This document shows, piece after piece, positions 1 to 64,000 of a stretch of DNA of 64,000 nt. This DNA comes from Colwellia sp. 20A7 (GTDB lineage Bacteria; Pseudomonadota; Gammaproteobacteria; Enterobacterales; Alteromonadaceae), in contig NZ_CP047130.1 in NCBI RefSeq assembly GCF_009832865.1, positions 4,216,001 through 4,280,000 of the forward strand, read 5' to 3'. The translations under genes and the position numbers were made by a program. Every line of letters begins with the position of its first letter. Position 1 is the stretch's first letter. Under the pieces are notes generated by a model. It saw nothing but the letters and a program-made list of their open reading frames with translations, was not told the origin of the DNA and did not search any database.

Positions 1-71
1 CTTCGATTAATCTTACTTGTTAAAAATAAGCGCCTATTCACGCTTTTATTACGATAAATACTAGCATCATA

Positions 72-1199
72 TTACGCTGTCGCTTGTTGATAGGCCCACG
101 TTAACCAAGGTAGTAAGGCAACTAAATCAGATTTTTCAACGGTTGCGCCAGCCCAAATACGTAAACCTGCTGGAGCATCACGGTAAGCTCCTATATCAAA
201 AGCAACACCTTCATGATCGAGTAAGTTAATAATTGTTTTCACTTGCTCAGCATCCGCTTTTAATTCAAAGCATACGCTGGTATTTGAACAAATTTCAGGT
301 CTTTTGGCTAAGAAATTGATCCAGTCATTCTGCGCAACGAACTCCGATAGTACTTCTAGGTTAGCTTCACTTTTTGCAACTGCCGCAGACAAGCCGCCAA
401 TTTCATCAACCCAATTCAATGCATCAAGGTAATCTTCAACGCATAACATGGACGGTGTATTAATGGTGGCGCCTTTAAAAATGCCATCAATTAATTTATT
501 ATTTTTGGTTAAAGCAAAGATCTTAGGGATTGGCCAAGCTGGTGTATACGACTCTAATCTTGCTACCGCTCGAGGGCTTAAAATTAACATACCATGAGCA
601 CCCTCACCACCGAGCACTTTTTGCCAGCTAAAGGTTGCCACATCTATTTTGTTCCAATCAAGATCCATAGCAAATACAGCACTAGTGGCATCGCAAATGG
701 TTAATCCCGTGCGTTGATCACTGATCCAATCGGCATTTTCAACTTTCACGCCTGACGTTGTTCCATTCCAAGTAAAAATAATATCGTGGTCAGGATTAGC
801 TTGAGAAAAGTCAGGTAAATCGCCATATTCACCAGTAAAGATACGAGCATCGTCTAATTTTAGTTGTTTAGCGATATCTGTGCCCCAACCCGAGCCAAAT
901 GACTCCCATGCAAAAACATCAACTGGACGCTGTCCTAGCAATGACCACATGGCCATTTCCATTGCCCCGGTATCTGAGCCTGGGACAATACCCACTTTAT
1001 AGCCTTCAGGTAAGTTTAATAAGCGTGAGGTTTCAGTAATCGCTTTTTGTAAACGTGCTTTACCGATAGCACTACGATGTGAACGACCTAAACTATCAGT
1101 ATTAAGTGCAGCAAGATCATAACCGGGACGTTTTGCACATGGGCCTGAAGAAAAGTTAGGGTTGGCCGGTTTAATATTCGGTTTAGTGTTCGTTTTCAT
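72..1199 (-). CDS. serC: Phosphoserine aminotransferase (second SerC type)
   Basis: This 375-residue protein is a PLP-dependent class-V aminotransferase. It converts 3-phosphohydroxypyruvate and glutamate to phosphoserine in cytosolic serine synthesis. The N-terminal NFSSGP motif, the [12 protein letters not shown] cofactor stretch and the PLP lysine (about K194 in [14 protein letters not shown]) are visible. The sequence resembles the SerC form typical of alphaproteobacteria and methanogens rather than the E. coli form, whose N-terminus runs differently. The ATG is preceded by an AAGGA-like ribosome site. It stands alone here, facing away from the DUF1285 gene. The family call is firm; the subtype is from recall of family sequences. 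Confidence 0.93.
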
Positions 1200-1422
1200 T
1201 AATGTTCCTTGATCAATCGATCATTGTCGCTACTTACCTTATATCAGTAAATAACCTGCACAACAGCTAATTCTGTAAAATTGGGTAAATAGTGCCTCAA
1301 TTCTAATAAGCATTCAATAGGGTTACTGTAGTTTTACACAAGATATAAATCAGGTTTTCATCTTTATCAATTTACATAAATTACTGCTAAGATTAATATC
1401 AGGCTAACCGCAGGAAAACCTT

Positions 1423-1953
1423 ATGTCATTAGATAAAATTACCGCACAAATAAAAGCGCAGAGAGATAAAATTCCACCTGTTGAATTATGGAACCCTGAT
1501 TATTGTGGTGAAATCGATCTACAAATAAAAGCCAATGGTGATTGGTTTTATGCAGGTACAATTTTCAAACGTCCTGCCTTGGTAAAATTATTAGCCTCGG
1601 TGCTAAAAAAAGAACAGGACGAGTATTATCTTGTTACGCCCGTTGAAAAAATAAAAATTACTGTTGAAGATGCCCCTTTTGTTTTAACACAATGGCGTTG
1701 GCAAGGTGAAAGTCAGCCAACCATGGTAGTCACTAATAATGTCGGTAATGAATTTACGCTAGATAATAACCATCCAATAACAATCAATGATAATGGTGAA
1801 CTCTATGTTACTGTTCGACGTGAATTGTTGGCCAAGGTACACAGAAATGTTTATTACCAATGGGTAGACTTGGCCAAAGAAGTTAACACAGGCAAAGACA
1901 CTGAATTAACCTTTAACAGTGCTGGGTATCAATTTAGTTTGGGAAAAATTTAA
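1423..1953 (+). CDS. DUF1285 family protein
   Basis: This 176-residue soluble protein matches the DUF1285 family, whose members are about 180 residues with a WNPDYCGEIDLQIKANGDWFY-like N-terminal segment. I see no signal peptide or membrane helix. The biochemical role of the family is not known to me. A ribosome site (AGGAAAA) precedes the ATG. The gene is monocistronic, with a palindrome just after its stop. Confidence 0.85.
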   Translation: MSLDKITAQIKAQRDKIPPVELWNPDYCGEIDLQIKANGDWFYAGTIFKRPALVKLLASVLKKEQDEYYLVTPVEKIKITVEDAPFVLTQWRWQGESQPTMVVTNNVGNEFTLDNNHPITINDNGELYVTVRRELLAKVHRNVYYQWVDLAKEVNTGKDTELTFNSAGYQFSLGKI

Positions 1954-1968
1954 AATTGCGACTTAAGT

Positions 1969-1986
1969 TAAGCTGACGTCAGCTTA
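1969..1986. terminator. 18-bp perfect palindrome after DUF1285
   Basis: TAAGCTGACGTCAGCTTA is fully self-complementary (7-bp stem, ACGT loop if folded). It lies 16 bases after the DUF1285 stop. No T-tract follows, so it is only a weak terminator candidate and could instead be a protein-binding palindrome. Confidence 0.4.
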
Positions 1987-2362
1987 GGATACCGTTAATG
2001 ACTTAAATAATATGACGTAAAATAATATTTTATTCTATTTTAAGTCATGCGCTAGTTGGATAGTTTCCTACTTTAAGGACAACCACCATTATCTAAGTCC
2101 CCCCTTTAAGGCTGAAAATTCCATTCCTAAGGATTATTAACATAAGGCAATTGATATTAAACGATAAATTATGTGTTATTAACATAAGTTCACTGTAAAT
2201 AGAAACATATATATGATAAGAAAGTAATGGTATATATTATTTTAGGGCTTTCTGTGCGTTTTAACTTTTTAACGTGGCTTGCTTCTTTTTTATGTACTAT
2301 TCGCCCATCAGATCTTAAACACCCGATCTTAATGGTTAAGTTACAACTATAAGGAACAAGTT
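1987..2362. other. Intergenic region before ggt
   Basis: This is an AT-rich, non-coding stretch of nearly 400 bases. It ends in the AAGGAACAAG ribosome site of the gamma-glutamyltransferase gene. A 41-codon frame beginning at 2227 is present but has no ribosome site, and I do not call it a gene. I see no tRNA, riboswitch or clear operator. Confidence 0.6.
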
Positions 2363-4123
2363 ATGAAGTTTCACATGCTCGCGTTAGCGGTATTATCAAC
2401 CACTCTTTTAGGATGCGGTTCGGCTGAAATACCAACAGAACAAAAAGCGGAGCAAAAAATAGAACAACCTAAACCACAAGCTATGGTGGTAACAGCTAAT
2501 CCTCATGCTACAGCAGCTGGACTAGAAGTGTTAAGAAGCGGTGGTTCGGCAGTAGATGCAGCTATCGCTATTGAGTCAGTATTGAGTCTTGTTGAACCTC
2601 AAAGTTCTGGTTTAGCCGGTGGTGCATTTATGGTGCATTACGACAATGAAACAAAAACATTAGCTGTGTATGACGGCCGTGAGTCGGCACCAAGTGGCGC
2701 TACACCAGATATGTTTATGTTAGAAAATGGTGATTCTATGCCATTTATTCAAGCGAAAACCAGTGGTTTATCTACCGGTGCACCAGGAGTTGTAGCTATG
2801 CTATCTATGGCTCATCAAGATCATGGTACATTAGAATGGGACAGTTTGTTTAGCTATGCAAGTAAACTGGCCACTGAAGGCTTTGAAATTTCTCCACGTT
2901 TATATGGTATGTTAGAGCGCTTTGGCAAATTTATTCCAAGTACGCCTGAAGAAGGCCCTACCGATGCCTTTAAATATTTTTATGACGATGCAGGTGTTCC
3001 TCACCCAGCTGGCTATCTATTAAAAAATCCCGAGTACGCAAAAACTCTAAATATTATTTCTAAAGATCCTGCTGCGTTTTACCATGGCGATATTGCTAAA
3101 AAAATCGCGGCTATGGTGCAACGAGAGCCTAGAGCGGGTTCATTAACTGCTGAAGATATTGCCGCCTATAAGCCGGTTAAACGCACTGCGCTGTGTCAAG
3201 ATTATCGAGATGCTCAAATATGTGGTGCGCCGCCTCCATCATCATGGTTAGCGGTTGGTATGATTATGGGTATTTTAGAAAATGGTCCACGCCCAAGTGC
3301 AGCTGGCCCTGATGATCCAAAAAATTGGGCAGTTATGGCTCAAGCACAACAACTGGCCTATGCAGACAGAGATCAATTTATTGCCGATCCTAATTTTGTG
3401 GATATGCCCATTATCGGCATGTTAAACAAAGAATATTTAGCGAAGCGCGCTCAACTTATTTCTGATAAAGCCACACCACATACTTATGCGGTAGGTAATC
3501 CTTGGGCATACAACGATTCACCGAGTCAAACAACTGCGGGTATTGACGCGACACAAGATGTGCATGGTACAACTCACTTTGTCATTGTAGATACAAAAGG
3601 TGATGTTGTGTCTATGACAGCAACGGTTGAAAGCATTTTTGGTACCACGCGTATGGTTGGCGGTATGTTTTTAAACAATCAACTTACTGACTTCTCTTTT
3701 CAACATCATGATAAAGACGGTAATGCCATTGTAAATGCGGTTGCGCCAAACAAGCGCCCTCGTTCGTCAATGTCGCCATCAATTGTGTTAGATAAAAAAG
3801 GTGAGTTCTTAATGGCGACAGGTTCTCCGGGTGGCAACAACATTATTGCCTATACCGTTAAAACCTTAGTCGGTGTGTTTGAATGGGGTTTAGATCCACA
3901 AGCTGCTGTTGACTTACCTAATATGGTTGCTCGAGGCAAAACCGTTCGTTTAGAAAAAGATGCTGCTCCAGAGTCATTAATTTCAGCAATGAAAGACATG
4001 GGCTTTGATGTTGATGCATCACGAGGTGAAAACTCAGGGTTAAGTGTGATTATGCGCAAACCTGACGGCACACTTGAAGGTGCAGCAGACAAGCGACGAG
4101 AAGGCGTAATAGGAAGACTTTAA
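2363..4123 (+). CDS. ggt: Gamma-glutamyltransferase, predicted lipoprotein
   Basis: This 586-residue N-terminal-nucleophile hydrolase cleaves the gamma-glutamyl bond of glutathione and related peptides. The precursor self-cleaves before the catalytic threonine, here about T403 in HGTTHF. The family's conserved GSPGG motif is present near residue 490. The N-terminus is a lipoprotein signal with lipobox LLGC (Cys18), so the enzyme is probably membrane-anchored in the periplasm rather than freely soluble like E. coli Ggt. The length is normal for the family. It is monocistronic with its own terminator. Confidence 0.93.
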   Translation: MKFHMLALAVLSTTLLGCGSAEIPTEQKAEQKIEQPKPQAMVVTANPHATAAGLEVLRSGGSAVDAAIAIESVLSLVEPQSSGLAGGAFMVHYDNETKTLAVYDGRESAPSGATPDMFMLENGDSMPFIQAKTSGLSTGAPGVVAMLSMAHQDHGTLEWDSLFSYASKLATEGFEISPRLYGMLERFGKFIPSTPEEGPTDAFKYFYDDAGVPHPAGYLLKNPEYAKTLNIISKDPAAFYHGDIAKKIAAMVQREPRAGSLTAEDIAAYKPVKRTALCQDYRDAQICGAPPPSSWLAVGMIMGILENGPRPSAAGPDDPKNWAVMAQAQQLAYADRDQFIADPNFVDMPIIGMLNKEYLAKRAQLISDKATPHTYAVGNPWAYNDSPSQTTAGIDATQDVHGTTHFVIVDTKGDVVSMTATVESIFGTTRMVGGMFLNNQLTDFSFQHHDKDGNAIVNAVAPNKRPRSSMSPSIVLDKKGEFLMATGSPGGNNIIAYTVKTLVGVFEWGLDPQAAVDLPNMVARGKTVRLEKDAAPESLISAMKDMGFDVDASRGENSGLSVIMRKPDGTLEGAADKRREGVIGRL

Positions 4124-4218
4124 AGCTGCTTTCCTTAACTAACTTAGATTAACTAAATAAAGCGAATGATAGATAACGTTAGTTACCAAGCATTTGATTA
4201 TATATGCACTCTAATTGC

Positions 4219-4247
4219 AAAGCCTGATTTTTTATCAGGCTTTTTCT
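4219..4247 (+). terminator. Rho-independent terminator of ggt
   Basis: A 10-bp perfect stem (AAAGCCTGAT / ATCAGGCTTT) with a short T-rich loop is followed by TTTTT. It lies between the convergent ggt and hemN genes and best serves ggt. Confidence 0.85.
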
Positions 4248-4294
4248 TTCAGTTTTATACAAGTATTAACCTTACAACATGATACTTGGCTGAG

Positions 4295-5665
4295 TTAAAT
4301 AACGCGAGAAAAACGCTGTTGATTAACATGCTTTTTCATATAGGCATCAAAGCTCATACAAATATTACGGATAAGTAATCGAGCTTTTTGATCAACTTTA
4401 ATTTCTTTCGCATTATTTTCAACTAAACCGTCTGTAATAAATGATGTTAATAACGGTAAATCTTCAGCAAAATAGTCATCAAAGTTGATATTATATCTTT
4501 CATTAATCATCACCTTATTGACATAAAGGTTACACATTAACTCACGAATAACTTCACCACGTAAAATATCATCGTCAGTTAAACTAACGCCACGTTCAAG
4601 TGCATGTTGTTGGTTTTCAATCGATTTATAATAGCTTTTTAAGTCTTTAGTGTTTTGACCAAACGAACGTCCAATATTGCTAATCGATGACACGCCAAGC
4701 CCCAGTAAATCACAACCGCCTTTAGTAGTATAACCTTGAAAATTACGATGCAAAGTACCATCACGTTGAGCAACAGAAAGCTCATCGTTCGATTTAGCGA
4801 AATGGTCCATACCGATAAAATCGTAACCATAACCACAAAGTGTTTCTATTGATAACTTCATTAAGGCAAATTTTAGTTTTACATCAGGCAACCATTCATC
4901 ACGCAACTTACGCTGTGCAGCAAAGCGGCTTGGTAGATGAGCGTAGCTAAATAGTGAAATACGATCAACATTCCACTCGTGCGCTTTGTCTAAAGTATTT
5001 TTGAAGTTTTCTAAGGTTTGATGCGGTAAACCATAAATCAAATCGATATTAATAGACTGAAAACCTATCGCTTTTGCATGACCAATAAATTCACCAATAA
5101 ACTCGGTTGATTGCACTCGGTTGATTGCTTTTTGTACTTTTAAATCTAAATCTTGTACACCTAAGCTTAACCGGTTGAACCCTAATGAAAATAAGTGATC
5201 GGCTAAATCCATTTCAATTTCTCGTGGATCAATCTCAATACTCATTTCGAGCTCATCCGAAAATTCGAATTTTTCTTTTAATAACGCTACTAAGGTTGTA
5301 ATTTGTTTATGTGTTAAAAAGCTTGGTGTACCACCGCCCCAATGTAGCTGCTTAACTTTATACTCAGTAAATAATGGGGCTTGTAGTGCAATTTCTTGCG
5401 CTAAATAATCAAGATATATATCAGCTTTATCACGATGGCGAGTGATTACTTTATTACAACCACAGTAATAACAAAGGGTATGGCAAAATGGAATGTGCAC
5501 ATATAACGATAATTCACGGTTGGGTGAGTCTTTCACCGCTTTAATAAAATCGTCATGCTTAAACTCGTCATTAAACTCTAATGCAGTAGGATATGAAGTA
5601 TATCTTGGACCGCTAGTGTTATATTTACTGAGTAATTGAGAATCGAAAAATTGACTTGCTTGCAT
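4295..5665 (-). CDS. hemN: Oxygen-independent coproporphyrinogen III oxidase
   Basis: This 456-residue radical-SAM enzyme decarboxylates two propionates of coproporphyrinogen III to give protoporphyrinogen IX without oxygen, in cytosolic heme synthesis. The cluster-binding cysteines C61, C65 and C68 and the adjacent C70 are visible in HIPFCHTLCYYCGCN. This extra cysteine and the length of about 455 residues fit true HemN rather than the shorter HemW. The start MQASQFF is supported by the N-terminal arm typical of HemN. It lies downstream of yihI and the DUF2489 gene, a gammaproteobacterial order. A possible FNR box lies upstream. Confidence 0.95.
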   Translation of the reverse strand: MQASQFFDSQLLSKYNTSGPRYTSYPTALEFNDEFKHDDFIKAVKDSPNRELSLYVHIPFCHTLCYYCGCNKVITRHRDKADIYLDYLAQEIALQAPLFTEYKVKQLHWGGGTPSFLTHKQITTLVALLKEKFEFSDELEMSIEIDPREIEMDLADHLFSLGFNRLSLGVQDLDLKVQKAINRVQSTEFIGEFIGHAKAIGFQSINIDLIYGLPHQTLENFKNTLDKAHEWNVDRISLFSYAHLPSRFAAQRKLRDEWLPDVKLKFALMKLSIETLCGYGYDFIGMDHFAKSNDELSVAQRDGTLHRNFQGYTTKGGCDLLGLGVSSISNIGRSFGQNTKDLKSYYKSIENQQHALERGVSLTDDDILRGEVIRELMCNLYVNKVMINERYNINFDDYFAEDLPLLTSFITDGLVENNAKEIKVDQKARLLIRNICMSFDAYMKKHVNQQRFSRVI

Positions 5666-5737
5666 GATGTTACCCGTAGTTTATCTAAGCTAAAGCGATT
5701 AATAATACGCATTATACTTAGATTAATTTAGGGTTTA

Positions 5738-5751
5738 TTGATTCAACACAA
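5738..5751. promoter_or_regulatory. Possible FNR/Anr box upstream of hemN
   Basis: TTGATTCAACACAA matches 8 of the 10 fixed positions of TTGAT-N4-ATCAA and lies about 70 bases before the hemN start. Control of an anaerobic heme enzyme by an FNR-like regulator would make sense and is known in other bacteria. The match is imperfect. Confidence 0.35.
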
Positions 5752-5822
5752 GCAATTATTGAAATGTGTAAAGTTATTTAAATTTGCTTCTTATCTTAAA
5801 TAACCCACATCAATGTCTGTTG

Positions 5823-6332
5823 TTACGTAACTGAATTTGATGCCTTTAAGGCACTTATTCTTTCCGTAACATACTGCTTAAGTAAGCCAAGATCAGCAAC
5901 AATAGCGTCGTGCAATTTTGCTTCACTTGTCATACGTTGGTAATCTTCTTTCATACGTTGTTTTTTATCGAGATTTTTTCTATCACCAAGAATTGAAAGA
6001 TGCTTTATTTCTTCGTATTGCTGAAATATCGCAGGAAATTGTTGTGATAGTTCACTACTCAATTTTAATGAATCAAGTAATACCGACAAACGCCAGCATC
6101 CCTCACTAAAATCACACTGCTCTTCTTGCATCGCTCGTACAATGATTTTGACACTAGCAAGTATTTTACCATCATGCTTAGCTAAAGCTTGTTGGCGACG
6201 TAACTCATCTTGCTGCTGAGCACGCTTTTGCACTCGCAGTTGTTTCAGCAACTTGCCAGCATAAAAGGCTAAACTCACAACAATAATTACGGCGAAAACA
6301 AGTGCAATAAGCCAGTATTGATTCATATTCAT
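5823..6332 (-). CDS. DUF2489 family membrane-anchored protein
   Basis: This 169-residue protein has one N-terminal membrane helix (about residues 7-27, LIALVFAVIIVVSLAFYAG) followed by a charged, helical cytosolic part rich in Gln, Arg and Lys. It matches DUF2489, often found between yihI and hemN in Vibrio, Shewanella and relatives. The function is unknown to me. It follows yihI by 18 bases and is probably co-transcribed with it. Confidence 0.85.
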   Translation of the reverse strand: MNMNQYWLIALVFAVIIVVSLAFYAGKLLKQLRVQKRAQQQDELRRQQALAKHDGKILASVKIIVRAMQEEQCDFSEGCWRLSVLLDSLKLSSELSQQFPAIFQQYEEIKHLSILGDRKNLDKKQRMKEDYQRMTSEAKLHDAIVADLGLLKQYVTERISALKASNSVT

Positions 6333-6350
6333 TAACCTTAGCTAGTATTT

Positions 6351-6941
6351 TTACTTAGTTGAATCGGGTAAAGATGAATTGTCTAACTTATCCCATAAAT
6401 CTTCTTCAGAGCTAATACTTGTGTTGATGATTTCGTCTTCTTCATCATCTAATTCCGCGCTTATTTCTTCATGACGTTCCATCATGCTATTGAAGTAATC
6501 AACTTCTTCGTGCGTTAAATCGATACCATCTTCTTGTTTGGTCAAAATAACTTGCAGCTGCTCATCTTCTTCAATATTTGCCAATTCTTGCGCTAAGCTA
6601 AGTTCAACATCAGTATTGTCATCAGCAACAGAACGCAATGCAGCAATTGGATCTTGTTTCGGTTTAATGATTTTTGCCTTAGGTTCAACTGGCTTGTTTT
6701 GAGCAGGCTTAGCAGAGCCACCCAAATCAATAGCTTTTTTACTACCAATGCGAGGATCTTTATTTAGATTGCCATTTTGCACTGAATTGTTATCAAGCTG
6801 TGCTTCTTGTTGACGATTACCGGGTTTGTTACCTGTTTTTTTACGCACTCTTTTTTCAATGTTCGATAATTCAACTTTACTTAATTTGGCTTTTGCCGTT
6901 GGCGCGCCGCCTGGTTTTCTAGATTTTTTTGTACGAGACAT
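6351..6941 (-). CDS. yihI: Der GTPase-activating protein YihI
   Basis: This 196-residue cytosolic protein begins with the basic MSRTKKSRKPGG tail and continues with a low-complexity, acidic C-terminal half (DDEEDE near residue 165). This is the layout of YihI. In E. coli YihI stimulates the GTPase of Der (EngA) and so tunes 50S ribosome assembly. The N-terminal motif and the neighbouring DUF2489 and hemN genes support the call. Confidence 0.9.
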   Translation of the reverse strand: MSRTKKSRKPGGAPTAKAKLSKVELSNIEKRVRKKTGNKPGNRQQEAQLDNNSVQNGNLNKDPRIGSKKAIDLGGSAKPAQNKPVEPKAKIIKPKQDPIAALRSVADDNTDVELSLAQELANIEEDEQLQVILTKQEDGIDLTHEEVDYFNSMMERHEEISAELDDEEDEIINTSISSEEDLWDKLDNSSLPDSTK

Positions 6942-7069
6942 GAATATGACACTTTTTTAACGATTAATTGCGCTATTTTACGCCATTAACCGTTAAAAAG
7001 TAATGGATAGTTTCTAGTTTTGAGCAACGATGTGAATGGTTTTTAAATAACGCGCCTTTCTATATGATT

Positions 7070-7594
7070 TTATTGATGTAACCAAGCGGCATGTCGCGGT
7101 GCTCTTTTGGTTTTAGACCATTCTTCAACCATGTCGTAACCCACGCGGTTCAACTCTTTATATTGTTCAGGTGTACCCGTATTAGCGGCGAGCTCTAAAC
7201 GGTGTCCATTAGGATCAAAGAAATAAATTGATTTAAACACCCCATGATTGACTGGCCCTAAAACACCTATCCCCTTACTTTCTAATGTTTTTTTGGCGGA
7301 AATAAGTGCTTCAACACTTTCAATACGTAAGGCTAAATGCTGTACCCAAGTAGGTGTGTTTTCATCTCGGCCCATATCTGGCGAGTTAGGAATTTCAAAA
7401 AAAGCTAAAACGTTTTCATTACCTGCATCTAAAAAAATATGCATGTAGGGGTCTGGCGCTTTAGTTGATGGGACTTCATCTTCAGCAATTGCTAGCACTA
7501 AATCCATGTTTAACTTATCTTTATACCAATCGGTTGTTTCTTTGGCATCTTTGCAGCGATAAGCGACGTGGTGAATTTTTTCAATATTTATCAT
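7070..7594 (-). CDS. VOC family (glyoxalase/bleomycin-resistance fold) protein
   Basis: This 174-residue single-domain vicinal-oxygen-chelate protein has paired beta-alpha-beta units starting IEKIHHVAYRCKDA and IYFFDPNGHRLEL. Likely metal ligands are H8 or H9, a mid-domain histidine in VQHLALR and the glutamate of HRLEL. Members include dioxygenases, lyases and resistance proteins, and the substrate cannot be told here. The FDPNGHRLEL ending resembles dioxygenase-like VOC proteins. It stands alone between yihI and purU. Confidence 0.82.
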   Translation of the reverse strand: MINIEKIHHVAYRCKDAKETTDWYKDKLNMDLVLAIAEDEVPSTKAPDPYMHIFLDAGNENVLAFFEIPNSPDMGRDENTPTWVQHLALRIESVEALISAKKTLESKGIGVLGPVNHGVFKSIYFFDPNGHRLELAANTGTPEQYKELNRVGYDMVEEWSKTKRAPRHAAWLHQ

Positions 7595-7786
7595 CAGTAG
7601 GACTTCTTAAACTCAGCTAAAGTATGATCTAATTTTAATCACACCTTAGCTAAGTTCGCTAATTTTAGCCCTATTTAAGTACTTACTAAACGTCAGCAAT
7701 TCACTACGCTTGATTGTATAGAAATTATTACAACACTAAATTTTGTTCGATTTGAATACCTAGACTCGAATATCTAAATTTCATAG

Positions 7787-8647
7787 CTAGGCGAGTATTA
7801 CGGTTTTATCACCATTCAAACACACCCGTTGCTCAGCATGAATTCTTACCGCATGACTTAAGGCTGTTGCTTCTAAATCATGTCCCATATGCACCATCTG
7901 TTCGATAGTAAAAGTATGATTAATCGGTTTAACTTCTTGTGCAATAATAGGACCTTCATCTAAATTAGCTGTTACGTAGTGCGCTGTGGCACCAATAACT
8001 TTAACACCACGTTTATGTGCTTGATGATATGGGCGAGCCCCTTTAAAGCTTGGTAAAAAAGAATGATGAATATTAATAGCACGACCTGCTAATTGTCGGC
8101 ATAAGTCGTCTGATAAAATTTGCATATAACGCGCAAGTACCAATAAATCAGCGTCACATTCTTTCATTAAAGAAAGTATTTCTGCTTCTTGCTCGGCTTT
8201 AGTATCTTTTGTAATAGGTAGATGATGAAACGGAACACCATGCCACTTAGCAAGTGGTTGACAATCTTGGTGATTAGAAATCACGGCAACAATATTAATG
8301 GGTAGAACACCCGATTTCCATTTAGTTAGTAATGACACTAAACAATGATCATCTTTTGAAACAGCAATAACGACGTTAGGTACATCGGTTTTATTACGAA
8401 GTTTATAATCCATATTCAGTGGTTTAGCTAGCTCATCTACAGCTTCTATAAACTCATTAGCAGATACCGTTAGATTTCGATCATCAAAAGCGATACGAGA
8501 AAAAAATGTTTCTGTATAAGGGTCACTATATTGCGAAGTTTCAGTAATAAAAGCGCCATGCTCAAATAAACTCTGTGAAACTTTTGCTAAAACGCCTGTA
8601 TTGTCCGGACATTGCCAAGTAAGAATATAGTGATTAGGTGTGGTCAT
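7787..8647 (-). CDS. purU: Formyltetrahydrofolate deformylase
   Basis: This 286-residue cytosolic enzyme hydrolyses 10-formyl-tetrahydrofolate to formate and tetrahydrofolate, balancing one-carbon pools and supplying formate for PurT. An N-terminal ACT domain (about residues 5-80) precedes a formyltransferase domain. The catalytic Asn-His-Asp set lies within INIHHSFLPSF, GATAHYV and the following LDEGPI. Length and domain order are normal for PurU. Confidence 0.95.
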   Translation of the reverse strand: MTTPNHYILTWQCPDNTGVLAKVSQSLFEHGAFITETSQYSDPYTETFFSRIAFDDRNLTVSANEFIEAVDELAKPLNMDYKLRNKTDVPNVVIAVSKDDHCLVSLLTKWKSGVLPINIVAVISNHQDCQPLAKWHGVPFHHLPITKDTKAEQEAEILSLMKECDADLLVLARYMQILSDDLCRQLAGRAINIHHSFLPSFKGARPYHQAHKRGVKVIGATAHYVTANLDEGPIIAQEVKPINHTFTIEQMVHMGHDLEATALSHAVRIHAEQRVCLNGDKTVILA

Positions 8648-8782
8648 GATATTTTGCTACTGAAATAAAAAGAAGCGATATGATTGGCTATTTTGGTGAA
8701 TTATTCCAGTATTTTCATAGTCTTTTTGGCTATATCTTTTATTTTTGTGTTTCTTCATTAGATAATTGATGTCAATTTTTAA

Positions 8783-8788
8783 TATATA
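8783..8788. repeat. Left copy of 6-bp target-site duplication (TATATA)
   Basis: TATATA directly precedes the left end of the IS982-family element and is repeated at 9800-9805 just after its right end. Confidence 0.7.
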
Positions 8789-9799
8789 ACCTCAATTCTG
8801 GATAAGAAGATAAAAAATTGAACTAAATACCCACCTAGCGATCAGATCTTTCGACCAAGAAACGATTTGAAAGCAAATAAGGTGGGCAGATGGATAATTT
8901 AGTGGAAATATTTTGTGATGTCGATGATTTTTGTCATCAATTTTCACCTAAATGGGAAGCACAATTGCTATCAGACGGTACTCGCAAGCGTAGACGTAGT
9001 TCGAAAATGTCTACCAGCGAGCGAATGAGCATTATGATTGCATTTCATCAGTCAAATCATAGAGATTTCAAAAACTTCTATATTGGTTTAGTCCAACGAT
9101 ACTGGACTGATGATTTCCCAGAGCTGCTCAGCTACACTCGTTTCATCAATACAATGTCAGATCTTATTGTACCAATGTGTGCTTACTTTCAAACGGTGAA
9201 AGGTGAGCCAACAGGAATTGCATTTGTAGATTCTACAAGCCTAAAGGTATGTCACAATATCCGTATTCCACGTAACCGTGTATTTGCAGATACGGCTAAG
9301 CGAGGAAAAGGAACAATGGGCTGGTTTTTCGGCTTTAAGCTTCATCTATTGATTAATCATAAAGGTGAAATCCTTGCTTTGAATATTACGCCGGGCAATA
9401 CAAATGACCGAACTCCAATACCTGACTTATGTAAAAATCTTACTGGTAAGCTATATGCAGATAAGGGATACATTGGAAAAAACTTGAGCCAGACATTAAA
9501 GGAATCAGATATTGACTTAGTGACGACCGTGCGAAAAAATATGAAAGCTAAAGTAATATCAGCCTTTGATCGGGCAATACTATCAAAGAGATACATAATA
9601 GAGACAGTGAATGATCAACTTAAAAACATATCTCAAATAGAGCACAGCCGCCATCGTAGTGAAACAGGTTTTATGCTTAATGTAATTTCAGGAATAGTTG
9701 CTTATTGTTTAAAAAGACAAAAGCCGTGTATTAAGTTATCGGATAGGGAACAGTCCATTATGAGTGCTTAAAATGCCGCACCTTATCCAGATCTCAGGT
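8789..9799 (+). mobile_element. Complete IS982-family insertion sequence
   Basis: This 1011-bp element begins ACCTCAATTCTGGATAAG and ends in an imperfect inverted copy (TTATCCAGATCTCAGGT). It holds one transposase gene. Length, ends beginning ACC and flanking 6-bp repeats fit IS982 elements. The intact transposase and a matching target duplication point to a recent insertion. It separates purU from the peroxiredoxin gene and does not cut an obvious intact gene. Confidence 0.88.
8890..9771 (+). CDS. IS982-family DDE transposase
   Basis: This 293-residue, full-length transposase has the three acidic catalytic residues in GIAFVDSTSL, GKLYADKGYIG and RYIIETVNDQ, with the Y-E spacing of the IS982/IS4-like DDE fold. 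The N-terminal helical part (SERMSIMIAFHQSNHRDFK) is typical of IS982. No frameshift is visible, so it is probably active. It fills nearly all of the element, with short non-coding ends. Confidence 0.93.
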   Translation: MDNLVEIFCDVDDFCHQFSPKWEAQLLSDGTRKRRRSSKMSTSERMSIMIAFHQSNHRDFKNFYIGLVQRYWTDDFPELLSYTRFINTMSDLIVPMCAYFQTVKGEPTGIAFVDSTSLKVCHNIRIPRNRVFADTAKRGKGTMGWFFGFKLHLLINHKGEILALNITPGNTNDRTPIPDLCKNLTGKLYADKGYIGKNLSQTLKESDIDLVTTVRKNMKAKVISAFDRAILSKRYIIETVNDQLKNISQIEHSRHRSETGFMLNVISGIVAYCLKRQKPCIKLSDREQSIMSA

Positions 9800-9805
9800 T
9801 ATATA
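9800..9805. repeat. Right copy of 6-bp target-site duplication (TATATA)
   Basis: This matches TATATA at 8783-8788 on the other side of the insertion sequence. Confidence 0.7.
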
Positions 9806-9966
9806 GCTGCTCAACTTTCTCTCTGGCTCAAGGCGTTTTACGTAAAAAATTTAAGTTAGATTTAATACTTGCTGACTTACTGTAGATTCATGAAAGCAAA
9901 GGAGGATCAAAAAAAGGCACCGCACCTTTAAACAAGTTCAAAGATGTTATGCCTTTAGTTGATTGA
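9805..9966 (+). pseudogene. Possible decayed coding remnant beside the IS
   Basis: One frame stays readable for about 53 codons, with a single in-frame TAG at 9883. It reads STFSLAQGVLRKKFKLDL... then IHESKGGSKKGTAPLNKF... before TGA at 9964. The composition looks protein-like. No start codon is found on the other side of the insertion, where a TGA closes the frame. I do not recognise the protein. It may be the tail of a gene lost around the IS, or chance. Confidence 0.25.
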
Positions 9967-10046
9967 ATAAACAGAAATAACAAGCTAGAAGTTATTTAAC
10001 GCTTATTTCTCAGACTATAAAACTGAGCGCTAGAGATGATTAGGGC

Positions 10047-10793
10047 TTAAGCAAAATACTTCTCTAAATCATCTGCACCGCCAATATGTTTTCCGTCAAT
10101 GAAGACTTGTGGCACAGTGTCAGCATTAGTGATTGCTCGCATAGCTGAAATACTGATTTCATCACCTAGAGTTAACTCATCAAAAGATAAACCTTGCTTA
10201 GCTAGTAAAGTTTTAGCTCGAGCACAATGTGGGCAACCTGGTTTTGTAAACAAGCTAACTTTCGTTGTTTGAACTGCTTTTGGGTTAATATAAGCAAGCA
10301 TAGTGTCTGCATCAGAAACTTCAAACGGGTCGCCTGGTAAATCAGGTTCAATAAACATTTTCTCGATAACACCATCTTTAACTAGCATAGAATAGCGCCA
10401 GCTACGGTTACCAAAACCAATTGCATTTTTAGCTACGAGTAGACCCATGCCATCAGTAAAATCGCCATTTCCATCAGGGATAAAGCTAACATTTTCAGCA
10501 TCTTGATCTGCTGCCCAAGCGTTCATCACGAAGGTATCATTCACTGATACACAAATGATTTCATCTACGCCGTTTTGAGAAAATTTACTTGCTAGCTCAT
10601 TGTAACGCGGTAAATGCGTTGACGAACATGTTGGTGTAAAAGCGCCAGGTAAAGAAAAAACAACGACTGTTTTTCCAGAAAAAATTTCTTGGGTATCGCG
10701 TTTACTCCAATTGCCATTAACGAACATTGGAAATGTTGTTGAAGGAACTTTTTGACCTTCTTTATTTTCGAAATTTGCATTTTGAGCAGACAT
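10047..10793 (-). CDS. Peroxiredoxin-glutaredoxin fusion protein
   Basis: This 248-residue cytosolic fusion joins a Prx5-type peroxiredoxin (about residues 15-165) to a glutaredoxin (about 175-248). The peroxidatic cysteine lies in PGAFTPTCS, and the glutaredoxin centre is CPHC in TKPGCPHCARAK. Such hybrids reduce hydroperoxides using glutathione. They occur in Haemophilus, Vibrio and related bacteria, often under OxyR. No oxyR gene lies next to it here. The domain order and both active sites are clear. Confidence 0.94.
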   Translation of the reverse strand: MSAQNANFENKEGQKVPSTTFPMFVNGNWSKRDTQEIFSGKTVVVFSLPGAFTPTCSSTHLPRYNELASKFSQNGVDEIICVSVNDTFVMNAWAADQDAENVSFIPDGNGDFTDGMGLLVAKNAIGFGNRSWRYSMLVKDGVIEKMFIEPDLPGDPFEVSDADTMLAYINPKAVQTTKVSLFTKPGCPHCARAKTLLAKQGLSFDELTLGDEISISAMRAITNADTVPQVFIDGKHIGGADDLEKYFA

Positions 10794-11138
10794 TTGTATT
10801 CCTTATTTGATACTAATTTATTTAAATTTACATGTTGGCATTTAATGAAGCTATTATTTAGCAAAAACCATAATAATTAAAGTGATTTAAATAGATACTC
10901 TTAATCTAAAAAACAAATACACAATAATTATACTAATAACTATTGTAATAACACTCTGTATATTTACAAGGCTGATCTATAACAGAATGTACTTTGATAT
11001 GTAACAGAACAAATCCTAAGTAAGTACAAGCTAAATTGCCCTTAACTTATACTCGCCATAAAATATGCTTACTTGGCAAATGCAGGTAAAGTTGTTATTT
11101 ATAGTACACAATAATATTTACGTAAAGTAGAAACTATA
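10794..11138. other. Intergenic region, prx-grx to STAS-like gene
   Basis: This AT-rich divergent promoter region of 345 bases holds an imperfect repeat (CTATAACAGAATGTACTTTG / ATATGTAACAGAACAA near 10977-11015). I see no clear OxyR site or RNA element. Confidence 0.5.
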
Positions 11139-11534
11139 ATGCAAACACAGGAAATCGGGGTTTATACCATTGAGCGGCAAAGTAATATTTTATTTATTGA
11201 TATACAAGGCGCTTTTAATGACACTGTCTCTGAACAGTATCACCAAGATATAAAAATTATCACCGAACAAATGAGTGATGTTCCTTGGGCTTCCTTAATT
11301 TCTTTTCAAGATAACAGCCTTTTTACGCCTGACGCAGAGCAAAAATTAGTTGAAACAACAGAATACCGTGTTGATAACGGCATGATTGCAATTGCTGCTG
11401 TTATTATTAATAGTGCACATGCCGATATTTTACAAATGCAATTACAACGCGTATATCAACGTTGTTGTATTAAATTTAATTTTTTTAGTGATATAAAACC
11501 GGCTCAAAATTGGCTAGATAGTTTTATAAACTAA
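11139..11534 (+). CDS. Small STAS/SpoIIAA-like protein
   Basis: This 131-residue soluble protein has the alternating strand-helix pattern of STAS-like folds (NILFIDIQGAFND, WASLISFQDNSLFTPDAEQ, MIAIAAVIINS, IKFNFFSDIKPAQNWLDSF). Such small proteins are common in Alteromonadales and have no assigned role that I know of. The fold assignment is inferred from pattern only. It lies 79 bases before sfsA on the same strand. Confidence 0.6.
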   Translation: MQTQEIGVYTIERQSNILFIDIQGAFNDTVSEQYHQDIKIITEQMSDVPWASLISFQDNSLFTPDAEQKLVETTEYRVDNGMIAIAAVIINSAHADILQMQLQRVYQRCCIKFNFFSDIKPAQNWLDSFIN

Positions 11535-11613
11535 AGACTTCCCCTTTGTTAATCACACTTTTTATCGTAAGCTTTATACTAATTTTATTCCATTTATTAG
11601 ATAACGTTTACGT

Positions 11614-12345
11614 ATGAAATTATCCTTACAATCTGCTACCTTAATTCAGCGCTACAAGCGTTTCCTTGCTGATGTGACATTAGCAGATAACTCTCCTATT
11701 ACAATGCATGTTGCTAATACTGGTGCGATGACTGGTTGTGCTGAACCTGAAGATACGGTTTGGTATAGCACCTCTCCTAATCCTAAACGTAAATATCCCC
11801 ACAGTTGGGAGCTAACACAAACCAAAAAAAATCACTTTATCTGTGTGAATACAATTAGGGCAAACCAGTTAGCAGAAGAAGCTATTCTCAATGGTACTAT
11901 TACTGAATTACAAGGTTTTGAGAAATTAGAAAGAGAGGTGAAGTATGGAGACGAAAATAGTCGTATCGATATTTTATTAACTCATGCTGATCGCAGTAGC
12001 TTAACCCTCGCTATGAAAGCTAAAACCTACATTGAAGTAAAAAGTGTCACCCTACTTGATGATGACCAAGGGTACTTTCCAGATGCAGTCACTACGCGAG
12101 GACAAAAGCATTTAAGAGAACTAATGAGTATTGTAAAAAGTGGCCATAGAGCTGTATTACTATTTGCAGTATTACACACCGGCATCAATAATTTTAAAGT
12201 TGCAGCACATATAGATAAAAAATATGCTGACTTACTACAGGAAGCTATCGATTCTGGGGTTGAAATATTGATCTATAAAGCAAAAATAGATTCTGAAAAC
12301 ATATCGTTATCTGAACAACTTTTTTATAATAATGAGTTCAAATAA
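11614..12345 (+). CDS. sfsA: Sugar fermentation stimulation protein SfsA
   Basis: This 243-residue protein matches SfsA. The family has an N-terminal OB-like domain ([17 protein letters not shown]) and a C-terminal nuclease-like fold with the conserved [20 protein letters not shown] and [16 protein letters not shown] motifs. E. coli SfsA was described as a DNA-binding stimulator of maltose genes; the exact activity is unsettled. The length is normal and the motifs are decisive for the family. Confidence 0.95.
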
Positions 12346-12377
12346 TTAGCTGTTTTTATTAGCAATAAACTACAGGG

Positions 12378-13033
12378 CTATTTATTTTTTTCAATCAAGC
12401 CATGGTTAACGGCGTATCGCACTAATTCCGCTAGTGTTTCTACTTTTAATTTCGTTTTTATATTTCGACGATGCGCATCAACGGTTCTAAAGCTAATATC
12501 TAACTTACGGGCAACTTCTTTGCTTGATAAGCCACTCGCCACATGTGAAAGAATAACTTGCTCTCACGCGTAGTTAACCTTTCATTATCAGCTTTCATTG
12601 GATTTTCAATTAACATTTTTGAAATAGAACTACTAAAGTGGGTATTGCCTTTAGCTACCGCTTTAATCGCAAAATATACTTCTTCAGATGAGGTATCTTT
12701 GAGAACATAACCACTTGCGCCAGCATCAATTGCACTTCGAACAAATTCTGGTCTGTCGTGCATACTAAAAATAAGTACGCGCGTATCTGGAAGTTGCTCT
12801 GATATGATTTCGGTCGCATCTATACCATTCATTTTAGGCATACTTACGTCCATGATTATAACGTCAGGCTTTAGCTCTTTTGCTTTACTTAAAGCCTCTG
12901 CTCCGTCATCTGTTGCCCCCACAATTTCGATATCGTCATAAAATGCTAAACATGCTGTTAAACCACCTTGTACCATAGGGTGATCATCAACAAGCATGAC
13001 AGAAATTTTTGAGTTATTATTATTATCTATCAT
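12378..13033 (-). pseudogene. NarL/FixJ-type response regulator, frameshifted in its HTH domain
   Basis: The receiver domain is intact: acidic pocket DDH, phosphoacceptor about D62 in MDVSMPKMNG, and the KD pair in YVLKDTS. After LTTRE the open frame runs off into an unrelated tail and stops at 12500. Shifting by one base at about 12561 restores QVILSHVASGLSSKEVARKL and then SFRTVDAHRRNIKTKLKV, the LuxR-type HTH, ending at a stop at 12378. One base is therefore missing relative to an intact 218-residue gene. It overlaps the kinase gene by 11 bases. Natural mutation and sequencing error cannot be told apart here. Confidence 0.87.
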
Positions 13034-14426
13034 CGTTTTTCGTTCTTATTGTTGCTTCGTTGAAATGATTTACAAAACTAGCTGTTGGTATTTTAACGGT
13101 AATAAGTGTGCCTTTTTTCGATGATTTAATGTCAAATTCACCTTTATGATATTGAACTCTTTCAGCTAAATTTCTTAAGCCAATCCCTTCATAGGAAGTA
13201 TTATTATTTTCAATATCAAAGCCTTTACCGTCATCTTTTATTGTTAATGTTAGCCAGTCATCCTGTATTGATAAACTTATAATAACACTTTTGGCCTCTG
13301 CGTGTTTTTGAATATTTGTTAAGGTTTCTTGCACCACTCTGAAAAGGGTGGTGTTGATAAAATCAGGTAATAATTTTCTTAATGTAGGTTTGAATACGTC
13401 AATATCTACGCCTGTACGTTTAGAAAAGTCTTGTGCTATAGACTCGATGGCAACAGATAAGCCTAATTCGTCGAGTACTTGCGGGTGCATATGATGAGAA
13501 ATTCTGCGTACTTCTTGAATCGCAAAAGTAAGGTTTTTTTCGGCATGTGTTAGCGGCTCTGGTTTTTCTTGCTTATTTTTAAGAAGAGTCAGTCGGGTAG
13601 CTTCTAAAGAGTATTTTATTGAAACCAATATTTGAATAATTCCATCATGCAGCTCTCTCGATATATGACGATTTTCTTCTTCTTGTACATCAATAACTCT
13701 TTGCCCTAATTCATTTATTTTTTCTTCAGCCTTTTTTTTATGACTAAGATTTACGGCAATACCAAAGAGAAAAATAAAGAAGATAGATGATAGTGCAACC
13801 ACTAGAATAATTTTTTTGGTTCTGTTGATGTGACGGCTAATTTCGTTTTTAGTTTCATTGAGTTGTTTATATACATCATCTAAATAAACCCCTGTCCCTA
13901 TCATCCAATCCCAGCGGTCGATCATGGTTGAGTAACCCATTTTTTCTGAGGGTTGCCCTTCTGAAGGTTTTGACCAGTTGTAGCGATAAAAGTCACCACC
14001 TTTTTGCGCATTTTTAATCAATACTTGAATGATCATTTCGCCGTTATCATCTCTTAAGTCCCACCAGCTTTGACCGACTCGATTAGGCTGCTTAGGATGA
14101 ACAACACTATTGCCATTAGTATCATAAATAAAGAAGTATCCGTCATCTCCGTTATAAAGCATATTTTCAACAATATCAGCGACTACCATTTTGACTTTAT
14201 TGTCGTTACTTTTGTCACTAGGGTACATGTGTTCAACAGAAGTAAGGGCGATTGAAGTGTAATTTTTTAACTCTTGCTCCTTTTGTTTTATTAAGAAGCT
14301 CTCAAGTTCTTTTACTGTTTTCACAGACAGCTCTCGGTATTCATTAGAAACTAAATAATAGGTAATTATTGAGGTTAAAATTACCTGAAAAATAGCAATA
14401 TATAAAAGTCGTAGTGGTAGTGTCAT
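13023..14426 (-). CDS. Cache-domain sensor histidine kinase (NarL-system type)
   Basis: This 467-residue inner-membrane kinase has a first helix at about 5-25. A periplasmic single Cache domain follows (about 30-195; YNGDDGYFFIYDTNG, WDWMIGTGVYLDDVY). A second helix is at about 205-225. The HisKA_3 domain has its phosphorylated histidine in ISRELHDGIIQ, and the HATPase domain carries DDGKGFD. Such Cache domains bind small organic acids. Its regulator overlaps it by 11 bases and the divergent operon is a TRAP transporter, so it probably senses that transporter's substrate. Confidence 0.92.
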   Translation of the reverse strand: MTLPLRLLYIAIFQVILTSIITYYLVSNEYRELSVKTVKELESFLIKQKEQELKNYTSIALTSVEHMYPSDKSNDNKVKMVVADIVENMLYNGDDGYFFIYDTNGNSVVHPKQPNRVGQSWWDLRDDNGEMIIQVLIKNAQKGGDFYRYNWSKPSEGQPSEKMGYSTMIDRWDWMIGTGVYLDDVYKQLNETKNEISRHINRTKKIILVVALSSIFFIFLFGIAVNLSHKKKAEEKINELGQRVIDVQEEENRHISRELHDGIIQILVSIKYSLEATRLTLLKNKQEKPEPLTHAEKNLTFAIQEVRRISHHMHPQVLDELGLSVAIESIAQDFSKRTGVDIDVFKPTLRKLLPDFINTTLFRVVQETLTNIQKHAEAKSVIISLSIQDDWLTLTIKDDGKGFDIENNNTSYEGIGLRNLAERVQYHKGEFDIKSSKKGTLITVKIPTASFVNHFNEATIRTKNDDR

Positions 14427-14566
14427 GATTTACCTTTGTTATTTAATCAAGGAATTTTCTTGTTGATTATTATAATCGAGTGCCAATAACCAATCATATT
14501 CGGCCAGGCGACTATCATCACAAATATTAGGAGACTTTACTATCTACTGATACTAAATACGCACTG

Positions 14567-14618
14567 TTACCTACGTATTAATACCTAGCATAGATCGTAT
14601 AACTAGGTAGGTAGGTAA
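14567..14618. promoter_or_regulatory. Nested inverted repeat upstream of the TRAP operon
   Basis: TTACCTAC (14567-14574) pairs with GTAGGTAA (14611-14618), and inside it TACCTAG (14582-14588) pairs with CTAGGTA (14603-14609). The paired TACCTA-type heptamers resemble sites of NarL-family regulators, and a NarL-type regulator gene lies in the divergent operon. A candidate operator. Confidence 0.4.
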
Positions 14619-14640
14619 GTGTTTATACGAATAGTTAAAA

Positions 14641-14699
14641 TCCCCCATTTTTGCGAGAGTATACGAACTTTAATAAGCGTGTTAAACGCAAAATGGGGA
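14641..14699 (+). promoter_or_regulatory. Leader hairpin covering the dctP ribosome site
   Basis: TCCCCCATTTTTGCG (14641-14655) pairs with CGCAAAATGGGGA (14687-14699), giving about 13 pairs with two single-base bulges. The 3' arm includes the GGGGA that serves as ribosome site for the ATG at 14708. Folding would hide the site, so the hairpin could control translation of the binding protein. Confidence 0.4.
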
Positions 14700-14707
14700 A
14701 GATTACA

Positions 14708-15781
14708 ATGTCAAAATCAATTATTTTAAAAGCGTTGTTAGTTGCATCAGTTGCATTTTCTGGACTGGTAAATGCCGCTGGCGATGAGAAAGTTAGATGG
14801 CGATTAGCTGAAACATGGGGTCCTAATTTCCCTATATTCGGTGATGCACCAAAAAACATGGCGAAGTTAGTAAAAGAATTATCTAACGGTCGCTTCACTA
14901 TTCGTATTGACTCAGCCAACAAGCATAAGTCTGCTTTTGGTATATTCGATTTTGTTAAAAATGGCCAATATCAAATGGGTCATTCAGCATCATATTATTG
15001 GAAAGGTAAAGACTTCAACACTATGTTCTTTACAACCGTTCCTTTTGGTATGACTACTTCTGAACAGTACGCGTGGTTTTACCATGGCGGCGGAATGGAG
15101 CTAATGAAGTCGGTTTACGACAAATATGGCATTATGTCATTCCCAGGTGGTAATACAGGTAACCAAATGGGCGGTTGGTTTCGTAAAGAAATCAACACTG
15201 TTGAAGACCTTCAAGGCTTAAAAATGCGTATTCCAGGTTTTGCTGGTGAAGTATTAGCTAAACTAGGCGCTAAACCTACCAACATTCCATCGGGTGAGCT
15301 ATATACAGCATTAGAGCGTAATACTATTGATGCTTTAGAATGGGTTGGTCCTTCACTAGATTTACGTATGGGATTCCATAAAATAGCACCTTTCTACTAC
15401 ACTGGCTGGCATGAGCCTGCAACTGAACTTCAGTTTATGGTTAACCAGAAAGCATACGATAAATTACCTGAAGATTTACAAAAAATCTTAGTTGCAGCAA
15501 TGAAATTAGCGGCATACGACATGTATACGCAATCAACGCATGAAAGCGGTAAAAACTTAGCTACAATCAAAAAAGATTTCCCAAACGTTAAAATGCGTAC
15601 ATTCCCTAAACCTGTAATGGATGCAATCCAGGTTGCTAATAGTGAATTACTTGCTGAATTTGCTAGTAAAGATCCAAAAACTCAAGAGATTCTAGACTCT
15701 ATCAAAAGCTACCAAGAACAAGTACGTGCTTGGACAAACTTCTCAGACCGTGCCTACTTAGACAGCTTCAGCGCTAAGTAG
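14708..15781 (+). CDS. dctP: TRAP transporter substrate-binding protein (DctP family)
   Basis: This 357-residue periplasmic binding protein is the receptor of a TRAP importer. The signal peptide (MSKSIILKALLVASVAFSGL, cleaved after VNAA) argues for the start at 14708, which has GGGGAAG upstream, over a TTG frame start at 14651. The GGWFRKEINTVEDLQGLKMR segment holds the conserved arginine that clamps a carboxylate. EWVGPSLDLRMGF resembles the TakP/lactate-binding branch, so a 2-oxo or hydroxy acid is the likely ligand (inference). It is first in a dctP-dctQ-dctM-porin run. Confidence 0.93.
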   Translation: MSKSIILKALLVASVAFSGLVNAAGDEKVRWRLAETWGPNFPIFGDAPKNMAKLVKELSNGRFTIRIDSANKHKSAFGIFDFVKNGQYQMGHSASYYWKGKDFNTMFFTTVPFGMTTSEQYAWFYHGGGMELMKSVYDKYGIMSFPGGNTGNQMGGWFRKEINTVEDLQGLKMRIPGFAGEVLAKLGAKPTNIPSGELYTALERNTIDALEWVGPSLDLRMGFHKIAPFYYTGWHEPATELQFMVNQKAYDKLPEDLQKILVAAMKLAAYDMYTQSTHESGKNLATIKKDFPNVKMRTFPKPVMDAIQVANSELLAEFASKDPKTQEILDSIKSYQEQVRAWTNFSDRAYLDSFSAK

Positions 15782-15800
15782 ACCGTCCCTCTAATCTATA

Positions 15801-15826
15801 GTTACTTACTTTATTAAGTAGGTAAC
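15801..15826 (+). promoter_or_regulatory. Intercistronic hairpin between dctP and dctQ
   Basis: GTTACTTACT and AGTAGGTAAC form a 10-bp stem with one G-U pair and a TTATTA loop, 20 bases after the dctP stop and just before the dctQ ribosome site. No T-tract follows. It probably stabilises the dctP message or weakens read-through. Confidence 0.5.
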
Positions 15827-15842
15827 TATGGAGGTTATTATT

Positions 15843-16361
15843 ATGAAAACCTTATTAAATATTCTTGAAAAATTTATTGACGCTGTAGGCTCACTCTGCA
15901 GTTTATTAATGATTCTGATGATCCTGAACGTATTTTACGATGTTTTAATGCGCTATTTCTTTAACGATGTAAGCATTGCAATGCAGGAACTTGAATGGCA
16001 CCTTTATGCAGCTATGTTCATGTTCGGTATTGGTTATACTTTAAAAGAAGATGGTCATGTAAGAGTTGATGTTATTTACGATCAACTCTCTAAAAAATCA
16101 CAAGCAATTATCAATATTGCTGGCTCGTTACTGTTTGCCTTACCTTTTACTTTATTAATTTTATATTTCAGCTGGGACTATGCGTTAGAAGCCTACACTA
16201 TGGGCGAAGGCAGTGCAGATCCTTGGGGATTACCTCATCGCTGGATTATCCGTAGTGTTATTCCTGTTTCATCTATTTATTTACTCGTGTGTCTTTTATA
16301 TGTAGTGCTCACTCAAATTAAAAGCCTTTCAACTCTTGTTCCAGAAAAAGGAGAGAAATAA
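15843..16361 (+). CDS. dctQ: TRAP transporter small permease (DctQ family)
   Basis: This 172-residue inner-membrane protein has four hydrophobic helices and the family motif DVLMRYFFND early in the sequence. The ATG at 15843 is preceded by GGAGG; an earlier in-frame ATG at 15828 overlaps that ribosome site and is less likely. DctQ pairs with DctM to form the membrane part of the importer. Its stop overlaps the dctM start by one base (TAATG), showing translational coupling. Confidence 0.92.
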   Translation: MKTLLNILEKFIDAVGSLCSLLMILMILNVFYDVLMRYFFNDVSIAMQELEWHLYAAMFMFGIGYTLKEDGHVRVDVIYDQLSKKSQAIINIAGSLLFALPFTLLILYFSWDYALEAYTMGEGSADPWGLPHRWIIRSVIPVSSIYLLVCLLYVVLTQIKSLSTLVPEKGEK

Positions 16362-17641
16362 TGACGGGTTTGATTTTATTTATAGTCGCTTTACTGTTTT
16401 TATTCTTTGGTTATTCAGTTGCCTTTACCTTTGCTGGTGTATCAGTTTTAGTTGGTGTACTTGCCTTAGGTTTAGATCTATTTTCATTTATGCCATACCG
16501 TATTATGAGTGTAATGGAAAATACCACGTTAATGGCCATTCCTATGTTCGTTTTCATGGGGATCGTGTTGCAAAAAACGGGCTTAGCTGAACGTTTACTA
16601 GAATCTTCAGCGAAACTGTTTGGTAGTATTGCTGGTGGTGTTGCTATTTCAACTATTATTGTCGGCGCTTTATTAGCCGCTTCTACCGGTGTTGTTGGCG
16701 CGAGTGTTGTAGCTATGGGGGTTATTTCTTTACCGGTAATGCTTAAGAATAACTACCATGAACCTACCGCTGCAGGTGTTATTTGTGCATCAGGTACTTT
16801 AGGCCAAATTATTCCACCATCAATTATCTTGATCATCCTTGGCGATGTAATGGGTGTTCCTGTTGGCGATTTATTTAAAGCTGCTGTTCTTCCTGGCATG
16901 TTATTGATTGTTGCTTATACCATTTATATTTTGGTATTAGGTAAATTCAAACCTGAATACTGCCCACCTATGGTGATCACTGAAACTAAATCTGAATTAT
17001 TAGTACAAGCAACAAAAGATATTATTCCACCATTGTTACTTATCGTAACGGTTTTAGGATCAATCTTTACAGGTATCGCAACACCGACAGAATCCTCTGC
17101 TATTGGTGCTTTAGGCGCAGTGGTTTTAGCTGTTTTCTATCGTAGTTTCTCTTTTAAGAAACTAAACGATGTATCTAAAGAAACAGTAAAAGTGACATCG
17201 ATGATTTTTGCTGTACTTATCGGTGCAACCGCTTTCTCTATGGTATTTAGTTACTCGGGTAGTGAATACATTGTTGAAGAGTTCTTCTTGGACTTACCTG
17301 GCGATAAGTGGACATTCTTATTGATGTCTATGCTAGCGATATTAATTTTAGGCTTCTTTATTGATTTCATTGAAATAGCATTTTTAGTTGTACCCATTTT
17401 GGTACCTGTTGCTATGATTTTAGAAATTGATTTAGTGTGGTTTGCTATTCTAATTTCGATGAATTTACAAACATCATTTTTGACACCACCGTTTGGTTTT
17501 AGTCTCTTTTATCTCAAGGGAGTAGCGCCACCCTCACTTAAAACCACAACAATATATAAAGGTGTAATTCCTTTTATCCTAATGCAGATAATGGTTCTAG
17601 CACTGGTATTATTTTTGCCTGAATACTTTATCTTCACATAA
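16361..17641 (+). CDS. dctM: TRAP transporter large permease (DctM family)
   Basis: This 426-residue protein with about 12 hydrophobic segments is the ion-coupled transport subunit. The GQIIPPSIILIILG and GIATPTESSAIGALGA stretches are family signatures around the substrate and sodium sites. TRAP importers use a cation gradient rather than ATP. The ATG overlaps the dctQ stop, and a porin gene follows after 44 bases. Confidence 0.95.
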   Translation: MTGLILFIVALLFLFFGYSVAFTFAGVSVLVGVLALGLDLFSFMPYRIMSVMENTTLMAIPMFVFMGIVLQKTGLAERLLESSAKLFGSIAGGVAISTIIVGALLAASTGVVGASVVAMGVISLPVMLKNNYHEPTAAGVICASGTLGQIIPPSIILIILGDVMGVPVGDLFKAAVLPGMLLIVAYTIYILVLGKFKPEYCPPMVITETKSELLVQATKDIIPPLLLIVTVLGSIFTGIATPTESSAIGALGAVVLAVFYRSFSFKKLNDVSKETVKVTSMIFAVLIGATAFSMVFSYSGSEYIVEEFFLDLPGDKWTFLLMSMLAILILGFFIDFIEIAFLVVPILVPVAMILEIDLVWFAILISMNLQTSFLTPPFGFSLFYLKGVAPPSLKTTTIYKGVIPFILMQIMVLALVLFLPEYFIFT

Positions 17642-17685
17642 GAAAAACATAATAAAAAACATAAAAATAAATTGGGGATATAATA

Positions 17686-18717
17686 ATGAAAAAAACAGCA
17701 CTCTTTTTAGCCGTTGGAAGTTCTTTGTTAATGGCTAATTCAGCAATGGCTGATGTGTCGGTTTACGGACGAATTACTTACAACATGCTAAAAGATGATA
17801 CCTCGAAAGATGTATATTTTGGTCGTCATGAATTTGCAGAATCAAATTTTGGCCTTAAAGGCACAGTTGATTACGGTAATTTAAAGTTTGGCGCTCAATT
17901 AGAGGTTGGTTTAGATGAAGGCGTTTCTAATGTCCTTCACACTGAGGGAAATTCACGTACACGTATCCAAGAACTATCTATAGCCGGTGATTTTGGTAAA
18001 GTAAAATTAGGTACCGGTGCGGGGATTACTTGGATTATTTCTGATGTTGATCAATCAGGTACTTGGTGGTCAGATCCATTAGGGATGAGTCAGCGTTTTG
18101 GTGCAAGTCGTCGTGGGCCTGCCACTGAGAGTCAAACACCACTTGTACAAGCTCAGTCTATTTTTAATGAGCGTATTATTTATGAATCACCAACCTTTTT
18201 AGACGGTGCTAAATTCTACGCCCAAATGAGTGAAGCAAGCGGCTACGAAGTGGCAATTAAATATGTTGCTAATGGTTGGCGTGTAAATATCTGGAATGTT
18301 GATTACGGTGATGTTGATCGTGATGATGACCCTCAAGCAAATATTGATGAAAATGCTACAGCAGGTTTCTTGGGGGCAACTGAAGGCCGAGGTATTCTTG
18401 CCGGGTATAAACATTCATCCGGCGTTAACTTTACTGCAACTTATGGCACAGCGGATCAAGTTGATGACAGTAAAAGAGAATACGTTAACTGGAAATTAGG
18501 TTACACCCAAGATAAACATGCAGTCAGTATTAGCATGGGTAACTACAGCTCTGAAGATGCTGCGGGCGTATCTGGTGCAGATCATACACGTACAACCTTA
18601 GCCTATAACTTTAAACCTTTAGCTGGTGTGCAGTTATGGGCGCAAGCAACGAAAGGCGATACAGATGATCAAGAATCGTTTAACGCCTTAGTTTTAGGTG
18701 GTTTAGTTAAATTTTAA
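17686..18717 (+). CDS. Gram-negative porin
   Basis: This 343-residue outer-membrane beta-barrel has a signal peptide cleaved at SAMA, a first strand DVSVYGRITYNM and a C-terminal strand ending in Phe (LVLGGLVKF), the usual barrel-assembly signal. It fits the trimeric general porins of proteobacteria. The short distance after dctM and the hairpin behind it suggest co-transcription with the TRAP genes, so it probably admits their substrate through the outer membrane. Confidence 0.9.
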   Translation: MKKTALFLAVGSSLLMANSAMADVSVYGRITYNMLKDDTSKDVYFGRHEFAESNFGLKGTVDYGNLKFGAQLEVGLDEGVSNVLHTEGNSRTRIQELSIAGDFGKVKLGTGAGITWIISDVDQSGTWWSDPLGMSQRFGASRRGPATESQTPLVQAQSIFNERIIYESPTFLDGAKFYAQMSEASGYEVAIKYVANGWRVNIWNVDYGDVDRDDDPQANIDENATAGFLGATEGRGILAGYKHSSGVNFTATYGTADQVDDSKREYVNWKLGYTQDKHAVSISMGNYSSEDAAGVSGADHTRTTLAYNFKPLAGVQLWAQATKGDTDDQESFNALVLGGLVKF

Positions 18718-18733
18718 TCATTATTAATTAAAA

Positions 18734-18759
18734 GATAGTATCGTACTTGAGATACTATC
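18734..18759 (+). terminator. Hairpin after the porin gene
   Basis: GATAGTATC and GATACTATC form a perfect 9-bp stem with an 8-base loop, 17 bases after the porin stop. Only CTTCT follows, so the T-tract is poor. It probably closes the TRAP-porin operon. Confidence 0.55.
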
Positions 18760-18861
18760 CTTCTAGGACTGTTGCGCTTTAGATTTTTTATCGAAGCATA
18801 TTTTTATCGCAGCATACAATGTCGAAAGCTCAACAGCCCCTAGTTATTATTTAGGAAAAAC

Positions 18862-19200
18862 ATGATGAAAAATACACTATGTATTGTTATTACATTATTA
18901 ACCACAAGCTTTGCTACATTAGCTGATAATGAAATGGAAAAAGAGCCCGGACTTTTCACCGGTAAGAAAGGTACATTTACCTTACTAAAAACGGATAATC
19001 TTACAACCGAAGCACAACACCAAGAGTACGCTAAAAAACAAGTAAGCACTTCTGTAGAAAACTTAACGCCCACTGCACAGGCATTATCGAAGAAAGAAGA
19101 GTTCGCTTTATTTAAAAGCTGGAACCAACATAAAGAAAATAATACCGCACAATATCAAGAGTTTTTATTGTGGCTAGAGTATAAAGAAATCAGCCACTAA
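18862..19200 (+). CDS. Small exported protein of unknown function
   Basis: This 112-residue protein has an N-terminal signal peptide (KNTLCIVITLLTTSFATLA) and a short charged mature part with KEEFALFKSWNQHKENN near the end. I do not recognise a family. Two ATG codons lie in tandem, with AGGAAA upstream; either may start translation. It follows the porin by 144 bases, after the hairpin. Confidence 0.7.
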   Translation: MMKNTLCIVITLLTTSFATLADNEMEKEPGLFTGKKGTFTLLKTDNLTTEAQHQEYAKKQVSTSVENLTPTAQALSKKEEFALFKSWNQHKENNTAQYQEFLLWLEYKEISH

Positions 19201-19282
19201 TTATTATAGTGGCTGCTATATTGAGTGGCTTATCTTTAAATACTTAAATACTTAAATGCTTAAATGCTTAAATAGTAAAAGA

Positions 19283-21379
19283 TTAAAATGGGCCAGTAGT
19301 TAGTTCAGGCGTTTGCCAAAAACTTTTCCAAATATTATTACCATGTAAATAATAAATATCATCACCGTGGAATATCGCGCGGTCATCCCAACCAGAAATA
19401 TACGTTGGCTCTAAAGCCATCACGGCTTTAACACTGCCTTTTTCAACTAATAATGCATCGGTATCATCACCTGTAACTTCAATGAGTTGTAGAGCATTAT
19501 CCCTAGTCCAAACCTCTACTTCATTACCTGTTTCAAGATTAACCACTGTTTCTGTTAACCATTTTTCAACCGGTAAACCAAAACGATGTGTACCGTTTGG
19601 CATTTTTAAGTAAGTAAGTGCATGATAATTATATTCAACAGGCGTATAACCATCCTTATAGACAATCGCGTTAACCTCAATGGGATTGTTCATATTGCTA
19701 ACATCAAATAAGCTAATTTTAGCACCTTCAATAATAGGTATGCTTTCAGCGCCATCAATAGCAACAGCATCAATGAATACCATTCTATTAGGATCTACAT
19801 TTTGTCCTATACCGACTAATAAATTATCAGAGATAGGATGCAAATAAGAAGAATAACCTGGGATCTCAAGTGCCCCTGCTATTTTCAATTGCTCTATATC
19901 GCTAAGATCAAGGACATACAACGGGTCAGTATTTAAGAAGGTAACAACAAAAGCTTTATTTTCAAAAAAACGTACCGACTTAATGTCTTCTTGCACAATA
20001 CCATCTTTGTTTAATTTACCTATTTTATCCGGGTAAGTTGCATTAGGAAGTTGCGCAACAAGCTTTAGTTGATTACCTGATGGACTTAAAATATTTAAAT
20101 GGTGATCATATCCAACACTTTGATTTCCTTGGGTAGTAACAACCCTTAAATTATTATCTTTCTCGCTAAACCTAAGATTTGATAAACCCCAATTAAAGCG
20201 CCCCTCAAGTGTGCCCGACGCAACATAATTAATATTTTGTTTAGCAATTGTAAACTTATGAATAATTGATGTTTCTGTCGTTTTGTTATTTTCGTATTGA
20301 TAATCTGTTCCGTATAAATAAACAGACGTTGGCGTGGCATAAAGCCCAGATACTTGCGTGTTAATGCAAATTGAAGAGATGTTATCCGGTTGAGTTAAAT
20401 CAACGGTTGTTAACGTAACAATACCATTAAAACCATCCTTATCTGTTGCTTCGGCAGGTAAGTAGCAATTTTCTGGCTCAACCAAATTACTTTGATTGCC
20501 TTTTGAATCAATTAACTGTGGGAGAAAGTCATTAATGTTGGACGAAAAAACATTTTTATAGTTATTCTGTTTTTCAGCCTCAGTAGTCGCATAAGGAAGT
20601 CCCGCGACATACGGTGAAAAACTACTCACAATATACAGTACGTCATCAACACGTCGACTATCAATAATTGAGCCGTCCATAGTATAAGAGGTTGTAATAT
20701 TTGGTGCTGCTTGATTGCTGACATCTAATAACGATAAATTAAAGTTTTTTTCTGTAGGAAAGAACATATCAACCGCGATGTTTGAGGTAAGCATACTATT
20801 AGCAATGGAGTGATCATAAATATTCGACAAAACAGCCAGCTTATTTTTTCTCAAATACAAACTATTAATTGATGATGCGGCATCACTTACAACCGTATTT
20901 GACATTTCATTAAGATCACCATCTACATTACGTTCTAAAATCCGTATCGATGTTTTGGATGCTGGAGCATCATTAGCTAAACTCTGCTGTGGATAAGATT
21001 CATCATTGGCAATATACATATATTCGCCGTCATATTTTAATCTATCGCCTTCCGACACTCCTGCTTCTTGGCTGATAGTTGATGAATAATTACTTTGTTG
21101 GCCATTTTCATTGCTGACCGATTCAATAGCACTGGCGGCATCAGAATTAGCTGACTCTAAAATGCCAGTCTTTTGAGTACTATTAAGATAGACTCCATTT
21201 TTTAAATGATGTTCAAAATCTGCTGGATTTGCTGCTTTCAACGGCGTTAGCGCTATAGACATTTCATTAAGCGGAGGAACGGGCTGAGCTACTTCAACGG
21301 AGGCTTCTGTTTTTGAATCGCTACCGCAGCCGACTAATAGAAAAAAATAACCGAGAAGTATTAGCTTTTTATCCAACAT
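19283..21379 (-). CDS. Beta-propeller domain lipoprotein
   Basis: This protein of about 698 residues has a lipoprotein signal with lipobox LVGC followed by a serine-rich linker. A large region then matches the secreted beta-propeller domain family seen in bacteria and archaea (repeated VDVLYIVSSFSP-like, ENKAFVVTFLNTDPLYVLDL and GAKISLFDVSNMNNP strands). The start at 21379 (MLDKK) has GGAGA five bases upstream and is preferred over an in-frame ATG at 21391 that overlaps it. The function is unknown; such proteins may bind ligands or partners at the cell surface. It is divergent from the mipA-like operon. Confidence 0.8.
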   Translation of the reverse strand: MLDKKLILLGYFFLLVGCGSDSKTEASVEVAQPVPPLNEMSIALTPLKAANPADFEHHLKNGVYLNSTQKTGILESANSDAASAIESVSNENGQQSNYSSTISQEAGVSEGDRLKYDGEYMYIANDESYPQQSLANDAPASKTSIRILERNVDGDLNEMSNTVVSDAASSINSLYLRKNKLAVLSNIYDHSIANSMLTSNIAVDMFFPTEKNFNLSLLDVSNQAAPNITTSYTMDGSIIDSRRVDDVLYIVSSFSPYVAGLPYATTEAEKQNNYKNVFSSNINDFLPQLIDSKGNQSNLVEPENCYLPAEATDKDGFNGIVTLTTVDLTQPDNISSICINTQVSGLYATPTSVYLYGTDYQYENNKTTETSIIHKFTIAKQNINYVASGTLEGRFNWGLSNLRFSEKDNNLRVVTTQGNQSVGYDHHLNILSPSGNQLKLVAQLPNATYPDKIGKLNKDGIVQEDIKSVRFFENKAFVVTFLNTDPLYVLDLSDIEQLKIAGALEIPGYSSYLHPISDNLLVGIGQNVDPNRMVFIDAVAIDGAESIPIIEGAKISLFDVSNMNNPIEVNAIVYKDGYTPVEYNYHALTYLKMPNGTHRFGLPVEKWLTETVVNLETGNEVEVWTRDNALQLIEVTGDDTDALLVEKGSVKAVMALEPTYISGWDDRAIFHGDDIYYLHGNNIWKSFWQTPELTTGPF

Positions 21380-21391
21380 TTTGTTCTCCAT

Positions 21392-21698
21392 GTAATTAAT
21401 AACAATTTATACCTGATTAGCATTATATAACGTAATTAATACTTACTTGATTTTTTATATTGTTATTAAATGCAACCAAATGTAATTGGATGTAATTGAA
21501 GCTAGCAATAGTGTCAAACCGTGGTAAATTATACAGTCACGTCAATTCAAGATGTCTGTTTTAGCAATCATGAATAAGGCGCATCTTTTTATTAATGGTT
21601 ATATCCCTTAAAAATAGCATTTGAGCGTACTTGTTCAAATACTCCCAAAGGGCTAGCTTGAGTATATATTTACTCTGAACCCAAAGGTAGCTTATTAC
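21392..21698. other. Divergent promoter region, propeller lipoprotein / mipA-like operon
   Basis: Besides the 10-bp tandem units this AT-rich region holds two short dyads, ATTTGA...TCAAAT (21619-21640) and GAGTA...TACTC (21660-21675), the second close to the TTG start of the mipA-like gene. No RNA gene is seen. Confidence 0.5.
21470..21499. promoter_or_regulatory. Three 10-bp tandem units in a divergent promoter
   Basis: ATGCAACCAA, ATGTAATTGG and ATGTAATTGA follow each other without gaps. One-turn spacing is what OmpR-family regulators bind, and such a regulator is encoded in the adjacent operon at 22968. Candidate operator. Confidence 0.4.
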
Positions 21699-22589
21699 TT
21701 GAAATATTTTTTTTTACTCTGCTTACTATTTAGCCAATATTCACAGGCTGATTGTGAACAGGAATCTGATCACTGTGCGGTGGTAGGAGAATGGAACTTT
21801 GCAGTTTCAGTAGGCGCTGGCGTCTATACTAATCCCCTTAACGGTGGAGATAATACCCCATTAATTCTTATTCCTGAAATAAGTTACTATGGTGATAAAG
21901 TATTTTTTGAAAATAACACCTTAGGTTATACCTTATTTAATGGTGAACATTTAGTTGTAAGTACTATTGTCCAACTAAACCACGAAAAGGCTTACTTTAC
22001 ACGCTGGCATCCTCAGAATGTTTTTTTAGAAAATAGTGCTCCGAGCAATATTGAAGGTAAGGATGAATTAGACAGTCCTGGCGATAACGATAACGTTGAC
22101 AAAGATGAGCTCGTATCAGAAGTCACTATTGATGATGTTTCAAGTAAACGTTGGGCCATAGATAGCGGTATTCAATTAAATTGGTTTATTGATCAAAGCA
22201 CTGATATTGAAGTACAAATTCTCCACGATATAAATAATGTCTATAACGGATTTAATGGTCAATTGCAGCTAAATCGGGTGCTTAAATTTAAGCAATTACC
22301 CAATACTAGAATGTCGTATAGTTTTGGCACTAATATTAATAGTAAAAACTTAGTCGATTATTTCTATGGCGTATCACCAGAAATAGCACAAAATAAGGCT
22401 CAAGAATATCAAGGAAAAATAAGTATCAATCCTTATTTTCGTCTAGCACTAGTACATCAAATATCTACAGATTGGAGCGCAAAATTTAATGTTAAACGTG
22501 TATTCTTAGATAGTAATACGACTGATAGCCCTTTAGTGAAAGATAACCATATTAATACTATTTTTGCAGGGGTCACTTATGACTTCTAA
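21699..22589 (+). CDS. MipA/OmpV family outer-membrane protein
   Basis: This 296-residue outer-membrane protein has a signal peptide (YFFLLCLLFSQYSQA) and the GAGVYTNPLNGGDNTPLILIP and GYTLF segments of the MipA/OmpV family. It ends with a barrel-type GVTYDF. A TTG start with AAAGGTAG upstream is used because no ATG lies nearby. An acidic insert (DSPGDNDNVDKDE, about residues 125-140) is unusual. It heads an operon with a DUF3019 protein and a two-component system, suggesting an envelope-stress or metal/drug response module. Confidence 0.87.
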   Translation: MKYFFLLCLLFSQYSQADCEQESDHCAVVGEWNFAVSVGAGVYTNPLNGGDNTPLILIPEISYYGDKVFFENNTLGYTLFNGEHLVVSTIVQLNHEKAYFTRWHPQNVFLENSAPSNIEGKDELDSPGDNDNVDKDELVSEVTIDDVSSKRWAIDSGIQLNWFIDQSTDIEVQILHDINNVYNGFNGQLQLNRVLKFKQLPNTRMSYSFGTNINSKNLVDYFYGVSPEIAQNKAQEYQGKISINPYFRLALVHQISTDWSAKFNVKRVFLDSNTTDSPLVKDNHINTIFAGVTYDF

Positions 22590-22968
22590 CAAGATTAATA
22601 CTCTTATTTTTCTACTAATATTAAGTGGTTTATCACGATCAGTAGCTGCCTCATCAGAAGCAAAATTAATAATTAAACCTACCGTCTGTATGGTAAAAAA
22701 ATCTGGCGATACCTGCCAAATGACAGTAAAAGTAACTTGGCAAAGCGATCAACTAATAGACGCCTGCTTATTTCAAAATGATTTACGTTTAACTTGCTGG
22801 CAAAATGTTAATGATATTGATACCGATATTAATATTTACCTCGATCAAGATATGCTCTTTACCTTAAAAAATGATCAACAAATATTCGCTAACCAAAACG
22901 TTAAAATTAATACGGCATTACCCAACAAATATCGTCGACGGTTACGTGCAAATTGGAGCTTTTTTTAA
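22579..22968 (+). CDS. DUF3019 family protein
   Basis: This 129-residue exported protein has a signal peptide (about 1-25) and the family pattern KPTVCMVKKSGDTCQMTVKVTW with two paired cysteines, then DACLFQNDLRLTCW. The start at 22579 overlaps the end of the mipA-like gene by 11 bases. DUF3019 genes commonly accompany mipA-like genes and a regulator-kinase pair in Shewanella and relatives. The function is unknown. Confidence 0.85.
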   Translation: MTSNKINTLIFLLILSGLSRSVAASSEAKLIIKPTVCMVKKSGDTCQMTVKVTWQSDQLIDACLFQNDLRLTCWQNVNDIDTDINIYLDQDMLFTLKNDQQIFANQNVKINTALPNKYRRRLRANWSFF

Positions 22969-23675
22969 TGGGACATATATTACTCGTTGAAGATGATTTA
23001 CGTTTAGCTAATCTTATTGCTAAATTCTTAAAGCAAAATGGCTTTCATGTATCAATGCTTCATCAAGGAGATAGTGTTGTCAATTTTCTCCAAAAACACT
23101 CTCCAGATTTAATTATTTTAGATGTGATGTTACCGAAAGAAGACGGTTTTTCAGTATGCCGTAAAATTCGTAATAGCTATGCTCAGCCAATAATATTTCT
23201 TACTGCAAAAGACAGCGATTTTGATCATGTACTTGGCTTAGAGATAGGCGCTGACGATTACATTATAAAACCCGTTGAACCTCATGTACTTTTAGCCAGA
23301 ATAAACATGTTGATGCGTCGTAAAAAACACAGTGAAAAAATGTCAGTAGACAATTTAACCTTTGGCCAATTAAGCATATTTAAAACATCGCGCCAAGTAA
23401 CGTTATCATCTGAGCCGATTGAATTAACTAGCCATGAATTTGAACTACTGTGGTTATTGGCAATTAATGCTGGTGAGCCACAAAGTAGAGAGTATATTCA
23501 TAAACAAATGATCGGCCGAGAATACGATGGTTTAGATAGAAGTGTTGATGTAAGAGTATCGCGATTAAGAAAGAAATTAGGCGACTGCACTAAAAACCCA
23601 TACCGTATTATCACTGTATGGGGTAAAGGTTACTTGTTTAGCAGTAGTGCTTGGGAAGAAATCCATGCCTCTTAG
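22968..23675 (+). CDS. OmpR-family response regulator
   Basis: This 235-residue regulator has a receiver domain (acidic pair EDD, phosphoacceptor D52 in ILDVMLPKEDG, lysine in YIIKPVEP) and a winged-helix DNA-binding domain ending in RIITVWGKGYLFS. The ATG at 22968 shares a base with the DUF3019 stop (TAATG), so translation is coupled. It is the partner of the kinase that follows and probably controls this operon. Confidence 0.95.
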   Translation: MGHILLVEDDLRLANLIAKFLKQNGFHVSMLHQGDSVVNFLQKHSPDLIILDVMLPKEDGFSVCRKIRNSYAQPIIFLTAKDSDFDHVLGLEIGADDYIIKPVEPHVLLARINMLMRRKKHSEKMSVDNLTFGQLSIFKTSRQVTLSSEPIELTSHEFELLWLLAINAGEPQSREYIHKQMIGREYDGLDRSVDVRVSRLRKKLGDCTKNPYRIITVWGKGYLFSSSAWEEIHAS

Positions 23676-23715
23676 CTTACAACCTAATGATAGCCACTAG
23701 GCTGGTAGCATAATT

Positions 23716-25011
23716 TTGAATCGTCTTTTCATCAATTTATACCTAGTTATAATTGTCGGGTTATTATCAATTAATTGGCTGTCGGAGCAACTTTGGTTGC
23801 ACTTTGTTGACGCAGAAACTCCCGCCAATCAACAGTGGCATCATCTTGAAAAAGTAGCGAAATTCTTACCTTTATTACACCAAGAAAAATCGCAATCAAC
23901 TGACTCAACGATCAAGCTCCTTAGCACAGCACTTGAAGTACCAATAACAACAGCCTCCATGAGTGATTTTTCTTGGCTCCCAGAACAAGAAGAAAAATTA
24001 TTATCAGGAGACATAGTGTTAAATTATGATGAACAAGATAATGTTATTCTCTATGTTAAAATTTTAGACAGCCCTACTGTCTACCAACTCGGTCCATTTA
24101 CTCGAAATAACCAATTAGAAACCCATAACCAGCACTTTAAGTGGATTTTCTTATGCATTTCTTACTTATTGCTCGCCGGTGTTATTGCCTTGTGGACTAG
24201 ACCGTTATGGCGAGACTTAAATCAACTAACAAATATGGCTGGTGATATTGCCAATGGTAAACTAGATGTAGATGTATCTACCAATAACCACTCACCAATC
24301 AAGAAAATTGTCGTCACCTTTAAAGATATGGCTCAGCGAATTATTCGTCTATTATCAGACCAAAAGCAATTGGTTAATGCTGTTTCTCATGAGTTACGTA
24401 CTCCTTTATCAAGACTTAAATTTTCTCTCGCTATGCTTGAAGGGGCAAACGAAGAACAGCGTAAAGATATGGCACAAGATGTTAGCGAGATAGAAGTACT
24501 TATTGATGAAATGTTAAGTTACGCTCGCTTAGAAAATATTAACCAAGATATTAAAAAATCACCGGTAGAATTAACGGCACTGATAACGCATCAAGTCGAC
24601 AAGTTACATAGACTAAACAGTTTGCACATAAAATGGAAAATACCTAAACCTTGCTATTATCATTGTAATGAACACCTTCTTGAACGTGCACTGCAAAATT
24701 TATCAACCAACGCTTTACGTTACGCAAAAAGTACGATTGAAATAAGCCTAGTGGTATCAAAACAGCAGATAGAAATAATCGTTGAAGATGACGGACCAGG
24801 AATTTCTAAAGAAGACAGTGTAAAAATATTTAAACCTTTTTTTCGATTAGAGTCGCACCGAAATAGAAGCGAAAACCAAACAAAAGGTGGTTATGGTCTA
24901 GGCCTTGCAATTGTTCAACGAATTTGTGAATGGCATAAAGCAAGCTGTACGCTAAGTGATTCAGCGTTGGGTGGATGCAAATTTGTCATTACTTTACCTA
25001 AGCTTACTTAA
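23716..25011 (+). CDS. Sensor histidine kinase, CpxA/RstB type
   Basis: This 431-residue inner-membrane kinase has helix 1 at about 7-25, a periplasmic sensor of about 110 residues and helix 2 at about 140-160. HAMP, HisKA (phosphohistidine in AVSHELRTPLSRL) and HATPase with EDDGPGIS and GGYGLGLAI complete it. It starts at TTG 23716 without a strong ribosome site, 40 bases after the regulator. The input signal is unknown; the MipA/OmpV neighbour suggests an envelope cue. Confidence 0.92.
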   Translation: MNRLFINLYLVIIVGLLSINWLSEQLWLHFVDAETPANQQWHHLEKVAKFLPLLHQEKSQSTDSTIKLLSTALEVPITTASMSDFSWLPEQEEKLLSGDIVLNYDEQDNVILYVKILDSPTVYQLGPFTRNNQLETHNQHFKWIFLCISYLLLAGVIALWTRPLWRDLNQLTNMAGDIANGKLDVDVSTNNHSPIKKIVVTFKDMAQRIIRLLSDQKQLVNAVSHELRTPLSRLKFSLAMLEGANEEQRKDMAQDVSEIEVLIDEMLSYARLENINQDIKKSPVELTALITHQVDKLHRLNSLHIKWKIPKPCYYHCNEHLLERALQNLSTNALRYAKSTIEISLVVSKQQIEIIVEDDGPGISKEDSVKIFKPFFRLESHRNRSENQTKGGYGLGLAIVQRICEWHKASCTLSDSALGGCKFVITLPKLT

Positions 25012-25045
25012 TAGGTATGTCGATTACATCGATGGTTAGATAGTT

Positions 25046-25207
25046 ATACCAATCTCACTAGCTATGTGAACATTTCTACTTGCTAAAATCACCAACTACA
25101 CCGTTATTTATTTAATAATTAGAGCAACTAGTTATTGAAATAAACGCCTTGTATTTGGTAACTTTTTCTACGTATAAAATTGTTCACTTAATTAATGAAA
25201 CTGGTAT
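25046..25207. repeat. 160-bp imperfect palindromic repeat (MITE-like)
   Basis: The ends are related inverted repeats: ATACCAATCTCACTAG on the left and, read in reverse, ATACCAGTTTCATTAA on the right. About 20 of 26 terminal positions match, and both arms continue to GTGAACA. The inner arms also pair (ACCAACTACA / ACCAAATACA, then TTATTT / GTTTATTT). The whole unit could fold into one long stem. It contains no gene. Similar ATACCAAT-ended repeats are, as I recall, common between genes in Alteromonadales. Confidence 0.65.
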
Positions 25208-25235
25208 TAGAAAAACTAAACTATTCTGATAACAA

Positions 25236-25272
25236 AAAAGCATAGCCTGTTACCCAGACTATGCTTTATTTT
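25236..25272 (-). terminator. Bidirectional terminator before the TonB receptor gene end
   Basis: AAAAGCATAG and CTATGCTTT form a stem with a 13-base loop, with a T-run on each side. On the minus strand it ends the TonB-receptor transcript; on the plus strand it could end the two-component operon. Confidence 0.8.
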
Positions 25273-25300
25273 TTAATACTTTATAGCTCTAGTTACTTAT

Positions 25301-27373
25301 CTAAAACTTGTAACTGATACCAACTTCTAATGAGCGCTCTGGACCAACATAAATACCTTGGCGCAAACCAGTAATATAGCGTTTATCAGTTAAGTTTTTT
25401 ACGGCACCAAATAAGCGTAAATTAGTCGCTAAATTATATTGTGCCGTTAGGTCTAGTAACGTATAAGATGGCATTAAACCACCCCAAATTCCGCCTGCGG
25501 CATCTGTTGGGATCTCTTCAACATTACTAGCATCACCGTATTGTTCACCTCTATGATGAACAGTTAACGCAGTGCTTAAGCTCTCATATTGATAGTTCAA
25601 TATAAGATTAGCTACAATTTTTGGCGCATACGGTAATCGATTACCTTGATATTCGCCACTTTTAAACTCTGAAGTAGGAACCCAAGTAGCGTTACTATCA
25701 ATACTGAAACCGCCACCTAACTTATAGCCTAGCATGAACTCCATACCTAGATGCTCAGTTTTACCACCATTAGACTGTGATAAGTTTGGATCGCTGTTCC
25801 CAGTCACTACCTGATTACTAAAATCCATAGCAAAAGCAGCAACTTCATAATTGATATCGCCCTTATTACCACGCAGTCCTAATTCATAATTAGTTGAACG
25901 CTCGCCATCTAAGTCTTGATCAGTAAGACCATCAAGTGCTACGCCATTAGAAGCAGGTGAAAATGCACGATATACACCACCATAAACTTGTGCTGACTCG
26001 CTTAGGTTATAAGTAGCCCCAATACCCGGTAAAACTTCAGTATTAGTTGTTTTAGCAGTGCTATTATCTTCAGTTAATATCAGACGCTTTTGCTCGTATG
26101 ATTCAACGCGTAAACCTGGAGTAATCGCAAAGTGTTCAGTTACTTCAATGCGCGTTTGCCCATGAGCAGCATAACTGTCTGCAGAGTCAATTCGGTGTCT
26201 ATCATTAATACCTGTTCGGTCAGCAGCACGTGTAGCTCGGATGCGAGTATCATTTGATTCTTCTTGCATAAAGCGTAAGCCAAACTCACTATCTGCTGTC
26301 ATACCAAATAACTGATGATCGAGTGTTAAACGGGTTTCTATACCCACACGTTCAAATGAACGGTTATTACCTGTTAACGTGTCTTGATAAACCCATCGTC
26401 CAGCAGAGTTTGAAGCGTCAGTATCGACATCATAACGCCAATAATCACGACTTACTTCACTCCAATACACTAACGTTTTCAATGTAGCTCGATCAGAGAT
26501 AGTCAACTCATGATTAATATCGAAAGCAGTACGATCTGTTAAAAACTTATCATCTGCTCCAGGGTTGTAATCAGCACCCGCTAAATAATCATCCTTTAAC
26601 AAACCACGATAAGAAATATCTGCATCATTTTCATAACGTGAAATTTTAAGACCAATCTTTTGTCCGTTACTTAAAATAACGCCGGCTTTAGCCATGACAT
26701 CAGTCATTTCATAGCCTTTATCCATAAAACCATCACTGGTAGCATGCGTTGCCACAATACCTGCAAAAGCATCACCTGATGCGCTTTTTCCACCAGCTTC
26801 TAAGCTGACTTCTTGCATGTTAAAAGAGCCAGCTCGACCCGTAAGCATTACACCATCATCAGGTGTTTTTGTTTGGTAATTTACTACGCCACCAATAGTT
26901 GATGGACCATAGCGAAGTGACGATGAACCTTTTAATACTTCAACTTGCTCGATGCGTTGAATACGAGGGTTGAAGTAGCGTTCATTACCAATAAATAAGC
27001 CTGGCGCTACAGGAACACCATCTTCTAACATAAGAGATTTTGATTCACTCGCAGATAAACCACGAATACCAAAGTTAGCCACAATTGAGGTCTCTTCTTC
27101 ACTTTTAGTATTTATGCCAGGAATACGACGTAAAATATCTTCAGTAGATAGCGGTTGAATTTTCTCAATTTGTTGTCGATTTACCACTACAACAGATCCG
27201 GTATGATCTAATATTACCGAGTTCGCATTACCAAACACATCGATAACTTCCATTGCAGGCATAATTGTTTGGTTTTCGTTTTCTTCACCACTACCTTGCT
27301 GTTCAGCAACAGTATTTAGTGATACTAAGGCTAACGTAATTGCTAGCGATAGCGATGACTTTGTTGTCCGCAT
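25301..27373 (-). CDS. TonB-dependent receptor, FecA-like
   Basis: This 690-residue outer-membrane receptor has a signal peptide (about 1-23, ending TVAE) and a TonB box-like segment EVIDVFG. The plug domain is at about 50-160 (VNRQQIEKIQPLSTEDILRRIPGIN, VEVLKGSSSLRYGPSTIGGVVNYQTK). The 22-strand barrel ends in LEVGISYKF. The RRIPGIN plug and SSSLRYGP segments are close to siderophore/ferric citrate receptors such as FecA. The ligand is probably an iron chelate (inference). It is monocistronic, with a weak Fur-like site upstream. Confidence 0.9.
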   Translation of the reverse strand: MRTTKSSLSLAITLALVSLNTVAEQQGSGEENENQTIMPAMEVIDVFGNANSVILDHTGSVVVVNRQQIEKIQPLSTEDILRRIPGINTKSEEETSIVANFGIRGLSASESKSLMLEDGVPVAPGLFIGNERYFNPRIQRIEQVEVLKGSSSLRYGPSTIGGVVNYQTKTPDDGVMLTGRAGSFNMQEVSLEAGGKSASGDAFAGIVATHATSDGFMDKGYEMTDVMAKAGVILSNGQKIGLKISRYENDADISYRGLLKDDYLAGADYNPGADDKFLTDRTAFDINHELTISDRATLKTLVYWSEVSRDYWRYDVDTDASNSAGRWVYQDTLTGNNRSFERVGIETRLTLDHQLFGMTADSEFGLRFMQEESNDTRIRATRAADRTGINDRHRIDSADSYAAHGQTRIEVTEHFAITPGLRVESYEQKRLILTEDNSTAKTTNTEVLPGIGATYNLSESAQVYGGVYRAFSPASNGVALDGLTDQDLDGERSTNYELGLRGNKGDINYEVAAFAMDFSNQVVTGNSDPNLSQSNGGKTEHLGMEFMLGYKLGGGFSIDSNATWVPTSEFKSGEYQGNRLPYAPKIVANLILNYQYESLSTALTVHHRGEQYGDASNVEEIPTDAAGGIWGGLMPSYTLLDLTAQYNLATNLRLFGAVKNLTDKRYITGLRQGIYVGPERSLEVGISYKF

Positions 27374-27437
27374 AATGAATATCCCCTAAAAATTAAATAT
27401 ACTTATAATAAATGAGCGCAATTAAAGCACAAAACAA

Positions 27438-27457
27438 AATGCGAATCAATATCATTG
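27438..27457. promoter_or_regulatory. Possible Fur box upstream of TonB receptor
   Basis: AATGCGAATCAATATCATTG lies about 65 bases before the receptor start and loosely matches the alternating AAT/ATT triplets of Fur sites. The match is weak. Confidence 0.25.
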
Positions 27458-27547
27458 AGTTTGGCTTTAGTTATAAGGAAGTACATTATTGCGATAAAAC
27501 AACATAGGTTATTTTAATTGAATACTGTTTAGGGAAATAAAAACAGA

Positions 27548-27581
27548 CAAAAAAAAACCTGTCAGTATTTCACTGACAGGT
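27548..27581 (-). terminator. Terminator of purA
   Basis: On the minus strand a 9-bp perfect stem (ACCTGTCAG / CTGACAGGT) with a short loop is followed by a run of nine T. It lies 45 bases after the purA stop. Confidence 0.92.
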
Positions 27582-27625
27582 GTTAACCCGAAGGTTTATT
27601 CTAAGAAAAGTAATCTCTTTCGCGG

Positions 27626-29295
<1,670 letters not shown>

Positions 29296-29326
29296 CATAA
29301 AAAAGCCAGCAAAAATGCTGGCTTTT
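29296..29326 (-). terminator. Terminator of the hflK-hflC operon
   Basis: AAAAGCCAGCA and TGCTGGCTTTT form an 11-bp perfect stem with a 4-base loop, followed on the minus strand by a T-run. It lies 36 bases after the hflC stop. Confidence 0.92.
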
Positions 29327-29361
29327 GAGGTAAACAAATTCAAGCTAACTTTACACTAATA

Positions 29362-30243
29362 TTATTTGTTTGAACCATCTTTTAAATAATGGAAAAAGTC
29401 ACTGTCTGGTTTAACAACCATGATATCACTTTTACTATTAAAGCTATTCTCATAAGCTTCTAAACTACGGTGAAAACGATAAAACTCTGGATCTTTTCCA
29501 TAGGCATCAGCATATATCTTAGACGCTTCTGCATCGCCTTCACCACGTGTAGTTGATGCATTCTTTTTCGCTTCAGCTAACATAAGCGTTACTTTGGCAT
29601 CAATCGTTGCACGGATAATTTCAGACTGCTCTTGACCTTGTGATCTATGCTCCTTTGCTACCGCAGTACGTTCAGCACGCATACGTTCATAAATAGAGTT
29701 ACTCACTTCAGTAGGTAGGTTAATAGCTTTAATACGTACGTCTACCACTTCAATACCAAGATCTTCACGACTGCTTTCTGCACTTTCTAATGCTTGTTGC
29801 ATGATTGCATCACGATCACCTGACACGATTTCTTTAATCGTTCTATTACCAAATTCAGTACGAAGACCGTTATTTACTTTCTGCTTAAGTAAAGCACGAG
29901 CATTTTCTACAGATCCAGATGTACGAAGGTAATAAGTAGAAAAATCAATAATGCGCCACTTAACAAAAGAGTCGACCATTAAATCTTTTTTCTCAGATGT
30001 TACGAAACGATCTGGCGCTTCATCTAACGTCTGAATACGTGCATCTAGCTTACGTACAGATTCAATAAATGGAATTTTAAAATGTAAACCTGGCTCAAAT
30101 ACCAACATTTGATCTGATACAGAATCACGTTTAATTTTTGAGAACTGGAAAACAATACCACGCTGACCTTCATAAATAACAAACATAGAAGAGACAACTA
30201 AGATAAATACTAATGCTACGATAGCAATAATAAAGTTTTTCAT
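29362..30243 (-). CDS. hflC: FtsH-regulating band-7 protein HflC
   Basis: This 293-residue inner-membrane protein has one N-terminal helix (about 3-22, FIIAIVALVFILVVSSMFVI) and a periplasmic SPFH/band-7 domain starting YEGQRGIVFQF. HflC and HflK form a cage around the FtsH protease and limit its access to membrane substrates. The start lies 3 bases after the hflK stop, so the two are co-translated. The length is a little shorter than E. coli HflC. Confidence 0.96.
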   Translation of the reverse strand: MKNFIIAIVALVFILVVSSMFVIYEGQRGIVFQFSKIKRDSVSDQMLVFEPGLHFKIPFIESVRKLDARIQTLDEAPDRFVTSEKKDLMVDSFVKWRIIDFSTYYLRTSGSVENARALLKQKVNNGLRTEFGNRTIKEIVSGDRDAIMQQALESAESSREDLGIEVVDVRIKAINLPTEVSNSIYERMRAERTAVAKEHRSQGQEQSEIIRATIDAKVTLMLAEAKKNASTTRGEGDAEASKIYADAYGKDPEFYRFHRSLEAYENSFNSKSDIMVVKPDSDFFHYLKDGSNK

Positions 30244-30246
30244 GAT

Positions 30247-31407
30247 CTAGTTACTCCCATTATTAAATCTATCACTTCGAGCAGAAGTTGATGGTGCAGA
30301 GTTAACACTTGGCTGCTCTTGTGGTTGTGAGTATGACTGAGGCGTTGTACGCTGTGTAGTTGATTGCTGCTGCATAATTTTATCAAGTGGCAAATAAATC
30401 ATGTTATTTCCACCATCAACATCAACCATTACTTTGCTTGTATTACTATAAACTTTTTCCATCGTTGCTATGTATAAGCGTTGACGGGTAACTTCTGGTG
30501 CTGCTTGATATTCAGGAAGAATTTTTTCAAAACGAGCAACTTCACCTTCAGCATCTAATACAATTTGGCCTTTATAAGCTCGCGCTTCTTGTTCCATACG
30601 TTTAACACGGCCACGTGCACGCGGTTCAATTCCACGAGCATAAGCTTCTGCTTCACGTAAAAAACGTACTTCATCTTCTTGTGCTGCGATAGCATCATCA
30701 AAAGCATCTTTCACTTCATTAGGTGGACGAGCATCTTTAAAGTTAACATCAACAATAATCAAACCTAAGTTAAAAGGTTCTATAATTTGCTCAAGTTCTT
30801 TCCACACAGATTGACGAATGATTTCTCGACCACTGGTTAGAATGTCATCCATTTTTGCATGGCCAACAACATAACGTAGTGCACTATCAAGTGATTGATT
30901 CAAACTATCATCAGCATTAGTAACACTAAATACATAGTTACGCGCATCCATTACACGGTATTGAATTTGCATTTCAACTTGAACAACATTTTCATCTTGC
31001 GTTAGCATAAAGCCTGATGACTGCATTTCACGCGTACTTTGCATATCAATTGGAATAATACGGTCAACAAAAGTCCACTTCCAGTTAATACCTGGATCAA
31101 CTGTGCCGGCATACTGGCCAAAGCGCAGTACAATACCTTTTTCGGCTTCTTTAATAGTATAAAAACCACTAAAAGCATAAACAACTATTGCAATAATAAG
31201 TACTAAGCTTATACCAATAGTAGACATGCTTTTGCCTGACGGTGAAGAGCCTCCTGAAGACTTTCCTCCACCTTTGCCTCCAAAGATACCGCTGACTTTT
31301 TTGCCTAAATCATTAAGCAACTCATCCAAGTCTGGTGGCCCTTGGTTTTTACCACCTTTATTTTTCCAGGGGTCTTTATCATTATTCCCCGGTTCATTCC
31401 AAGCCAT
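30247..31407 (-). CDS. hflK: FtsH-regulating band-7 protein HflK
   Basis: This 386-residue inner-membrane SPFH protein partners HflC. A glycine-rich cytosolic N-terminus (MAWNEPGNNDKDPW) precedes a single helix (STIGISLVLIIAIVVYAF) and the band-7 domain. The C-terminal tail is Gln/Ser/Pro-rich. The start at 31407 has GGAGAAATAC upstream and matches the usual MAWNEPG beginning; an upstream in-frame start at 31470 adds 21 unlikely residues. Confidence 0.96.
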   Translation of the reverse strand: MAWNEPGNNDKDPWKNKGGKNQGPPDLDELLNDLGKKVSGIFGGKGGGKSSGGSSPSGKSMSTIGISLVLIIAIVVYAFSGFYTIKEAEKGIVLRFGQYAGTVDPGINWKWTFVDRIIPIDMQSTREMQSSGFMLTQDENVVQVEMQIQYRVMDARNYVFSVTNADDSLNQSLDSALRYVVGHAKMDDILTSGREIIRQSVWKELEQIIEPFNLGLIIVDVNFKDARPPNEVKDAFDDAIAAQEDEVRFLREAEAYARGIEPRARGRVKRMEQEARAYKGQIVLDAEGEVARFEKILPEYQAAPEVTRQRLYIATMEKVYSNTSKVMVDVDGGNNMIYLPLDKIMQQQSTTQRTTPQSYSQPQEQPSVNSAPSTSARSDRFNNGSN

Positions 31408-31555
31408 GTATTTCTCCGCTAGGTTAGTAATTATTAAATATTTATTGATGATTCTATCAAATATCTTCAAGTTTATGATAAAACGATCACTTTTATAAGA
31501 CTCAATATGAGTATTAACACATTAATTTACAATATATGCTCAATTGAATTTGAAA

Positions 31556-32854
31556 TTAAGGCTTCAATTGCACATATTGTTCAATTTCATTGCCTTCTTG
31601 CTTAACTAGTCGATTCCATTCTCGTTTAGGTAATTTTAAATTAAGATGACAGTGGCCTTCGTCATCATAATACTCATTTTGAATACTGTTTAATTTATAT
31701 AAAATTCCACGAAGCTTTCCAGCAGTCGGTGGAATCACTAATTTTTTCTCAACTATTTGGCTTCCCAAACGTTCAGTCAGTGCAGTAAAAAATAAATCAA
31801 TCCCAATATTAGCCTGAGCTGATAGCCAAACTCTTATTGGACGTCCTTGATCATCTCTGTCTATCCGAGGCGCAACATCATCTAGATTATCAATTTTATT
31901 ACAAATAATTAGCTGTGGAACCTCATCTGCTTCAATTTCAGATAAAACATATTCTACTTGTTCAATATTTTCACTGCGTCTGTCATCTGAAATATCGACT
32001 ACATGAATTAATAGTTCGGCTTCGCGCGTTTCAGTGAGTGTTGCTTTAAATGCCGCAACTAAATCATGAGGTAAATGGCGAATAAACCCAACAGTATCAG
32101 CTAAAATTACACCACCAATACCTTCAAGCTCAATTCGTCGTAATGTTGGATCAAGTGTTGCAAAAAGTTGATCAGCAGCATAAACATCTGATTGTGTTAA
32201 GAGATTGAATAAAGTAGATTTTCCTGCATTAGTGTAACCAACTAATGATATTGTTGGTAGTTCAGCACGTGTTCTTGAACGCCTGCCTTGCTGCCTTTGT
32301 CGCTCAACCTTTTCTAAACGTTTGCCAATCATAACCATACGTTCACTTAATAAACGTCTATCTGTTTCTAATTGCGTTTCACCTGGGCCACGTAAACCAA
32401 CACCACCTTTTTGACGCTCTAAGTGAGTCCAACCACGAATTAAGCGACTACTCATATGTCGTAATTGTGCTAATTCGACTTGTAACTTTCCTTCATGAGT
32501 ACGGGCACGCTGAGCAAAAATATCAAGAATGAGGGAGGTTCTATCTACTACACGGCACTGACACAAGGTTTCAATATTTTTTTCTTGGGAAGGCGATAAA
32601 CTATGATTAAAAAGCACAACATTCGCGTCAAACAGACGAACAGCTTCCGCTATTTCTTCTGCTTTTCCTGAGCCAACAAAAAATTTAGGGTGTGGGGTAC
32701 CACGTTTACCAGAAATAACGGTTAACTCGGTTACGCCTGCTGAAGAAACTAACATTTTAAACTCAGTTAAATCTTCACGGGTACTTTCATCTGGGAAGTC
32801 TAGGTGAACAAGCACTGCTTGCTCACCTGCTTGATAACGATCAAACAACTGCAT
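31556..32854 (-). CDS. hflX: Ribosome-splitting GTPase HflX
   Basis: This 432-residue GTPase has an N-terminal HflX domain (FVGSGKAEEIAE) and a central G domain with Walker A GYTNAGKSTL, then DTVGFIRHLP and NKID. HflX splits stalled or hibernating 70S ribosomes, notably after heat. It is the gene after hfq, as in E. coli, and precedes hflK. Motifs and length are normal. Confidence 0.97.
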   Translation of the reverse strand: MQLFDRYQAGEQAVLVHLDFPDESTREDLTEFKMLVSSAGVTELTVISGKRGTPHPKFFVGSGKAEEIAEAVRLFDANVVLFNHSLSPSQEKNIETLCQCRVVDRTSLILDIFAQRARTHEGKLQVELAQLRHMSSRLIRGWTHLERQKGGVGLRGPGETQLETDRRLLSERMVMIGKRLEKVERQRQQGRRSRTRAELPTISLVGYTNAGKSTLFNLLTQSDVYAADQLFATLDPTLRRIELEGIGGVILADTVGFIRHLPHDLVAAFKATLTETREAELLIHVVDISDDRRSENIEQVEYVLSEIEADEVPQLIICNKIDNLDDVAPRIDRDDQGRPIRVWLSAQANIGIDLFFTALTERLGSQIVEKKLVIPPTAGKLRGILYKLNSIQNEYYDDEGHCHLNLKLPKREWNRLVKQEGNEIEQYVQLKP

Positions 32855-32991
32855 TAAACCTTAGAAATAATGACTGTCGAGACAGGAGAAAGATATTCTC
32901 TAAAAAGTCACATTCAAATAACGCGAATACCAACTTATCAGTAAAATATAAGTTGTCATAAGTAAAATTTAGCACCAAAATATAGGTAACT

Positions 32992-33237
32992 TTACTCTTC
33001 TGACTCTGACTGATTAGGCACTGGTGCTGTGTTTACTGCACGTGCTGGTACTACTGTTGAAATAGCATGTTTATATACCATTTGACTAACGGTATTCTTT
33101 AATAAAATCACAAATTGATCGAATGATTCTACTTGCCCTTGTAATTTAATACCGTTGACTAAATAAATTGCAACTGGAATACGATCACGACGTAACGCAT
33201 TCAAAAATGGGTCTTGTAAAGATTGACCTTTTGCCAT
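32992..33237 (-). CDS. hfq: RNA chaperone Hfq
   Basis: This 81-residue Sm-like protein forms hexameric rings that pair small RNAs with messages. [34 protein letters not shown] and the Sm2 motif YKHAIST are diagnostic. AAGGAGCC precedes the ATG at 33237; an in-frame upstream start at 33282 is unsupported. The C-terminal tail is short and acidic (NQSESEE). A dyad CAACTTAT/ATAAGTTG lies between hfq and hflX. Confidence 0.98.
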
Positions 33238-33556
33238 TTTATGGCTCCTTTTTCTTATTATTAAATAAAAGTTATTAACCAAAACTATTTTTGATTAATG
33301 ATAATTTTTTGCTATTCCCCAATACATAACCAGTTAATTATACATCAATATTTTAATATTGCTTAATCATTACCAGTATATTTATGTTTATCGAGAATAT
33401 TATTGTAACTATTTACGTAGTGATAACTTTGGCTAGAAAGCCAAAATATAACTTTAATGGTCACCTATTACTAAAGAATGCGACACACTTACTGTTTTCA
33501 CTTTTACTCCACCCAACAAAAATGTCATCAAATTTCACTTCTATTAGGCTCAACTA
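33238..33556. other. Intergenic region between miaA and hfq
   Basis: This AT-rich region of about 320 bases must contain an hfq promoter, since it breaks the otherwise tight gene run. In E. coli hfq promoters lie within miaA; here a separate gap exists. No RNA gene or operator is recognised. Confidence 0.5.
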
Positions 33557-34501
33557 TTAATCACATTTTCCAACTGCAGCTAAAACTTTCGATAAATTCA
33601 TTTCATCATCGGTTGTTAACCACTGTAATTCTGGCCAACTTCTTAGCCAAGTTAATTGACGTTTAGCCAATTGCCTTGTTGCACACACACCTTTAAAAAT
33701 CATTTCTTTATGGTCATATTCATCATTCAAATATTGCCACATTTGACGATAACCAACACAACGAATTGAAGGTAAGTTTTCATGCAAATCATTTCGTTTC
33801 TTTAACGCTATAACTTCATTTTCAAACCCTTGCTCTATCATTTGTTGATATCGCAACTCAATTCGTTCGTGCAAAGTACTGCGTTCTTTCGGTGTGATAG
33901 CGAATTGTAATATATCGCCATCAAGCTTATCACCTTTAATTTGTGTCAATTGTGTCAAAGTGTTACCCGTTAAACGAAACACTTCTAAAGCTCGAATTAA
34001 TCGTTGAGGATCATTTGGATGAATTCGTTGTGCTGAAACGGAATCAACTTGCGCTAATTGCGCATGCATTGCCTCCCAACCTTGCTCTGCAGCCTCTGTT
34101 TCTATTTGTTTACGTATTTCACTGTTAGCCGCAGGTAATGGTGAAATACCTTCGATGAGACTCTTAAAATACATCATAGTTCCCCCAACCAATAAAGGAA
34201 TACGATTATTAGCTCTGATGCTCGCTATTTCAGCTAACGCATCGTGACAAAAATCAGCGGCAGAATAGCTTTGCGCGGCATCACGAAGGTTAATTAAACG
34301 GTGAGGGTATTTCGATAATTCATTAGCACTTGGTTTAGCTGTACCAATATTCATATCTCGATAGATTAAGGCTGAATCAACACTGATAATATCGCACGGT
34401 AAAGCATCAGACAAAGCCATAGCTAATGCGGTTTTACCCGATGCTGTTGGTCCCATTAAACAGATAACGGGTGGTTGCTTGACTACATTTATTGTCGACA
34501 C
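33557..34501 (-). CDS. miaA: tRNA dimethylallyltransferase
   Basis: This 314-residue cytosolic enzyme transfers an isopentenyl group to A37 of tRNAs reading UNN codons. The P-loop [27 protein letters not shown] and the [18 protein letters not shown] motif are standard. It lies 38 bases after mutL, in the classical amiB-mutL-miaA-hfq order. Confidence 0.97.
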
Positions 34502-34539
34502 TAAATTGAAATCTCATGTTAATTATACTGATAGCTTAA

Positions 34540-36483
34540 CTAATGCGTTACGTCTAACTCAGTAATAGATATTAATTGCTTAACTTGAGATGTAAGGTCT
34601 AGCGGGACAGATTTCAAGAGTATGGTGTCTATTTTTTGTGTTGGTAATGCTTTTTCCGCTTCTAACCACAAAACTTCGGCTTGCTCTTCAGTATAGTGTT
34701 GAGCAATCATAACGCTCGCTACAGCAGAAATAATATTACTATCACTTTCTTTTTGTGGTTTATCACTGTGTTCAAATGATGATAATTTTTCGATAATTTG
34801 AATAAAACTCGTACTAACATCTTGTTCACGTAGTAACGCCGGAAATTGCCTTATTTGTACTCGCCCTTTATTGCCTTTATTGCCTTTATTATTGATGGTA
34901 ACCACAATACCCGCTAATTCTAATTCAACCTGATAGTGTTGTACGGTCAATACTTGCTGTTCTGATAGTTTTATCACAACAGGTAAGAGTAACGGTTGGC
35001 TAATTAATCCCTTATTAGGCTTTGTTTCACTTAGCTGCCAATGTAATAAAATTTTATTTTTATGTAATTGGTATGCCAACGATGACAATGAAAGTAAGCG
35101 TAAACTATCGTCTTGTTTGAAAATGCCATATTGCCCTTGTTCAATAGCAATAAAAAACGCTTCAATATGATGCAAGGGTTCGGGTACGGTGGTAACGTTA
35201 GAAGCTTCTGACACGTCAATTTGATTTATGGAATCCCTTTTATCATGCACTATTGGAGTCATCAGTTTTTGATAATTATCTACCGCAGATTTAGTTATTC
35301 CTGGACTAGCCGTATAATTATTTGTTGTCGCTGAACGTGGGCTGTATGCTTTTTCATTTATATGCTGCTCACTCATTTGAGCTAATGGTTTTACATAATC
35401 AGGCCGATCATATTGTACACTTTCATGTACCGGCTCAACTTGGTTCTCTGTTGGCAAGTGCTCTTCCTGAAAATCTAAGAGCTGATTATTTTCCATCAAT
35501 GCTTTATGGCACACAGAGTAAATAAAGTCATGAACATAGCGGCTTTGATGAAAACGTACTTCATGTTTGGCTGGGTGTACATTTACATCGACTTCACTAT
35601 GATCAAGTGTTAAAAATAAAACAAACGCAGGATACGTATCTGGTGGTAATAAATCGGCATAGGCTTGGCGAATTGCATGATTAATTAATTTATCACGCAT
35701 CATTCTGCCATTAACATAGCTATAACAAAGATCATTTTGATTACGAGCAAAGCTTGGTTTTGCTAACCAACCAGAAAACAACATATCATCATGCTGACAG
35801 TGAACTTCTACTGCATGTTCAACAAACTTTTGTCCACAAACCATAGCGACACGCTTGGCACTTTGTGCTTTAGTAATCGCAGCGCGATATTGACGAATCA
35901 TTTTTCCGTTATGTGTTAAAGAAAAACTAACCTCAAAACATGCTAGCGCAATGCGTCGTATGACTTCATCGATATGATTAAATTCTGTTTTTTCAGTACG
36001 TAAAAACTTACGTCTTGCTGGTGTATTAAAAAACAAATCTAATACTTCTATTGTTGTACCATCGGGATGTGCTGCAGGTTGTACAGTCACTGCCATATCA
36101 CGACCTTCAGCAGTTGCTTGCCACGCTGTCTCTTGGTTTTTAGGCTTCGACGTTAATGTTAACCTTGCCACTGAACTGATACTTGCTAATGCTTCACCAC
36201 GAAAACCTAGGCTATTTATTGCTTCTAAATCACTTAAATCTTTTATTTTACTCGTGGCATGACGACTTAATGCTAATGTTAATTCGTCTTTTGCAATGCC
36301 AACGCCATTATCACTAATACGAATACGCTTAACACCACCTTTATCAACCTCAATATTTATATTAGTTGCACCCGCATCTAAGCTATTTTCAACAAGCTCT
36401 TTAATAACTGAAGCAGGCCTTTCTACGACTTCACCAGCCGCTATTTGGTTCGCTAATCGTGCTGGGAGTATCGCTATTGTCAT
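34540..36483 (-). CDS. mutL: DNA mismatch repair protein MutL
   Basis: This 647-residue protein has the GHKL ATPase N-terminus: QIAAGEVVERPASVIKELVENSLDAGA, DNGVGI and GFRGEAL. A variable Gln/Ser-rich linker (about 350-440) leads to the C-terminal dimerisation domain. It couples MutS recognition to MutH and UvrD. The KGNKGNKG stretch near residue 560 arises from a short TTGCCTTTA tandem repeat at 34863-34890 and may be a slippage site. It follows amiB by 52 bases. Confidence 0.97.
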   Translation of the reverse strand: MTIAILPARLANQIAAGEVVERPASVIKELVENSLDAGATNINIEVDKGGVKRIRISDNGVGIAKDELTLALSRHATSKIKDLSDLEAINSLGFRGEALASISSVARLTLTSKPKNQETAWQATAEGRDMAVTVQPAAHPDGTTIEVLDLFFNTPARRKFLRTEKTEFNHIDEVIRRIALACFEVSFSLTHNGKMIRQYRAAITKAQSAKRVAMVCGQKFVEHAVEVHCQHDDMLFSGWLAKPSFARNQNDLCYSYVNGRMMRDKLINHAIRQAYADLLPPDTYPAFVLFLTLDHSEVDVNVHPAKHEVRFHQSRYVHDFIYSVCHKALMENNQLLDFQEEHLPTENQVEPVHESVQYDRPDYVKPLAQMSEQHINEKAYSPRSATTNNYTASPGITKSAVDNYQKLMTPIVHDKRDSINQIDVSEASNVTTVPEPLHHIEAFFIAIEQGQYGIFKQDDSLRLLSLSSLAYQLHKNKILLHWQLSETKPNKGLISQPLLLPVVIKLSEQQVLTVQHYQVELELAGIVVTINNKGNKGNKGRVQIRQFPALLREQDVSTSFIQIIEKLSSFEHSDKPQKESDSNIISAVASVMIAQHYTEEQAEVLWLEAEKALPTQKIDTILLKSVPLDLTSQVKQLISITELDVTH

Positions 36484-36535
36484 GATTATTCTTATTGTTT
36501 AAAGTGATTACTTACTGGAGGTTTACGATAAAGTG

Positions 36536-37867
36536 CTAGCCTGCACGGGGTATTTTTAATGTTTGACCAATACGAAGTACGTTAGATTTTAATTTGTTAA
36601 CCGCTTTAATTCTTGCGACTGATATTTTATAACGTTGAGCAAGTACAGATAACGATTCACCACTGCGAACTTTGTGCTTTCTCATCGTTGTTGCAGCTAA
36701 TAACGTACCTTGCGGAATATTGTTAGTAAAATAGCTATCAACGGCTTTAAAAATAGCATTCGCAAGCTTTGTCTGATGAGTTCTACTATTAAGATTTTTT
36801 TCTTCGGTTGGATTAGAAATAAAACCTGTTTCTATCAAGACAGAGGGAATATCAGATGATTTCAAAACTGCTAAACTCAAGCCCTCAGGCTCTTTTTTAT
36901 GAAGCTTAGTTACTTGCTTTAGTTCTTTAATAACATGCAATGCAAATTCATAACTACTTGCCATAGTGTATTCTTTTTTCATGTCAGCAAGTGTAAAGGC
37001 TAAATTTTTATCTTTCGTTAATTTGATGGTGTCTCCTGCCCCACCTAGCAGCTCCGACTCATCTTGCCTATTGGCAATCCAGCGAGTAAATTCAGAGTTA
37101 GCCCGTCTAGATGACTGCACTAGCACTGAAGCGCCACTCGGCTTAGGAGATACAAAAGCGTCTGCATGAATAGAAATAAGTAAATCAGCTTTACTTTCTC
37201 TCGCTAATTCTGTTTTTCTGCTATGTGTTACATAGTAATCGCCCGTTCTGATCATAGCGGCTTTAAAGCCTTCTCTTTGATCAATCATCTTCGCAAGCTT
37301 TTTGGCAATTGACAGGGTTACACGTTTTTCATAGGTACCTTTAGCACCAATAGAACCCGGGTCTTCACCGCCATGCCCGGCAACAATAGCAATAATTATA
37401 TCCCGTTGACCATTTGAACTTGTGCTTTCTATAACAGGCGTAGATTTATTTTTATCATGTAAATCAATTACTAATCTATCACCATACTGTCCAGCAGGTG
37501 CTAAGGGAAAAACGGTTAGCGGGTAGGTTTTCGATAATTCTAAAACTAAACGTGTAGTTCCTGTTGATTTAGAAGTACTGGTTCGAAATACCTGAATACG
37601 TGGGTCATTGTCAGCGAGTGTTTTTAGTGTGACATTATTTTGAGTGTTTTTAAAATCAATAACTAAACGATCAGGCTTACTTAACGTAAAGTATTTGTAA
37701 TCAGGTTTGTCTTTAAGATCGAAAACAATACGTGTATTTTCTGGTGCCGGCCAAACTCGAATACCGTTAATGCTATTGGTGCCGGCTAACGCATTATTTG
37801 CACACAACGATACAACAACTAATAAAAGCCAAAATACAATAGAAGCTATGGAGGGTAACAAGCGCAT
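36536..37867 (-). CDS. amiB: N-acetylmuramoyl-L-alanine amidase AmiB
   Basis: This 443-residue periplasmic zinc amidase splits septal peptidoglycan for daughter-cell separation. In order: signal peptide (about 1-28), AMIN domain (about 32-130; peptidoglycan/septum targeting), Amidase_3 domain (about 150-375, zinc ligands in IVAGHGGEDPG and ISIHADAF, catalytic Glu in IETGFISN) and one C-terminal LysM (HKVRSGESLSVLAQRYKI). E. coli AmiB lacks LysM, but many marine relatives carry it. Activation by EnvC/FtsEX is expected. Confidence 0.96.
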   Translation of the reverse strand: MRLLPSIASIVFWLLLVVVSLCANNALAGTNSINGIRVWPAPENTRIVFDLKDKPDYKYFTLSKPDRLVIDFKNTQNNVTLKTLADNDPRIQVFRTSTSKSTGTTRLVLELSKTYPLTVFPLAPAGQYGDRLVIDLHDKNKSTPVIESTSSNGQRDIIIAIVAGHGGEDPGSIGAKGTYEKRVTLSIAKKLAKMIDQREGFKAAMIRTGDYYVTHSRKTELARESKADLLISIHADAFVSPKPSGASVLVQSSRRANSEFTRWIANRQDESELLGGAGDTIKLTKDKNLAFTLADMKKEYTMASSYEFALHVIKELKQVTKLHKKEPEGLSLAVLKSSDIPSVLIETGFISNPTEEKNLNSRTHQTKLANAIFKAVDSYFTNNIPQGTLLAATTMRKHKVRSGESLSVLAQRYKISVARIKAVNKLKSNVLRIGQTLKIPRAG

Positions 37868-37971
37868 AACTAACCTTAAAAAACTAATTCTTGAATTATT
37901 TATCTTAAGTGATGTAAACCTTCAAGATATTCTCACAAAACCTACCAGAAACTGCCTTAACAATCATGACA

Positions 37972-38469
37972 TTAACCATATGTTAATGCTAATTGTTGTA
38001 AAACATCTTCACCTCGTTTAGAACAAGCTTGTAAATCGATCACTCGTTGTTCATTCTGATAAACCATATTAATGATTATATCCGCATTAGCCAAGAGGCC
38101 AGCGCCTTTTTCTGGCCATTCAATAAAGCAACAGCAATTATCAGCGAAATAATCGCGAATTCCCATATATTCTAATTCTTCAGGATCACTTAAACGATAC
38201 AGATCAAAATGATACACTTGCCAAGGCGTTAATTCATAAGGTTCAACCAAGGTATAAGTCGGGCTTTTTACATTGCCTTTATGCCCCATTCCACGAACAA
38301 AACCGCGTGTAAGTGTTGTTTTTCCAGCTCCCAAGTCGCCATTTAAAAAGACTACAAGAGATTGCTGTGCCTGTTGTTGCTCATTTTGCCAATGTAGTAC
38401 TTTAGCTAAATTATCGCCAATAGCAATTGTCGCGGCTTCATCGGGTAAAAGGTACTCTAACTTTTTCAT
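37972..38469 (-). CDS. tsaE: tRNA threonylcarbamoyladenosine ATPase TsaE
   Basis: This 165-residue cytosolic ATPase is required with TsaB, TsaC and TsaD for t6A37 on ANN-reading tRNAs. Walker A GDLGAGKTTLTRG, then SPTYTLVEPY and FIEWPEKG, are standard. It is the first gene of the block running to purA. The usual upstream neighbour nnrE is not here; queG is divergent instead. Confidence 0.96.
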   Translation of the reverse strand: MKKLEYLLPDEAATIAIGDNLAKVLHWQNEQQQAQQSLVVFLNGDLGAGKTTLTRGFVRGMGHKGNVKSPTYTLVEPYELTPWQVYHFDLYRLSDPEELEYMGIRDYFADNCCCFIEWPEKGAGLLANADIIINMVYQNEQRVIDLQACSKRGEDVLQQLALTYG

Positions 38470-38832
38470 CTTTTCTCAAAATTTTCTATTAATCGCTAGG
38501 TTAGCTATTCTGTGCCCAGTAACCTTACAAGAGTATGAATAGGTGATGTTACATTAATCATAATGACTAGTAATAATATCATCTGATGCGCCATGAATAT
38601 AGACAGGCTAGCGGGTAACTATAAAATATTTATTCACTGATTAAAGCAATTATGAACTTATTATTTTGTAAATATTGTAAAATCGGCAAACTCAGCGCCT
38701 GACTTACTACCAAGCTTAACTATGAAGGCACTTATATTTTGCTCGTGATTGTTGTGATAAACTCCTCAATTATTTACCCCCATTAGCTATACTAAACCAT
38801 ACTTTATTTGTATTGGTTATTTTATTTAAAAA
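38470..38832. other. Divergent promoter region tsaE/queG
   Basis: This AT-rich region of 363 bases lies between divergent starts. I see no coding frame, RNA gene or clear operator. Confidence 0.5.
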
Positions 38833-40023
38833 ATGACAAAAACAACCTCAGATACTCATACTCTTAACTATTCCCAATTGGCCGAAAATATCCATTGTTG
38901 GGGTAAAGAATTAGGCTTTTCTCAATTAGGTATTACCGATATTGACCTATCCAAGCATGAAAAAGGCCTTGAGGAATGGTTAGCAAATGGTTATCACGGC
39001 AATATGGATTATATGGCTCGCCATGGCTTAATGCGGGCACGTCCTGCAGAGTTAGTACCAGGAACGGTTAGAGTTATTAGTGTTAGATTAGATTATTTGC
39101 CTACCGACGCCAAGTGCGCTCGTATTTTAAAAGCAAAAGATCACGCTTATATTAGCCGTTACGCATTAGGTCGAGATTATCATAAACTCATGCGAAAACG
39201 CCTGCAATCATTAGGTAAAAAAATTGCTGAACATTGTGAAGATTTTAATTTTCGCCCATTTGTTGATTCTGCACCAGTATTAGAACGTCCCTTAGCTGAA
39301 AAAGCGGGTTTAGGCTGGATAGGTAAACACAGTTTATTACTCAACAAAGAAGCAGGATCGTGGTTTTTTCTCGGTGAGTTGCTTATTGATATACCATTGC
39401 CGGTAACATTAATTGAACCTAAAAAAACAGAAAAATCAACGAATGATTGTGGCAGCTGCGTAGCCTGCATAAAAATATGCCCCACCAAAGCCATTGTAGA
39501 GCCCTATGTAGTTGATGCTAGACGCTGCATTTCTTATTTTACCATTGAATCTCCTGATCCTATTCCAATAGAATTGAGACCATTAATGGGTAATAGAATT
39601 TATGGTTGTGACGATTGCCAACTTATTTGTCCTTGGAACAAATACGCAAAGCTGAGTTTAGAAGATGATTTTCAGGCGAGAAATAAACTTGATGAAATAA
39701 CCCTTTTAACACTTTTCTCTTGGAGTGAAACCTATTTTTTAGATGTTTTCCAAGGGTCTCCGATAAGACGAATAGGTTTTCAAAGTTGGCAACGCAATAT
39801 TGCCGTAGCATTAGGCAATGCCCCTTGGGATACTGAAATTGTTCAGGCGTTGGAAGATAAGTTACCCCTTTCTTCCGAATTAGTTGCTGAGCATATTCAT
39901 TGGGCTATAGCACAGCAAAACCTAAGAAAACCAGATAAAGACGTTATGAATAAAAGCCCGATTGAACGACTTAATGCTAGATTAATTCGTTCCGTAGAAA
40001 AAGGGCTTCCTAGAGATGCATAA
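38833..40023 (+). CDS. queG: Epoxyqueuosine reductase
   Basis: This 396-residue cytosolic cobalamin and iron-sulfur enzyme reduces epoxyqueuosine to queuosine in tRNA. The N-terminal cobalamin-binding domain is followed by two [4Fe-4S] cysteine sets, CGSCVACIKICP and CDDCQLICPWNK, and a C-terminal HEAT-like region. queG often sits next to tsaE or nnrE, divergently transcribed, as here. Confidence 0.96.
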   Translation: MTKTTSDTHTLNYSQLAENIHCWGKELGFSQLGITDIDLSKHEKGLEEWLANGYHGNMDYMARHGLMRARPAELVPGTVRVISVRLDYLPTDAKCARILKAKDHAYISRYALGRDYHKLMRKRLQSLGKKIAEHCEDFNFRPFVDSAPVLERPLAEKAGLGWIGKHSLLLNKEAGSWFFLGELLIDIPLPVTLIEPKKTEKSTNDCGSCVACIKICPTKAIVEPYVVDARRCISYFTIESPDPIPIELRPLMGNRIYGCDDCQLICPWNKYAKLSLEDDFQARNKLDEITLLTLFSWSETYFLDVFQGSPIRRIGFQSWQRNIAVALGNAPWDTEIVQALEDKLPLSSELVAEHIHWAIAQQNLRKPDKDVMNKSPIERLNARLIRSVEKGLPRDA

Positions 40024-40097
40024 TCGTTCAACTATACAGGTTTAAACAGATCCAAGGTACATTACAATACCTCATGAAATGACTGTTAGCTAAATAT

Positions 40098-43000
40098 TTA
40101 AAGCGCTTCTGCATATCCGTCAATTTCAGTTAATACAACTCGAGTTTCTTTTAGTAAGGCATTAACCTTTTCTAGGCTACTAGGTATTTCGACACCACTT
40201 AATAGTTTTGACCATTGTGTACATAATAAGTGTAGCCTTGGTGCTGAGAGTATTGCAGCATTTAACGCTAATGCTGCAATAGATGCGTTAGCTTGTTCTA
40301 ATTCTTTTTCTTTTATCGCCTCAATTAACGCATCGAGTTGTTGATGATTATCTTGAGCATAATCATCAAGCATAAATAGTGCTAATTCAACAGTACCTTG
40401 ATGTTGTAAATATTGAGCAAAGTCAAAAATAGCAGCGTTTGCGTTATCTGTTAATACTTGAGTAACTTCAGTAATAGCAATGTCATCAAAGCCGTCTTCG
40501 GGCAAAATCAATTCATTACAGTCATGTAATTGATTTAGCGCAAGCTCTCCTTTTATAGCTCTTTTTTTCTTCAACCATGGTGCTAGCGCTTCTGATAACT
40601 CAGTTAGTGTGATTTCATCTGTAAAATTCAACTGGCTAATATGCCACTTATCAAAATACGTCTTGTTATTAGTATCTGGCAAAACATCTGTTAATGATAA
40701 AACCCCAACACTAATACTTGGCTCGCCCGCTCTTTTAATTAAGGCTGATGTTGGAAACTCAGTAATGAGTATATTATACACACCTGTTTTCCATAATATT
40801 TCTTGCTCATATTCATTAGCAACAATATTCACATGAAAACCAAACCAATGTAATAATCGCTGTAGATTTTGATAGTTTTGTGGAGATTGAACAGCAAGTA
40901 ATAGCGGCAATTCTGTTGGTAGTGTTTCATTAACCACAAAGGACTCACTAGTAAGTAGTTGATTTGTTTTGCTATCTCCTTTTAGTAGCATTAATATATT
41001 TTCAATAAAACTGTCTTTACAAAATATTTGCTCGCCTTGATCGTAAAAACCAAAACGCTCATAGTTAAGTTCACTTGATTGAAGTACCATCAACTTAGGT
41101 TGTAATATTGAGGGTAAAAAATTAACCTGCTCAATAATTAAATCAAGGTGCGCCACGGCTATATCACTTGTAACCACGACTACATCAAATTTCTTACGAT
41201 TCAGATTTTCTTCGGTAAGCTGATTTTTGAAACTATCAAGCTGGGTGAATCGTTCAAGTTTGCCATTGGCAGATAGAACAACAGTTTCAACTAATTCAGC
41301 TAAAACCACATTATTTGACAATACCATGATGTTAGTGCCGTTTAAGGTGACGTTATTGCTAACATCTTCAGGCGCAGCAACGGCCAAAGGTAAATCAAAG
41401 CTAAGTTGATAACCATCATCAACAAGTTCCGCACTAATATTTTCACCATGTTGCTTAGTAAGTAACAGATTAAAAGCATCAATTAACGGTGAGTTTATGC
41501 GGGAAGCAGATTGAGAGTTTAACAACTGCAAAATTAAGGTGGGCAAGGTTTTTAAATGACTTGTATTAACGATGACAGACAAGTTTACTAATTGCTGTCC
41601 TTCGTTCTTATCTTTTAACTGAGCCTGTAATAATAGTTGGCTTGATCTACAGTCAGTTAATACAATATCGATAAGTAGACTGATAAGATGCTGAAACATA
41701 TTATCATCAACCTTTACATTACTGAGTAAACGCTCATCACAGCGTATAAACAACTTATTATCATATTTTTGTTGTTCAAGTTGCTTGTTGAATAAAGCTG
41801 CATATATCTCATCAACAAAATTAACATCGGTCAGCGTTAATCGTGATTTATCTGATTTCATTTCTAGTGCTAAATGCAAACCTGAAAATTGCTGATATAA
41901 ACACATTAACTGTGTTACCAAATTACTTTTATTAATATTTAATGCCTTTGCATTTAATACATTAACATCTAGGCAACTCTCTTGATATTTTTGTATTACT
42001 TGTACTATTAATTTCTTTAAAAATTGATAACGTTGCATTTCATCAAATATTTGCAAGGTTAAGCGTAGCTTTTGTTGTTCTATATCTTGGTTTAGCTCTT
42101 CAATAGCTTTTTCTTGTTGCGACTGTAATTTTTCAATAATTTGGTATTTGGTTAATAACTCCTGAAATTGAACCTCACTATGTTGCGCACCTTCGATCTC
42201 TGCCAAATGACCTGAGATATCACCTAAATGATCAATAATTACTTGTGTTTCAATGCAATTCGCAACAACATTTTTATCTTGTGCGTGAATAGTGTTTACA
42301 ATTATTTCGACACCTTCTTGCGCTGAAAGTTTAATTTGTTTTTTTAATCGCCATAATAAAAAGAAGAAGAAAAATAACGACAGAGCAATGCCAGTCAGTA
42401 AAATATCAACAATATTTTTTGCTGATAATTCGATATTATAATTATCTAAAAAAGCCTTAATAACGCTTATTTCATCAGTTCGAATATCATTGTAGGGCAT
42501 TAATAACAGTTGTTTAACTTTTCTCTGCTGCTCCTTTAACTTAGTTTGATAATCTTGAGCTAAACGAATATAGCTTTGCCATTTAGGTAGTGATTTTTGT
42601 TCAGTTAATAGTATCTTTTCCAAGGTATCAAATTGCTGATTAGCATCCACCGCTCCCTTTATTAAATCATCGCTGATGACTTGTTGATGTAGGGAAAATA
42701 ATTGCTCAGTTTGAAGACCCAATTCTTCAAAAGTGGTGAGAGCTGTATCGGTCTTTAAAGCTTTAAAACGTATTAAAACATCAATTAATAGCGTTTTTAA
42801 TTGTTGTAAATCATTCGATTCTTTAACCAATTTCACGTACAGATTAGCTCGACTATAAGTCACTCTGTTTTTTTCTTGCTCTGCTTCTAACTGTTCATTT
42901 AGTATTTTTTGACTGGAAAATTTTTCATCTATAAGTTGTTGTATGGAAAAAAGCACTAGTTGCAATTGAATAATGCTACTTTGCTTTAACTGCTGATTAT

Positions 43001-43448
43001 AGGTATAGCTATCTTGCACGCGTGAAATAATATCTTCAGCAAGTAAGTTCTCATTTAACCATTGTTGAAAAACTTGTTTATTCGAGTTGGTTTGCTGTAG
43101 TAATTGACGATTTATTATAATTAACTCGTCATGTAACTTAACAAGGTTGCCGGTATTATCTGGCTGAAGTAGATCATCAATTAATTGGTCGACTGTTTGT
43201 AAACCATTAATTTGTTTTAGTGCCTTTTTCATTGGCACTAATTGATTTTTGGCTATCGCGTTGTCCTGAGCATTAGTTTGGTAAAATAAAGCGGAAACTA
43301 AGCCTATTGTAATTATGACCAATAAACATAGTGCAAAAAACTTAAGCCTAAACTGTTGGTAAAACGGCTTTAATTTGATTTTTTCATTGCTTTTTGGTTG
43401 CTCAGTGCTTTTGTCAATGTGCCCTGCAACGCCGTCAATATTACTCAT
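40098..43448 (-). CDS. Degenerate hybrid histidine kinase-like protein (no phosphotransfer residues)
   Basis: This 1116-residue inner-membrane protein has helix 1 at about 37-55, a helical periplasmic sensor of nearly 290 residues and helix 2 at about 347-366. Then come a long coiled coil (about 420-490), a HATPase-like fold (about 575-690), two receiver-like folds (about 705-825 and 847-960) and an HPt-like end (about 1005-1110). This is the BarA/TorS layout. The DHp histidine is not found, the ATP-lid glycines are replaced by INSPLIDAF, the receiver aspartates become Thr760 and Glu897, and the HPt histidine becomes Ala1058. It is probably a non-catalytic scaffold or sensor. It is monocistronic beside orn. 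Confidence 0.75.
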   Translation of the reverse strand: MSNIDGVAGHIDKSTEQPKSNEKIKLKPFYQQFRLKFFALCLLVIITIGLVSALFYQTNAQDNAIAKNQLVPMKKALKQINGLQTVDQLIDDLLQPDNTGNLVKLHDELIIINRQLLQQTNSNKQVFQQWLNENLLAEDIISRVQDSYTYNQQLKQSSIIQLQLVLFSIQQLIDEKFSSQKILNEQLEAEQEKNRVTYSRANLYVKLVKESNDLQQLKTLLIDVLIRFKALKTDTALTTFEELGLQTEQLFSLHQQVISDDLIKGAVDANQQFDTLEKILLTEQKSLPKWQSYIRLAQDYQTKLKEQQRKVKQLLLMPYNDIRTDEISVIKAFLDNYNIELSAKNIVDILLTGIALSLFFFFFLLWRLKKQIKLSAQEGVEIIVNTIHAQDKNVVANCIETQVIIDHLGDISGHLAEIEGAQHSEVQFQELLTKYQIIEKLQSQQEKAIEELNQDIEQQKLRLTLQIFDEMQRYQFLKKLIVQVIQKYQESCLDVNVLNAKALNINKSNLVTQLMCLYQQFSGLHLALEMKSDKSRLTLTDVNFVDEIYAALFNKQLEQQKYDNKLFIRCDERLLSNVKVDDNMFQHLISLLIDIVLTDCRSSQLLLQAQLKDKNEGQQLVNLSVIVNTSHLKTLPTLILQLLNSQSASRINSPLIDAFNLLLTKQHGENISAELVDDGYQLSFDLPLAVAAPEDVSNNVTLNGTNIMVLSNNVVLAELVETVVLSANGKLERFTQLDSFKNQLTEENLNRKKFDVVVVTSDIAVAHLDLIIEQVNFLPSILQPKLMVLQSSELNYERFGFYDQGEQIFCKDSFIENILMLLKGDSKTNQLLTSESFVVNETLPTELPLLLAVQSPQNYQNLQRLLHWFGFHVNIVANEYEQEILWKTGVYNILITEFPTSALIKRAGEPSISVGVLSLTDVLPDTNNKTYFDKWHISQLNFTDEITLTELSEALAPWLKKKRAIKGELALNQLHDCNELILPEDGFDDIAITEVTQVLTDNANAAIFDFAQYLQHQGTVELALFMLDDYAQDNHQQLDALIEAIKEKELEQANASIAALALNAAILSAPRLHLLCTQWSKLLSGVEIPSSLEKVNALLKETRVVLTEIDGYAEAL

Positions 43449-43647
43449 AATGATTTTTTATTCTACATCCCTTAATAGTGGTAGTTTATACCAAACCACA
43501 ATGATAATAATAGACTGATAAAGATTAAGTAAATATTTTACTCAAAAATTATATTAACAATTGCTTTGGATAGTTGAAGTGTCAATGAATATTGATTTAT
43601 GTTGGAAGGTAAAAATGCAGTTTTAATTGCAATTCAACAGAGCTATA

Positions 43648-43670
43648 GCGCACATCAACTTGATGCGCGC
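43648..43670 (-). terminator. GC-rich hairpin after orn
   Basis: GCGCACATCAA and TTGATGCGCGC pair with one mismatch, 47 bases beyond the orn stop. No T-run follows on the minus strand, so termination is uncertain. Confidence 0.4.
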
Positions 43671-43716
43671 GGTTCAAAACTGATTTTATGTTTAATAAGC
43701 TCTATTCGTTAAAACT

Positions 43717-44262
43717 TTAAATCTTGAAAAAGTGTTCTTGGTAGACTTTTAACTCTGCGATAGATTCCCTAATATCGTCTAAAGCTAAGTGTGCCCCTGT
43801 TTTTACTACTTTATCCAATACTTCAGGCTTCCAGCGACGTGCAAGCTCTTTTACAGTACTTACATCCAGATTGCGATAATGAAAATAATCTTCAAATTCA
43901 ATCATATATTTATTAATAAAGCGTCTATCTTGTCCAATACTATTACCACACATAGGTGAAACACCTTTAGGTACGTATTGTTGAACAAAGGCAATAGTTT
44001 GAGCAGTAGCTTCAGCCAAACTCACGTCACTCTCACGACAACGTTTAGTTAAGCCTGACTGACCATGATGCTCAATACACCATTCACTCATATTATCTAA
44101 AACATCATCTGCTTGATGAATGGCAAAAACAGGCCCTTCAGCTAAAATATTTAACTGACTATCGGTAATAATAGTAGCAATTTCTAGTACTACATCAATT
44201 TCAGGCTCTAACCCAGTCATTTCTAAATCAAGCCAAATTAAATTGGTATTGTTACACGTCAT
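43717..44262 (-). CDS. orn: Oligoribonuclease
   Basis: This 181-residue DEDDh 3'-5' exonuclease degrades dinucleotides to mononucleotides, the essential last step of RNA and pGpG turnover. [14 protein letters not shown] carries the first acidic pair, the ligands continue in [12 protein letters not shown], and [11 protein letters not shown] carries the His and last Asp. It is divergent from rsgA, the usual arrangement. Confidence 0.97.
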
Positions 44263-44354
44263 AAATATCCCTTAAAAATTGCACAAGCAATAGCTAGTAA
44301 TTATCAGTATAATAGCGGACAAATAACTAGGATTAAACAAAATGATTAAGACTT

Positions 44355-45407
44355 GTGGCTAAGAAAAAATTAACTAATGGTCAGCAAAGACGCATTAAAG
44401 CTAATCACGACAAAAAATTGCACACTAAAGTAAGCGCTAGTGGCGGTAAAGTTCAGTGGGAAGATGAGGAGCTAGGCGCTACTCAACAAGGTATTGTGAT
44501 CAGTAGATTTGGTCAACATGCTGATGTAGAGGGTGCTGATGGTTCAATATATCGATGTAACTTACGCCGTTCTATTAAAACTTTAGTCTGTGGCGATAAA
44601 GTACTTTGGCGTTTAGGCAAAGAAACTCAACATAGCATTTGTGGCATTATTGAAGCCGTACATGAACGTGATACGGTACTAAGTAGGCCTGATGTTTATG
44701 ATGGCGTAAAACCTATTGCAGCTAATATTAGCCAAATTTTAATTGTTTCTTCCGTATTACCCGCGTTTAACAGTGACATTATTGATCGCTACTTAGTTGC
44801 TGCTGAACAAACGGGCATAACGCCAGTGATTGTCTTAAACAAAATTGATCTACTTAGCGAGTTAAGCCAAAACGAGCAAGATGAAATTGAACAACAATTA
44901 CAAATCTATAGAGAAATAGGCTATCAGATACTTTATGGTAGCAGTCAAACTAATGAAGGTATTAGCGAAATAAAAACTCAGCTAAGCCAACATATTAGTA
45001 TTTTTGTAGGTCAGTCAGGTGTTGGAAAATCAACATTAGTGAATGCTTTAATGCCAGAGCTTGGCGTAGTTACTCAAGAGGTTTCACAAAACTCGGGGTT
45101 AGGGCAACATACAACAACCGTCGCTCGTTTATATCATTTTGAAGAAGGTGGTGACTTAATTGACTCCCCTGGTATTCGAGAGTTTGGCCTATGGCATTTA
45201 ACACCTGATCAAGTATTTAACGGCTTTAAAGAGTTTGAGCAATTTCAAGGGTTATGTAAATTCCGAGATTGTAAACATAAAAATGATCCTGGCTGTGCAT
45301 TAACCGCAGCTGCCGAGGATAAAATTCACCCTAAACGACTTGCTAGCTTTACCCGTATCATTGCGAGTTTAGGTGACAACAAATTAACTTCACGGTTTAA
45401 TGATTAG
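44355..45407 (+). CDS. rsgA: Small-subunit ribosome biogenesis GTPase RsgA
   Basis: This 350-residue GTPase helps late 30S maturation. It shows the OB fold, the circularly permuted G domain (NKIDLL before Walker A GQSGVGKSTL) and the zinc finger CKFRDCKHKNDPGC. It starts at GTG 44355 (AKKKLTNGQQRRIKANHDKK follows), matching relatives. It lies 40 bases before psd, a conserved pairing. Confidence 0.97.
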   Translation: MAKKKLTNGQQRRIKANHDKKLHTKVSASGGKVQWEDEELGATQQGIVISRFGQHADVEGADGSIYRCNLRRSIKTLVCGDKVLWRLGKETQHSICGIIEAVHERDTVLSRPDVYDGVKPIAANISQILIVSSVLPAFNSDIIDRYLVAAEQTGITPVIVLNKIDLLSELSQNEQDEIEQQLQIYREIGYQILYGSSQTNEGISEIKTQLSQHISIFVGQSGVGKSTLVNALMPELGVVTQEVSQNSGLGQHTTTVARLYHFEEGGDLIDSPGIREFGLWHLTPDQVFNGFKEFEQFQGLCKFRDCKHKNDPGCALTAAAEDKIHPKRLASFTRIIASLGDNKLTSRFND

Positions 45408-45447
45408 TTACCAAATAAATTAAAACTAAGTAAATAAAGGAAAAAAA

Positions 45448-46356
45448 GTGTCTTCACAGAATCAATCTTCAACTACTAAGTTCAGCGAGAAAATTAAGAT
45501 TGCCTTGCAATATTCAATGCCTAAGCATGCTATTTCTCGTTTAGTCGGAAAACTAGCTGCTGCTAAGATGGGTTGGTTAACCACTAAACTCATTGATATG
45601 TTCATCAAGGCATACAAGATCAATATGAACGAAGCAAAATTCAAAAATGCAAAAGATTTTGCCACCTTTAATGACTTTTTCACTCGTGAATTAGAAGAAG
45701 GTGCCCGTACTATTGATTCAGATTCGAGTACTTTATGTTACCCCGTTGATGGCGCAATATCTCAGCAAGGAGATATTGTTGAAGGAAGATTAATTCAAGC
45801 AAAAGGCTTTAATTATAGCCTTACTTCGTTGTTAGGTGGTGACGCAAGAACCGCAGCACCTTTTCAAAAAGGTAAATTCTCTTGTATTTATTTAGCACCA
45901 AAAGACTACCATAGAATTCATATGCCTATGGCTGCTACATTACGAGAAATGATTTATGTACCTGGAGAGTTATTTTCAGTCAACCCATTAACCGCGAATA
46001 ACGTTCCTGATTTATTTGCACGTAATGAGCGTGTAGTAACAATATTTGATACCGAGCATGGTTCATTTGCCATGGTGCTTGTAGGCGCAACTATTGTAGC
46101 AAGTATAGAAACAACTTGGGCAGGCACTATTACACCGCCAGCAGGACAAGATATTTTCAGGTGGCAATATCCGGCAAAAGGTATTGATGCAATTACCTTT
46201 GAAAAAGGCGATGAAATGGGCCGCTTTAAATTAGGATCTACGGTTGTTAGTACCTTTGCTCCTAATATGGTTGAGTTTGCAGCTAATGCTGGACCTGAAA
46301 CCGTAACAAAATTAGGTGAGCATTATGCAGATTTGATTGAAAAAAGTGATGACTAA
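45448..46356 (+). CDS. psd: Phosphatidylserine decarboxylase proenzyme
   Basis: This 302-residue membrane-associated enzyme makes phosphatidylethanolamine from phosphatidylserine. The autocleavage motif LGST (in [13 protein letters not shown]) gives the pyruvoyl serine, and YHRIHMP and VDGAISQ are conserved. It starts at GTG 45448 with AAGGAAAA upstream. The length is normal. Confidence 0.97.
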
Positions 46357-46362
46357 ATTAAT

Positions 46363-46401
46363 GGTTGCTCATTAATTCAACAAAGTATAGGATTAGCAAC
46401 C
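46363..46401 (+). terminator. Weak hairpin after psd
   Basis: GGTTGCT pairs with AGCAACC across a 25-base loop and is followed by AAGTTTT. It lies just past the psd stop. Long loop, short T-run. Confidence 0.35.
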
Positions 46402-46406
46402 AAGTT

Positions 46407-46424
46407 TTACGACTATATTCGTAA
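46407..46424. promoter_or_regulatory. Candidate BlaI-like operator
   Basis: TTACGA-CTATAT-TCGTAA is a perfect dyad of 6-bp arms, 68 bases before the BlaI-like gene. BlaI/CopY regulators bind similar short TAC...GTA dyads and repress their own operons. Confidence 0.4.
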
Positions 46425-46491
46425 TTACTATTTAAATTTAAAACTTCAACCCTCTGGGTATAAAATAAAATTAATAATTGAGGCAATAAAC

Positions 46492-46878
46492 ATGGCACGT
46501 GATAGATCCGCAGTGAAGCCAACTGAAGCAGAGTTATCCTTACTCAATATTCTCTGGCAGATGGGGCCCGCTACCGTAAGACAAATTCACGAAGAAGTCA
46601 CCGAAACACACAAAACAGGCTATACAACAGTACTAAAAATACTACAAATAATGCATGAAAAGTCATTAGTAATTCGTGATGAAACAAATAGAGCACATGT
46701 TTATGCTGCCGCAAATAGCGAAATTCACACACAGTCATCGTTAATTAAAGACCTGATAAGTAAAGCATTTGGCGGTTCAACCTCCAAATTAGTGATGCGC
46801 GCTATCGATGAATCAACGTCTGCTGAAGATATTAATGATATTCGACAACTTCTAAATTCTTTAGAAAAAGAGACCTAA
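46492..46878 (+). CDS. BlaI/MecI/CopY-family transcriptional repressor
   Basis: This 128-residue winged-helix repressor begins with VKPTEAELSLLNILWQMGPATVRQIHEEV and GYTTVLKILQIMHEKSLV, the BlaI helix-turn-helix and wing. The C-terminal helices dimerise and, in BlaI, are cut upon induction. The next gene, 22 bases on, is a membrane M56 peptidase, the usual signalling partner. The inducing signal is unknown and need not be a beta-lactam. Confidence 0.94.
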   Translation: MARDRSAVKPTEAELSLLNILWQMGPATVRQIHEEVTETHKTGYTTVLKILQIMHEKSLVIRDETNRAHVYAAANSEIHTQSSLIKDLISKAFGGSTSKLVMRAIDESTSAEDINDIRQLLNSLEKET

Positions 46879-46900
46879 AGCTACAAGCTCTAAAATAAAA

Positions 46901-48937
46901 ATGTTAGATAACTTATTTACTAGCCCATTATTAACCAGTTTAGCACTCACCTTATTGCACTTTTTGTGGCAAGGCTTGCTTGTGGCTATAGTATTAAAGT
47001 CTGCATTACTTATTTTCAATAACAGTAAGCCTCAATTGCGTTATGCCTTATCGGCATTCGCTATGTTGGTTAATTTATTACTTCCTATTATTACATTTAT
47101 TGTTATTTATCGAGCAGAGCTTTCGTCAAGTGACTTCCTTGTTAGTTCTTTTGCACTGAATGAATTTATCCAAGAATTAGAGCAACCTGATGCCCTATTT
47201 AGTTATAAGGAATTAATTGAAACCCTTAATACACTACTTCCTTATTTATCTGTTTTATGGCTTGCAACGGTTACCCTATTAGCGAGTAAATTATTAATAG
47301 AGATATCTACTGTTAATAAACTTCCGCTACAAGGCACTGTAGAACCAATCGACAAGCTACAAATTCGATTTGAAGAATTAGCAAAACAAATTAAGCTAAA
47401 AATATCTCCACGACTGTTAATTTCATTAAAAGTCGACGTTCCTATGGCCATTGGCTGGCTTAAACCTGTTGTTTTATTACCTGCAGCAATGATAAGTGGC
47501 TTGAATAACGCACAACTTGAAATGTTGATTTTACATGAGCTGGCCCATATTCGACGTCATGATTACTTCGTCAATTTTTTACAAACATTAGTAGAAATAT
47601 TATTATTTTTTCATCCTGCGGTATCATGGGTTTCTAAGCAAATGCGTAACGAACGTGAATACTGTAGTGATGACATTGCTGTACAGCATTGTGGTGATGC
47701 AATTGCGTATGCACACACATTAGCAGACACCGCATCTTTATGTACTAAAATTCATAACAATACGATACCTAATATGGCAATGGCTGCATCAGGTGGTGAT
47801 TTAAAACAACGCGTTATTCGTTTGGTTGATCATCACTGTGCTCCCAATAATAACATCAGTAAATGGTTTGCCAGTGCGACCATTATTTTCTCAATAGTCT
47901 TACTTTCAAGTAAACAATTACTGACCATTCCACTACTTGATATTTGGCCAAATGAAACGCCTTGGCAACAAACCAATAAAAATGAAGAAAGCAAGGTAGC
48001 TATCAACACTAAGAAACAAGGAAGCGTTAATACGTTCAGTGACAATTTTTATCAAACAGCAACAACGCCACAATTAACAAATCCAAATAATGCGCATGGC
48101 TCTCAAACGGTAGTAGATAAAAAGATACAATCAACCAATAGTACATTGGCTCCTTTAGTACCAGTAGATATGCCAATAGAAAAAGAATCTGATAGGGATG
48201 TTATTAAGCGTAATTCATTGGCATTAGATGCTCTTCAACCTAGTATTAACAAATCTGAGCAATCAAGTACTCAACGACATAACTCACTAAATAGTTCACC
48301 AAAAGGTACTTCAACTAAGTATGAAGAGCCAAGTAAGAATATTTTAACTAATGATTCATTAATGGTTAAAAAAGCATTTGAACGCTCAACCTCAGCTAAC
48401 TCTTACCAACAAGAGTTAATACAACTAAGAGATAGCTCAAATATAGCGAAAAGGTTTCCCAACAATCAATCTATCAACGAATCCGAGCATCACACTGTAT
48501 TAAAAAATGAGTTTAGTACGAATATAGATAAAAGAAACACATCTCAAGAGAGAAGCTTTTTGAGTCATACTATCGATGAATCAAAAATAATTAATAAATC
48601 AGGTACCACATTAAATAATGTTAATTTACCAAAAGAGAATAAAGTTATAACCATTACCCCAATTAGACGTAATGCAAAAAAGCTAAAATCTGTAAACCCT
48701 ATCTACCCCAACCTAGCAAAACGTAAGGGCATAGAACTTGAAGTAGAAGTAAATTTTACTATCGGTATTAATGGAAAAATTAAAGATCTTCAGTTTATTA
48801 ATCAACAAAAAGTTAGCTATTTTAAAAACTCAATTCGTTCAGCAATAAAACAATGGCGGTTTCTACCTGCTAAAGTTAATGATAAGCCGGTAGAAAGCCA
48901 AATGTCTAAGGTGTTTGCTTTTAGTTTACATCGTTAG
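46901..48937 (+). CDS. BlaR1-like M56 metallopeptidase with C-terminal TonB domain
   Basis: This 678-residue protein has four N-terminal helices and a cytosolic zinc peptidase (HELAH at 212-216, third ligand near 251 in NEREYCSDD), with a further helix at about 325-345. A long low-complexity Asn/Ser/Thr-rich linker (about 350-600) leads to a TonB C-terminal domain (about 600-678: NPIYPNLAKRKGIELEVEV, AIKQWRFLPA). Instead of BlaR1's penicillin-binding sensor it ends in a TonB-type periplasmic domain, so it may read contact with an outer-membrane protein (inference). It pairs with the BlaI-like gene. Confidence 0.9.
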   Translation: MLDNLFTSPLLTSLALTLLHFLWQGLLVAIVLKSALLIFNNSKPQLRYALSAFAMLVNLLLPIITFIVIYRAELSSSDFLVSSFALNEFIQELEQPDALFSYKELIETLNTLLPYLSVLWLATVTLLASKLLIEISTVNKLPLQGTVEPIDKLQIRFEELAKQIKLKISPRLLISLKVDVPMAIGWLKPVVLLPAAMISGLNNAQLEMLILHELAHIRRHDYFVNFLQTLVEILLFFHPAVSWVSKQMRNEREYCSDDIAVQHCGDAIAYAHTLADTASLCTKIHNNTIPNMAMAASGGDLKQRVIRLVDHHCAPNNNISKWFASATIIFSIVLLSSKQLLTIPLLDIWPNETPWQQTNKNEESKVAINTKKQGSVNTFSDNFYQTATTPQLTNPNNAHGSQTVVDKKIQSTNSTLAPLVPVDMPIEKESDRDVIKRNSLALDALQPSINKSEQSSTQRHNSLNSSPKGTSTKYEEPSKNILTNDSLMVKKAFERSTSANSYQQELIQLRDSSNIAKRFPNNQSINESEHHTVLKNEFSTNIDKRNTSQERSFLSHTIDESKIINKSGTTLNNVNLPKENKVITITPIRRNAKKLKSVNPIYPNLAKRKGIELEVEVNFTIGINGKIKDLQFINQQKVSYFKNSIRSAIKQWRFLPAKVNDKPVESQMSKVFAFSLHR

Positions 48938-48939
48938 TC

Positions 48940-49467
48940 TTAACTAACGCTTTTTGTCTCTGACTTCTTATTTTTTCCTTTTCTTTTCATCTTTCCTTTA
49001 CGTTGTTCCATTTTGCTTGCCCACTTAACTTGTTGCTCTGTCGTTAATACATTAAACAGTGCATTTTTTGTTTTTGCTTTAGCTAAAGACATTTGAGCAA
49101 ACGTTTCTTTATATGAGTCATGTAGCGAAATATAAGTTTGTTCATCAAACTTTTCAGCTTGTAACAATAACTTTTCTGCTTCTTTGAATTGCTTTATTTC
49201 CGCTCGTAATGAAACATCTTGTTCCTTAGATTCCGCTCTTATTGCTTTCATCTGAGTTTTTTGTTCTTCCGAAAGACCAAGATACTTACTCATTTTTTTC
49301 ATCATATCTCTACCCTTATGATGACGTTCACTCTTTTGATGATGCTCATGTGACTTAGCCTCCACGCTATCTTCTGACACATTAGCGTTAGAGATACTTG
49401 TAAATGCTAAAACGGCACATACAGCTGAAATAGAAACAATAGTTTTCATTGGTTTGGTAATATTCAT
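48940..49467 (-). CDS. Spy/CpxP-family periplasmic protein (LTXXQ)
   Basis: This 175-residue exported helical protein has a signal peptide (ending ISNANV), a His/Lys-rich stretch (KSHEHHQKSERHHKGRD) and two LTxxQ-type motifs (LSEEQKTQM, LTTEQQVKW). The family comprises periplasmic chaperones or Cpx inhibitors such as CpxP and Spy. The start at 49467 has TTGGAGC upstream. It is divergent from the CpxR-like gene, which strongly suggests that system controls it. The basic, lysine-rich C-terminus is unusual. Confidence 0.85.
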   Translation of the reverse strand: MNITKPMKTIVSISAVCAVLAFTSISNANVSEDSVEAKSHEHHQKSERHHKGRDMMKKMSKYLGLSEEQKTQMKAIRAESKEQDVSLRAEIKQFKEAEKLLLQAEKFDEQTYISLHDSYKETFAQMSLAKAKTKNALFNVLTTEQQVKWASKMEQRKGKMKRKGKNKKSETKSVS

Positions 49468-49526
49468 TGTTAGCTCCAAAAGTTTTAATAAATTAATTTA
49501 ACGAGACCTAGTATAAATAAATCAAT

Positions 49527-49564
49527 GCAAAGAAACGCAAAGCCAATGTAAAGATTAGGTAAAG
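49527..49564. promoter_or_regulatory. CpxR-like operator array: four phased G(C/T)AAAG boxes
   Basis: GCAAAG at 49527 and 49537 and GTAAAG at 49548 and 49559 are spaced 10, 11 and 11 bases. The last two give GTAAA-N6-GTAAA, a match to the CpxR consensus (GTAAA, 4-8 bases, GTAAA). It lies between the divergent spy-like gene and the CpxR-like gene. Confidence 0.65.
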
Positions 49565-49638
49565 GTTGCACAATGAATTACAAGTTAATTATGATTAAGG
49601 TAAAATGGCGTTACTTCTAACATAAGGTAAGAATTCAC

Positions 49639-50367
49639 TTGAATAAAAAGCATATATTATTAATTGATGATGATCATGAGTTAGCAGAGCTTTTAGTCGA
49701 TTACTTAGCCCAGCAGAATTTTCTTGTTCACTGCTGCTTTGACGGTCAATCTGGTCTCGAGCAGGCTTTCACTAATAAATACGATTTAATCTTACTTGAT
49801 GTAATGATGCCAAAGCTTAATGGTTTTGAAGTATTGAAAGCACTGGGTCAAGAGCACAAAACGCCTGTTTTAATGTTAACAGCGAAAGGCGATCATAGTG
49901 ATAAAGTTCGAGGCTTAGAATTAGGTGCTGATGATTACCTAGCAAAACCTTTTCATCATCAAGAATTATTAGCACGTATTAATGCAATTTTACGTCGAAT
50001 TCAATTAGTGAGCCAACAAAACGAGCCTTCCATTCAAGCGACTCACGAACAAGAAAAGTCTCTTTTAACAGTAAATGATATAGCACTTAATCATGCGATA
50101 AGAGCGGCCTCTTGCCATGGGAATTCCATTGAATTAACAGGTACTGAATATCAAATATTAACGTTATTATTAGAAAATCACGGTAAAATAATTTCTAAAG
50201 ATACCATTTCAGAGCAAGTATTAAGCCGAAAACTTAGTCCGTTTGATCGTAGTATTGACGTACATATTGGTAATATTCGTAGAAAATTCCTTCCTTTTTG
50301 TTCCGGTGAAAAAATAAAAACAGTCCGTGGTGCTGGTTATTTATTCTTAACAGGTGAGGATAGTTAA
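49639..50367 (+). CDS. cpxR: CpxR-like OmpR-family response regulator
   Basis: This 242-residue regulator has a receiver (DDD pocket, D54 in ILLDVMMPKLNG, lysine in YLAKPFHH) and a winged helix ending KTVRGAGYLFL. Sequence and context (CpxP-like gene divergent, CpxA-like kinase next) support a CpxR role. It starts at TTG 49639 with TAAGGTAAG upstream. In E. coli Cpx responds to misfolded envelope proteins. Confidence 0.9.
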   Translation: MNKKHILLIDDDHELAELLVDYLAQQNFLVHCCFDGQSGLEQAFTNKYDLILLDVMMPKLNGFEVLKALGQEHKTPVLMLTAKGDHSDKVRGLELGADDYLAKPFHHQELLARINAILRRIQLVSQQNEPSIQATHEQEKSLLTVNDIALNHAIRAASCHGNSIELTGTEYQILTLLLENHGKIISKDTISEQVLSRKLSPFDRSIDVHIGNIRRKFLPFCSGEKIKTVRGAGYLFLTGEDS

Positions 50368-50368
50368 C

Positions 50369-51802
50369 ATGTCTCTTATCAAGACGTCGTCTAAAATGAA
50401 GACCTTGTTATCTTCATTTACCGTTAAGCTATTTGTGTGGTTTTGGCTTATTGCTATTACATCAATTATTAGTACACGCTGGATTTCTCAACAGCTGTCA
50501 AATGATGCTATTCGTGAAGTAGTTAGCCAAGAGCCAAAACCTGATGAACTGTATCAATTAAACAAAATGGCAAAACGTATTACACGTCATAAAGCAGACA
50601 ACATTGAGCAATTATTAACACAACAAGAAAAAAGACTTGTCCGCACACCCTTTAATATTTGGTTAAAAAGTACCGATGACAATTCAAGGGTGGTTAGTGC
50701 TATACCGTTGCCAACAAAGCTACAACGCGTATTAACTGATTACCTTAGCGAGAACTCTTTTACTCAACCAAAAACTAGCTTTTTTTCACACACAGAAGTG
50801 GTTGGTCCGGCGGTAATCAATATTAATAATCAGGCTTATCAACTTTTTATTTCGCGTAAAGTTCACAAACAAAATATAAGTCAAATTGTTCAATCGCTAC
50901 CCTACTGGCTGCGTATTCTTACGCCAACTTTAATCAGTTTTTTACTCTGCTTGCTACTAGCACACTCATTTAGTAAGCCTATTCGCCTCATTAAAAAAGC
51001 AACGACAAAATTAGGTCAAGGTGATTTTGACTCTCGTGTTGAAGGCGTTGGTCAACTTAGTGGCGAGCTAGAGCAATTAGCAAATAGTTTTAATAAAATG
51101 GCAGAGCAACTACAACAAAACCAAAGCTCACAACGGCGTTTATTAGGTGATGTTTCACATGAACTTCGTTCACCTATGACAAGGCTGCAAATGGCACTAG
51201 GGTTAGCACAACAAGAATCAACAACACCACAAGCCCGTGAACAATATTTACAGCGTTGCCAACGAGAAATCGATCGGTTAGATCATATGATTGAAAATGT
51301 ATTAGTACTCTCTCGATTAGAAAACACCTTACAAAAAGCAGAATATGAACAAGTTAATCTGTCGACATTGATACAAAATATTATAAACGATGAGCAATTT
51401 ATAGCTGATAAGAAGTCTATTAAAATTAACTATATTGCGCCTGCTAAAATAATACTATTAGCTGACCAAACCTTACTCACAAGTGCAATTAGTAACGTAC
51501 TTAACAACGCAGTAAAATATAGCCCAGAACAAAGCGCGATTAATGTTAAATTATCGGTAGAAAAACAAAAGGTTATTTTAGTCGTTAGTGATAGCGGCAA
51601 TGGCGTGCCTGAAGAGTCATTAACGCAGCTTTTTACACCATTTTATCGGGTAAATCTTGCGAGAGATCGTGCAACAGGTGGAACAGGTTTAGGTTTAGCA
51701 ATAGCGAAACAAGCTGTTATCACGCACCAAGGTGAAATTCTTGCTAAAAATAACGCAGATAATGGATTATCTGTTATTATCGAACTTCCTTATTTTGAAT
51801 AA
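50369..51802 (+). CDS. cpxA: CpxA-like sensor histidine kinase
   Basis: This 477-residue inner-membrane kinase has a helix at about 18-38, a periplasmic sensor (about 40-190) and a helix at about 190-210. HAMP (FSKPIRLIKKATTKL), HisKA with phosphohistidine in GDVSHELRSPMTRL and HATPase with DSGNGVP and GGTGLGLAI follow. The ATG at 50369 has GAGGA upstream; a GTG at 50354 overlaps the regulator. It follows the CpxR-like gene by one base. Confidence 0.92.
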   Translation: MSLIKTSSKMKTLLSSFTVKLFVWFWLIAITSIISTRWISQQLSNDAIREVVSQEPKPDELYQLNKMAKRITRHKADNIEQLLTQQEKRLVRTPFNIWLKSTDDNSRVVSAIPLPTKLQRVLTDYLSENSFTQPKTSFFSHTEVVGPAVININNQAYQLFISRKVHKQNISQIVQSLPYWLRILTPTLISFLLCLLLAHSFSKPIRLIKKATTKLGQGDFDSRVEGVGQLSGELEQLANSFNKMAEQLQQNQSSQRRLLGDVSHELRSPMTRLQMALGLAQQESTTPQAREQYLQRCQREIDRLDHMIENVLVLSRLENTLQKAEYEQVNLSTLIQNIINDEQFIADKKSIKINYIAPAKIILLADQTLLTSAISNVLNNAVKYSPEQSAINVKLSVEKQKVILVVSDSGNGVPEESLTQLFTPFYRVNLARDRATGGTGLGLAIAKQAVITHQGEILAKNNADNGLSVIIELPYFE

Positions 51803-51836
51803 AATAATATATTAACAAAGACGTATTTACTTATCT

Positions 51837-54257
51837 ATGAACACATCTGCTTCTACTCAAAAAAAGTCACTTTTTTCACATAAATTATTAAAAATAATTC
51901 CGGCAATATTTATAAGTATCTACCTGATTATTTGGGGTATTTCATCGCCTCTTAGTAAGTATTTTATTGAGCCTTTATTACAAGAACAAGGATTAACACT
52001 ATCATCTGAGGCGAGTATTTACTACAACCCCTTTTTAAGCCAATTAACGATTAGTGATTTTGCTCTATACAGCAATAATGCAAATGAAGCAGAAAAAGTA
52101 CTTTCTTTAAATAAATTAACCGTTCGTTTAACGTTATATCGTTTATTGTTTGACGAAATAGTCGTCAGCGAATTTGAATTAAATGACGTTTATCTTAAAG
52201 TAGTCAAAACCCCTTCTCAGTTAATCATTGCGGGTATTGATTTAAATAAAGAAAGCGATACGGCACCTGAAGAAAAAACGCCTGAAACTGTATCAGAGCC
52301 ACTTCCGTATCAACTGATATTACCGCGACTATCATTAAATAAAGTCAATATTGATATAAATAATAACGAAATACCTCATCAAATAGATATCAATGAACTA
52401 TTAATTAGCGAAATAAAAGCAAACCTAGAATCTCAAACTGCACGAGTAAGTTTCCAGAGCGCTATAGATGGCACAGCACTAGAAATAGTTGCTGATGCAG
52501 TATTTGATAATGGACAAGGTGAAGTTAATAGTCAGTTATCAATAAACGATTACCCAATTCAAAAAATACAGCCTTACGTCACTGAACTCTCTGAACTTAG
52601 CGGTTTTCTTTCATTTACAAGTCAGCAAAAAGTAACTATCGCGTCAGATATAGTTACTTTACATGTTAATAAAGCGGAACTGAGTAACAAAGATCTTATC
52701 GTTGGTTATCAAGAACAATTTTTTAACCTTAAATACTTTAAAACAAGTATCGATGATTTACTACTTACGCTTAATGGCGATAAGATCACTGAACTAAGTG
52801 GTATGAGCCAACTAACGCTAAATGATGCAGAGGTTCATTATGAAAAAACAAGTCAAAAGTTGGCTTATATTAAGCAATTAGCATTACAAGATATTAGCTT
52901 TTATTTAACTGACGGCGAGCCGCAAGTAAAAATAGCAAACCTTATTATTGACGAAATTTATGGCTCAAAAAATGAAGAGACAACATACCCACCTATCGTT
53001 GCTTTAAAACAATTTAGTGTTAAAGATGTTTTTGCCAATGCAAAACAACTCTCTATCGATACGATAATTTTAGATAGTTTACAAAGTAACTTAATTTTAA
53101 ATGAAGAAAGTGCGATAGCTAATTTAGTTTCATTACCTATATCAGAAGCCGAACCTGAAAAAGATGAGGTGCTAGAAGAAGTGGTAACAGTTGAAGTTGA
53201 AACCTCACCACAAGAAATCCCCTTCATTATTTCATTAAACAAGTTTTCATTAATAAGCGATAACCAGCTAACTCTCATAGATAATAGTGTTGAGCCTATG
53301 ATGCAAAGTAAAGTGATTATAGACACACTAACGTTAGGTGCATTAAGTAATGCAGCGAACAAACAAGAAGAGCAAACACCATTTGAATTAAAAGGCCGTA
53401 TTAATAAATATGCGCATTTTGACTTTAAGGGCTTCAGCCTGCCCTTTTCTCAAACACAGAAACACCATTTAGAAGGATCTTTACAAGAGCTTTCGTTGCC
53501 AGCAGTCTCTCGCTACATGAAAAAAGCGGTAAATATGGAACTAAAAAGTGGACAACTCAATACTGACATAAAGGTGACGCTAACTGGCGAAGAACTTAAT
53601 GGCAAAGTGCTTATTCTCTTACGGAGTTTAGAAACAGCCGTAGCAGGAAATGATGAAGCGGGCTCTTTAATTGATCAAGGTGCATTACCTTTTAATATGG
53701 CACTTGGTATGCTGAAAGATGGTCATGGTGATGTAGAGCTTGACGTAGATCTATCGGGTTCAACCTCAGATCCAAGCTTTGGTATGAGTAGTATAGTAAC
53801 GTTAATAACCCAAAAAGCAATTTGGATGGCTACAAAAGACTATGTTATGACTACATTCGTCCCTTACGCTAATGTTGTTTCTGTTGCGATGAGTGTAGGT
53901 GAATTTGCCTTAAAATTACGCTTTGATGATTTGATATATCAAACTAAACAAATTGAGCCAAACGAAGCACAGCAAGCCTACTTGCAAGGCTTTATCGCGC
54001 TAATGCAAGATAAAGAAAAAACCCGAGTAAATATTTGCGGCATTAGTGTTCCAGCCGATATAAACTTAAATGCCGGCACTAAAGTAACTGATATAAAACA
54101 CATCAATCAACTAAAAGAGATTGCTGAACAACGAGAAGCCACGTTTAAAGATTATATTATTGAGCATGGTGGCATTGCCTCATCAAGGCTATTATTATGT
54201 GCACCTAAAATAGATAGCAGCGAAAACGCACAACCGCGTATAGAGTTGTCTGTTTAA
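51837..54257 (+). CDS. DUF748 (AsmA-like) envelope protein
   Basis: This 806-residue protein has one N-terminal membrane helix (about 20-40, LLKIIPAIFISIYLIIWGI) and a long periplasmic part. It matches DUF748, an AsmA-like family with repeated strands (SQLTISDFALYSN, FHFKGFSLPFS-like, GMLKDGHGDVELDVDLSGS). Such proteins are proposed to carry phospholipids to the outer membrane or shape it. An acidic low-complexity stretch lies near 440-460. It lies 34 bases after the CpxA-like gene, so it is probably in the same envelope-stress operon. Confidence 0.85.
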   Translation: MNTSASTQKKSLFSHKLLKIIPAIFISIYLIIWGISSPLSKYFIEPLLQEQGLTLSSEASIYYNPFLSQLTISDFALYSNNANEAEKVLSLNKLTVRLTLYRLLFDEIVVSEFELNDVYLKVVKTPSQLIIAGIDLNKESDTAPEEKTPETVSEPLPYQLILPRLSLNKVNIDINNNEIPHQIDINELLISEIKANLESQTARVSFQSAIDGTALEIVADAVFDNGQGEVNSQLSINDYPIQKIQPYVTELSELSGFLSFTSQQKVTIASDIVTLHVNKAELSNKDLIVGYQEQFFNLKYFKTSIDDLLLTLNGDKITELSGMSQLTLNDAEVHYEKTSQKLAYIKQLALQDISFYLTDGEPQVKIANLIIDEIYGSKNEETTYPPIVALKQFSVKDVFANAKQLSIDTIILDSLQSNLILNEESAIANLVSLPISEAEPEKDEVLEEVVTVEVETSPQEIPFIISLNKFSLISDNQLTLIDNSVEPMMQSKVIIDTLTLGALSNAANKQEEQTPFELKGRINKYAHFDFKGFSLPFSQTQKHHLEGSLQELSLPAVSRYMKKAVNMELKSGQLNTDIKVTLTGEELNGKVLILLRSLETAVAGNDEAGSLIDQGALPFNMALGMLKDGHGDVELDVDLSGSTSDPSFGMSSIVTLITQKAIWMATKDYVMTTFVPYANVVSVAMSVGEFALKLRFDDLIYQTKQIEPNEAQQAYLQGFIALMQDKEKTRVNICGISVPADINLNAGTKVTDIKHINQLKEIAEQREATFKDYIIEHGGIASSRLLLCAPKIDSSENAQPRIELSV

Positions 54258-54274
54258 TCCCATTTATTATCATA

Positions 54275-54304
54275 AAATTAGCTCTGTCTTAGCAGAGCTA
54301 ATTT
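54275..54304 (+). terminator. Terminator of the cpxRA-DUF748 operon
   Basis: AAATTAGCTCTG and CAGAGCTAATTT form a 12-bp perfect stem with a 6-base loop, 17 bases after the DUF748 gene. Confidence 0.8.
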
Positions 54305-54474
54305 CTGCGTAAATCAATCTCCGCAAGTATAAATAGTGTCGATATAACTTTACGAGTAACCGTATGGAATATTGATCGTAGATATACCTAGTTAAATAAA
54401 CTAAGATAATAATATTATTATATTTTAAACGCTCTTTTACTGTTAAAGCTCTTACGTTTAGAGGATATGTTTTA

Positions 54475-57400
54475 TTGTTTTTTATTAAGTTTACCTATTT
54501 TATTATTTTTCTTGTTGGCCTTATTACGCCTGCCTTCAGTCATGAGCATTCTTCAAAATTCACTAACGAATATTCTGTTGAAATGTTAACGTCTGAAGAT
54601 GGTTTTGTTGCGTCAGAAATCTATTCAATTATTCAAGATAATAAAGGGTTACTTTGGTTTGGCACCGGTGAAAATGGTGTTATGCGTTATGATGGCCGTA
54701 AAGTTACTCTTTTTGAATTTGACGGTATTAGTACTAACAGCTTATCCCATAATTATGCTGGCAACCTGATGTTAGACCGTGAAGGGAAAATATGGATAGG
54801 CACTTGGGGAGGTGGCGCTAACCTATATGAACCTAAGACAGGAAAATTTGAGCACTTTGTTCATGAACCCGAACGAGCTGACTCTATTTCATCTAACCGT
54901 ATACAAAGCTTACACCATGATAAAGAAGGAGCTATTTGGTTAGGCTCATATGAACATGGTTTAAATAAATACCTTGGAGATAATAGTTTTGAGCACGTTC
55001 AAAATATTGAAGGCGTCGACTCGAGTTTATCTCATAATAGAATATGGGATATTGAAGACAACGATAGTAATAGCCTTTGGGTGGCGACTAGCTTTGGTTT
55101 AAATTTATATAATAAACGTAATCATACTTTTTCCCATTTTCTCCCTGAGCCAGCCAACTTAACGCCCACAGGCGCAAACGAAATTAGAAGCATTTTAAAG
55201 ACGTCACAAAATAAAATTTATATTGGCACTCAAAAAGGTCCATTTATATTTGATACAGTGAATAATGTTTTTACCCCCTTAGAAACTTTAATCGATGAAA
55301 CCTTAGGTCAAGTCAACTCAATGATTGAAGATCATGAAGGTAATATTTGGTTTGTAACGAGTAAAGGCTTATTTCATCAATCACAAACAAGTTCTCACAT
55401 TGAAAGATTTGAGCTTGAATACAGTCATGGTTTAAGAATAGTTTTTGAAGATAGCTCCCAAACACTCTGGGTTACTAATGAGAATCACGGTATTTACAAA
55501 ATAATACCAAAACGAAAATTTAAAACTATTAATAGTGATAATTTAACAGCCCCCAATGGCATCATTGTTGATCCTAATGGCGATGTATTAATCGCATCAT
55601 CATTATCTGCATTGTATAAATGGCATGTATCAGCACAAAAGTTAGAAACATTATCCCCAAATATTTTTAGTAATGAGAATAGTTATGAAGGAAATCGCTT
55701 ATTCGATAAGCCTATTATGATTTCGGATGGAGTAAACAGCTTATGGCTTGGACAAGATGATGGGTTAGCTAAATTTAACTTCATAACCCAACAAGTTCAA
55801 TTATTAAAATATCCTCCTTCAGATCCTCATTACAAACAGTTCAGAGAGATACGAGCACTTAACATTGATCGCCATGGAACCCTTTGGATTGGAACATATA
55901 AAAACGGTATATATCACTATAATCCATCGACTAAAACCTTTACTCACTTAGATGATTCTTTGGGCCTATCTCACCCTGAAGTATTAAAAATATATAAAGA
56001 TAATGAACAAAAAATTTGGGTTGGGACCGGAGATGGCTTAAACCTATGGGATGAAGATAATCATAAATTTGTAGTATTTAAAAATGATATAAATAAAACG
56101 GGCAGTTTATTAGGAAAAATAGTACAAGATATACATCAGTCCAAAGATGGTAAATTATGGATTGCCACGCAAAAAGGGCTCAATTTATATTTACCTGAAA
56201 CCAAAACTTTCCAATATTTTGATAAAAACAATGGTTTACCCACATCGTTAATTCGTGCAATTACCGATGATAATATGGGAAATTTGTGGCTAACAACCAA
56301 CAAAGGAATTTCAAAATTAGATCCTCTATCTGGAGATATTACCAACTTTGACCGCTATAGTGGCTTATTAGGCTTAAACTATTATCCGGGCAGCCTAGTA
56401 AAAGCTGATGACGGAACATTATTTACCAGTAGTCAACGAGGAGTTGAGTTTTTTAGTACCTCACCTATTGAAACAAATGATTATGAATTTAATATTGTTT
56501 TAACGGGTTTTAATAAAATGGGAAAGCCCATAAAGCTTGATACCCCATACGCTTATGTTACCGAGATGCAACTGTCTTATCGTGATTACTTTTTCTCTTT
56601 TGAATTCTCTGTTTTAGACTTTATTTCTCCTAACAAAAATATGTACGCTTATAAATTGGAAGGATACGATGAAAACTGGATTGATATGGGTAATAGAAAT
56701 ATAGTTTCATTTACTAATTTAGATGGTGGTACTTATAAATTATTAGTTAAAGCAACAAACAGTAGTGGTAAGTGGGGTGATAAAATATTATCCATTGATC
56801 TTATTGTATCTAACCCTCCCTGGAAAACGTGGTGGGCTTATAGTTTATATGTATTAGTCTCTATTCTAACTATATTTGTCTTTATTTATTTGAGAACACG
56901 ACTACAACAGAAAGAAATTGATATTCAGAAAAAATTTGTTGTTGTACTTGAGGAGCAAGTCATGGAAAAAACGGCATCATTGAACGCCCAAGCTAAAGAT
57001 TTAATAGCAGTAAATAAACAATTGAAGATACTTACTTATCAAGATGGGTTAACCGGTTTATATAATCGACGATATTTTGATAAGAGGTTAAATGAAGAAA
57101 TAAGCAGGCATCACCGTCAGCAACAACCCCTTTCTCTTATTATTGGCGATATAGATCACTTTAAACTTTTTAATGATTTTTATGGTCATCAAAAAGGTGA
57201 TGATTGCCTTAAAAAAGTAGCACAATGCATTATTGATAATGTGGCCCGTATCACAGATGCCAATTGTCGTTATGGAGGCGAAGAGTTTGCCATTATTCTG
57301 CCAAACACCGCTGTTGCAGAATCGACACTTATTGCTGAGCGCTTATGCTCAGCCATAGAAAATATGAAAATTATCCATGAAAAATCAAGAACTAGTGAAT

Positions 57401-57546
57401 TTATTACATTAACACTAGGCGTGGTAACTGTACTTCAAGAGCAAAAGACATCCGTAGACTCAATCGTACTAAGCGCCGACAAAGCCCTTTATCTTGGCAA
57501 ATCCAATGGTAGAAATAACATAACTCGCGCTGAGTATAAGTCATAA
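54475..57546 (+). CDS. Propeller-sensor diguanylate cyclase
   Basis: This 1023-residue membrane protein has a signal peptide (to about 23). A periplasmic two-bladed propeller sensor follows, of repeated regulator-propeller motifs (LLWFGTGENGVMRYDG, KIWIGTWGGGANLYE, TLWIGTYKNGIYHY). Then come a Y_Y_Y domain (about 690-770), a helix at about 786-806, a coiled coil and a GGDEF domain. The active site is GGEEF (934-938), and an inhibitory RxxD site lies five residues before it. It makes c-di-GMP. It starts at TTG 54475 after GAGGA; an ATG at 54467 is out of frame. Confidence 0.93.
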   Translation: MFFIKFTYFIIFLVGLITPAFSHEHSSKFTNEYSVEMLTSEDGFVASEIYSIIQDNKGLLWFGTGENGVMRYDGRKVTLFEFDGISTNSLSHNYAGNLMLDREGKIWIGTWGGGANLYEPKTGKFEHFVHEPERADSISSNRIQSLHHDKEGAIWLGSYEHGLNKYLGDNSFEHVQNIEGVDSSLSHNRIWDIEDNDSNSLWVATSFGLNLYNKRNHTFSHFLPEPANLTPTGANEIRSILKTSQNKIYIGTQKGPFIFDTVNNVFTPLETLIDETLGQVNSMIEDHEGNIWFVTSKGLFHQSQTSSHIERFELEYSHGLRIVFEDSSQTLWVTNENHGIYKIIPKRKFKTINSDNLTAPNGIIVDPNGDVLIASSLSALYKWHVSAQKLETLSPNIFSNENSYEGNRLFDKPIMISDGVNSLWLGQDDGLAKFNFITQQVQLLKYPPSDPHYKQFREIRALNIDRHGTLWIGTYKNGIYHYNPSTKTFTHLDDSLGLSHPEVLKIYKDNEQKIWVGTGDGLNLWDEDNHKFVVFKNDINKTGSLLGKIVQDIHQSKDGKLWIATQKGLNLYLPETKTFQYFDKNNGLPTSLIRAITDDNMGNLWLTTNKGISKLDPLSGDITNFDRYSGLLGLNYYPGSLVKADDGTLFTSSQRGVEFFSTSPIETNDYEFNIVLTGFNKMGKPIKLDTPYAYVTEMQLSYRDYFFSFEFSVLDFISPNKNMYAYKLEGYDENWIDMGNRNIVSFTNLDGGTYKLLVKATNSSGKWGDKILSIDLIVSNPPWKTWWAYSLYVLVSILTIFVFIYLRTRLQQKEIDIQKKFVVVLEEQVMEKTASLNAQAKDLIAVNKQLKILTYQDGLTGLYNRRYFDKRLNEEISRHHRQQQPLSLIIGDIDHFKLFNDFYGHQKGDDCLKKVAQCIIDNVARITDANCRYGGEEFAIILPNTAVAESTLIAERLCSAIENMKIIHEKSRTSEFITLTLGVVTVLQEQKTSVDSIVLSADKALYLGKSNGRNNITRAEYKS

Positions 57547-57597
57547 AAAAAATTGATAAAATAGGTTCTTTATTTAACTTTCACTATTTCTGGGTTA

Positions 57598-57626
57598 TGC
57601 ACATATTTTGCACATTGTTTAGTTAT
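57598..57626. promoter_or_regulatory. TGCACAT direct repeat (site A)
   Basis: TGCACAT-ATTT-TGCACAT, followed by TGTT-TAGTTAT as a weaker third unit; the period is 11 bases throughout. Matching sites lie before the EF-hand gene (60096) and the cotH gene (61090). The OmpR/PhoB-like spacing and the regulator gene downstream suggest autoregulation. Confidence 0.6.
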
Positions 57627-57671
57627 GCTTATACATCGCTAAGTTATTTTAAGCCTTAGCAGTGTATAAGT

Positions 57672-57707
57672 CTTAAGTTATGCTTAAACCTTAAGTTATG
57701 TTTAAAC
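57672..57707. repeat. Two tandem 18-bp units before the kinase gene
   Basis: CTTAAGTTATGCTTAAAC and CTTAAGTTATGTTTAAAC follow each other with one mismatch. Related sequence (TTTAGTTATGCTTATAC at 57618, CTAAGTTATTTTAAG at 57639) precedes them. Each unit is itself a dyad. Confidence 0.75.
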
Positions 57708-57778
57708 ATTATTGATAATCACAAATATTGCAATGTCACTCGTTATTTATCCAGATTAGATTAGGATCTTCCTTTCAA

Positions 57779-59260
57779 ATGAAAATTCAAAATAAACTAT
57801 TTTTGATCTTATTTAGCTTTAGTTTTTTACTCGTCACTTTATTAGTCTTCCTAATGCAATGGAGCATTGGCAAAGGCATGATTAACTATGTAAATACCAA
57901 AGAGGTAGAAGCGCTTAAACCCGTGGTGATAGAGCTAGCTAAAGAATATCAGATAGAAAATAACTGGGTTAGCATGACTGGACGTCATGATAAATTTATT
58001 CGTTTAATTTCAGAACAACTTGCTGCAAGCGAATTTTCCCCAAAACAAAAAAAACGCTCATCTGAACACTTAGCTTTTCGTCAACCTCCACCAACTCGTC
58101 CTTCATCAGAGCAAGGTTCTCGTCCACCTAGAAATGACTTACATGAAGGAAGAACACCACCACCATCGCGAGAAAATGAAGCCTTTTATGCTTTACTTGA
58201 TCGCAACCAAAATCTTGTGGTTGGTAGATATATTGAGGAAATAGATTACAGTAAAACAGAAATAGTAGTTAAAGAGATTATCGTTGGTTATTTTGCTGTT
58301 TCTAAGCGTAATCAGCTTACCCAAGGCTATGAAGTCGACTTTATTGAGCAACAACAATATTACTTATGGATTATAGCCCTATTTGTTATGAGTTTAGTTG
58401 CTTTAGTAACTCTGCCATTAGCTCGGCATTTAGTTGAACCTCTAAAGCTAATAACTCAAGGAATGCACAAACTCACCCAAGGTGACTATCAACAATCTAT
58501 TAATTTAAACAGAGAAGATGAACTTGGAAGACTAAGTAGAGATTATAATGAATTAGCGCATTCTTTGGCAGAGAGTGAAACGACTAGAAAGCGTTGGTTA
58601 GCTAATATATCCCATGAACTACGCACACCTGTAGCTATCTTACGTGGCGAATTAGAAGCGATGTTAGATGAAGTGAGACCATTGAATAAAAAAAATATTG
58701 CTTCAGCAAATGACGAGGTAAAGCATCTTCAGCGATTAATTGATGACTTAAATTTACTGACCAGTGCTGACATTGGCGGTATGCGCTATCGTAAAAAAAA
58801 TGAAGAATTAACACAGTTAATGCATGGCGTGATAGATAAATATCGTAGTTATTTGAATGATGCTAATATCACACTTGATATTGAAATCATTGAACAAAGT
58901 ATTAATGTTTACGTCGATAAAACTCGCCTTTGCCAATCATTTGAAAATATTATTAATAATGCGATCAAATATTCATCCGCATCATGCTTTAAAATATCCT
59001 TGAGCATTGAAAATTCTCATCATCACTCAAACGTATTGATTAAATTTGAAGACAATGGTGTCGGCGTAGACGATATTCATTTGAGTCATTTATTTGAACA
59101 TTTATACCGTGTTGAAGATTCTCGAAATAGAAAAACAGGCGGTTCAGGTTTAGGTTTATCGATATGCCGACATATTGTCATGGCACATCAGGGAGAAATT
59201 ACCGCTGAAAACTCGCCTCTTGGTGGTTTAGCTATTATTATTAAGTTACCTATAGTTTAA
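57779..59260 (+). CDS. BaeS/CpxA-type sensor histidine kinase with Pro-rich sensor loop
   Basis: This 493-residue inner-membrane kinase has a helix at about 7-27 and a periplasmic sensor containing a Pro/Arg-rich stretch (FRQPPPTRPSSEQGSRPP, about 100-135). A helix at about 198-218, HAMP (LVEPLKLITQGMHKLTQGDY), HisKA with phosphohistidine in ANISHELRTPVAIL and HATPase with EDNGVGV and GGSGLGLSI complete it. The start at 57779 fits the signal-anchor; a TTG at 57728 would add 17 odd residues. Its regulator follows by 45 bases. The Pro/Arg stretch echoes those in the next three proteins. Confidence 0.92.
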   Translation: MKIQNKLFLILFSFSFLLVTLLVFLMQWSIGKGMINYVNTKEVEALKPVVIELAKEYQIENNWVSMTGRHDKFIRLISEQLAASEFSPKQKKRSSEHLAFRQPPPTRPSSEQGSRPPRNDLHEGRTPPPSRENEAFYALLDRNQNLVVGRYIEEIDYSKTEIVVKEIIVGYFAVSKRNQLTQGYEVDFIEQQQYYLWIIALFVMSLVALVTLPLARHLVEPLKLITQGMHKLTQGDYQQSINLNREDELGRLSRDYNELAHSLAESETTRKRWLANISHELRTPVAILRGELEAMLDEVRPLNKKNIASANDEVKHLQRLIDDLNLLTSADIGGMRYRKKNEELTQLMHGVIDKYRSYLNDANITLDIEIIEQSINVYVDKTRLCQSFENIINNAIKYSSASCFKISLSIENSHHHSNVLIKFEDNGVGVDDIHLSHLFEHLYRVEDSRNRKTGGSGLGLSICRHIVMAHQGEITAENSPLGGLAIIIKLPIV

Positions 59261-59305
59261 TAATACATAATATACTTATACTTATTCCTGCTTTAGAGTA
59301 CTAGA

Positions 59306-59971
59306 ATGTCAAATTCAATATTGATTGTAGAAGATGAAATTAAGCTTGCAGAGCTATTAGCTGATTATTTCAAACTAACAGAATATGAACCTCATTTAAT
59401 TCATCATGGCGATGAAGTTATTGATTGGGTAAAAAAACACCAGCCTAGCGCAATTTTACTCGATATCATGTTGCCAGGTAAAAATGGCATAGATATATGC
59501 AAAGAAATTCGCCAATTTTCGAATATCCCTATTTTACTCGTTACTGCAAAAGTTGATGAAATCGATCGATTATTAGGACTAGAGTTAGGTGCTGATGACT
59601 ATATATGTAAACCTTTTAGCCCGCGTGAAGTTGTTGCTCGAGTTAAAGCCGTTTTAAGAAGAACCCAAACGATTCAATATGCTACTGAGATATTAAAACT
59701 TGATGAACATCGTTTTACCGTTGAATATCATAATCAAGAAGTAACACTAACCTCGGTAGAGTTTCAATTATTAAAACCTTTGGCTAACAAACCAGAAAGA
59801 ATTTTTACCCGTGAACAGTTAATGCAAAACATGTATTCGGATCAACGCATTGTAAACAACCGTACAATTGACAGTCACATTAAAAAACTTCGCAAGAAGC
59901 TTGCTGATATTAGTGAAGGAAAAGACTGGATTCAATCCGTTTATGGCACGGGTTATCGCTTAATGTTGTAG
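59306..59971 (+). CDS. BaeR-like OmpR-family response regulator
   Basis: This 221-residue regulator has a receiver (EDE pocket, D53 in LLDIMLPGKNG, lysine in YICKPFSP) and a winged helix ending IQSVYGTGYRLML. It belongs to the BaeR/CpxR group. It is the likely reader of the TGCACAT direct repeats found before its own operon, the EF-hand operon and cotH (inference). Confidence 0.94.
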   Translation: MSNSILIVEDEIKLAELLADYFKLTEYEPHLIHHGDEVIDWVKKHQPSAILLDIMLPGKNGIDICKEIRQFSNIPILLVTAKVDEIDRLLGLELGADDYICKPFSPREVVARVKAVLRRTQTIQYATEILKLDEHRFTVEYHNQEVTLTSVEFQLLKPLANKPERIFTREQLMQNMYSDQRIVNNRTIDSHIKKLRKKLADISEGKDWIQSVYGTGYRLML

Positions 59972-60095
59972 CTTACTTGAAACTATAAGCTTTACAGTAT
60001 TAATACCGTGCCTTAATTAACGGAACTTCTGCGTAATAAATACCCTTTTAATTTTGTTATATTAATGATACCAATTCTAAAATTTCCTCTTTTCT

Positions 60096-60113
60096 TGCAC
60101 ATTATTTGCTATT
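60096..60113. promoter_or_regulatory. TGCACAT direct repeat (site B)
   Basis: TGCACAT-TATT-TGCTATT has the same 11-base period as sites A and C and lies about 108 bases before the EF-hand gene. Confidence 0.5.
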
Positions 60114-60221
60114 TCTATTGTTAACATTACTTTGAAAATTAGCGTTGAACAATAGCTTTACATAGTAATTTTGAACATGGTTATTCACAATAATAGTAAC
60201 CATGCAGCAACAGGAGATCTT

Positions 60222-60518
60222 ATGAATATATATATCAAGCAGGCAATAGTCGTTACATTATTAGTCTTAGCCTCAAGCCAAGTATTAGCAAAAAGTAATC
60301 AAAACAGTGAAGATAGACCATCTCGCCCTACTTTTGAATCAATAGACAGTAATAGTGATGGTGATATCGATTTTGACGAATTTTCATCTCATGAACTGCC
60401 GCATGGTGATCATCAAACTGTATTTGATGAAATGGATACTGACAATAATGGCGTAATCAGTAATGAAGAATTTACTAATCATAAACCACCAAGACCAAAA
60501 GGTCGTAAGGATAATTAA
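60222..60518 (+). CDS. Exported EF-hand protein
   Basis: This 98-residue exported protein has a signal peptide cleaved near VLA-K (residue 23). Two canonical EF-hand calcium loops follow: DSNSDGDIDFDE (42-53) and DTDNNGVISNEE (72-83). A basic Pro-rich tail (HKPPRPKGRK) ends it. The start at 60222 has AGGAGATC upstream; an in-frame start at 60171 would hide the signal peptide. It is followed after two bases by a companion gene. Calcium binding in the periplasm is expected; the partner is unknown. Confidence 0.88.
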   Translation: MNIYIKQAIVVTLLVLASSQVLAKSNQNSEDRPSRPTFESIDSNSDGDIDFDEFSSHELPHGDHQTVFDEMDTDNNGVISNEEFTNHKPPRPKGRKDN

Positions 60519-60520
60519 TA

Positions 60521-60982
60521 ATGATTAATAACATTGGCTCAAGCATGCAAATGCCACAACAAAGAACTGAGCAAAGTTTAACTGAAGAGCAACAAAGTAT
60601 CCTCACCGAAACGTTATCGCAATATGACGCGGAAAATTTGAGCGAATCAGATGCCCTTAGTATTGTCGAGACTTTGTCACAAGCTGGCATTTCACCTAGT
60701 GCCGCAGTTGAAAAATCTATGTCTGATTTAGGTTTTGATGCAAAAAGTATTGGTGATTCAGCGAAAGTATCTGAAAGCGGTAGCAGACCACCGCCACCAC
60801 CGAAACAAAGTACGGAAGAAATCACTTCAATGGTTGATTACTTAGCAGAGCTGATGGAAGAAAAGTTAGCGGCAAGTAACAGCAACGAATTAAGCGATGA
60901 AGATAAGGAATCTATCTTAACGCAAGTTTTTGAAAAATTTGATATTGAAGATGGTGAATCCATTATTAATACGACTGCATAA
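60521..60982 (+). CDS. Companion protein of unknown function, Pro-rich centre
   Basis: This 153-residue protein lacks a signal peptide. Two helical acidic halves (LTEEQQSILTETLSQYDAEN, LSDEDKESILTQVFEKFDIE) look like diverged EF-hand or calmodulin-type helices and are joined by SGSRPPPPPKQ. I do not recognise a family. It starts two bases after the EF-hand gene with AAGGAT upstream, so the two are co-translated. A strong terminator follows. Confidence 0.78.
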   Translation: MINNIGSSMQMPQQRTEQSLTEEQQSILTETLSQYDAENLSESDALSIVETLSQAGISPSAAVEKSMSDLGFDAKSIGDSAKVSESGSRPPPPPKQSTEEITSMVDYLAELMEEKLAASNSNELSDEDKESILTQVFEKFDIEDGESIINTTA

Positions 60983-61017
60983 AATTTAATTAGCTTGTTT
61001 TATTTCGTGTTGTTCTG

Positions 61018-61054
61018 AAAAAAGCGTTGCCCTTATAAAGGCAACGCTTTTTTT
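61018..61054 (+). terminator. Terminator of the EF-hand operon
   Basis: AAAAAAGCGTTGCC and GGCAACGCTTTTTT pair perfectly around an 8-base loop and end in a T-run. It lies 35 bases after the companion gene and separates it from cotH. Confidence 0.95.
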
Positions 61055-61089
61055 AGTTTTGTCATACTATTGTAATATTCCTCATTTGT

Positions 61090-61107
61090 TGCACATTGTT
61101 TGCACCA
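61090..61107. promoter_or_regulatory. TGCACAT direct repeat (site C)
   Basis: TGCACAT-TGTT-TGCACCA has an 11-base period. A TATGAT -10 element lies at 61132 with no good -35, and the repeat ends where a -35 would begin. That is the geometry of activation by PhoB-like regulators. The cotH start is 48 bases further on. Confidence 0.6.
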
Positions 61108-61155
61108 TCACTTAATAAAGTGTACTTCTCGTATGATTTTTTAAGAAGCTAACAA

Positions 61156-63753
61156 ATGAAATCCTCATATCTCTTATCTTATACTTTATTACTCAGTAGT
61201 AGCTTGTTATTCGGCTGTGGTGGTTCAAGTAGTGAAGATGATTCCACTGAAAGTGACCCAACCGAAGTAACACAACCCTCAACTTCTTCAAGTTTGATTA
61301 TCAATGAAATTGTTGCCAGCGCAGCAGATGGTGGTAACGACTGGATTGAACTTTATGCACTTGAAGGTCCTGTCGACTTATCAAGCTATAGCATTGTAGA
61401 TGATAATGAAGAACACAATGCTCAGGCTTTGCCTGATATCACACTAGCACAAGGTGACTTTATTGTTATTCAAGCCATTGATGAAGCCGACACTCCACCT
61501 AGCGATGGATACTATGTAACTTTTAAACTGGGTAGTGATGATGCTGTCACCTTATTTAAAGATGATGTGCAAGTAGATCAACTAGACTGGGAAGAAGACG
61601 ATGCACTCGAAGGCACTAGTTACGGATTATTCGTTGATGGTTCGGGTAGTGAGCAAACGTTATCACCAACCCCTGGAGAGGCTAATATAGAATACACTGC
61701 CACTGAAGTAGTTATTCGCGATGTAATACTTAACGAAGATGCACCACTACGTATTAATGAAGTTGTCGCTAATGATAGTGACGGAGGTTATGACTGGTTT
61801 GAGCTTTATGCTACTGGAGATACTGCTGTTTATTTAGGTGACTACACCATAGCAGATGAAAATGATGAATTATTTTCTCTGCCTGGCATAACACTCAATC
61901 CAGGAGAGTTTTATCAGATATATGCAACAAGTGATGAAGTCGAAAATAGCGAAACCGTTAACTTAAAATTAGGTTCAAGTGACCAATTAAGCTTGTATCA
62001 AGGAGACGATCTTGTTGACCAACTTAAATGGAGTAAAGGACAAGCATTAATTAATTATAGTTATGGTCGCTTCCCTGATGGCAGTGATGGTACTCAAACA
62101 CTAACACCTTCACCTAGAACCAGTAATAGCACTGCACTTCATGGACCATTATTAATCAATGAGATTATGGCAAGTGATATTGATGGCGGTAATGATTGGT
62201 TTGAACTATATAACAATGGCAGTACAAATATTTCTTTAGCCGATTATCAAGTCCTTGATGAAAGTGATGACATTGATCCTGTAACTCTTCCTGATATTGT
62301 TTTAGCGCCTAATGAATATATTGTTATTTACGCAACAGATGAAGATCCTAATGATTATTACGTTCCTTTTAAACTAGGTAAAACAGACGAATTAAGTCTT
62401 ATATTAAATGATGAAACCGTCGACTATATCGATTGGGACGATAGTGATGTTATTGCTGGCTTTAGTTATGGATTAAGTGATAGTTCAAGTACTAGCGAAA
62501 CTAGTTGGGATAAAGACTTTTTAACGCCAACACCAGGCAGTGAAAATGAACTATCAACAGCATTTAATTCAAATATTGTTAATAATTTATACATTAATAT
62601 CAGTACCGAAAATTGGCAGGATATTTTATATAACCCACTTGACGAAGAATATCATGAAACCAGTATTACCTTTAACGGTGTAACATTAGACAGTGTTGCT
62701 ATTCGTACCAAAGGCGGCTCAAGTTTAAGCAGTGTTGCGCAATCAAGTAGTGATAGATATAGCTTTAAACTTGATATTAATGAATATGTTGACGGACAGA
62801 AATTCTTTGGTTTGAAAAAGTTTACCTTACAAAACTCTTTCAACGACCCTTCTTATATGCGTGAAGTGATTGCCTACGAATTACTGGATGAGATGGGTGT
62901 AGCAACACCAAAAAATTCTTATGTTAACTTCTACGTAAATGGTGAATTATTTGGCTTATATCTTATGGTTGAAGCGATTGACGGTGAATTTTTAGAAAAC
63001 AACTTCGCCAACTCGAATGGTGACCTTTATAAGCCAGACGGGACTGGTAGCGATCTTATCTGGATAAATGATGATATTAACAGCTACAGTGATATTAATT
63101 TACAAACCAATGAAGATACCACTGACAACGGCGCCTTTATCAACTTTGTTGAACAAATGGATAATGGCTCTACTGACGTAATTGATACTGATAGTTTACT
63201 TAGATATATGTCGGTTAGCGTTGCCCTATCAAACCTCGATAGCTATCACGGTACTTTAGCGCATAACTACTACATTTATGAACAAGATGGCGTATTTAGT
63301 TTCCTACCTTGGGATTTCAATGAATCTTTTGGCACATTCTCAATGAACTGTAATGCAGATATGAGAGAGCTTTATATCGACGAGCCAACCAGTGGTGCTC
63401 TGGCTGATAGACCTATGATTGCTAATGTATTCGCCGATGATGACAGCTTAGCTATTTACCATGAATATTTATGGCAATTAATCGACGGGCCTTTATCGAG
63501 TGGTAATTTTAGTGCACGTGTCACAGAAATTGCGGACTTAATTCGTGAGCATGTAGCTAACGACCCAAGTGCTTTTTATGGTGAAGCTGCATTCGAGCAA
63601 AACCTTAATTCGACAGTGAGTAACTTCTTTGGCTTAACCGAGTTTGTCGACTACCGTGTAGAGAATATGACTAAGCAATTGCTAGGTGATCTTCCTTCAA
63701 CCAATAATGGTAGTGGTTTTTGTAGTAGCTCAGCTGGTGGTCCACCGCGTTAA
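61156..63753 (+). CDS. CotH-kinase family lipoprotein with three lamin-tail domains
   Basis: This 865-residue predicted lipoprotein (lipobox LLFGC, Cys21) has an acidic Ser/Asp/Thr linker. Three lamin-tail domains follow at about 47-175, 197-320 and 331-460, each opening with an INEI-type strand and DGGxDWxELY. A CotH-kinase domain (about 475-815) has RTKGGSS, VNGELFGLYLMVEAID, GDLYKPDG and FLPWDFNESFG. It ends CSSSAGGPPR. Bacillus CotH phosphorylates spore-coat proteins; Gram-negative homologues are little studied. An envelope-facing protein kinase is inferred. The candidate substrates are the neighbouring exported proteins. Confidence 0.92.
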   Translation: MKSSYLLSYTLLLSSSLLFGCGGSSSEDDSTESDPTEVTQPSTSSSLIINEIVASAADGGNDWIELYALEGPVDLSSYSIVDDNEEHNAQALPDITLAQGDFIVIQAIDEADTPPSDGYYVTFKLGSDDAVTLFKDDVQVDQLDWEEDDALEGTSYGLFVDGSGSEQTLSPTPGEANIEYTATEVVIRDVILNEDAPLRINEVVANDSDGGYDWFELYATGDTAVYLGDYTIADENDELFSLPGITLNPGEFYQIYATSDEVENSETVNLKLGSSDQLSLYQGDDLVDQLKWSKGQALINYSYGRFPDGSDGTQTLTPSPRTSNSTALHGPLLINEIMASDIDGGNDWFELYNNGSTNISLADYQVLDESDDIDPVTLPDIVLAPNEYIVIYATDEDPNDYYVPFKLGKTDELSLILNDETVDYIDWDDSDVIAGFSYGLSDSSSTSETSWDKDFLTPTPGSENELSTAFNSNIVNNLYINISTENWQDILYNPLDEEYHETSITFNGVTLDSVAIRTKGGSSLSSVAQSSSDRYSFKLDINEYVDGQKFFGLKKFTLQNSFNDPSYMREVIAYELLDEMGVATPKNSYVNFYVNGELFGLYLMVEAIDGEFLENNFANSNGDLYKPDGTGSDLIWINDDINSYSDINLQTNEDTTDNGAFINFVEQMDNGSTDVIDTDSLLRYMSVSVALSNLDSYHGTLAHNYYIYEQDGVFSFLPWDFNESFGTFSMNCNADMRELYIDEPTSGALADRPMIANVFADDDSLAIYHEYLWQLIDGPLSSGNFSARVTEIADLIREHVANDPSAFYGEAAFEQNLNSTVSNFFGLTEFVDYRVENMTKQLLGDLPSTNNGSGFCSSSAGGPPR

Positions 63754-63773
63754 GGCTCAATAATAATTATAGT

Positions 63774-63812
63774 GACAGAAGTGAGCATCGCCATATAACG
63801 CTCAATTCTGTC
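63774..63812 (+). promoter_or_regulatory. Hairpin between cotH and the next gene
   Basis: GACAGAA pairs with TTCTGTC and, after a 2x2 internal loop, GAGC pairs with GCTC. No T-run follows. It may be an attenuator or an RNA-processing stem in a shared transcript. Confidence 0.4.
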
Positions 63813-63855
63813 TCTGTATTCCCATCTATCACTATTAATTTTGAGCGAGAAACCA

Positions 63856-64000
63856 ATGGAAACTATGCAACCTAATTTTGATCATGGTAACAACAATGAT
63901 TTTTTTCAAAACCCCGATTTACATCTAAAAAACAAAATAAATCTTGATGAAGAGAGCGTATTAGCAGATACAAAAATTTCGCCCCATCCATCGTTAGAAG
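63856..64000 (+). CDS. Start of a further gene, cut by the window edge
   Basis: The frame is open from ATG 63856 to the window end (48 codons: METMQPNFDHGNNNDFFQNP... then KNKINLDEESVLADTK). The visible part is hydrophilic and without a signal peptide. I do not recognise it from this much. In other proteobacteria a VTC-type polyphosphate polymerase gene often follows cotH, so that is one possibility. The ribosome site is weak. Confidence 0.5.
   Translation, partial: METMQPNFDHGNNNDFFQNPDLHLKNKINLDEESVLADTKISPHPSLE

Follow-up and report, generated by a model that had tools for sequence, protein, structure and literature searches.

Positions 57598 to 64000 of the window (the whole 64,000-nt stretch of Colwellia sp. 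20A7 DNA that was analysed) carry genes for a sensor histidine kinase and its response regulator, an operon for a small secreted EF-hand protein and its partner ORF153, and cotH with a VTC-domain gene behind it, all on the forward strand and interspersed with repeat arrays and predicted promoter elements (Table 1). The CotH product matches its kinase family with 209 bits, far above the gathering score of 23.8, and its lamin-tail family in three stretches. No Rfam family was found in 50000-64000, and no RNA structure in the kinase leader (z 1.11).

Table 1 Features from position 57598 to the end of the window and just beyond it
Feature	Position	Strand	Evidence or remark
Kinase-regulator operon operator, two 11-bp direct repeats TGCACATATTT+TGCACATTGTT	57598..57619	+	exact match
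Same operator, match to profile trained on other genomes	57595-57631		20.0 bits
Predicted -10 box TATGCT	57624..57629	+	15 nt from second repeat start; TAnnnT in 20/20 homologous sites
Sensor histidine kinase, BaeS-like, 493 aa	57779..59260	+	HAMP, HisKA, HATPase_c
Response regulator, OmpR/PhoB family, BaeR-like, 221 aa	59306..59971	+	Response_reg, Trans_reg_C
EF-hand operon operator, upstream half-site TCCTCTTTTCT, then TGCACATTATT+TGCTATTTCTA	60085..60117	+	exact match; profile 26.2 bits
Predicted -10 box TAACAT, extended TG at 60119-60120	60122..60127	+	position fixed by 20-site alignment
Secreted two-EF-hand protein, 98 aa, tail HKPPRPK	60222..60518	+	PF13202 and PF00036, two stretches
ORF153, partner of the EF-hand gene, RPPPPP segment	60521..60982	+	no Pfam/NCBIfam family
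Intrinsic terminator between EF-hand operon and cotH	61015..61056	+	17-pair stem, then T-run
cotH operator, upstream half-site TCCTCATTTGT, then TGCACATTGTT+TGCACCATCAC	61079..61111	+	exact match; profile 31.3 bits
Predicted -10 box TAAAGT	61116..61121	+	spacing as in 20 aligned sites
CotH-kinase lipoprotein, three lamin-tail domains, 865 aa, C-terminus GGPPR	61156..63753	+	PF08757, PF00932
VTC-domain gene, start	63856..64000	+	PF09359
DUF4956 gene, then Porin_O_P gene	past the window	same direction	PF16316, PF07396; locus L013 (its position 1 = window 54001)

A tandem 11-bp array before three promoters

The pattern TGCACAT-N4-TGC has three exact matches in the 64,000-nt window and no further one, at 57598, 60096 and 61090, all on the forward strand, all intergenic and each with 11 bases between repeat starts, just as the original prediction had placed it before the kinase-regulator operon, the EF-hand operon and cotH. 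Genome-wide, 12 exact matches stand against 3 for the reversed pattern, and three of the 12 fall within the 3.5 kb considered here. Seven of the other nine lie within ORFs of at least 90 aa, the match in locus L009 is intergenic and without the extended motif, and that in L004 is the promoter site upstream of a YHYH lipoprotein gene. When one mismatch is tolerated, the window contains the short pattern no more often than shuffled sequence does (7 versus 5.4), so that the evidence rests on the longer form; the one-mismatch search of window and genome proved too loose alone, and a 48-column profile was used instead.

The longer form is an array of tandem half-sites TTGCACATTnT that spans about -38 to -17 and lies over the -35 position. 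Self-identity at an offset of 11 is 0.55, 0.55 and 0.59 in the three window sites and averages 0.56 over 20 homologous sites, compared to 0.26-0.39 when those 20 are tested at the remaining offsets between 6 and 16. The EF-hand and cotH promoters have a third half-site, TCCTC[AT]TTT, placed 11 bp further upstream, of which the kinase promoter shows a weak form or none; the second half-site of the EF-hand promoter is only TGCTATT. The array keeps a fixed distance to a conserved, often extended -10 box, and the locus thus combines the 11-bp repeat, the -35 overlap and the fixed -10 distance of an OmpR/PhoB-type operator.

The training set of the profile comprised 20 promoter sites of 10 genomes other than this one. 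Kept out of it were, besides own-genome sites, the L051 and L060 kinase promoters and the weaker sites upstream of the kinase in L053-L083; the 20 sites align gap-free, and T, A and T of their -10 box are invariant. A 48-column weight matrix built from other genomes scores the EF-hand, cotH and kinase sites at 42.9, 34.1 and 28.4 bits, with the next best in the window at 10.5 bits and no match of at least 14 bits in the reversed window.

The proposed regulon includes YHYH lipoprotein genes

Searched against the genome that holds the window, the profile returns 38 hits, of which the surroundings of the top eight and a few weaker ones were examined. The first five are YHYH1 (E = 8.2e-9), cotH (7.1e-7), the EF-hand operon (2.9e-5), YHYH2 (1.8e-4) and the kinase operon (0.0027), and the seventh (E = 0.07) lies about 60 bp upstream of a third YHYH lipoprotein gene. 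All three lipoproteins pass the PF14240 gathering score of 25 (238.7, 61.1 and 42.1 bits). The motif is therefore not equally common before unrelated genes, and the CotH/EF-hand regulon first put forward holds and grows: judged by operator sequence, it also includes two or three YHYH lipoproteins, and operon layout would add the VTC, DUF4956 and porin genes that follow cotH.

The site is conserved in orthologous promoters. It precedes EF-hand/ORF153 in all nine loci beside the regulator (0-2 mismatches), the kinase gene in 8 of 9 relatives with regulators of at least 75% identity (2-3 mismatches) and YHYH genes in 3 of 3 cases (1-3 mismatches). A search of 147 family genomes at E 1e-20 gave ten further CotH genes (four at 61-68% identity, six at 32-35%), each with an upstream profile hit of 14.8-27.1 bits; the sites of the orthologues in L118 and L119 lie more than two mismatches from the strict consensus and are detected by the profile alone. 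No site precedes the kinase in L051 and L060, and for the more distant EF-hand genes of L053-L056 the best site has three mismatches. ORF153 has 243 homologues (best 120 listed). It follows the EF-hand gene in the nine loci beside the regulator and in L077, and the EF-hand genes of L053-L056 have no match behind them.

Reversed-sequence controls at 14 bits or more gave 51 forward matches versus 0 in 758 kb of regulator loci (training sites included) and 56 versus 3 in 1.37 Mb of named loci, two of whose 80 loci (L157, L158) repeat training loci. The regulator places covered were 40 of the 66 outside the own genome, namely the 39 best and G078. The strict exact pattern occurs 21 times in the 147 genomes, compared to once for its reversed control; 11 sites precede regulon-type genes (some EF-hand assignments being by eye) and the remaining 10 are within or close to unrelated genes, so we use this search as support only. 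By genome, it occurs in 17 of 54 with a close regulator homologue and 3 of 93 without.

The operator tends to occur with a BaeR-like regulator

Domain matches bear out that an OmpR/PhoB-family regulator is encoded amid the set, at 59306. The two-component system had been called uncharacterised, and this is corrected here: by its sequence relationships it is BaeSR-like. The regulator shares 55% identity with Escherichia coli BaeR and has BaeR as its top NCBIfam model, which at 317 bits is 93 bits ahead of CreB and under the equivalog cut-off of 380. The kinase, 33% identical to E. coli BaeS, likewise has BaeS as its top model and falls below the cut-offs (361 versus 500 bits for NF012163, 349 versus 603 for NF007837). 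Near its C-terminus the regulator has in common with BaeR the stretch RTIDSHIKxLRxKL, which we take to be the recognition helix.

Of the 54 genomes that have a close homologue of this regulator, 25 contain profile hits, compared to 2 of the 93 that lack one. Once the 10 training genomes and the own genome are removed, the proportions are 14 of 43 and 2 of 93 (p = 1.3e-6, a value that overstates independence since the genomes are related). A hit lies within 10 kb of the regulator homologue in 20 of the 25 genomes, and in 9 of the 14 outside the training set; at E 0.001, and with the stricter filters of that search, 29 of the 54 genomes with a homologue have no hit.

Many OmpR-family regulators use 11-bp repeats, and family alone is therefore no proof of which one binds. 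The repeats might be the true operator of another such regulator, with the BaeR-like gene merely in its target set. We consider this improbable, even though the genome has other candidate regulators (64 candidate stretches in a first search with the 59306 protein, 20 of them scored), five of the 25 genomes have no hit within 10 kb of the regulator, and two genomes (G073 and G146) have a hit without a close homologue. Against it, hits follow the presence of the BaeR-like regulator outside the training set and mostly adjoin it; they also adjoin its homologues in Geobacteraceae, Desulfobulbus, Hahella and, weakly, a Nitrospiraceae genome. One of the two exceptional genomes is 87% complete, and in the other the hit reaches only 14.7 bits in the weight matrix.

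The promoter layout points to activation

The cotH repeat had been said to sit where a -35 box is missing. This agrees with what was found: the repeat lies over the -35 region, and no sigma-70-type hexamer pair was reported at any of the three predicted -10 boxes. A weak sigma-70-like pair at 60054-60083 lies upstream of the EF-hand operator, and pairs of this kind do not exceed their frequency in shuffles. A repeat over -35 with a conserved, often extended -10 box is the layout expected of activated promoters, and we infer activation because of this position of the repeat. Overlap with -35 would also suit repressor sites, at which the phosphorylated regulator would block -35 and silence the set. 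We rate this slightly lower still than binding by a different regulator, given the missing hexamer pair, the conserved -10 box and the annotation of E. coli BaeR as a transcriptional activator. That an AT-rich word recurs by chance in three promoters, as the lack of excess of the loose short pattern might suggest, is refuted by the extended motif, by its recurrence in orthologous promoters and by the reversed-sequence controls, and has next to no probability left.

We thus favour, with considerable confidence, the reading that the repeats are operators of the BaeR-like regulator encoded between them, through which the same set would be co-activated. Phosphorylated regulator dimers would bind the repeats head-to-tail and recruit RNA polymerase as PhoB does; the kinase-regulator operon would autoactivate, and one signal would turn on two further operons, EF-hand/ORF153 and cotH-VTC-DUF4956-porin, along with two or three genes for YHYH lipoproteins elsewhere in the genome. 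The relationship to BaeSR makes it probable that this signal is a disturbance of the envelope (a metal, a misfolded envelope protein or a polyanion), which the Pro/Arg-rich periplasmic domain of the kinase may sense.

Pro/Arg-rich segments in sensor and targets

An unexpected observation was that Pro/Arg-rich segments are common to the periplasmic loop of the sensor (PPP/RPP at residues 103, 115 and 127) and many target proteins, including the EF-hand protein, ORF153 and CotH of this locus (Table 1). The Pro/Arg count covers 48 sites (E up to 0.051, of 63), with 11 lacking a downstream ORF excluded. A 70-residue fragment matched no Pfam family, and its full-length gene did match one. One speculative and rather unlikely reading is that the loop senses a polyanion, or else an acidic envelope protein that binds calcium, that the recurrent PPR/RPP/PPP segments of the otherwise unrelated targets are a shared docking code for the same partner, and that the regulon is a single assembly line for a phosphorylated, calcium-loaded surface structure. 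Candidate partners would be polyphosphate made by the VTC enzyme, or the EF-hand protein in the role of a feedback brake like Spy/CpxP. The segments offer a concrete lead to the signal.

Discussion

The shared, conserved operator at all three promoters supports the proposed link between a two-component system, a putative envelope kinase and calcium-binding proteins. If the inferred control holds, one sensor system governs calcium-binding, CotH-kinase, polyphosphate and other envelope proteins. For CotH with VTC and DUF4956, YHYH lipoproteins and small secreted EF-hand proteins, to which little physiology has been assigned in Gram-negatives, this provides a defined operator together with a regulator and a list of genes, and their function becomes testable via one switch. 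Because the same profile is found next to the regulator also in Desulfobacterota and further distant groups, the comparison suggests that the operator is old and that the gene content under it has been rebuilt. The matches listed from the open-licence literature included no paper on a BaeR/CotH/EF-hand/YHYH regulon, and none joining YHYH with CotH or EF-hand was found in the open-licence literature searched.

In Pho-box promoters, two 11-bp direct repeats replace the -35 box and are bound by PhoB, an OmpR-family regulator. The arrays described here likewise have two such repeats at -35, with the BaeR-like regulator as putative binder, but the half-site is another and the regulator is nearer BaeR than PhoB (317 versus 214 bits).

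BaeSR of E. coli and Salmonella are the nearest characterised relatives of both proteins, although kinase and regulator fall below the equivalog cut-offs and the half-site is TGCAC[AT] here and CTCCAT there. The BaeR consensus TTTTTCTCCATDATTGGC, given in a passage of PMC3799227, has a similar CAT-N-ATTnGC arrangement. The profile gave no significant direct match in the spy and mdtA promoters of E. coli; in three stretches of these promoters picked by eye, offset 11 gave the top self-identity (shuffle p 0.02, 0.04 and 0.14). Binding of E. coli BaeR upstream of spy is described in a passage of PMC7657598, and Spy-family (LTXXQ/Metal_resist) genes stand under the operator profile in eight distant loci (L173, L175, L182, L185, L188, L214, L216 and L235; 13.9-28.4 bits), those of L182 and L214 being under Pfam cut-offs. 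No Spy-family gene lies downstream of the top seven hits of the own genome, where the targets differ, being EF-hand, CotH/VTC/DUF4956, YHYH and porin genes. At the locus itself no mdtABC RND operon adjoins the kinase-regulator genes, whose neighbours are the EF-hand and cotH genes; one relative, L077, has an ACR_tran gene downstream of an operator site. In Burkholderia thailandensis, part of PMC9426598 describes a two-component system, its regulator 38.6% identical to BaeR, that works on a promoter element containing TTTGCAC and a short direct repeat.

Among nine ORFs of at least 80 aa at the cotH locus, inspection by eye recognised no Pel gene. Gram-positive Pel loci include a gene set of CotH, polyphosphate polymerase and DUF4956, as a section of PMC7112168 describes, and the trio stands side by side here too; unlike the set described there, it belongs to a Gram-negative, comes with a porin and lamin-tail domains, and would be under a BaeR-like operator.

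Three candidate operator copies and their neighbours

The original prediction placed direct repeats of the form TGCACAT-N4-TGC, with repeat starts exactly 11 bases apart, before the kinase-regulator operon, the EF-hand operon and cotH; all three positions and the spacing proved exact, all three sites are intergenic and a pattern search found no further exact copy in the window. The VTC, DUF4956 and Porin_O_P genes follow cotH; PMC7112168 describes CotH alongside a polyphosphate polymerase and DUF4956 in Gram-positive Pel loci. No paper on the regulon was found in the open-licence literature, among the matches listed. The large Reg_prop/Y_Y_Y protein encoded just upstream of the kinase operon ends in a GGDEF domain, and no weight-matrix site of at least 14 bits precedes its gene. 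ORF153, the conserved partner of the EF-hand gene, has no Pfam family, and its start resembles, by eye, deltaproteobacterial EF-hand proteins under the same profile (L186, L213).

Features of the locus and of homologous loci, with ranked profile matches in the genome
Feature	Position	Remark	E value
Reg_prop/Y_Y_Y-GGDEF gene	54475-57546		
Site before kinase operon	57598 (+)	match 5	0.0027
Sensor kinase	57779-59260		
Response regulator	59306-59971		
Site before EF-hand operon	60096 (+)	match 3	2.9e-5
EF-hand protein	60222-60518	after regulator	
ORF153	60521-60982	after EF-hand gene	
Terminator	61015-61056	between ORF153 and cotH	
Site before cotH	61090 (+)	match 2	7.1e-7
cotH	61156-63753	after terminator	
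VTC, DUF4956, Porin_O_P genes	past window end	same direction as cotH	
Site before YHYH1		match 1	8.2e-9
Site before YHYH2		match 4	1.8e-4
Site inside an ORF		match 6, partial	0.054
Site ~60 bp upstream of third YHYH lipoprotein gene		match 7, full length	0.07
Tiny secreted protein	L080:13276-13521		
Tiny secreted protein	L278:978-1247		
Tiny secreted protein	L169:2336-2617		
Tiny secreted protein	L180:4760-5038		

The candidate operator is conserved in orthologous promoters

Regulator homologues were sought in 147 genomes of the family and found at 67 places in 54 genomes; 40 of the 66 places outside our genome were fetched (L045-L084). To judge from named relatives, the lineage is probably Colwellia-like. 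The motif is indeed conserved in orthologous promoters: it stands before the EF-hand gene in all nine loci with a regulator-adjacent EF-hand/ORF153 pair, at 0-2 mismatches to TTGCACATTNTTTGCA. The pair in L077, outside these nine, has it at two, and the best match before four more distant EF-hand genes (L053-L056) has three. Among the nine closest kinase promoters L051 alone lacks the motif, and the other eight match at 2-3 mismatches; three of three YHYH genes have it, at 1-3 mismatches. All 13 exact copies of TGCACAT-N4-TGC in the 40 loci precede a kinase, EF-hand, YHYH or di-haem peroxidase gene.

The aligned promoters have the consensus TTCCTyATTTT-TGCACATTGTT-TGCACATTnnC, then (T)TGTTAnnnT; the T, A and T of the -10 box do not vary in any of the 20 sites. 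Mean self-identity of these sites is 0.56 at offset 11 versus 0.26-0.39 at other offsets from 6 to 16. Taking the -10 hexamer as -12 to -7, the repeats extend from roughly -38 to -17 and cover the -35 position, an arrangement known from promoters that OmpR/PhoB-type regulators activate.

A profile recovers the proposed regulon and tracks the regulator

We scanned the whole 4.58-Mb genome with a sequence-only profile (48 columns) from the 20 sites, which come from 10 other genomes and none from our own. The motif favours a small set of promoters over those of unrelated genes: the five best matches precede the three window operons and two YHYH lipoprotein genes. The consensus that guided the choice of training sites was derived from the window, which leaves some dependence between the profile and the three window sites. 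The YHYH sites are more independent, although pattern searches had already shown two of them. From rank 8 down, E exceeds 0.1.

Used as a weight matrix at 14 bits or more, the profile gave 3 sites in the window versus 0 on reversed sequence, 51 versus 0 in 758 kb of regulator loci (training sites included) and 56 versus 3 in 1.37 Mb of 80 named loci, two of which (L157, L158) repeat training loci. Across related genomes (profile E ≤ 0.001, regulator homologue at E 1e-60), 25 of 54 genomes with a regulator homologue have a match and 29 have none, versus 2 of 93 without such a homologue. Removing our own and the 10 training genomes leaves 14/43 versus 2/93 (Fisher p 1.3e-6, a value that overstates independence because the genomes are related). 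A match lies within 10 kb of a regulator homologue in 20 of the 25 genomes (9/14 outside the training set and our own), as do 34 of all 57 matches.

Content of the proposed regulon

Outside our genome, the 147 genomes hold ten CotH matches (E 1e-20), four of them orthologues (61-68% identity; L116-L119) and six at 32-35%. A profile match lies upstream of all ten (14.8-27.1 bits), no CotH site being among the training sites; those of L118 and L119 differ from the strict consensus by more than two mismatches. The site lies 21 bp from the start of the L120 CotH gene (in L277) and 116 bp from that of L121 (in L046); for the other four distant genes it lies where the gene start would be expected.

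Among 23 further loci behind profile matches, with downstream genes assigned by Pfam, the site precedes VTC genes in three (L256, L268, L271), and CotH (L277), an EF-hand gene (L257), a YHYH-sulfatase fusion gene (L276:687-2918), DUF4397 (L270; L267 under cut-off) and a cellulose-binding protein (L252). Three more have a YHYH-type string (L269, L274, L279), and the remaining 11 no clear or assigned gene downstream. In the named genomes, the genes behind matches include EF-hand genes, identified by Pfam in L186 and elsewhere by eye, YHYH genes recognised by eye, CotH in L156 and a di-haem CCP_MauG gene in L197, which is also the L103 gene. Eight loci have Spy-family LTXXQ/Metal_resist genes in this place, two of which fall under the Pfam cut-offs.

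CCP_MauG (di-haem cytochrome c peroxidase) genes with a site also occur in L063, L067, L073, L074 and L081; four of these five have a Pro-rich N-terminal part, and those of L063, L067 and L074 diverge from the kinase gene. Tiny secreted proteins (82-94 residues) sharing a PP..A.E.C.G...GD stretch recur behind the operator, and the three tested (L080, L278, L169) have no Pfam family.

Pro/Arg-rich segments in sensor and targets

The BaeS-like kinases, in the window and in the 40 loci, have an Arg/Pro-rich insertion of variable length in the periplasmic domain. The sensor part contains PPR, RPP or PPP in 34 of the 40, and its median peak R+P content is 0.33 per 60 residues versus 0.13 in other ORFs. 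Where a gene immediately follows a profile site, it encodes one of these tripeptides, picked post hoc from proteins already inspected, in 26 of 37 cases. The comparison counts are 55 of 640 for other ORFs (p 6e-18) and 26 of 202 for ORFs that a crude rule classes as signal-peptide-like (p 2e-12). With kinases left out, 17 of 28 stand against the same 55 of 640 (p 5e-11). Many targets are mutual orthologues, so the effective n is nearer a handful of families. Our own kinase loop, EF-hand tail, ORF153, CotH C-terminus and YHYH1 have one; the VTC, DUF4956, porin and regulator proteins have none. Our guess is that the segments reflect a shared docking partner or polyanion.

Comparison with BaeSR

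The nearest models for kinase and regulator are BaeS and BaeR, both under equivalog cut-offs, with 33% identity to E. coli BaeS and 55% to BaeR; the regulator and E. coli BaeR share the C-terminal stretch RTIDSHIKxLRxKL. The profile does not pick out the spy and mdtA promoters of E. coli. Within the BaeR regions of these promoters, three stretches selected by eye match themselves best at offset 11 (shuffle p 0.04, 0.02 and 0.14), and the BaeR consensus published in PMC3799227 has a CAT-N-ATTGGC core comparable to our operator. Because the nearest models are BaeS and BaeR yet stay under their cut-offs, and given the shared stretch, the offset-11 self-match and the comparable core, we call the two-component system BaeSR-like: judged by these sequence likenesses, it would work like BaeSR and is not filed as BaeSR itself.
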